Virus record (IMG/VR): IMGVR_UViG_3300020021_000048 | Coordinates: 1 to 23,112 of that record | Length of the DNA: 23,112 bases | Strand: one strand, 5' to 3' | Source of the DNA: a virus | In this document: piece by piece, positions 1 through 23,112 of the stretch | How positions within the stretch are numbered: position 1 is the stretch's first letter | Layout of the letters: each line of letters begins with the position of its first letter | Program-made: the position numbers and the translations under genes | The notes under the pieces: generated by a model | Database searches by the model: none | What the model saw: the letters and a program-made list of their open reading frames with translations, nothing else | What the model was told of the DNA's origin: nothing

Positions 1-482
1 TCGGCCAGGGTTGTGACGGTGCTGGACACAGTGCTGCCACTGATTACTACCGGCGTAGTGCCGGAAAAGTCCGGATCGTCACAAATGATCGAGATTGTGG
101 CTTTCGGGTCATTGGTGAAGAGCGGGGCCACGAAGGTCTCGACTCTCCCCGTTGCGTCCACGATCAGTCCGTCGTCCATGTAGAAACGAAGACTGACTAC
201 TGCCTTCGGGAGGAAATATGAGTACAGCTGGTTCCTGACGGCACGGACCGAGGTCGTGAGATAGTCTGGCCGCAAGCCCAGAGTGATCACGATGTTCCTT
301 GAGCCGCGGACACTGTTCTGGTACTGCACCCCGTCACGGCTGGCGTAGTTCGAGGTCGTGATCGTGGCGTTAACCGGATCGAGACCGTCGACATCCTGAA
401 CCTGGAGCCCAGAATTGAGATCCAGCAGTGACAGGGTCAGGAGGTCGCCTTGAGGCGTCCGTACTTCGATCAAATTGATCAT
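1..482 (-). CDS. Distal tail (Dit-like) protein, partial
   Basis: About 160 N-terminal codons are visible before the gene leaves the window at its left edge. The start ATG overlaps the tape measure stop in an ATGA arrangement, so translation is probably coupled. The protein begins MINLIEVRTPQGDLLTL and continues with RNIVITLGLRPDY, NQLYSYF, VVSLRFYMDDG, a segment reading GRVETFVAPLFTNDPKA and then ISIICDDPDF. This order (residues set to a rotated beta fold, an LY..F helix, a G.VE..... F segment and a CDDPDF-like end) resembles the N-terminal domain of siphophage distal tail proteins, which form the ring joining the tail tube to the baseplate. Position directly after the tape measure gene fits that role. 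The family assignment rests on pattern recognition, not on a search; a generic minor tail protein is the alternative. Confidence 0.75.
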   Translation of the reverse strand, partial: MINLIEVRTPQGDLLTLSLLDLNSGLQVQDVDGLDPVNATITTSNYASRDGVQYQNSVRGSRNIVITLGLRPDYLTTSVRAVRNQLYSYFLPKAVVSLRFYMDDGLIVDATGRVETFVAPLFTNDPKATISIICDDPDFSGTTPVVISGSTVSSTVTTLA

Positions 483-3400
483 GGAACCTTCACAACCTCC
501 TTAAGGGTGGAAATCTGGTTCTTCGTCTGACGGTAGATTTCGACCGCAGAGAGAGCCTTGGGCGAGTAGTTGTTTTGGGTGTAACTGACAGGTGCCACAG
601 GTCCGGTCGTAGCCGTCGTCTGGGTCGAAGCCGCCACATTGGACATGTGACCGGAAGACGCAGCGAGAGCCTTGGAATATGCGGAGTTGACAGAAAGAGA
701 CTGCGAACTCAACACTCCACCGATCTGACTCGCGGACTTCTTGACACTGGACAAGTCCAGAATCGGTGTGATTGTAGGCGCTGTGTCGATCCCACCGGAT
801 ATGAGGTCGGACATGCCGGTTAGCGACTTCGCGAGAGACGTCACAGCGGTCTGTCCCATGTTCGAGGCGGACTTGGCGATGGCGTCGGTGGAATCGTCGA
901 GGCCTTGAACGAGACCGTCGCCGGAGAAATTACCCACGCTCCGGAGAACCTTGGACGGGGACTTGATTCCAAGCTTCTTGTTGATGGCCTTGATCATCGC
1001 TTCGGCGATCTTTTCCATCTGCTTCTCGATTGCAGACTGCTGGTCCTGAAGACCCTTGACCAGACCGGCGGCCGCATCGACCGCTGCCTGGTAGAGGTCT
1101 GTAGAGGCAGTCTTGCCCATTCCGATAGCAGCTGCGTCGAGCTGCTTGTCCAGGGCGTTGATCTGATCGACACTCATCTTACCGCCAGCGAGAAGCTGCT
1201 GGGCGAAGGGAAGATCAGCTATACCACCAGCGAGAAGCTGCTTGTACGTGTCGTCGTTCAGACCAAGATCACGGAGACGCTGCAGCGTGGTGGCCAGCGT
1301 CTGGGTGTCACTGATCTGCTTCTGAAGGCTGACCTCGTAGTCACCGACGGACTGCATGTCCGTAGTGGCGTCAGGGAGTTCCGGAAGCGTCTGGTACTGC
1401 TGGGTGATCTGGGTGTTGAAGTCGGCCATGGTCTTCTGCGCGTCAGTCAGAGCACTCTGTGCAGTAGTGATCTTCGTGGTGAGCGCATCGTACTGGTCGC
1501 CGAGCTTCCCGAGAGCGGTCTGCTGGGGCTTCAGCGTCTTCGTCAGCTCCGTGTAGGCAGCGGACTCGGCCTTGTGCTCCTTCTCAGCCTGGGCAAGCGC
1601 CTTGTTGGTCTGAGCGATCTCGGTGTAGTCCTTGTGCCGGGCCTTGGTCAGGCTCGACAGCTTGTTCTTCAGACTGTCGATCGTGTTGGCAGAATCGTTC
1701 ATACCAGTGATCAGCTGGTTGGCCAGAGTGGTGACGGCCTTCTTGACTCCTGCGGTGTTGCTGTTGATGCCGATGGCGAAGCCGTTGTCGACATCCTGGC
1801 CGATCTTGATGAACTCCTTCGACGGCGAGTGGCTGTCAAGAGCGTGCTTGGCCGAGGATATGGCAGACCTCGCCAGCTTCTCAGCCTCAGACGCGATCTT
1901 GCCGATACCGCCAGCCATACCGCTGATCATACCTGTGACCATCGCGGAACCGAGGTTTGCACCTGCGGCGCCCATCGCCTTGGAGTTCTTGCGAATCGCG
2001 TCCGCAACACCGTTGACGAACTTGATAGCCAGGTTCGCGCCTGCCTGAATGATCTTGGGCAGGTTCTTGGCGACGGCGTTGGTGAACGCAACCACCATGT
2101 TCACGGCTGCCGTGACAAGCCCGGGGGCCTTCTTGGCTATGCCGTTGAGGAGAGACGTGATCAGACCCATTCCAGCACTCACCAGGTGGGGTTCGTACTT
2201 CACCGCTGCGTCGACGAGCTCGGTCAGCAGGGTACCCAGTGTGTGGAGAATCTTCGGTGCGAGCTGATCGATAGCGCTCAGCAGGGACTCGAGCAGAGTG
2301 ACGATCGCCTTGACGATAGCCGGAGCACTCTTCCCGATGACGTCGGCGAAGGCTAGGAGAGCCGCACCGAAGTCCTTCACGATGACCGGCAGAGTTCCAG
2401 CCAGACCCGTGACGATGGCGATCAGCGCCACGCCTGCAGCGGCGCCCGAGACCGACAGAGCCGTCAGGCCTGCCGAGAACGCCAAGACACCCACGCCAGC
2501 CAGCAGGACACCAGCACCGATGAGAGTGATGGCAAGTCCGAGGCCGATCAGGGTCGGAACCACAGGAGTCAGTAGCGCTCCTGCCACACCGAAGATGATG
2601 AACACGCCAGCCAGCTCGAGCAGACTCTTGCCGATCTCGCTCCAGGACATGTCGCCCATGGCTAGCAGAACCGGCGTGAGAATGGCCAGAGAAGCCGCCA
2701 CTATGAGCAGGGCAGCAGCACCGGGAAGCGCTTCGGTCATGAGGATCATTGCTGCCGAGATCAGGAGAAGAGATCCACCCCACGACATGTCTCCCATTTT
2801 GATCAAAGCGTCAGTGATCGCACCAAGCGACAGAGACACGACCCAAAGGGCAGCAGCGCCAGGCAACGCCTCGGTCATCAGAGCCATAGCGCCAGCGATG
2901 ATAGCAAGAGCACCGGCCAGTTCGACCAGACTCTTAGCGATCTCGCTCCACGACATGGACCCCATTTGCTGTAGGGCCTTGACGATGAGTTGAAGCGAGG
3001 AAGCAACGACCAGAACCGCGGCCGCCGACAGAAGGGACTCCGGGGGGATCAGGGTAAGAGCCAAACCAATGGCCGCCAGCGACCCGGTCAGCGCAGTCAG
3101 TCCCTTACCGATCTCCTGCCAGGAGAACTGAGCGAAGATCTTCATCGCCTGAGCGAGAATCTCGATGCCCGTAGCCAGCAGGATCAGTCCGATACCTTGA
3201 AGGACGCCACCCTTGTCCGCATCAGCGAACTTGGTGAACAGAGCCAGACTTCCCAGCAGAACTCCGACGCCGATAAGACCCTTGGCCAGTTCGGTCCAAC
3301 TGAGCGCGGACAGCTTCTTGACCGCGTCGACCAGGATCTCGATACCCGCAGCAAGGATCACGAGACCGATGCTGGTGGAGATGAGACCGGACGACGGAGG

Positions 3401-5743
3401 CATCCGCTTCACTGTTTCGACCATCTCCGCGAGGATGATGGCGAGTCCCGCGAGTCCGTGCTTGAGCTGGCTCATGTCCAGCGAGGCCAGCTTCTTGACC
3501 GCATCGGCCAGGAGGTTGACCGCGATCGCCAGCCCGATGAAGGCCAGACTGATGATCGGGAGCTTGACGAAGCCGGTGGTTCCGAGGACCTTCTGGAGGA
3601 CCGCCATCGAACCGAGCAGTTCGCCGAACAGAACGCCGATTGCAGTGACCGAACGCTGCAGACCACCAGCGTCGATCTTCGACAGTGTCGAGATGGACAG
3701 GGCCAGAATACCAATGGCTACGGCGATCTCGAGGAGAGTCGCGGCCTTCAGCGTTCCCTGCATTGTCTTCAAAGTGCCCGTAAGCGCGTCGATAGACTCG
3801 GTGAATGCGTGTACCAGACCGCCACCACCGCCGAGACCGCTTCCCAGCAGGCTGCTCGAGAACTTCCTGACCAGTAGGATGAGACCTGCGAACAGCCCCG
3901 TGTTGATCGTCCCGAGGACGTCGGAGAAGTTCAGGTTGCTCAGACTGGACAGGATTTGATTGCCCAGATTGTTGAAGAACGTACCGAACTTCTTGGCCAG
4001 GGGTTCGAACTTCTGGGCAATCTTACCGATCGAATCGGTGAACTTGCCCCATGCTGCCTGGACAATATCGAGAAGCTTGCCCATCGGACCCAGCTTGGCT
4101 GTGACACCGACGATCGACGATTCAGCCTTCGCGCCGTCAAACTTCCCGAAGAGCGACTCAACGTAAGTGCCGAGTTCCCGAATATACTTGATCGGAATCT
4201 GCAGCTTCGCCGTCAGCTTGTCGAAGAAATTGGCGAGAACCTGGCCCTTGTCATTGGCGTTCTTGAGATTAACCAGCCAGTCACCGATACTTGCGGTGAA
4301 CTTCAAGATTCCGCTGGAGCCCTTGGTCGAGGACTCGAAGAGATTCACCAACATCTTGACGATGTCCTTGACGACATCGATTCCGAGACTGATGGCAGCG
4401 AAGACACCGGCGAAGGTCCGCTTGAGTTCGTCGGCGCCGGTCTTGCTGATCTGCAGATTCTCGATGAAGACGTGGAACGCTGCGATGAGCTTGAATATCT
4501 GCTCAGCGGTCACCGGCGGGAAGATCTCCCGGAATGCTTGTTGGATCGGCTTGATGAAATCGCCGAGTTCCTTGAACGCCAGCTTGAAGGCGTCGATCAG
4601 AGCGGTTCGACCGCCGAGCTTGTCCACTCCCTGCAGCAGAGTGTTAAGTGCATAGACAGGCTTGGTCAGTGCGTTCTCAGCGACGTTGTGAATCGCCGTG
4701 AACAGAGTCGTCGCCTGGCCGATGTTGCCGAATATCGTCTTGAAGATCGACGCATAGGCGGTGGCGACTTCTTCCTTCAGCGCATCGGTCAGCTGTGAGA
4801 AGGTCTTGATCTGGGTAGCCGCGTTTACCGCGATCTGACCGGTCTTCAGAATACCTTCGGCCTGCTTGGCCGAGAAACCCATAGACTCGATCTGCTTCTT
4901 GGTCAGGTCGCCAGTGAACTGGGAAAGCGTCTTCTCCAGAATGTTGGAGGTCAGCCAGCCCTTCTGCAGGGACTCGCGGAAGCTACCGGCCTTCTTGATG
5001 ATCTTGTCGATGTTGACGCCGGAAGCACGAGCTGTGTTCTCCAACGCCGTTTGGAACGTCTTGCCGCCGAGTCCTGCGTTGACGACGGAGTTCCAGTCCT
5101 GAAGATGGACCGACCCGGCGGCGATCGCCTGGGACAGCTGGTACATCGCTGTCGAGGCCTGCTCCGAGTTCGAGCCCGACAGAGCTGCGAGGTTGGCGAT
5201 GCCCTTGATCGCGGCAGCTGCAGGCTTGAGCTTCACACCCGCCGCGGTGAACGTGCCGATGTTCTGGGTCATCTCACTGAAGTTGTACACCGTCTTGTTG
5301 GCGTACTCGTTCAGCTCTGCGAGAACCTTGTTGACGTCGCCGATCTTTGTACCCTCGGACGCGGTGTTCGCGAGGATAGTCTGAGTGGCCTTGATCTGGG
5401 TCTCGTAGTTTGTGAAGCCAGCCTTGATCGGGTCGATCGTCAGAGCCTTGGCGATTCTCTCGCCAGCGTTTAGGGCCTTGGTCGTAATATCGGACAGGAC
5501 CGTGAGGCCCACGACCGACATGGCTTTGAACTTGTTGCCGATGGCGTCGACACCGGACGAGATACGATCCAGTCCGGAGACGTTCTTGGCTGCTGAGTCA
5601 ACGTCCTCCAGGCCCTTGGTGGCGCCCGTGAGCTGAAGCTGCTTGGTGAATCGACCCAAGGAGTCGCGCGACTGGGCGATCCCTGCCTCGAACTGCCTGT
5701 TGTCGAACTCGAGTTGAACAATTCGTTGGTCAATAGTCGTCAT
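479..5743 (-). CDS. Tail tape measure protein
   Basis: A protein of 1754 residues that sets tail length and is thought to be ejected with DNA. I chose the ATG at 5743 (MTTIDQRIVQLEF) because it overlaps the preceding stop as ATGA; an upstream in-frame ATG at 5764 would lengthen the overlap without a better ribosome site. The N-terminal 300 residues contain the typical tape measure domain (NYETQIKATQTILANT, LAELNEYANKTVYNFSEMTQ, LSGSNSEQAS). Residues about 600-1110 are very hydrophobic and built from degenerate tandem repeats. The C-terminal third has a long charged helical/coiled-coil region framed by two SPSK-type motifs (HSPSKEFIKIGQDVDNGF and KSPSKVLRSVGNFSGDGL), common in tape measure proteins. 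At roughly 0.15 nm per residue, the usual scaling, the tail would be about 260 nm long. Confidence 0.96.
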   Translation of the reverse strand: MTTIDQRIVQLEFDNRQFEAGIAQSRDSLGRFTKQLQLTGATKGLEDVDSAAKNVSGLDRISSGVDAIGNKFKAMSVVGLTVLSDITTKALNAGERIAKALTIDPIKAGFTNYETQIKATQTILANTASEGTKIGDVNKVLAELNEYANKTVYNFSEMTQNIGTFTAAGVKLKPAAAAIKGIANLAALSGSNSEQASTAMYQLSQAIAAGSVHLQDWNSVVNAGLGGKTFQTALENTARASGVNIDKIIKKAGSFRESLQKGWLTSNILEKTLSQFTGDLTKKQIESMGFSAKQAEGILKTGQIAVNAATQIKTFSQLTDALKEEVATAYASIFKTIFGNIGQATTLFTAIHNVAENALTKPVYALNTLLQGVDKLGGRTALIDAFKLAFKELGDFIKPIQQAFREIFPPVTAEQIFKLIAAFHVFIENLQISKTGADELKRTFAGVFAAISLGIDVVKDIVKMLVNLFESSTKGSSGILKFTASIGDWLVNLKNANDKGQVLANFFDKLTAKLQIPIKYIRELGTYVESLFGKFDGAKAESSIVGVTAKLGPMGKLLDIVQAAWGKFTDSIGKIAQKFEPLAKKFGTFFNNLGNQILSSLSNLNFSDVLGTINTGLFAGLILLVRKFSSSLLGSGLGGGGGLVHAFTESIDALTGTLKTMQGTLKAATLLEIAVAIGILALSISTLSKIDAGGLQRSVTAIGVLFGELLGSMAVLQKVLGTTGFVKLPIISLAFIGLAIAVNLLADAVKKLASLDMSQLKHGLAGLAIILAEMVETVKRMPPSSGLISTSIGLVILAAGIEILVDAVKKLSALSWTELAKGLIGVGVLLGSLALFTKFADADKGGVLQGIGLILLATGIEILAQAMKIFAQFSWQEIGKGLTALTGSLAAIGLALTLIPPESLLSAAAVLVVASSLQLIVKALQQMGSMSWSEIAKSLVELAGALAIIAGAMALMTEALPGAAALWVVSLSLGAITDALIKMGDMSWGGSLLLISAAMILMTEALPGAAALLIVAASLAILTPVLLAMGDMSWSEIGKSLLELAGVFIIFGVAGALLTPVVPTLIGLGLAITLIGAGVLLAGVGVLAFSAGLTALSVSGAAAGVALIAIVTGLAGTLPVIVKDFGAALLAFADVIGKSAPAIVKAIVTLLESLLSAIDQLAPKILHTLGTLLTELVDAAVKYEPHLVSAGMGLITSLLNGIAKKAPGLVTAAVNMVVAFTNAVAKNLPKIIQAGANLAIKFVNGVADAIRKNSKAMGAAGANLGSAMVTGMISGMAGGIGKIASEAEKLARSAISSAKHALDSHSPSKEFIKIGQDVDNGFAIGINSNTAGVKKAVTTLANQLITGMNDSANTIDSLKNKLSSLTKARHKDYTEIAQTNKALAQAEKEHKAESAAYTELTKTLKPQQTALGKLGDQYDALTTKITTAQSALTDAQKTMADFNTQITQQYQTLPELPDATTDMQSVGDYEVSLQKQISDTQTLATTLQRLRDLGLNDDTYKQLLAGGIADLPFAQQLLAGGKMSVDQINALDKQLDAAAIGMGKTASTDLYQAAVDAAAGLVKGLQDQQSAIEKQMEKIAEAMIKAINKKLGIKSPSKVLRSVGNFSGDGLVQGLDDSTDAIAKSASNMGQTAVTSLAKSLTGMSDLISGGIDTAPTITPILDLSSVKKSASQIGGVLSSQSLSVNSAYSKALAASSGHMSNVAASTQTTATTGPVAPVSYTQNNYSPKALSAVEIYRQTKNQISTLKEVVKVP
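2498..3686 (-). repeat. Degenerate tandem hydrophobic repeats in tape measure gene
   Basis: About seven protein-level repeat units of roughly 56-65 residues lie in tandem. Each begins near a motif such as LSALSWTELAKGL, FAQFSWQEIGKGL, MGSMSWSEIAKSL or MGDMSWSEIGKSL and ends in a hydrophobic helix of the form GIEILVDAVKK or SLAILTPVLLA. One unit (MGDMSWGGSLLLISAAM) lacks about ten residues in its first helix. Adjacent units near 2712-2749 and 2850-2887 are still similar at DNA level (both encode MTEALPGAAAL), pointing to fairly recent duplication. Confidence 0.8.
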
Positions 5744-6117
5744 GCAGAGATCACCGCCTGCCACACCCTGTCAGCGATTAGGTCGAATACCGGCGAGATC
5801 GCCGGATTTATGAAGTCTCTTCCTTGGACGTAGCCACCGGTTCCGGTGCCGTGTCCGTACTGCAACATGATGACCACCGGGAAGCCGTTCTCGACGTCGC
5901 TGTTCGTCCAGGAGATCGTGTACGTACCGTTCGCAGCAATTATCTCATAGCCCCATGAATGCGAGGCCAAACCCGTGTAGACCGGGGTGGCGCGGTAGAG
6001 AGCGTTGGCCCCTACGATCGCGTAGTCGTGCAAGATCTTGGAAATATCCAACTTGCCAACCCGAGCTACAAAGGCTTCCAACTGCTTGGTGGAGCCCTTC
6101 ACAATAACTGAAATCAT
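5740..6117 (-). CDS. HK97 gp10-like tail/neck protein
   Basis: A 125-residue protein starting at ATG 6117 behind a strong GGAAGGAG ribosome site, ending as ATGA overlap with the tape measure start. The sequence has a short N-terminal beta strand (ISVIVKGSTKQLEAFVARV), a helix, then ATPVYTGLASHSWGYEI and a C-terminal VIMLQYGHGTGTGGYVQGRD-like segment followed by FINPAI. The pattern 'P.dTG.l..sw....' plus 'yGtg...g..G..fi.pa' is typical of the HK97 gp10 family, small proteins at the head-tail interface or tail terminus. The family is usually encoded with the neck genes before the major tail protein; here it directly precedes the tape measure gene, so its exact role is uncertain. Confidence 0.7.
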   Translation of the reverse strand: MISVIVKGSTKQLEAFVARVGKLDISKILHDYAIVGANALYRATPVYTGLASHSWGYEIIAANGTYTISWTNSDVENGFPVVIMLQYGHGTGTGGYVQGRDFINPAISPVFDLIADRVWQAVISA

Positions 6118-6138
6118 GTCGGGCTCCTTCCTTCGTGG

Positions 6139-6392
6139 TTAGAAAAAGCCGGTGAAACCCCTGCCCGCGTTGAAAGCGGCCGCATTGTTGGTGAAGACGG
6201 CGTCCATGCCGGAGAAGTACGCTCGGATCTGGGCTCGGTGTTGGTCACGAGCATGTCTTCGCCGTTGACGACTGGGTTCATCGCCATCCACTGGATGAGA
6301 TACTCCATCGCCACCATCGCGTTACGCATGTTTATGATGGTCTGGCTGGACATCTGGTCGATCATGCCCTTGTTGATGTACTGGCCTACCAT
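6139..6392 (-). CDS. Small tail-region protein, apparent frameshift near 6246
   Basis: Unrecognised family. From ATG 6392 the first 48 or so codons read a plausible helical protein (MVGQYINKGMIDQ, INMRNAMVAMEYLIQWMAM, NPVVNGEDMLV). Kept in that frame, the reading becomes rich in Pro, Ser, Thr and Arg, loses GC3 bias and runs to 6114 into the next start. Shifting by -1 near 6246 gives DQHRAQIRAYFSGMDAVF, then TNNAAAFNAGRGFTGFF and a TAA at 6139-6141, with high GC3 and with the next gene's GGAAGGAG site neatly in the following gap. I therefore annotate the gene to 6139. No slippery heptamer is visible (the junction reads CTCGTGACCAAC), so a one-base deletion or sequence error is more likely than programmed frameshifting. 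It would encode about 83-84 residues. Confidence 0.6.
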
Positions 6393-6401
6393 GGTAAACC
6401 C

Positions 6402-7493
6402 CTAGTTCTGCATCGCTTGCCAGTAGATGGTCGTGACCACCGTGTCGGTACGGTAGATGCTGATGGTGAAACCGGTCGCCGAAACAGCGGTGACCGTGAG
6501 GCCCACGACATTCTCGGGCGTACCGCTGTTTGCCGTGACCTGCACCGACGGTGTAGCCGTGAAGCGTCCGACCGGGAATAGGACGGCGAGAGTGACCCGC
6601 GTGTTCGCTACGGCAGAAATGCTCGCGGTGCTGGTGTAGATCCGAGTGGGTATCAACGCCATGTCGCTGGACTGCGTGAGCTTCTCCCACGTCGACCAAC
6701 CCCCGCCGGACGTAGCCGTTCGGATCCACTCGGCCGTTGCGTTGGCTCCACCTACGTGGCTCCGGAACGTCTGCTTTGCGAAGAGCGTTCCGTCCACGTA
6801 AGTCACGACTTCACCGAACGCGGGGGAGAAGTCCCAACCGGTGGTGCTGCCCGAGGCGTAGTACAGACGCGAAGTACCCTGAGGGTAGGCGGTGTACAAC
6901 GAAGCCTGGGTGAAGCTCGAGGCGGTCAGGGTTGCGACAGTCGGGACCAGGACCCATGCGGTCCAACCTCCGCCCCCATTCGATGCGTCATAAGCACGAA
7001 GCCACATCTGGGGAAGAGACGTTCCACCGGCACTCGAGTAGAAGGTCTGTTGCCCGCGGGTACCACTGCTGTATCGGTTGGTGACGACAGAACCGAAGCC
7101 GCTGTTGATCGACCAGCCGGAACTCGTCGTCAGAATCATCAGACTGGAGCCCACGGGGTACGACGTGAGGAGAGCCGCCTCGTTGAGGCCGTTCTGGGTG
7201 AGGATCGACAGCGGACTGACTTCGAGCGCTGTGATACGACCGGCGAGGGTCGCAAGACTGGCCGGAGTGACCGCTCGAGTGCCATCGGTCAGAGCATTGG
7301 TCTCACCGAGAGTGGCGAGCTCGACGAACCCGGAGGTGCTGGTGTCAGCCGGGGGGAAATATCCCGCGTCGAGAACGGTTCCGTCAAACTGGGTGAGAGT
7401 GAGATGGCCGTCGGGGTCAATCACTCCGCTGACGACGGTAGCGTTCTGAATCGCCTCCATCGCGGCGGCGGTCATTCCTGTGACGGTAGCCAC
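6402..7493 (-). CDS. Fiber-like tail protein with two pyocin-knob domains
   Basis: A 363-residue protein with a GTG start at 7493, supported by a very strong AAAGGAGG site. Residues 1-45 look like the N-terminal attachment segment of actinophage minor tail proteins (MATVTGMTAAAMEAI ... GHLTLTQFDGTVLDAG). Residues 57-83 carry the fiber motif VELATLGETNALTDGTRAVTP. Residues about 103-184 and 194-274 are two related pyocin-knob-like modules: each runs from L..a.L.T.YP.G through G.W......G.V.T, then qTF.s...... WlR......GGGW..W. The remaining 80 residues are a beta-rich domain. Knob domains occur in tail fibers and surface-binding proteins, so this probably decorates the tail or binds the host. 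Its place between a tail-tube paralogue and the tape measure gene, ahead of the tail-tip genes, is unusual. Confidence 0.75.
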   Translation of the reverse strand: MATVTGMTAAAMEAIQNATVVSGVIDPDGHLTLTQFDGTVLDAGYFPPADTSTSGFVELATLGETNALTDGTRAVTPASLATLAGRITALEVSPLSILTQNGLNEAALLTSYPVGSSLMILTTSSGWSINSGFGSVVTNRYSSGTRGQQTFYSSAGGTSLPQMWLRAYDASNGGGGWTAWVLVPTVATLTASSFTQASLYTAYPQGTSRLYYASGSTTGWDFSPAFGEVVTYVDGTLFAKQTFRSHVGGANATAEWIRTATSGGGWSTWEKLTQSSDMALIPTRIYTSTASISAVANTRVTLAVLFPVGRFTATPSVQVTANSGTPENVVGLTVTAVSATGFTISIYRTDTVVTTIYWQAMQN

Positions 7494-7505
7494 TAGACCT
7501 CCTTT

Positions 7506-8294
7506 CTATTCGGAGCTGATCGTGTAGGTGGTGTCATCGATGAAGTCGGCGGTAGGCGCCGTGATCTCGAAGGTGTCGCTGTCGAGCATCCGAATGACGT
7601 CGAACGGAGCGGTGACGGTAAACGTACCATCGCCGTTGTCGGTCACAGTGAGCGTGGATATGGTGTCGAAGGCCTCGAGCAGGTCGGCAAGGGTCGGGAG
7701 ACGTGCCGCATCTGAGTCGGTTCCGTACAGAATATCCTCGACGGTGGAGACGACCTCGGGGTCGGTGAAACGAGTGTCGATTACGATATGAGCCGTCGGC
7801 TTGTACTCGGCCATCGCTGGAGGCCGAGTCGTAAGCGTCCAGCTGAAGTTCGACGGCGAGATCGAATCACTGAGCGAGTTGTTCGTTCGGTTCGACGGAG
7901 ACGCGAGAGCGTTGTACACGATGTGAATCTTGTACCCGGCTGCGTGCGTCAGGTCGTTTCCGATCATGGTCCGATACGCCAGACCGAAGGACTTCCTCCG
8001 CTGGTGCATCAGAAACAAACCGGACCGAGGCTCTACTGAACCATCGCACTGTGCGAACTCGTCGGGGTAGGTGAACGCCGTCAAGGTCGCGGCGAACTCC
8101 TCAGGAGCCGCTTCGTTCGAGTACTTGACGCCATCGATGTAGAACGGTTGTGGATCGCCTCCGGACGGGTTCTCATCGACGGAGACCAGACCCATCCAGG
8201 CGACACCGGGGTTCGAGTCGACGTACAGGACGCCTCTGTCAACGCCTGCTTCGTAGTACCGCGAACCGACAGTGCTCCAAGCGAGTCTTGGCAT
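7506..8294 (-). CDS. Second tail-tube protein (paralogue of major tail protein)
   Basis: A 262-residue protein starting at ATG 8294 behind GAGGAGGAATTC. It aligns along its length with the 286-residue protein encoded at 8872-9732: W..VGSR.YE.GVD.GVLY near the N-terminus, PSG in the first third, a TFPDE/TYPDE element, then RK.FGL.YRT.IG.DLT..AGYKIH, and a Pro-rich FSW..TT segment in the middle. Both belong to the siphophage tail-tube type. Its codon use is less biased to GC3 than that of the paralogue, suggesting lower expression, and its C-terminal extension is shorter. It may form a minor part of the tube, a cap or initiator ring, or be used under particular conditions. Which of the two builds the bulk of the tail is inferred from codon use only. 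Confidence 0.8.
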   Translation of the reverse strand: MPRLAWSTVGSRYYEAGVDRGVLYVDSNPGVAWMGLVSVDENPSGGDPQPFYIDGVKYSNEAAPEEFAATLTAFTYPDEFAQCDGSVEPRSGLFLMHQRRKSFGLAYRTMIGNDLTHAAGYKIHIVYNALASPSNRTNNSLSDSISPSNFSWTLTTRPPAMAEYKPTAHIVIDTRFTDPEVVSTVEDILYGTDSDAARLPTLADLLEAFDTISTLTVTDNGDGTFTVTAPFDVIRMLDSDTFEITAPTADFIDDTTYTISSE

Positions 8295-8309
8295 GCTGAA
8301 TTCCTCCTC

Positions 8310-8849
8310 TCATCCGGTGGTTCCGTACAAGACACGTCGACGTGCATTCTCTTCCTGCATGCTCTGGCGTTGTTCGGCCGGAGAGAGTTCTTTCTTCGGG
8401 GCGTTCTTCTCGTTGCACACTCGAATGAGAGTGACCAAACGGCTCAGGTGCCAATGCTGAGTCTCGAATGGAATCCCGTGTGTAACCATCAAGTAGTAGA
8501 GGATCTCTGCCGTGATGATCTCGTGATGGATCTTGTTGCCGCCGACTTCGCTGAACCAAGTGGCCGTGAAGTCGGCTGCGATGTAATCGTGGATGTCCCT
8601 TACATTGCCTTCGGACAGATGCTCGAAGACCTCCGGGGGAACATCCGGGGTAGAGGCCATGGCCTTGACGTACCAGAAAGTCTCTTCGATCGTCTTCGGT
8701 TCAGGACTGAGGAACGGCTTCTTGAAGAATGACTCCCATTTTGACAGTGTGGCCAGAGAGTGCTCCAGCTCGAGGACGAAGGTTGAACGGACGTACTTCT
8801 GTGTGACTTGGTTGAAGACTTCCGACAACGTCACATTGATCTGGAGCAC
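8310..8849 (-). CDS. Probable tail assembly chaperone
   Basis: A 179-residue protein with a GTG start at 8849 preceded by GCAGGAGG at good spacing. Distinctive segments are LELEHSLATLSKWESFFKKP, KTIEETFWYVKAM, NVRDIHDYIAADFTATWF, EIITAEILYYLMVTHGIPFE and HWHLSRLVTLIRVCNEKN. This helical, acidic-basic pattern with 'EHSL..LSKWES...KPFL' matches a phage family encoded beside major tail proteins and usually considered tail assembly chaperones, which coat the tape measure protein during tail assembly. No -1 slippery site or extended overlapping frame is visible at the 3' end: the gene stops and the next gene follows after 15 bases with its own ribosome site. A plain structural protein remains possible. 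Confidence 0.6.
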   Translation of the reverse strand: MLQINVTLSEVFNQVTQKYVRSTFVLELEHSLATLSKWESFFKKPFLSPEPKTIEETFWYVKAMASTPDVPPEVFEHLSEGNVRDIHDYIAADFTATWFSEVGGNKIHHEIITAEILYYLMVTHGIPFETQHWHLSRLVTLIRVCNEKNAPKKELSPAEQRQSMQEENARRRVLYGTTG

Positions 8850-8871
8850 TCTCTGGCCTCCTGCCCTGGTA

Positions 8872-9732
8872 CTAGAAGGTGATCAGCCACTCGTTGACGC
8901 TCGGCTGGGTGAACTTGTAGCCGACGTCCGGAGTCGCGGAGACGACAGTGGACTCGGTGATCACGATGGAACCGGTGGCGACCTCGCCGTTGATCCAGTA
9001 CGTGATACCCGCGACGGTCGGGACGACCACCGTGTGGGTGCCCGAGGTGTAGGTCGGGGCGATCGGGGTGGCGTCGACGACGGTGCCTTCGAAGATCGCG
9101 AGGACGGCCGCGGGCATCGGCATGGACGGGTCGGTGCCGCTGGTGCCGTAGAGGAAGTCCTCCAGGGTCGCCAGAGCGTCCGCGTCGACCAGGGTCGAGT
9201 CCACAGTGAGCGTCGCGGTCGGGCCGTAGCCGGGGACGTCCACCGGAGTGGTGGTGATCGCCCAGCTGAAGGCCAGCGCGGCCGGGGTGTCGTTGACGGT
9301 GGCGTGCGCCTTCTCCGACGGAGCGGCCAGAGCGCCGAACACCATGTGGATCTTGTAGCCAGCCTGGCTGGTCAGGTCGGTGCCGATCAGGGTCCGGTAG
9401 GACAGGCCGAACGGCTTGCGCGGCTGCTGACCGATCTGGACGCCCGGCTGCGGCTCGGCGAGACCATCGAACTGGTTCCACTCATCCGGGAAGGTGAGGG
9501 CCTCGATGGTGCCGCCCCACGCCTCGGCCGAGACCAGGTTCAGGTACTTGATGTTGTCGGCGTACTGGGCGGTGGCCTCAGCGCCGGAGGGCGACTCGGT
9601 GACGGTCGTCAGACCGTTCCACGGCACGCCCGTGCTGTAGGCGCCGCCCCCGTCGGGGATGTACAGGACGCCGTGGTCGACACCGGTCTCGTACTTCCGG
9701 CTGCCGACCTGGTCCCACTTGATCACTGTCAT
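8872..9732 (-). CDS. Major tail (tube) protein
   Basis: A 286-residue protein from ATG 9732, preceded by CTAGGAGAACAAGC. The first 210 residues form the tail-tube part (WDQVGSRKYETGVDHGVLYI, ALTFPDEWNQFDG, RKPFGLSYRTLIGTDLT, QAGYKIHMVFGALAAPS, FSWAITTTP). The last 70 or so residues form an extra beta-rich, immunoglobulin-like domain (HTVVVPTVAGITYWINGE then VGYKFTQPSVNEWLITF) that resembles the C-terminus of the capsid fusion protein encoded at 10375-12492. Codons are almost all G- or C-ending, among the strongest bias in the window, as expected for a very abundant virion protein. It precedes the chaperone-like gene, the usual order for a major tail protein. The paralogue at 7506-8294 argues for a gene duplication. 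Confidence 0.88.
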   Translation of the reverse strand: MTVIKWDQVGSRKYETGVDHGVLYIPDGGGAYSTGVPWNGLTTVTESPSGAEATAQYADNIKYLNLVSAEAWGGTIEALTFPDEWNQFDGLAEPQPGVQIGQQPRKPFGLSYRTLIGTDLTSQAGYKIHMVFGALAAPSEKAHATVNDTPAALAFSWAITTTPVDVPGYGPTATLTVDSTLVDADALATLEDFLYGTSGTDPSMPMPAAVLAIFEGTVVDATPIAPTYTSGTHTVVVPTVAGITYWINGEVATGSIVITESTVVSATPDVGYKFTQPSVNEWLITF

Positions 9733-9742
9733 GCTTGTTCTC

Positions 9743-10054
9743 CTAGTAGTACAGCTCGAGGACGTCGTGATGGAGGTTGTCAGCTACGAAGCCTCTGTTG
9801 TAAGAGGTCTTCGGCAGTCCAGTGACTTTGCGGGGGATATCGCTATCCGGATCCCGGTCGATCACCGTCACCTGGTATCGCTGATTGTAGGTGTAGGGAG
9901 CGTTGTCGGCGAACTTCGTCAGACCGGCATCCCGTGCGTAGACGATGCACGGATATGTCATCTGGACGTTCGACGGGGGTTGGAAATACACCGTTCCACC
10001 CTCGCCGACGAGCCCCACTAGGATCGCGTGAAGCTCAAGGCGTGGGGCCGTCAT
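9743..10054 (-). CDS. Tail terminator-like protein
   Basis: A 103-residue protein with ATG at 10054 that overlaps the preceding gene by 20 bases and has a GGGGAG site inside that gene's end. It contains PRLELHAILVGLVG, VYFQPPSNVQMTYPCIVYAR, YNQRYQVTVIDRDPDSDIP and DNLHHDVLELYY. The pattern 'yfqPP....m.YPcIvY.r......aDn..Y.....Y.vtviD.dpds' is characteristic of small siphophage proteins encoded just before the major tail protein that cap the tail tube or complete the neck. Position between the head-closure-like gene and the major tail protein fits tail terminator. The assignment is from pattern and synteny. Confidence 0.7.
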   Translation of the reverse strand: MTAPRLELHAILVGLVGEGGTVYFQPPSNVQMTYPCIVYARDAGLTKFADNAPYTYNQRYQVTVIDRDPDSDIPRKVTGLPKTSYNRGFVADNLHHDVLELYY

Positions 10055-10358
10055 AGAAACTCCCCAGGGACAGGAGAAGGCGGGGGCTCTGGATCTCGAC
10101 GTTCGAGACGGTCCAGAGCTTACCCGCCCACTCTACATAGCGAATGGCGAAGAAGTTTTGCGTCGCGTAAGGGTCGGCAACTATACTGATGGAATTGCTA
10201 ACCGAGTAGTCGTTGTTGACTTTGTCGGCTGCCTGAGTGTGCTTGACAGCACGGACGACGTCACCGAAATATGGAAACTCGGTGACGTCGTCCGTCCACA
10301 CGCCAGGCGCTTTTTCCGTCGTCGTAGCGAAACCGACCTTTCCGGAAAATCTCGCCAT
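10035..10358 (-). CDS. Head-closure / head-tail connector-like protein
   Basis: A 107-residue protein. I chose ATG 10358 (MARFSGKVGFATTTEKAPGV) because the longer in-frame reading upstream overlaps the capsid gene end with implausible Arg/Pro/Ser-rich sequence. The ribosome site is weak (AAGG about 16 bases upstream), so the gene may depend on coupling to the capsid gene, whose stop lies 17 bases away. The segments KVGFATTTEKAPGVWTDDVT, YFGDVVRA, VNNDYSVSNSISIVADPYA and AIRYVEWAGKLWTVSNVEIQ followed by SPRLLLSLGSFYDG are typical of a phage head-closure family that joins the connector to the tail. The order capsid, this gene, terminator-like gene, major tail protein supports a neck role. Confidence 0.72.
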   Translation of the reverse strand: MARFSGKVGFATTTEKAPGVWTDDVTEFPYFGDVVRAVKHTQAADKVNNDYSVSNSISIVADPYATQNFFAIRYVEWAGKLWTVSNVEIQSPRLLLSLGSFYDGPTP

Positions 10359-10374
10359 GTTGGTGCTGTCTGCC

Positions 10375-12492
10375 TTAGCTGGCAGCCGGACGCTGGAACG
10401 TCCACTCGTCCTGACCGGCAGTGCCGGTGACCGAGAAGAAGTAACCGGCGCTCGCGACGGCCCGCACCAGCTCGGAGGTGCCCGCGGCCAGCGCGGTCTG
10501 AGCACCGGCGGTCAGGGTGGTCCCGTCGCCGTTCTTGTAGACCACGCCGGCCTGGGTCGGGATGGTGATGACGCCGGTCGCGGGGACGAACGTCGCGGGC
10601 GTCGGGACCAGCACGGTGCCGGTGACCGAGGACAGGACCATCGCGCTCTTGACCTTGACGAGAGCACCCGACATGCGGGTCTCCATCAGGTACTTGAGCT
10701 GGTTGTAGTCGATGTCGAAGAAGTCAAACAGGTTGACCTCCCCGCCGCGGTCGGTGCCGATGTTGTAGTCGGTGAGGTTGACCACGATGCCGAGCAGGTT
10801 CGGGAACCGGAGCATCGGCTCCACGGCGACGACGTCCGAAACGCCCATAGCCGCAGCCAGCGCCTGCTTGTTGTCGTAGTTGCGGTGGAGGTTGGCGTCC
10901 TTCGACAGCAGCAGCTTGTTGATGGTCCGCTGGGTGGCGTAGAACACCGGGTTGCCGGTGCCCTTGTAGTACTGGCTGGCGTCCAGGACCTGGTCGGCGA
11001 CCTCGTCCCAGTTGGAGCCGGTGTCGGAGACGTTGACGTTGACCCGGGTGACGTACAGCTCGTCGTCGTTCAGGATCGAACGGACACCGGGGCCGGAGTT
11101 GGCGCCCGACGGGTCCAGCACGTGGTCCTCGTCCTCGGGGTCACGGCCGTCACCGAGCAGGATCGCGACGGCGACCTCCTCCGAGAGCATGATCCGCATC
11201 TCGCCCTTGAGCCAGACGACGACGTCGAAGTCGACGATGTCCAGGACGTCGTCCCGGTCCAGCTTCTGCTTCTTGTAGACCGTGGTGGGGGTGGTGGTCC
11301 GGCTGGTGAGCTGGATCCACTCCTCCTTCTTGAAGTTGCCCTTGACGTAACCCTTGGCGCGGGCCTCGTCCAGGGTGATGTCCGCGACGATGGTCTTGAT
11401 GCGCGAGAACGGGCTCTTGCGGGTAGAGTCCAGGACGTTCTGGACCCACGCCATGTTCCGGCTGTTGAAGTCCGGGGTGGAGTTCAGCAGCTGGGGGTTC
11501 GGGAACAGGGCGTCGACGCTCTCGATGCCGTGCTCGACGACGTAGTCCGCGAGGGTGTCCATCAGGGAGCCGGACTTCTTGGCATCCTTGAAGATCGCCT
11601 TGAGGCCGTCCTCGTCGATGTTGTGGCGGATGACCCCGCCATCGGTGGTCTTGTTCTTGTTGGCCTGCTCGAACACGTTCGTCACGGGGCCGGTTCCTTC
11701 CTGGTGGGCGAGGTCGCCCTCGGTGGTGTTCTCGTCGTCCTTGTCGTCGCCGTCCGCGTGCTGGGTGTCGTCTCCGGAACCCTGCGCGGCCAGACCGACC
11801 ATGACGTCGACGAGCTTCTTCTGCTTGGGCGTGAACGTGTCGTACACGGCCTGAGCGGACGCATCGTCCGCGGTGTCCGCGCTGTCCTCGGCATCGGCGC
11901 CATCGCCGTCACCACTGCTGTCGCTGGAGGCAGAGGGGACGGGCTTCTTGGCGGTCGACGTCTCGGTCTTCGTAGCGACCGGGGGGACGGCCTTGGCGGC
12001 GGGCTTCGTCGCGTGGGCGAAGCTCTCCTCCTCGATGTTGAATCCGAGGTGGATGACGATCTCGTCGCTGATGGTCTCGATGTCGTCCTCGTCGGCGCCG
12101 TGCCGAACCTGGACGTTCTCGATCGTCGCGCCGGGGTTGGCGCCCGCGAGGACCAGGCTGACCTCACGGATGTTCCCGTGGACGACCGACTTGCCCTGCA
12201 TGGCGACGTTGTTGGCGTAAATCGACATCGCCTTGATGTCACCGTGCTGGACCTGGATCTTGCCGTTCTTGCCGCCCTCGGTCTCGTTGAAGTACCCGTG
12301 GGCCCAGATGCCATCCGGACGGGCTTCGAGGATCGCGTGGCCGAGCACGTTCTTGTTGTCGCTGTGCTTGTGGTTCCAGACCAGCGGAACCTGCATCTTG
12401 TCCATGTGCTGGAAAGCGGCGGGCGTGATGGTCTTTCCGTCGGTGCACTTCAGGTTCGCCTTGGTGGCGTAACCACCGAAATCAGCTTCCAT
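10375..12492 (-). CDS. Prohead protease-major capsid fusion protein
   Basis: A 705-residue protein with three parts. Residues 1 to about 150 resemble the HK97-type prohead protease: PLVWNHKH (H41/H43), VLGHAILEARPDGIW, a catalytic-Ser-like IKAMSIYA (S90), and GNIREVSLVLAGANPGA. Residues about 160-285 form a low-complexity acidic linker, a likely scaffold/delta region removed at maturation. Residues about 290-620 are an HK97-fold major capsid protein (DYVVEHGIESVDALFP, SRIKTIVADI, DIVDFDVVVWLKGEMR, NLFDFFDIDYNQLKYLMETR, MSGALVKVKSA). Residues about 625-705 are an extra immunoglobulin-like domain (ATGVITIPTQAGVVYKNGDG). The start overlaps the portal stop by 11 bases; AGGAGG lies upstream. Strong GC3 bias fits high expression. 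The fusion implies self-cleavage by the N-terminal protease, an inference from the architecture. Confidence 0.92.
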   Translation of the reverse strand: MEADFGGYATKANLKCTDGKTITPAAFQHMDKMQVPLVWNHKHSDNKNVLGHAILEARPDGIWAHGYFNETEGGKNGKIQVQHGDIKAMSIYANNVAMQGKSVVHGNIREVSLVLAGANPGATIENVQVRHGADEDDIETISDEIVIHLGFNIEEESFAHATKPAAKAVPPVATKTETSTAKKPVPSASSDSSGDGDGADAEDSADTADDASAQAVYDTFTPKQKKLVDVMVGLAAQGSGDDTQHADGDDKDDENTTEGDLAHQEGTGPVTNVFEQANKNKTTDGGVIRHNIDEDGLKAIFKDAKKSGSLMDTLADYVVEHGIESVDALFPNPQLLNSTPDFNSRNMAWVQNVLDSTRKSPFSRIKTIVADITLDEARAKGYVKGNFKKEEWIQLTSRTTTPTTVYKKQKLDRDDVLDIVDFDVVVWLKGEMRIMLSEEVAVAILLGDGRDPEDEDHVLDPSGANSGPGVRSILNDDELYVTRVNVNVSDTGSNWDEVADQVLDASQYYKGTGNPVFYATQRTINKLLLSKDANLHRNYDNKQALAAAMGVSDVVAVEPMLRFPNLLGIVVNLTDYNIGTDRGGEVNLFDFFDIDYNQLKYLMETRMSGALVKVKSAMVLSSVTGTVLVPTPATFVPATGVITIPTQAGVVYKNGDGTTLTAGAQTALAAGTSELVRAVASAGYFFSVTGTAGQDEWTFQRPAAS

Positions 12493-13915
12493 TTTGACTC
12501 TTTCCTCCTGATTCTATCGCTAGTGGTTCCGTCACCCTCGGGAGTTCTTTCATCATCAAGGCGACGATGGAAGCACCATGCGAGAGTGAGGGTGGCTGGC
12601 CAGGCGAACCGCTGGCGAGTGCCGCAGCGGCCTTCGATCCGATCGGAGGCACGTTGTGCACCGGTTCGATACGGACAGGTTTGTTTGACTCCGGCGGAGT
12701 TGTTGTGACCGGCATGTTGCTGTTCTGCAACTTGTCGGCCTTGGGGTCACTCGAGGGCTTCGTTCCGATCGCCGTTCGAATCTCGTTCGGCGTGAGGATT
12801 TCGTTCCTCGAGAACATGTCCGCGATCTCGGCGATCTGGCTGAGCGGAACCAGAGAGAACAAGTCACGGAAGTACATGATCGACTGCCCCTGAGACCTGG
12901 CGGTCCTGGTCAGGAAGGCTCGCTTCATGGCTTCGGTGATCGCGTCGAGGATAGGCTTGACCGTACGGTCGATGTAGTTCAGCATGGTCGATTCGTCGGC
13001 CGTACCGTTCATGATCGAGTCCGTTAGACCGAGCTCCGCGTAAACCTGGCTGATCAGGTACTGGACCTGAGCGAGGAGGTTGTTCTCGGCGGGCCTGTTG
13101 AGCTGTGTGATCTTCTCGGTACCGTCGGCGTAAGCAATGCCGTAAGTACTGCCCTTGAGCTGTTCCTCCAGATCCGTACGTCGCTGGACAGCCTGTTGCC
13201 GACGGGCTTCAGACTTGATGACGTAGGGGAGCTGGATGATCAGGTCGAGCTTGCCGGAGGCCGAGGCCTCATCGATCGCATCGAGCATGTTCAATTTGCG
13301 GATGAGACGCTGCAAAGTTGAGTTCTGCTCGTTCATCACCGAGTAGAGCGGATTCTCGACGATGGCAACGAACTGCTTCGGGAGAACGATCTGCTCTCGG
13401 TAACCCTTTTCCTCGTTGTACAGATTGATCCGAACGTGCTTCGGAAACCACTCAGTGATCTCGCCGACACGAAGCGTCTGAACGTCGAACGCTCCGGACA
13501 CGGTAGGGTCGAGGGTCGTGTCGACCGGAACGATCCCGATGGTGCCCATCTGAAGAAGAGACAGCGCGATGTCCTGACGGAACTGCCTGGCACCCTGGTC
13601 GGTGTTGGCCTCGACAGTCAGGCAGTTGTTGAGACCGCTGGGTCGATCCTTCAGATAACGTCCATCTGCGTCGCACTGAACGTGGAAAATGTCGACTCCG
13701 GATACATCGATGCTCATCCGAGCGAGTATGGAAGCGACGATGGTCTTTTCAGAAGCGAACGGAGTCCGCATCCGATCCGGACGGAAATAGCTGTAACTAC
13801 CACCCGCACCTACGCCAGCAGCGTAAGGATGCTCAGGAACCTTGTACGAGTTTGGGTTGAAGGCGTTCCAAGCGTGGGTCAGAGACTCTCTCAGACGAGA
13901 AAATACTCCTGCCAT
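12482..13915 (-). CDS. Portal protein
   Basis: A 477-residue HK97-family portal protein forming the dodecameric vertex through which DNA enters and leaves. It starts at ATG 13915 after a near-perfect GGAAAGGAGGTGAAAC site. Characteristic segments are SEKTIVASILARMSIDVSGV near residue 60, QDIALSLLQMGTIGIVPVDT, a wing region around residues 130-190, VQYLISQVYAELGLTDSIMN with TADESTMLNYIDRTV at about 270-310, and DMFSRNEILTPNEIRTAIGT near residue 370, the classic portal 'n.G.lT.NEiR...g' element. The C-terminal 100 residues are Pro/Ser-rich and probably disordered. It lies directly before the protease-capsid gene and overlaps it, the usual packaging-to-capsid order. Confidence 0.93.
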   Translation of the reverse strand: MAGVFSRLRESLTHAWNAFNPNSYKVPEHPYAAGVGAGGSYSYFRPDRMRTPFASEKTIVASILARMSIDVSGVDIFHVQCDADGRYLKDRPSGLNNCLTVEANTDQGARQFRQDIALSLLQMGTIGIVPVDTTLDPTVSGAFDVQTLRVGEITEWFPKHVRINLYNEEKGYREQIVLPKQFVAIVENPLYSVMNEQNSTLQRLIRKLNMLDAIDEASASGKLDLIIQLPYVIKSEARRQQAVQRRTDLEEQLKGSTYGIAYADGTEKITQLNRPAENNLLAQVQYLISQVYAELGLTDSIMNGTADESTMLNYIDRTVKPILDAITEAMKRAFLTRTARSQGQSIMYFRDLFSLVPLSQIAEIADMFSRNEILTPNEIRTAIGTKPSSDPKADKLQNSNMPVTTTPPESNKPVRIEPVHNVPPIGSKAAAALASGSPGQPPSLSHGASIVALMMKELPRVTEPLAIESGGKSQNGS

Positions 13916-13950
13916 GTTTCACCTCCTTTCCTTGGGATTCGGTCGATGAA

Positions 13951-14370
13951 CTACTTGGACGTGACGTTGTGGACGCCCTGCTTGTTCTGCTTGGCGGCCC
14001 GCGGGGTGTTGTAGTTGATCGTGCCTTGACGCTGGCCTTCGACCCGGTTGTTGTGAGCCTTTACCGTGATCGTTTGGACCGCTACCGGTCCGTATTTCAG
14101 CAGGATCCTCGCCGTGATGAGGGCTCCGACGAAAGCCGCCCGCTGCTTGTTCTGGCGGGAAAGCTCAGCAGCTCGGGCTTCCGTGTGCGTCTGTCCGGCG
14201 TGCAGTCGGTTATTGATCCGGTTAGCTCCGCGCTGGCCGAAATCACCGGCGTCGGTGCGTTGGTGGTATGGCGTGTAGCTTGAATGAACACTGACCGGTT
14301 CGCCAGATTTGTGCACACCCCACTTCATGCCCTTGACACCCTGGTGAACCAGTTCCGCAGGAGTACTCAT
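13951..14370 (-). CDS. GMKWG-motif protein with membrane-like helix
   Basis: A 139-residue protein of unknown function. The N-terminus carries HQGVKGMKWGVHK at residues 9-21, the motif that occurs twice in the 315-residue protein encoded at 16403-17350. A hydrophobic stretch at about 78-100 (AAFVGALITARILLKYGPVA) could cross a membrane or form a buried helix. The rest is basic and rich in Asn, Gln, Arg and His, without acidic clusters. The gene starts 3 bases after the preceding stop with no visible ribosome site, so it probably depends on translational coupling to the decoration-like gene. The location between decoration protein and portal suggests a minor head component or assembly factor; I cannot name a function. 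GC3 is lower than in the neighbouring decoration gene. Confidence 0.75.
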   Translation of the reverse strand: MSTPAELVHQGVKGMKWGVHKSGEPVSVHSSYTPYHQRTDAGDFGQRGANRINNRLHAGQTHTEARAAELSRQNKQRAAFVGALITARILLKYGPVAVQTITVKAHNNRVEGQRQGTINYNTPRAAKQNKQGVHNVTSK

Positions 14371-14373
14371 GGG

Positions 14374-14640
14374 TTACAGCGGGGTGGCCGCGGCACGCAG
14401 ACGGGCGTCGATCTTGGCGATGGCCTGGTTGACGCTGTCGGCTGCGACGACGTTGCTGCCGGACGGGGCGACGTACCCGGTAAGCTTGACGGTGGCGCCA
14501 GTGTCGGCAGCCTGCGCCGCGTTGAAGATCAGCGGGGTGCCATCGGCAGCGAAGAACGCCACCTGCTCGGTCGGCTGGTTGGGCCGCTTGACGGGAGCGG
14601 ACACGGGGGTGAACTGGCGTGTGGGCCGGTTGTTGGTCAC
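14374..14640 (-). CDS. Head fiber / decoration-like protein
   Basis: An 88-residue protein with a GTG start at 14640 (VTNNRPTRQF) that overlaps the terminase stop as GTGA, with AAGGAGGC upstream. After a Pro-rich N-terminal arm it has QVAFFAADGTPLIFN and then KLTGYVAPSGSNVVAADSVN followed by QAIAKIDARL. The combination 'v.LtGY.......V.a.DsvNqAIaKle.r' is seen in phage head-fiber or capsid-decoration proteins, where the segment trimerises and a C-terminal helix follows. The gene ends right after the helix, so it would be a short version without a distal fiber domain. Its extreme GC3 bias, similar to the capsid gene, supports an abundant virion protein. Family assignment is tentative. Confidence 0.62.
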   Translation of the reverse strand: MTNNRPTRQFTPVSAPVKRPNQPTEQVAFFAADGTPLIFNAAQAADTGATVKLTGYVAPSGSNVVAADSVNQAIAKIDARLRAAATPL

Positions 14641-16382
14641 TCGAATGCCTCCTTGTAGGCCTTGTATGCGACGTATGCGTCCATCAGGGCGGAAACGTTG
14701 TCGATCTTGGCATCCTGACGCATCTTCAGGAGCTTTCGGTTTCCATTCGTGTCTTCCATGGTTACGGCGTTACCCATGGCAAAGGTCATAAGCGTTTCAT
14801 CGAATATGAGCATTCTCTGTTCGCTCATGTGCTTTAGCTCACCGAGGGGAACAGACTCGGTCTTAGCGCCTTGGATAACCTTCTGGATCGCGTACGGTCC
14901 GTATTCGGCTTCCCACCGGCTCACGAATTCTTTCGCGTTGTACGGGTCGAACCCTAGAGAACGAACATCGTAACTCGAATCCGTGATGTGCTGATCAAGG
15001 TCTTCGTAGACCTCCATCATGTCGAGGACGGTACCCTCGAGGACATGGAGACTGCCCTCGTTGGTGAATTCCTCGTACTTCTGGCGCATTGCACCCGGCA
15101 ACTTCATCAACGTGAGCGACGTGATGTAGCTTCGAGTCTTGACCCCGAACGTGCCGTCAGCCAGAGGAAACAGGAAGGTGAACGCACAGAAGTCGTCACC
15201 CTGGGACAAGTCAGCGCCGAGAGCGCACGGCAGACCCCAGAAATCGCGACGTCGGTGAGCCTGAGTCTCCTCGTAGGTGAAGAAGTAGGTAAAGCCCTCC
15301 ATCGGAAGACCGAACCGCTTGGCCAGAATATCGTTACGAGTGGCCGGAGCGGCCTCGATTCGTTCGACATCCTGCTGGTATGTGTCGTAGGAAATGGTCA
15401 ATCCAAGGTTCGGGTTGGCCTTGACCCACATAGCGGGGTCCCCAACCTCTTCGACTTCGTCCAACTTGTAGTGCCAGATCGAGACGTGGGGAGCGAAATA
15501 CTCTCCCTTGAGGATCTTGGCGAGCTCCAGTTTGATCGTGTCGCCGCTGCCGTTTCGGACCGTTCCCTCCGAGGAAATGGCCACGATCAGGTAGTCATCG
15601 AGCTTGGAAGCGCCCTGTTCGACTGCACCGACGATGTCTTCTCGGACATCACCAGAAAGCCACTCGTCGATCGTGGAGACCTTGGGTCGCAGTCCCTGTA
15701 GCTTGTTTACCGACATGGGACGGACCTCGAGCAACGACCCCGTGAGGAAGTTCTCGATTCCCTTCTTTGTCGGAACCAGCTTTTGCCGTAGTGCTCGGGA
15801 TCCAGTGGTGTTCTGGATCGAACCTTCAGTCAGGAATTGAAACAGAGGCCCGCGCGCCCGCGTGATGGCCGTCCGAAATGGTGACATGACCTCGTCGGCC
15901 TGTCTCATTGTCGGAGCTGTGGTGATCTGGTGTGTCGTGTGGGTGTCGACGTTCAAGTAGTAGCTCTGGATGCACTCGGCGTACATCGACTTGGCAGCAC
16001 CTCGAGCAACGATGAGATACTGTTTCGTCGTGAGTTTCTTCTTGATCGTCTTCTTGACGTAACGTCCGCCGCGGTTGTTCGGCCCTGGCACGTAGACACT
16101 TCGAGTGACGAAGTAGTACCATCCGAAAATCTGTTCGGCCCAGACCTTGAACGAAGGAAGCAGATGAAGATCGGTTCCATCGGTCAAGGTTAGTTCGTTG
16201 TCGCAGTAGAGGATGAATCCTTCGACCGCTTTGTCGTCGTAATAGTACGCCGGGTTCGCTATAAGCGAGTCGATCCGATTCATCTCAAGAGAGACTTCTC
16301 GGTTCACCGGAATATCGCCACGAATCACTGCCTCGCGGAACTGACCGTAGTAGATCGGAACCGCCGTGTTTGACAATGACAT
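14637..16382 (-). CDS. Terminase large subunit
   Basis: A 581-residue packaging motor with ATPase and nuclease domains. It starts at ATG 16382 after AAAGGATCCGC. The ATPase has a degenerate Walker A, LIVARGAAKS (K131, S132), and a Walker B with the catalytic glutamate in KVSTIDEWL (D239, E240). The C-terminal nuclease has acidic residues in CALGADLSQGDD (D391), LGFDPYNA (D479) and DNVSALMDAYVAY (D568), the usual triad of the RNase H-like terminase nuclease. SSEGTVRNGSGD in the middle and KANPNLG after the ATPase are typical of the Terminase_1 type. It converts ATP hydrolysis into DNA translocation through the portal and cuts the genome, probably together with the HNH protein encoded upstream. 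Confidence 0.95.
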   Translation of the reverse strand: MSLSNTAVPIYYGQFREAVIRGDIPVNREVSLEMNRIDSLIANPAYYYDDKAVEGFILYCDNELTLTDGTDLHLLPSFKVWAEQIFGWYYFVTRSVYVPGPNNRGGRYVKKTIKKKLTTKQYLIVARGAAKSMYAECIQSYYLNVDTHTTHQITTAPTMRQADEVMSPFRTAITRARGPLFQFLTEGSIQNTTGSRALRQKLVPTKKGIENFLTGSLLEVRPMSVNKLQGLRPKVSTIDEWLSGDVREDIVGAVEQGASKLDDYLIVAISSEGTVRNGSGDTIKLELAKILKGEYFAPHVSIWHYKLDEVEEVGDPAMWVKANPNLGLTISYDTYQQDVERIEAAPATRNDILAKRFGLPMEGFTYFFTYEETQAHRRRDFWGLPCALGADLSQGDDFCAFTFLFPLADGTFGVKTRSYITSLTLMKLPGAMRQKYEEFTNEGSLHVLEGTVLDMMEVYEDLDQHITDSSYDVRSLGFDPYNAKEFVSRWEAEYGPYAIQKVIQGAKTESVPLGELKHMSEQRMLIFDETLMTFAMGNAVTMEDTNGNRKLLKMRQDAKIDNVSALMDAYVAYKAYKEAFE

Positions 16383-16402
16383 TGCGGATCCTTTCTACGA
16401 GG

Positions 16403-17350
16403 TTACGGGAGTCCGGAAACCTTCCGAGCAACCTTGCCGAGAGGACTGGTGTAGACTCCGTGGATCCGTTGAGCGGTGTTGACGAGATCCAGGATCTTCT
16501 TGACCTGCTTGTGGCCGTTCTCGACTGGGTTGTCCTCGACGAGCTTGTCGTACTGCTGTTCCAGGTTCATCCGAGTGATGACGTCCTGGAGATCCTTGTT
16601 CGAGAGAACCCGGGTGCCGTGCGTCCCGATCTTCTCCTTCTGCTTGTCGACGTTCTTGACGTCCTCGGAGTCAGCCTTTCGAGGAGCGGCTTTGTGGGCA
16701 GACGGAGTGCCCGTTCCGGCCTTGCGAACGCCCCACTTCATACCCTTGACGCCAGACTGCTCGATCTCGGTGTCACCGATCGAGACGATATGGCCGGTAG
16801 CGTCGTACTTGACCGGGATGTTGAACGAATCCTCGGAACCATCGTTCATCGCAGAATGCGTGACGTCTTCGACCTTTACGTTCCAAAAACCGTTCTCACT
16901 CGTAGTGATGGAGTACTTCTTGGTGCCTGAGGCGTTGGTCCCCTGCTCGGCTGCGGCCTTCTGCAAGTTCTTGACGAAGGCGTCGTTGTGTTCCTTGTAG
17001 TACTTCCGCCGCAAAGGGGAATCGAGATTGAAGTCCTTGTTCTTGTACTGCGGCTTGTTGTTGATCCGCTCGACATCGTGATCGTTCGTCGCTCGAGCCG
17101 CACTGTTGTGGATCTTGATAGTGACGTTGTACGATTTGGAGTTCTTCTCGAAGTTCTTGTCGAGCTTGGCGATCTTCGAAGTCTTGGCCGCCTCGCCCTC
17201 GTGACCGTGATCCTTTCGGACGCCCCACTTCATACCCTTGACGCCGGACTGCTCGACATCGTCATCGAAGAAGTCGAGTTCGCCGACGTGCTGGAGGATA
17301 TACTCGACGGTCAGTGGCCCCACATGCTCGACGCTTGCGGATCGACCCAT
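16403..17350 (-). CDS. Protein with two GVKGMKWGVRK motifs, head-region
   Basis: A 315-residue protein of unknown function. ATG 17350 is chosen because GGAAGGAG lies just upstream; it overlaps the preceding gene by 40 bases. The nearly identical motif SGVKGMKWGVRK occurs at residues 35-46 and 199-210, each preceded by an acidic E-containing VEQ/IEQ stretch and followed by a basic, low-complexity tail. Between the copies, residues about 60-195 look like a folded alpha/beta domain (LDKNFEKNSKSYNVTIKIHN, ASGTKKYSITTSENGFW). The C-terminal third contains RVLSNKDLQDVITRMNLEQQ followed by YDKL, a helical motif often found in phage minor head or scaffold-like proteins. The layout suggests a capsid-assembly or packaged protein. 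I cannot assign a reaction; motif function is unknown to me. Confidence 0.8.
   Translation of the reverse strand: MGRSASVEHVGPLTVEYILQHVGELDFFDDDVEQSGVKGMKWGVRKDHGHEGEAAKTSKIAKLDKNFEKNSKSYNVTIKIHNSAARATNDHDVERINNKPQYKNKDFNLDSPLRRKYYKEHNDAFVKNLQKAAAEQGTNASGTKKYSITTSENGFWNVKVEDVTHSAMNDGSEDSFNIPVKYDATGHIVSIGDTEIEQSGVKGMKWGVRKAGTGTPSAHKAAPRKADSEDVKNVDKQKEKIGTHGTRVLSNKDLQDVITRMNLEQQYDKLVEDNPVENGHKQVKKILDLVNTAQRIHGVYTSPLGKVARKVSGLP
16728..16764 (-). repeat. Direct repeat copy 1 encoding GMKWG motif
   Basis: This 37-base segment matches positions 17220-17256 at 36 of 37 bases, the one difference being at 16754 versus 17246. It encodes the second EQSGVKGMKWGV motif of the 315-residue protein. Near-identity including silent positions points to a recent duplication or gene conversion. 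Confidence 0.9.
17220..17256 (-). repeat. Direct repeat copy 2 encoding GMKWG motif
   Basis: Partner of the repeat at 16728-16764, encoding the first EQSGVKGMKWGV motif of the same protein. The third, more divergent occurrence at about 14310-14345, in another gene, keeps the core ccccacttcat.cccttgac on the plus strand. Confidence 0.9.
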
Positions 17351-17688
17351 GAATCTCCTTCCCTCACTACGTTGATCTTCCACGCGTACTCTTCGATCTG
17401 CTTGGTCATCGCTTCGATGACGAACGACAGCGAAGGCGGGTCGAAGAGCATACGTACCTTTAGATATACGTATGACTTGACGTTGTTGTTACGGTTGTCG
17501 GTCCCGAGGAAGGCGTCCCACGTTTCCGAGTCGTCTTCGATCATGAAACCGTCGACAGGTCCGATCCCGAGCAGAGCCAGGTCGGAAAATGTCGAGTTGA
17601 TGTGGAGGATGAGCACGTCATCGAAGTCGGTGTTGGCCTCGGCTACGCTGAGGGACTTCTTGACGCTTGTCAGGATGCTGGTGATCAC
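17311..17688 (-). CDS. gp6-like head-tail connector protein
   Basis: A 125-residue protein. The GTG at 17697 sits with no spacer after GGGAGG, so I use the GTG at 17688 (VITSILTSVKKSL), which has the same site at an ideal 8-base spacing. The sequence ITSILTSVKKSLSVAEANTD, VLILHINSTFSDLALLGIGP, ETWDAFLGTD, NNVKSYVYLKVRMLFDPP and SFVIEAMTKQIEEYAWKINV is all helical and fits the gp6/YqbG-type connector family that forms the ring below the portal. Here it lies between the endolysin and the GMKWG-motif gene, before terminase and portal, instead of after the capsid gene, which is an uncommon place. Role assigned from pattern; moderately sure. Confidence 0.75.
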   Translation of the reverse strand: MITSILTSVKKSLSVAEANTDFDDVLILHINSTFSDLALLGIGPVDGFMIEDDSETWDAFLGTDNRNNNVKSYVYLKVRMLFDPPSLSFVIEAMTKQIEEYAWKINVVREGDSWVDPQASSMWGH

Positions 17689-17696
17689 GTGGAGCA

Positions 17697-17702
17697 CCTC
17701 CC
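17697..17702 (-). promoter_or_regulatory. Shine-Dalgarno site deciding the connector start
   Basis: GGGAGG on the minus strand lies 8 bases before the GTG at 17688 but directly abuts the GTG at 17697, so it favours the shorter connector protein. Confidence 0.7.
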
Positions 17703-17712
17703 TCGAATATGA

Positions 17713-18558
17713 TCAGTACCGGGTGTTGACCTCGTGCTGGACTGCGGCCGCGTTGTAGCCAGCGGCGGTCAGGGCCTTCGACCGCGCGGGATCGTTACCC
17801 CACTTTCCGTCGATGACCTGGGTCGCGACCTGGGCGACGGTCAGCTTGGCCGCCGGAGGAGCGGTCTTGTTCTTGAGCTTGGCGTTGACGAGGCTCTGGA
17901 TCGTGGCGGCGTTGTAACCGGCGCGAGTCAGAGCGGTCGAACGCTCGGGGTTGACGCCCCACTTGCCAGCGATGACCTCGTCGGCGACCTGAGCGTTGGT
18001 CTCGTGGTTGGTCGACGGAGGAGTGGTCACGTGGGTGCCAACGAACGAGTCGTAGGCCTTCTCGACAGCCGTCAGGATCTCGGACCACTTGCCGGTGACG
18101 TACGGACCGGGGCAGTCGGTGGCCGACCAGTGCTTGTGAGGGAACACGTTGCTCGCGGTGGGCCTGGCGCCGATGACGTGAGCGAAGAGCCAGCCCGCCA
18201 GTCGGGTCGCAGCGGCGAGGGTCTTGTCACTGACCTCCCACTCGGGCTTGCCGGAGGCGCCGGTGATATCGGCCATCTCGATCGAGATGCTGGACTCGTT
18301 CCCGCCGAGCGCTCCGACGGCCCAGGCGTACTCGGTCACCTTGACGTACTGCGCGAGGTTGCCCGCGGCGTCGACGTCGAAATGAGCCGAGGCGGCGCGG
18401 GTCTTCCAGGTGGACAGGATGCTCGAGAGACTGAGGTTCCCGCCGTTGTGGTGGAAGGTGACCGAAGTCTTCTTGTAGGCCTTGTGCGTGACGTGGCCGG
18501 TGGCGCTGAGTTCGGCGACATAGTCCTTGACGGGCTTGTCGTAGGCGATGGTGGTCAT
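17713..18558 (-). CDS. Endolysin: N-acetylmuramoyl-L-alanine amidase with two CW_7 repeats
   Basis: A 281-residue lysis enzyme starting at ATG 18558 behind AGAAGGATC. Residues about 20-170 form an Amidase_2 (T7 lysozyme/PGRP-like) domain that cleaves the bond between muramic acid and the stem peptide. Zinc ligands visible are H36 or H37 in TFHHNGG, H141 in PHKHW and C149 in TDCPGPY. After a Pro/Thr linker come two cell-wall-binding CW_7 (Cpl-7-type) repeats, at about 188-228 (ADEVIAGKWGVNPERSTALT) and 240-280 (TQVIDGKWGNDPARSKALTA). No signal peptide is present, so export would need a holin, and none is seen in the window. The gene sits inside the packaging block between the HNH and connector genes. 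GC3 is very high, consistent with abundant expression. Confidence 0.95.
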   Translation of the reverse strand: MTTIAYDKPVKDYVAELSATGHVTHKAYKKTSVTFHHNGGNLSLSSILSTWKTRAASAHFDVDAAGNLAQYVKVTEYAWAVGALGGNESSISIEMADITGASGKPEWEVSDKTLAAATRLAGWLFAHVIGARPTASNVFPHKHWSATDCPGPYVTGKWSEILTAVEKAYDSFVGTHVTTPPSTNHETNAQVADEVIAGKWGVNPERSTALTRAGYNAATIQSLVNAKLKNKTAPPAAKLTVAQVATQVIDGKWGNDPARSKALTAAGYNAAAVQHEVNTRY

Positions 18559-18577
18559 CTAGAGATCCTTCTTCCGA

Positions 18578-18985
18578 TTACCAGAGTTTTGTATCGCCGG
18601 GTCTGCGTTCGACGAGAGGCCGGGGAAGTAGTCGCTCGTCGCCGTAGTGAATGGCGTTGTGGGTCGCGTGACAAGTGGTGATCAGATTCTCCGGATGGAG
18701 TGTTCCGGGGTCACCGTTCTTGATGTCCTGTACGGTCATCGGATTCAGGTGGTGAATATAGAGACCACCGTGGATCTCTCGGCCTTCCATGCCGAGGTCG
18801 CAGCCCAGGTCTCTCACGATGATCGCGCGACGAGCAAGGCGCCATTCGTGAGACCTGTAAAACTGTTGATTCAGGTATCGGTCGAAACCGAAAGTCTCTT
18901 CGCCAACATTCCCCCGGAGGGAAAGATACCTGAACCTTTCCTCGAATGTCTCGAGCAGGCGAAGCTCGGAGAATGACCTACGCAT
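18578..18985 (-). CDS. HNH endonuclease (packaging-associated)
   Basis: A 135-residue protein from ATG 18985, overlapping the preceding stop by 8 bases. A longer in-frame reading exists upstream but lies entirely over the preceding gene and is compositionally implausible. Residues 43-60 (RSHEWRLARRAIIVRDLGCD) precede the beta-beta-alpha-metal nuclease: IHHLNP (H79, N81), PENLITTCHATHNAIHYGDE (N100, H109, H113). This arrangement is found in small phage HNH proteins next to terminase genes. For HK97-like cos phages such HNH proteins are known to act with the terminase in cos cleavage, so the same role is likely here. A free-standing homing endonuclease is the alternative, but the tight overlap with the candidate small terminase argues against it. 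Confidence 0.85.
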   Translation of the reverse strand: MRRSFSELRLLETFEERFRYLSLRGNVGEETFGFDRYLNQQFYRSHEWRLARRAIIVRDLGCDLGMEGREIHGGLYIHHLNPMTVQDIKNGDPGTLHPENLITTCHATHNAIHYGDERLLPRPLVERRPGDTKLW

Positions 18986-19331
18986 CGTACCCGTCGTCTT
19001 CATCCACGGGTTCCTGGCCACCGTACTGGCGCATGGCCTTGATGGCTTCGCTGTACAGTTCCTCGATTCGACCAGCCGAAGCGATCGATTCGATCTTAGC
19101 GTCGAGGAGTCGGTTCTCACCGCCCAGGCGTTCCTGTTCGAGCTTCTCACGAGACGAACCAAGCTTGAGAAGCTGAGAGATGACCTGAGCAGAGGCTGTT
19201 CCCTCACGGAGTTGCTTCTCAGCGACGTCCATGGCGAGAGCGACCAACTGGGCTTCACGACCCTCGGAAGTTGTTGCCGGTCTGCGGCGAGGTATGGTCT
19301 CGTCACCATCACTTGTCTTACGTGCAGCCAT
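18978..19331 (-). CDS. Candidate terminase small subunit
   Basis: A 117-residue, mostly helical protein from ATG 19331 behind AAGGGAG. The basic N-terminus (MAARKTSDGDETIPRRRPAT) is followed by EGREAQLVALAMDVAEKQLR, a central TASAQVISQLLKLGSSREKL with EQERLGGENRLLDAKIESIA, and a C-terminal YSEAIKAMRQYGGQEP. The 'vI.qlLKlGSsre.le..rl..En.ll.aK.e....' helix resembles a phage family placed before HNH and terminase genes and thought to be the small terminase that recognises the packaging site. A classical HTH is not obvious. It is the first gene after the 350-base gap, as expected if the packaging site lies there. Confidence 0.6.
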   Translation of the reverse strand: MAARKTSDGDETIPRRRPATTSEGREAQLVALAMDVAEKQLREGTASAQVISQLLKLGSSREKLEQERLGGENRLLDAKIESIASAGRIEELYSEAIKAMRQYGGQEPVDEDDGYDA

Positions 19332-19388
19332 GGTTTCAACTCCCTTCTGGGTAGTTTATTGGAGGGATGGGGTGTGGGGCAGGGAACC

Positions 19389-19421
19389 TTAGAAGGCCAC
19401 TAGGACTTCATACAGTCTCAT
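19389..19421 (-). CDS. Possible 10-codon leader peptide
   Basis: An ATG at 19421 opens a short frame MRLYEVLVAF ending in TAA at 19389-19391, roughly 60 bases before the candidate small terminase. Upstream are AGGAG (about 13 bases away) and AAAGG (3 bases away), neither at ideal spacing. Such a short frame can arise by chance. It could be a leader peptide coupling translation to the downstream gene, but nothing else supports it. Confidence 0.2.
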   Translation of the reverse strand: MRLYEVLVAF

Positions 19422-19515
19422 GGACCTTTCGGATCTCCTGAATGAACCGCTGGGGGTAAAAACTTTGCCGGAATTTTCCCGCCGGGGATTTTTTTGGTGG
19501 ACGGGCGATGCAACA

Positions 19516-19540
19516 GGGGGCCATTTTTGCTAGACCCCCC
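19516..19540. other. GC-run hairpin, cos-like candidate
   Basis: A run of five G (19516-19520) faces a run of six C (19535-19540) across a short AT-rich loop containing TTTTTGCT. No U-run follows on either strand, so it is not a standard intrinsic terminator. GC-rich palindromic sequence before terminase and HNH genes is compatible with a cohesive-end site, but this is an inference only. Confidence 0.3.
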
Positions 19541-19607
19541 GCCCCATAGGCAAATTTTGACAATCTATGTTTTCCCAACGCAGAGTATCTTTTTTCTGCA
19601 ACTAGTA

Positions 19608-19682
19608 GGCTGCAGGGTCTATAGTACCATCAATAGGAGTTAGGCACGTCATCCCATTGATGATACAACAGACCCTGCAGCC
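19608..19682. repeat. 75-nt inverted repeat with perfect 13-bp outer stem
   Basis: The arm at 19608-19620 (GGCTGCAGGGTCT) is the exact reverse complement of 19670-19682 (AGACCCTGCAGCC). Inside, 19624-19626 pairs with 19664-19666, 19628-19634 (CATCAAT) pairs with 19656-19662 (ATTGATG), and 19636-19638 pairs with 19652-19654, leaving a 13-base loop. The whole is a long, nearly continuous hairpin, starting just past the stop of the 86-residue gene. Neither strand has a U-run after the stem. It could be a structured RNA end that stabilises or is processed from the upstream message, a site for a dimeric DNA-binding protein, or a terminator of another kind. Confidence 0.8.
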
Positions 19683-19692
19683 GACCAGTACG

Positions 19693-19953
19693 CTATGAAG
19701 TTGTTGATGTGTCAGAGCTCGAAGGCTTCGTGAGTTTGAGGTACAATCCCGAATTCAACGAGACGATCTCATCGACTGCACTAACGATAGCAAGCATCTG
19801 ATCAGGTTGTGACAGTTCATGTGATGTCTTAGCGATCCGTGCTAGGTACCCTAGGGTGTCGTACCTAGGGTAGTCCCAAGCATGCCACTCATTGAACTGA
19901 GTGAATGGGTTGAACGGATTGTCAGACGTCGTGAGCATCACGTCATCACTCAT
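19693..19953 (-). CDS. 86-residue protein of unknown function
   Basis: I start this at ATG 19953 (MSDDVMLTTSDNPFNPFTQF) because it overlaps the end of the polymerase-like gene by 8 bases and has GGAAGG upstream; the longer frame runs over that gene. The sequence NPFNPFTQFNEWHAWDYPRY is rich in aromatics, followed by the helical LGYLARIAKTSHELSQPDQM and AIVSAVDEIVSLNSGLYLKL and a Ser/Thr-rich tail. I recognise the NPFNPFT..NEW pattern as a small actinophage protein type but know of no function. It is probably co-translated with the polymerase-like protein and could be a partner of it; that is a guess from position. Confidence 0.75.
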   Translation of the reverse strand: MSDDVMLTTSDNPFNPFTQFNEWHAWDYPRYDTLGYLARIAKTSHELSQPDQMLAIVSAVDEIVSLNSGLYLKLTKPSSSDTSTTS

Positions 19954-22675
19954 CGTCGCCTTCCTTCGGCTTGAGTGCACGCTTGAGTGCAGACACAGAC
20001 ACGCCCAACGCTTCAGCGATCTCAGCCTGTGTGTGTCCGCTACGTGCGTACGTGAGAGCAAGACTCTTCTGTGAAGAGGACAGTCCTACCTCGGCCTTAG
20101 GTGTAGCCAGCTTCTTGATCTTGTCGAGGTCAGCATTGTCCAGGATCTGTGTCAGCTTGTTAGTGCTGATAGCACCAGCCTGAATGGCAGCCCACTCGCC
20201 AGGTGTGATGTCGATCAACTTCTTCTGTGCACCAACTCTGTTGCGAGCGTTCTCAAGCTCGATGAACTTAAGCTTCTTAAGTTCGTCCTTGTCCATGTCT
20301 GGATTGGAAGCCCGCTTCTGGGCGACCACGGCATTGGCTACGATCTGAGCCTGCCGTTCACGGGGGCTGTTCCTAAGGGCCTGAGCCAACTTGTAGTTGA
20401 GGGAGTCTACCTCGTCCTTGTACGCCACCTTGGCTGCAGGTGAGTACGCCATAGACTTGGTCGTGTCGAGCTCTTTCCTCGCCTGATTGGCCAGTGCCTT
20501 AAGGTTGTTACTGTGATCGGCGTAGATCTTCTCGATTGGCATGCCGGAAGACAGAGTGTGCGCATCGGTAGCCTCAGCGAGCTTGGTAGAACGCTCGGTC
20601 TTGTTGACCGTCTCCGTTGTTTCCTTGCCTGCCTTGTTAACTGTGGTCTTCACGTAAGACGCGCCAGTCTCCGTGAAGATCTTCTCTCCATTGGGACCGA
20701 TCTTGTACCCCTGCTTGCGCTCAGGCACATCCAATCTCGAACTTGCCCTTGAGATCACGGTCTGGGCACCGGCGTTGGATGCGCCTTGGTACTTCTCCTT
20801 GAGAGCAGGGATGCCGTTCTCGATGGCTGATCTACGGTAGTCGAGATTGTGCTTCTCGGCGTCGATCACCACCATCGAGTGCTTGACAGCTCGTTCGAGT
20901 TCGTTGTTGGGCGCGCCTTTGATGGTCATGTCCGAGATGAGATTGGACACGTTGCCCATCTCGAAGCCCTTTTCGGTGGGCGTCATCCTGTGCATTCCAG
21001 GATACTCACGGTACTGAGTCTTCGGGTCGAAATCCTTCAACCCTTCAAGCATGGGTTGAGTCTTGACCTTGCGCTCATTGTTCGGGATGACCAGAACTGT
21101 GTCACCGTCGAAGTCGGCGCCCGACAAGTGTTCGGCAACACTACTGTGAATGCCGATTGCGTCAGACGCTTGGCCGAGGAGTTTCTTCGCTTCGGCCTGA
21201 CGGTTGTTGACGGTGAGTTCGGGGATCTCGAACGTTCCACCGTGAGGGTAACGAACCAGAACGACTTTCTCGCCGTCCTTGAAGTTCGGTGCGTAGACCT
21301 CAGTCGGCTTCATGGACTCGATCGGAAGTATGACCTGCGTGCGCTGCCGAGGAAGACTCGCTGCCTTGAGATGAACAGCCGCCGAGTCTGCGTCATCCGC
21401 GAAGGATTGCAGCAGACGCTTCTTAACAGCCGGATTGCTCAACCTAGAGAGTTCGTCGAGTTCGGTTTGCTTGTTCTCGAGAGTCTTGGCGAGCTGAGTC
21501 TTGGCGAGGATCGGACTCTGCTTCGATAGGAACTGGGAAGCGAGAGACTTCGACCACTCTTCCCAGTCACCTTCCTTGTTCACGACGTTCATCGCAGACG
21601 AGACCGTGTTCGGAATGTCGCGACCGAACGAGTCCTTTTCCTTGATCTGATCGACCACGGATCCGAACGGGTTCTCTTGGTCGACGTCACCAGTCGCCTT
21701 GTCCAACTTCAACGGCTTCATGGCGTCAAGCTTGTTACCGGTGTCGCTCTTGTTCGTGTTGAACACGAGATCCGTCCCGGCAGGGAGATCGTCTCGGTAC
21801 ATCGCCATACCCTTGAGATAATGTGTCCCGTCGACGGCGACACGTACCTGGGCATAACGAGATTGACCGAGAGAGACGTCCTTGACACCGGGACGGACGT
21901 AGATGACACCGTCAGCTTCCCTACCGCCTTCTTCGGCGTATCTGACTGCGACACGCTTGGAGTCGATAGAGATTGGCGGCTGTATCTTGCTGTACGTCCG
22001 ACCACCGTCGTCCGAGATGTCGGTGGGCGGTGAGATCTTTCCCTTGTTCGCGACCAGGTCGAGGAACGTCGAATCGGGGCCGATCAGAACCTTCAGGTTC
22101 GTCTGATGACTGGTTCCGAGTTGCTGGACCTTGATCCGATGAACGGTGTAGCCCTCGTTCTCCAGAACAGAGACAGCCTTCTTCAGCTTGTCGTTCGAGA
22201 TGCCCATATGGAGTTCGACGCCGGAACCGATGTCTACGAACTGCTTCTCGGCAACCGCGTTCCGCAGAACGTTGGCCGTGACATCGAGAACCTTTAGCTT
22301 GTCCAGCTCTCCAGGCCTCAGGTACAGACGCACAGTGGGTTCGGGAATGCCCAGCTGCTTGCCGATGGCGGTAGTGGACATGCCCTTGTTCCGGAGCTTC
22401 TGAGCCGTGAGGATGGAGTCTTGCTTCGCCGCGTTCTTAGCGATGGAGCGAGCATTTCGGAGATCGCCGGTCGTGATTTTGAAGCTCTTGGCGATCTCTG
22501 ACTCCGACAGACCCTGAGCCTTCAGATCGTCCACCATCTGGAGGAAGACCTTGTTGCGCTGAGCCTGGGACTTGTTGGCGTGCTCTCCGGATCCCCAAGG
22601 ATAACGACCAGACTTTCGGAGGATTCCGTAATGCTTGACAACCTTGTCATCATACTCGTCTTCGCTGAAAATCAC
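19946..22675 (-). CDS. RNA polymerase beta-prime-like (DFDGD) protein with HTH segments
   Basis: A 909-residue protein, GTG start at 22675 (GTGA overlap with the nuclease stop; GGAGGAG upstream). Residues 519-530 read GADFDGDTVLVI, the Mg-binding D.DGD signature of the beta-prime double-psi beta barrel (D521, D523, D525). Forty-odd residues upstream, VVLVRYPHGGTFEIP (471-485) takes the place of the cellular 'LLNRAPTLHR' element, giving the same order as in beta-prime. YLKGMAMYRDDLPAG (286-300) may belong to a second barrel. HTH-like segments lie at 55-78 (GLSESEIAKSF), 99-121 (MSTTAIGKQLGIPEPTVRLY) and 868-901 (HTQAEIAEALGVSVSALKRA). Residues 565-615 hold conserved-looking EKGFEMGNVSNLISDMTIKG and MVVIDAEKHNLDY. 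YonO-type and crAss-like single-chain polymerases are known precedents; polymerase activity here is inferred, not shown. Confidence 0.82.
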   Translation of the reverse strand: MIFSEDEYDDKVVKHYGILRKSGRYPWGSGEHANKSQAQRNKVFLQMVDDLKAQGLSESEIAKSFKITTGDLRNARSIAKNAAKQDSILTAQKLRNKGMSTTAIGKQLGIPEPTVRLYLRPGELDKLKVLDVTANVLRNAVAEKQFVDIGSGVELHMGISNDKLKKAVSVLENEGYTVHRIKVQQLGTSHQTNLKVLIGPDSTFLDLVANKGKISPPTDISDDGGRTYSKIQPPISIDSKRVAVRYAEEGGREADGVIYVRPGVKDVSLGQSRYAQVRVAVDGTHYLKGMAMYRDDLPAGTDLVFNTNKSDTGNKLDAMKPLKLDKATGDVDQENPFGSVVDQIKEKDSFGRDIPNTVSSAMNVVNKEGDWEEWSKSLASQFLSKQSPILAKTQLAKTLENKQTELDELSRLSNPAVKKRLLQSFADDADSAAVHLKAASLPRQRTQVILPIESMKPTEVYAPNFKDGEKVVLVRYPHGGTFEIPELTVNNRQAEAKKLLGQASDAIGIHSSVAEHLSGADFDGDTVLVIPNNERKVKTQPMLEGLKDFDPKTQYREYPGMHRMTPTEKGFEMGNVSNLISDMTIKGAPNNELERAVKHSMVVIDAEKHNLDYRRSAIENGIPALKEKYQGASNAGAQTVISRASSRLDVPERKQGYKIGPNGEKIFTETGASYVKTTVNKAGKETTETVNKTERSTKLAEATDAHTLSSGMPIEKIYADHSNNLKALANQARKELDTTKSMAYSPAAKVAYKDEVDSLNYKLAQALRNSPRERQAQIVANAVVAQKRASNPDMDKDELKKLKFIELENARNRVGAQKKLIDITPGEWAAIQAGAISTNKLTQILDNADLDKIKKLATPKAEVGLSSSQKSLALTYARSGHTQAEIAEALGVSVSALKRALKPKEGDDE

Positions 22676-23106
22676 GAAATCTCCTCCTCTCTCTCCCTGG
22701 TGATGATCGCATCGAGCATCACGATCTTGCTCATGATCTGAACAATCTCGCCCATGTCCTCGACGACGTATTCGGCGAAAGTGTTGTTCTGGTAGATCCG
22801 AAGGACCACGTGAGTCTCGTACGGCTTGACTTGGAGTTTCTCGTACTCGAGAAAGAAGATCGCTGCGTAGATCAGCAGTTGGCCGAACGAGACCTTCGAG
22901 GTGCCTGTTTTGAGGTCGTGAATCCTCAAAGTGTTCTGGCGATACGCGATCGTGTCAGCAGTGCCGAAGCAGTTCGGAGAATAGAACAACGTCTGTTCTG
23001 ACGTCATCTTGAACCCGATAGCGTCGTTGACATACTGATGTATCGTCTTCTTGGTATCCGGAAGATTGATCTTCTCGGTGATCAGGTCGTGCGCGATGGC
23101 GATACA
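22672..23106 (-). CDS. RecB/Cas4-like PD-(D/E)XK nuclease, partial or broken N-terminus
   Basis: The C-terminal 144 residues of a nuclease. Visible elements are CFGTADTIAY (motif II Asp), RIHDLKTG (motif III D.K) and FGQLLIYAAIF (Q...Y motif), the order found in RecB, Cas4 and related phage exonucleases that process DNA ends. Before the first ATG at 23007, the same frame already reads coherent protein (IAHDLITEKINLPDTKKTIH, then QYVNDAIGF), so translation begins earlier and the true start is outside the window. An in-frame TGA at 23107-23109 interrupts it at the edge, while the neighbouring frame there reads TDV, as if one base were missing. It overlaps the polymerase-like gene by GTGA, suggesting a common operon for DNA and RNA metabolism. 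Confidence 0.75.
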   Translation of the reverse strand, partial: CIAIAHDLITEKINLPDTKKTIHQYVNDAIGFKMTSEQTLFYSPNCFGTADTIAYRQNTLRIHDLKTGTSKVSFGQLLIYAAIFFLEYEKLQVKPYETHVVLRIYQNNTFAEYVVEDMGEIVQIMSKIVMLDAIITREREEEIS

Positions 23107-23112
23107 TCAGTA

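Follow-up and report, generated by a model that had tools for sequence, protein, structure and literature searches.

How single-chain RNA polymerases (RNAPs) of the two-barrel type find their promoters is an open question, and it is raised again by a minus-strand open reading frame (ORF) in the virus contig IMGVR_UViG_3300020021_000048, the 23,112 bases of which constitute the window analyzed here. The ORF (19946..22675, minus strand) starts with GTG and encodes 909 amino acids; a preliminary description had read it as a single-chain RNA polymerase-like protein that could recognize promoters by itself through fused helix-turn-helix (HTH) segments. Below, we argue that the gene almost certainly encodes a two-barrel RNA polymerase, and that its family offers, in one system, candidates for the promoter and for a cofactor as well as a second class of promoter.

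Family, motifs and predicted fold of the polymerase

The protein matches the profile of PHROG 4291 over its full length (E = 0, 1271 bits, residues 8-902, on a profile of 909 positions), which excludes chance for the ORF. The protein family is already known, and with it the domain layout at the level of sequence; no reported activity of the family was found in the open-licence literature. Lactococcus phage 1706 orf75, Streptomyces phage Rima gp86 and Arthrobacter phage Circum gp98 are full-length members of the same family, sharing the HTH layout and the genome position of the window polymerase and showing no structural difference from it. The polymerase was found by tblastn in 250 of 50,697 phage records, with Arthrobacter (95), Gordonia (55), Streptomyces (54), Lactococcus (13) and others as hosts. 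Relatives number in the hundreds in IMG/VR (448 confirmed candidates), and bacterial genomes contain 64 loci, mostly in gut Clostridia; relatives infect or reside in actinobacteria, lactococci and clostridia. Two scans of viral contigs with diverged family members returned one locus or none. Many of the 250 records come from cultured phages, among them those of Streptomyces, Gordonia, Arthrobacter and Lactococcus.

The order of an R.P element followed by DFDGD, on which the polymerase assignment had been built, is real. LVRYPHGG occupies residues 473-480 and GADFDGD residues 519-525, both within a beta-prime-type barrel (21083..21343, minus strand; residues 445-531), with the catalytic DFDGD at 21101..21115 (minus strand). 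Across an alignment of 34 diverse members, R475, P477, G480 and the three aspartates (D521, D523 and D525) do not vary. Upstream in the chain lies a beta-type barrel region (21575..21913, minus strand; residues 255-367), in which R278, K288 and K309 are invariant in the same alignment, K288 and K309 being candidates for the paired basic residues expected in such a barrel; based on the fold match, this region may be assigned as DPBB-B. In public records, the protein goes under the names "helix-turn-helix DNA-binding", "RNA-dependent RNA polymerase", "hypothetical", "tail fiber" and "transcription factor D5". Many records ("HTH DNA-binding", "tail fiber", "transcription factor D5") would make it a regulator that binds DNA, or a structural protein, devoid of polymerase activity; this reading has only the annotations behind it and is highly improbable, since both predicted barrels and all catalytic aspartates are conserved across the 34 members.

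An AlphaFold2 model based on the 34-member alignment (mean pLDDT 81, pTM 0.64; residues 1-37 at low confidence) contains two strand-rich regions, predicted at residues 242-367 and 445-531. The best matches of the model in the PDB, as found with Foldseek, are two-barrel RNA polymerases throughout, namely, QDE-1 (E 2.7e-8), P74 gp62 (E 2.2e-6), P32 gp64 (E 3.8e-6) and plant RDR2 (E 1.1e-4), with weaker matches to Rpb1, bacterial beta-prime and phi14:2 gp66 (E 0.028). QDE-1 and plant RDR2 are eukaryotic RNAi enzymes, with about 11% identity to the phage protein. Whole-chain TM-scores are low, about 0.3, probably due to a different placement of domains, and our statement on the fold accordingly relies on the Foldseek E-values and the probability of 1.00 obtained against QDE-1 and P74 gp62 rather than on superposition. 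A search of PDB sequences with the catalytic part yielded nothing significant, only HTHs and helical repeats. The model and the Foldseek matches thus support the proposed RNA polymerase identity: a fold without double barrels was not obtained, and the profile searches, with their matches to PHROG 4291 and to the family of YonO, gave no placement in a non-polymerase family.

YonO of Bacillus phage SPbeta (PHROG 8308) is likewise a single-chain two-barrel enzyme with R.P followed by D.DGD. The window polymerase matches PHROG 8308 with an E-value of 1.8e-4, and profile-profile comparison of its family with six YonO-type proteins gave an E-value of 1.6e-5 over 130 columns around the second barrel and beyond, the alignment extending past the metal motif to MGNVSNLISDMT / IGEYSNNITKIW. 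When the columns of the YonO alignment were shuffled 200 times, no score exceeded 28.2, as against 55.6 for the real alignment; shuffles of 15-column blocks reach 49.6, indicating that the catalytic motif provides most of the signal. Profile comparison detected no similarity between the N-terminal halves of the two families, and YonO as a single sequence gave no signal against the polymerase family profile. Unlike the window polymerase, YonO has no HTH-family match listed in the PHROG scan. P23-45 gp64 matches the family profile as well (E 6.6e-4); this protein and P74-26 gp62, both non-virion RNA polymerases, are also phage single-chain enzymes of the two-barrel fold (E 2e-6), with GADYDGD, but are about 600 amino acids long, compared to 909 here.

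Some public records name the protein an RNA-dependent RNA polymerase. Behind this name stand the RefSeq and PHROG labels (PHROG 4291 is labeled "RNA-dependent RNA polymerase"), a match to PF05183 (RdRP) at residues 512-607 (E 0.0098, 15.1 bits) that is stronger in two relatives (E about 1e-4), and the closest solved fold, QDE-1, which is titled an RNAi or RNA-dependent polymerase in the PDB. However, the PF05183 match remains below the curated cut-off of 23.8, and one of the QDE-1 entries (7y7t) has a DNA template. Furthermore, the phage relative YonO strictly prefers DNA templates (PMC5467207), and three HTH domains suggest binding of double-stranded DNA. We therefore consider an RNA template improbable and the enzyme to be, very probably, DNA-dependent.

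The three HTH segments, two N-terminal and one C-terminal, are borne out by matches to Pfam HTH_23 and Sigma70_r4_2 and to PHROG HTH families, as well as by helix triplets in the model. The first, HTH-like segment (22448..22552, minus strand; residues ~42-76) matches PHROG 664 and 6831 and is helical in the model, as is the second (22313..22438, minus strand; residues 80-121), which matches PHROG 3855 (E 4e-10) and, weakly, GerE. The third (19973..20077, minus strand; residues about 867-902) is sigma-region-4-like, with matches to HTH_23 (E 1.2e-10) and Sigma70_r4_2 (E 1.1e-8).

Genomic setting and the companion gene

The preliminary description had placed the gene next to the packaging/head operon. 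The late module does lie downstream, but the polymerase closes the replication module as its last large gene and is set apart from that operon by a companion gene and a cos-like block of ~70 bases. The latter, GGGGGGTCT..AAAAATGGCCCCC..GCATCGC..CCACCAAAAAAATCCCCGGCGGGA (19476..19545, minus strand), lies between the companion gene and the late module and is conserved in an alignment of 18 loci; linear phage genomes start and end inside it, and we infer that it is a cos site. Directly upstream of the polymerase is the 3' part of a RecB/Cas4-like exonuclease gene (22672..23007, minus strand; PF10926, E 1e-5), which forms one operon with the polymerase in relatives. Linear isolates (43 to 114 kb) carry the polymerase-partner pair at their extreme right end, in the order helicase, HNH, VRR-Nuc, RecB/Cas4 exonuclease, polymerase pair, cos-like block and late module.

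The companion gene (19693..19953, minus strand) encodes an 86-amino-acid protein of PHROG 4303, to which no function is assigned in PHROG, and its ATG overlaps the polymerase stop codon within the 8 nt ATGAGTGA. It was absent from the list of the preliminary description. A PHROG 4303 protein was found by tblastn in 250 phage records, with genus and host tallies identical to those of the polymerase, and a second search with a hand-written, consensus-like query again returned exactly 250 records with the same tallies; from these matching tallies, rather than from a record-by-record comparison, the two record sets appear to be identical. Where at least 800 nt are available downstream, the gene is present in 75/75 loci (the window and 74 others), and with a shorter downstream requirement in 150/150, a few misses of the regular expression having been resolved by eye. 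An apparent natural fusion of polymerase and partner (L209) was rejected, since it results from a frameshift within the C-terminal HTH, after which the polymerase continues in the frame of the partner.

The conservation of the companion and its invariable adjacency to the polymerase suggest an accessory subunit or initiation factor that would interact physically with the enzyme. Its AlphaFold2 model (pLDDT 89.6) consists of a strand, three helices and a strand, and the fold has no relative in the PDB (best E 1.8). The term "single chain" therefore needs a caveat: a catalytic two-barrel chain is predicted in one ORF, but with an 86-amino-acid partner gene always present, it may be incomplete. 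Judging from the open-licence literature searched, the partner gene appears to be undescribed.

A promoter-like element in the phage lineage

Comparison of repeated segments around TATAAT-type boxes revealed an element, CGCA-N4-TTACA-N5-TATART followed by GAGACCCC or AGAA, which is shared by six phages of five host genera, with 0 occurrences in shuffled genomes. The element ranges through the phage lineage from Lactococcus to Streptomyces and marks early genes. With up to 2 mismatches allowed, it occurs in 34/34 polymerase-carrying records tested, in 2-18 copies each (213 sites in total, vs 3 for the reversed pattern). All sites within one record are on one strand, which is that of the polymerase in the records compared. 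SPBc2 (the phage with YonO), P23-45 and phi14:2 have 0 copies. The window itself has 0 copies as well because it covers no more than the late module and the last part of the replication module, leaving the early region and the start of the operon outside; a sigma-70 promoter scan of the window showed no excess.

The element and the polymerase go together in metagenomic and bacterial sequences. The stronger test started from the element alone: an exact-pattern scan of IMG/VR returned at least 120 stretches, and of 31 contigs of at least 42 kb taken from the matches listed, 30 encode PHROG 4291. The exceptional contig carries 16 elements; one of its ends falls inside the capsid gene and the other a few kb beyond the helicase, so that the segment expected to hold the polymerase lies outside it. 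The reversed pattern was found in 51 stretches, with one match each, and none of the 18 contigs of at least 35 kb among them encodes the polymerase. Near-matches to the element also cluster by the polymerase in polymerase-carrying bacterial chromosomes: in a 6.9 Mb Hungatella genome, 3 of 4 lie on the strand of the prophage polymerase, at most about 30 kb upstream of it. The linkage between the element and the polymerase could nevertheless reflect common descent, given that the lineage shares many core genes. Full-length DNA polymerase homologues essentially coincide with carriers of the RNA polymerase, and no isolate of the lineage clearly devoid of the latter was found through them.

The sites are promoter-like, being intergenic and located ahead of start codons. 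In four annotated genomes, in which non-coding sequence accounts for 6.5-9.2%, 36 of 45 sites are wholly intergenic, and the TATART box mostly ends 17-36 nt before an annotated start codon. Most sites lie in the early region that follows directly on the lysis module; few are found downstream of the polymerase (4/55 loci with at least 5.5 kb of late flank). A variant with AAACA replacing TTACA is present 858-1101 nt upstream of the polymerase in 102/144 non-redundant loci (control, 0), approximately at the start of the VRR-Nuc gene, which opens the polymerase operon in relatives. Searches of the open-licence literature found no description of the element or of the GVKGMKWGV motif, and the promoter-like element, too, appears to be undescribed.

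Candidate readers of the element and a proposed transcription system

No -35 box is present at 16-18 nt in the aligned sites, and the same CGCA and TTACA boxes recur across phages of low-GC and high-GC hosts, indicating that the element is not a standard host promoter; a conserved phage-encoded reader of these boxes is likely. The genes common to the six genomes encode structural proteins, DNA polymerase, helicase, nucleases, a tail-assembly chaperone and a ssDNA-binding protein, as well as DUF6353, PHROG 4079 (no assigned function), the RNA polymerase and its partner, and the only recognized HTH domains among them are those of the polymerase. By elimination, the polymerase itself may read the element, a reading to which we give an even chance. 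The idea of self-sufficient promoter recognition has thus gained a candidate cis-element.

The main alternative, to which we assign somewhat less than an even chance, has the host RNA polymerase and its housekeeping sigma factor acting at the early elements together with a phage-encoded activator that binds the CGCA and TTACA boxes, whereas the phage polymerase, encoded in the middle operon, serves the late head and tail genes. The TATAAT box of the element looks like the -10 box of host sigma-70 promoters, which counts against the polymerase as the reader. The polymerase gene is the last one of the replication module, directly upstream of the late module, and YonO is reported to transcribe late genes in SPbeta (PMC5467207); the scarcity of elements in the late flank fits the same division of labor. 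By contrast, the absence of a -35 box at normal spacing argues against host recognition, as does the fact that phages of Lactococcus, Clostridia and Streptomyces share these upstream boxes, which implies a conserved phage-encoded reader. Besides, no other shared gene resembles a transcription factor (PHROG 4079 has no assigned function), and no late promoter was identified. The study of YonO states that its promoter, and whatever factors may assist it, are yet to be identified (PMC5467207).

With the polymerase as the reader, the system could operate as follows. A two-barrel RNA polymerase of the YonO/QDE-1 type, dependent on a DNA template, would work with a small obligate partner, the product of the overlapping PHROG 4303 gene, and would transcribe early and middle phage genes from dedicated CGCA-N4-TTACA-N5-TATART promoters, whereas its own operon would be transcribed from the variant CGCR-N4-AAACA-N5-TATWAT. 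The upstream boxes would be read by the fused HTH segments, by the partner or by both. For this scheme as a whole, comprising the polymerase, the obligate partner and two promoter classes of their own, we consider the chances evenly balanced. If true, it would define a minimal relative of cellular RNA polymerase that may need no sigma factor, provide a new orthogonal expression tool and correct hundreds of annotations as "HTH protein" or "RNA-dependent RNA polymerase". The partner gene and the promoter-like elements turn what was an annotation into a testable transcription system.

A polymerase that reads early promoters must be present early; either the virion would bring it in, or the host RNA polymerase would make it first. 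Its N-terminus carries a motif, VKHYGILRKSGRYPWGSGE (22583..22639, minus strand; residues 13-31), in which H15, G17, S22, G23, R24, G28 and G30 are invariant in the 34-member alignment and which, lying in the low-confidence part of the model, is probably disordered. We regard it as unlikely, but worth stating, that a two-protein, sigma-free RNA polymerase with two promoter classes (TTACA for early genes and AAACA for its own operon) is delivered with the virion by this N-terminal LxHYG...SGRYPWGSG peptide. Precedent for an injected RNA polymerase with two-barrel chemistry comes from the virion enzymes phi14:2 gp66 (crAss-like) and P23-45 gp96. Unlike the window polymerase, gp96 is fused to the tape measure protein; here, the tape measure is a different ORF (479-5764). 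The first eight positions of the N-terminal LxHYG[VIT]...SGRYPWGSG are shared with the N-terminal motif of DUF7211 proteins (score 20.5, vs a maximum of 14.3 in 300 shuffles), the genes of which neighbor those for terminase and portal in the same phages. Papain-fold deamidase or 2H-phosphoesterase domains occur in several of these DUF7211 proteins, which would fit cargo destined for injection. Together, the two observations suggest that the polymerase may be packaged.

A promoter-like variant upstream of the polymerase operon

At 102 loci, a variant promoter-like element, CGCR-N4-AAACA-N5-TATWAT, lies 858-1101 nt upstream of the gene for the predicted two-barrel RNA polymerase; a purine-rich stretch resembling AGAAGGAG comes after the element. 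The element preceding the early genes of polymerase-carrying phages (CGCA-N4-TTACA-N5-TATART) has TT where the operon-specific variant has AA, and this difference suggests that there are two regulated promoter classes.

The region 3' of the polymerase and its companion gene

Directly 3' of the companion gene, an 86-aa ORF whose start overlaps the polymerase stop codon, is a long inverted repeat, GGCTGCAGGGTCT ... AGACCCTGCAGCC (window about 19600-19683), perhaps a terminator or a component of the cos region. Phages whose hosts are distant from one another share a conserved block of ~70 bases at window 19476-19545 (GGGGGGTCT...GCATCGC...CCCCGGCGGGA), and the ends of linear genomes, as in Streptomyces phage HotFries (L081), fall at this block; on these grounds, it is probably the cos site. 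At L209:10013-12943 (Lachnospiraceae 526-35), the C-terminal HTH is frameshifted and the polymerase reading frame continues into the companion gene. In HotFries (L081:40515-40663), the annotated start of gp56 at 40664 leaves out the N-terminal motif, and the motif-containing frame begins ~110 nt upstream.

DUF7211 proteins and the capsid ORF

Two DUF7211 proteins are encoded on the minus strand (window 13951-14370 and 16403-17383), with the N-terminal motif LxH[YH]G[VI][KL]GMKWGVRR. Their genes adjoin those for the terminase and portal, both in the window and in relatives (L156, L159, L198, L207, L114, and L054). In relatives, the motif is joined to papain-fold glutamine-deamidase-like domains or to a LigT/2H phosphoesterase domain, the latter weakly matching Acb1. 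These attachments suggest that the motif is a packaging or ejection tag on cargo proteins.

The capsid protease and major capsid protein appear as a single 705-aa ORF (window 10375-12492); in related phages of Gordonia and Arthrobacter, the annotation is that of a protease/capsid fusion.
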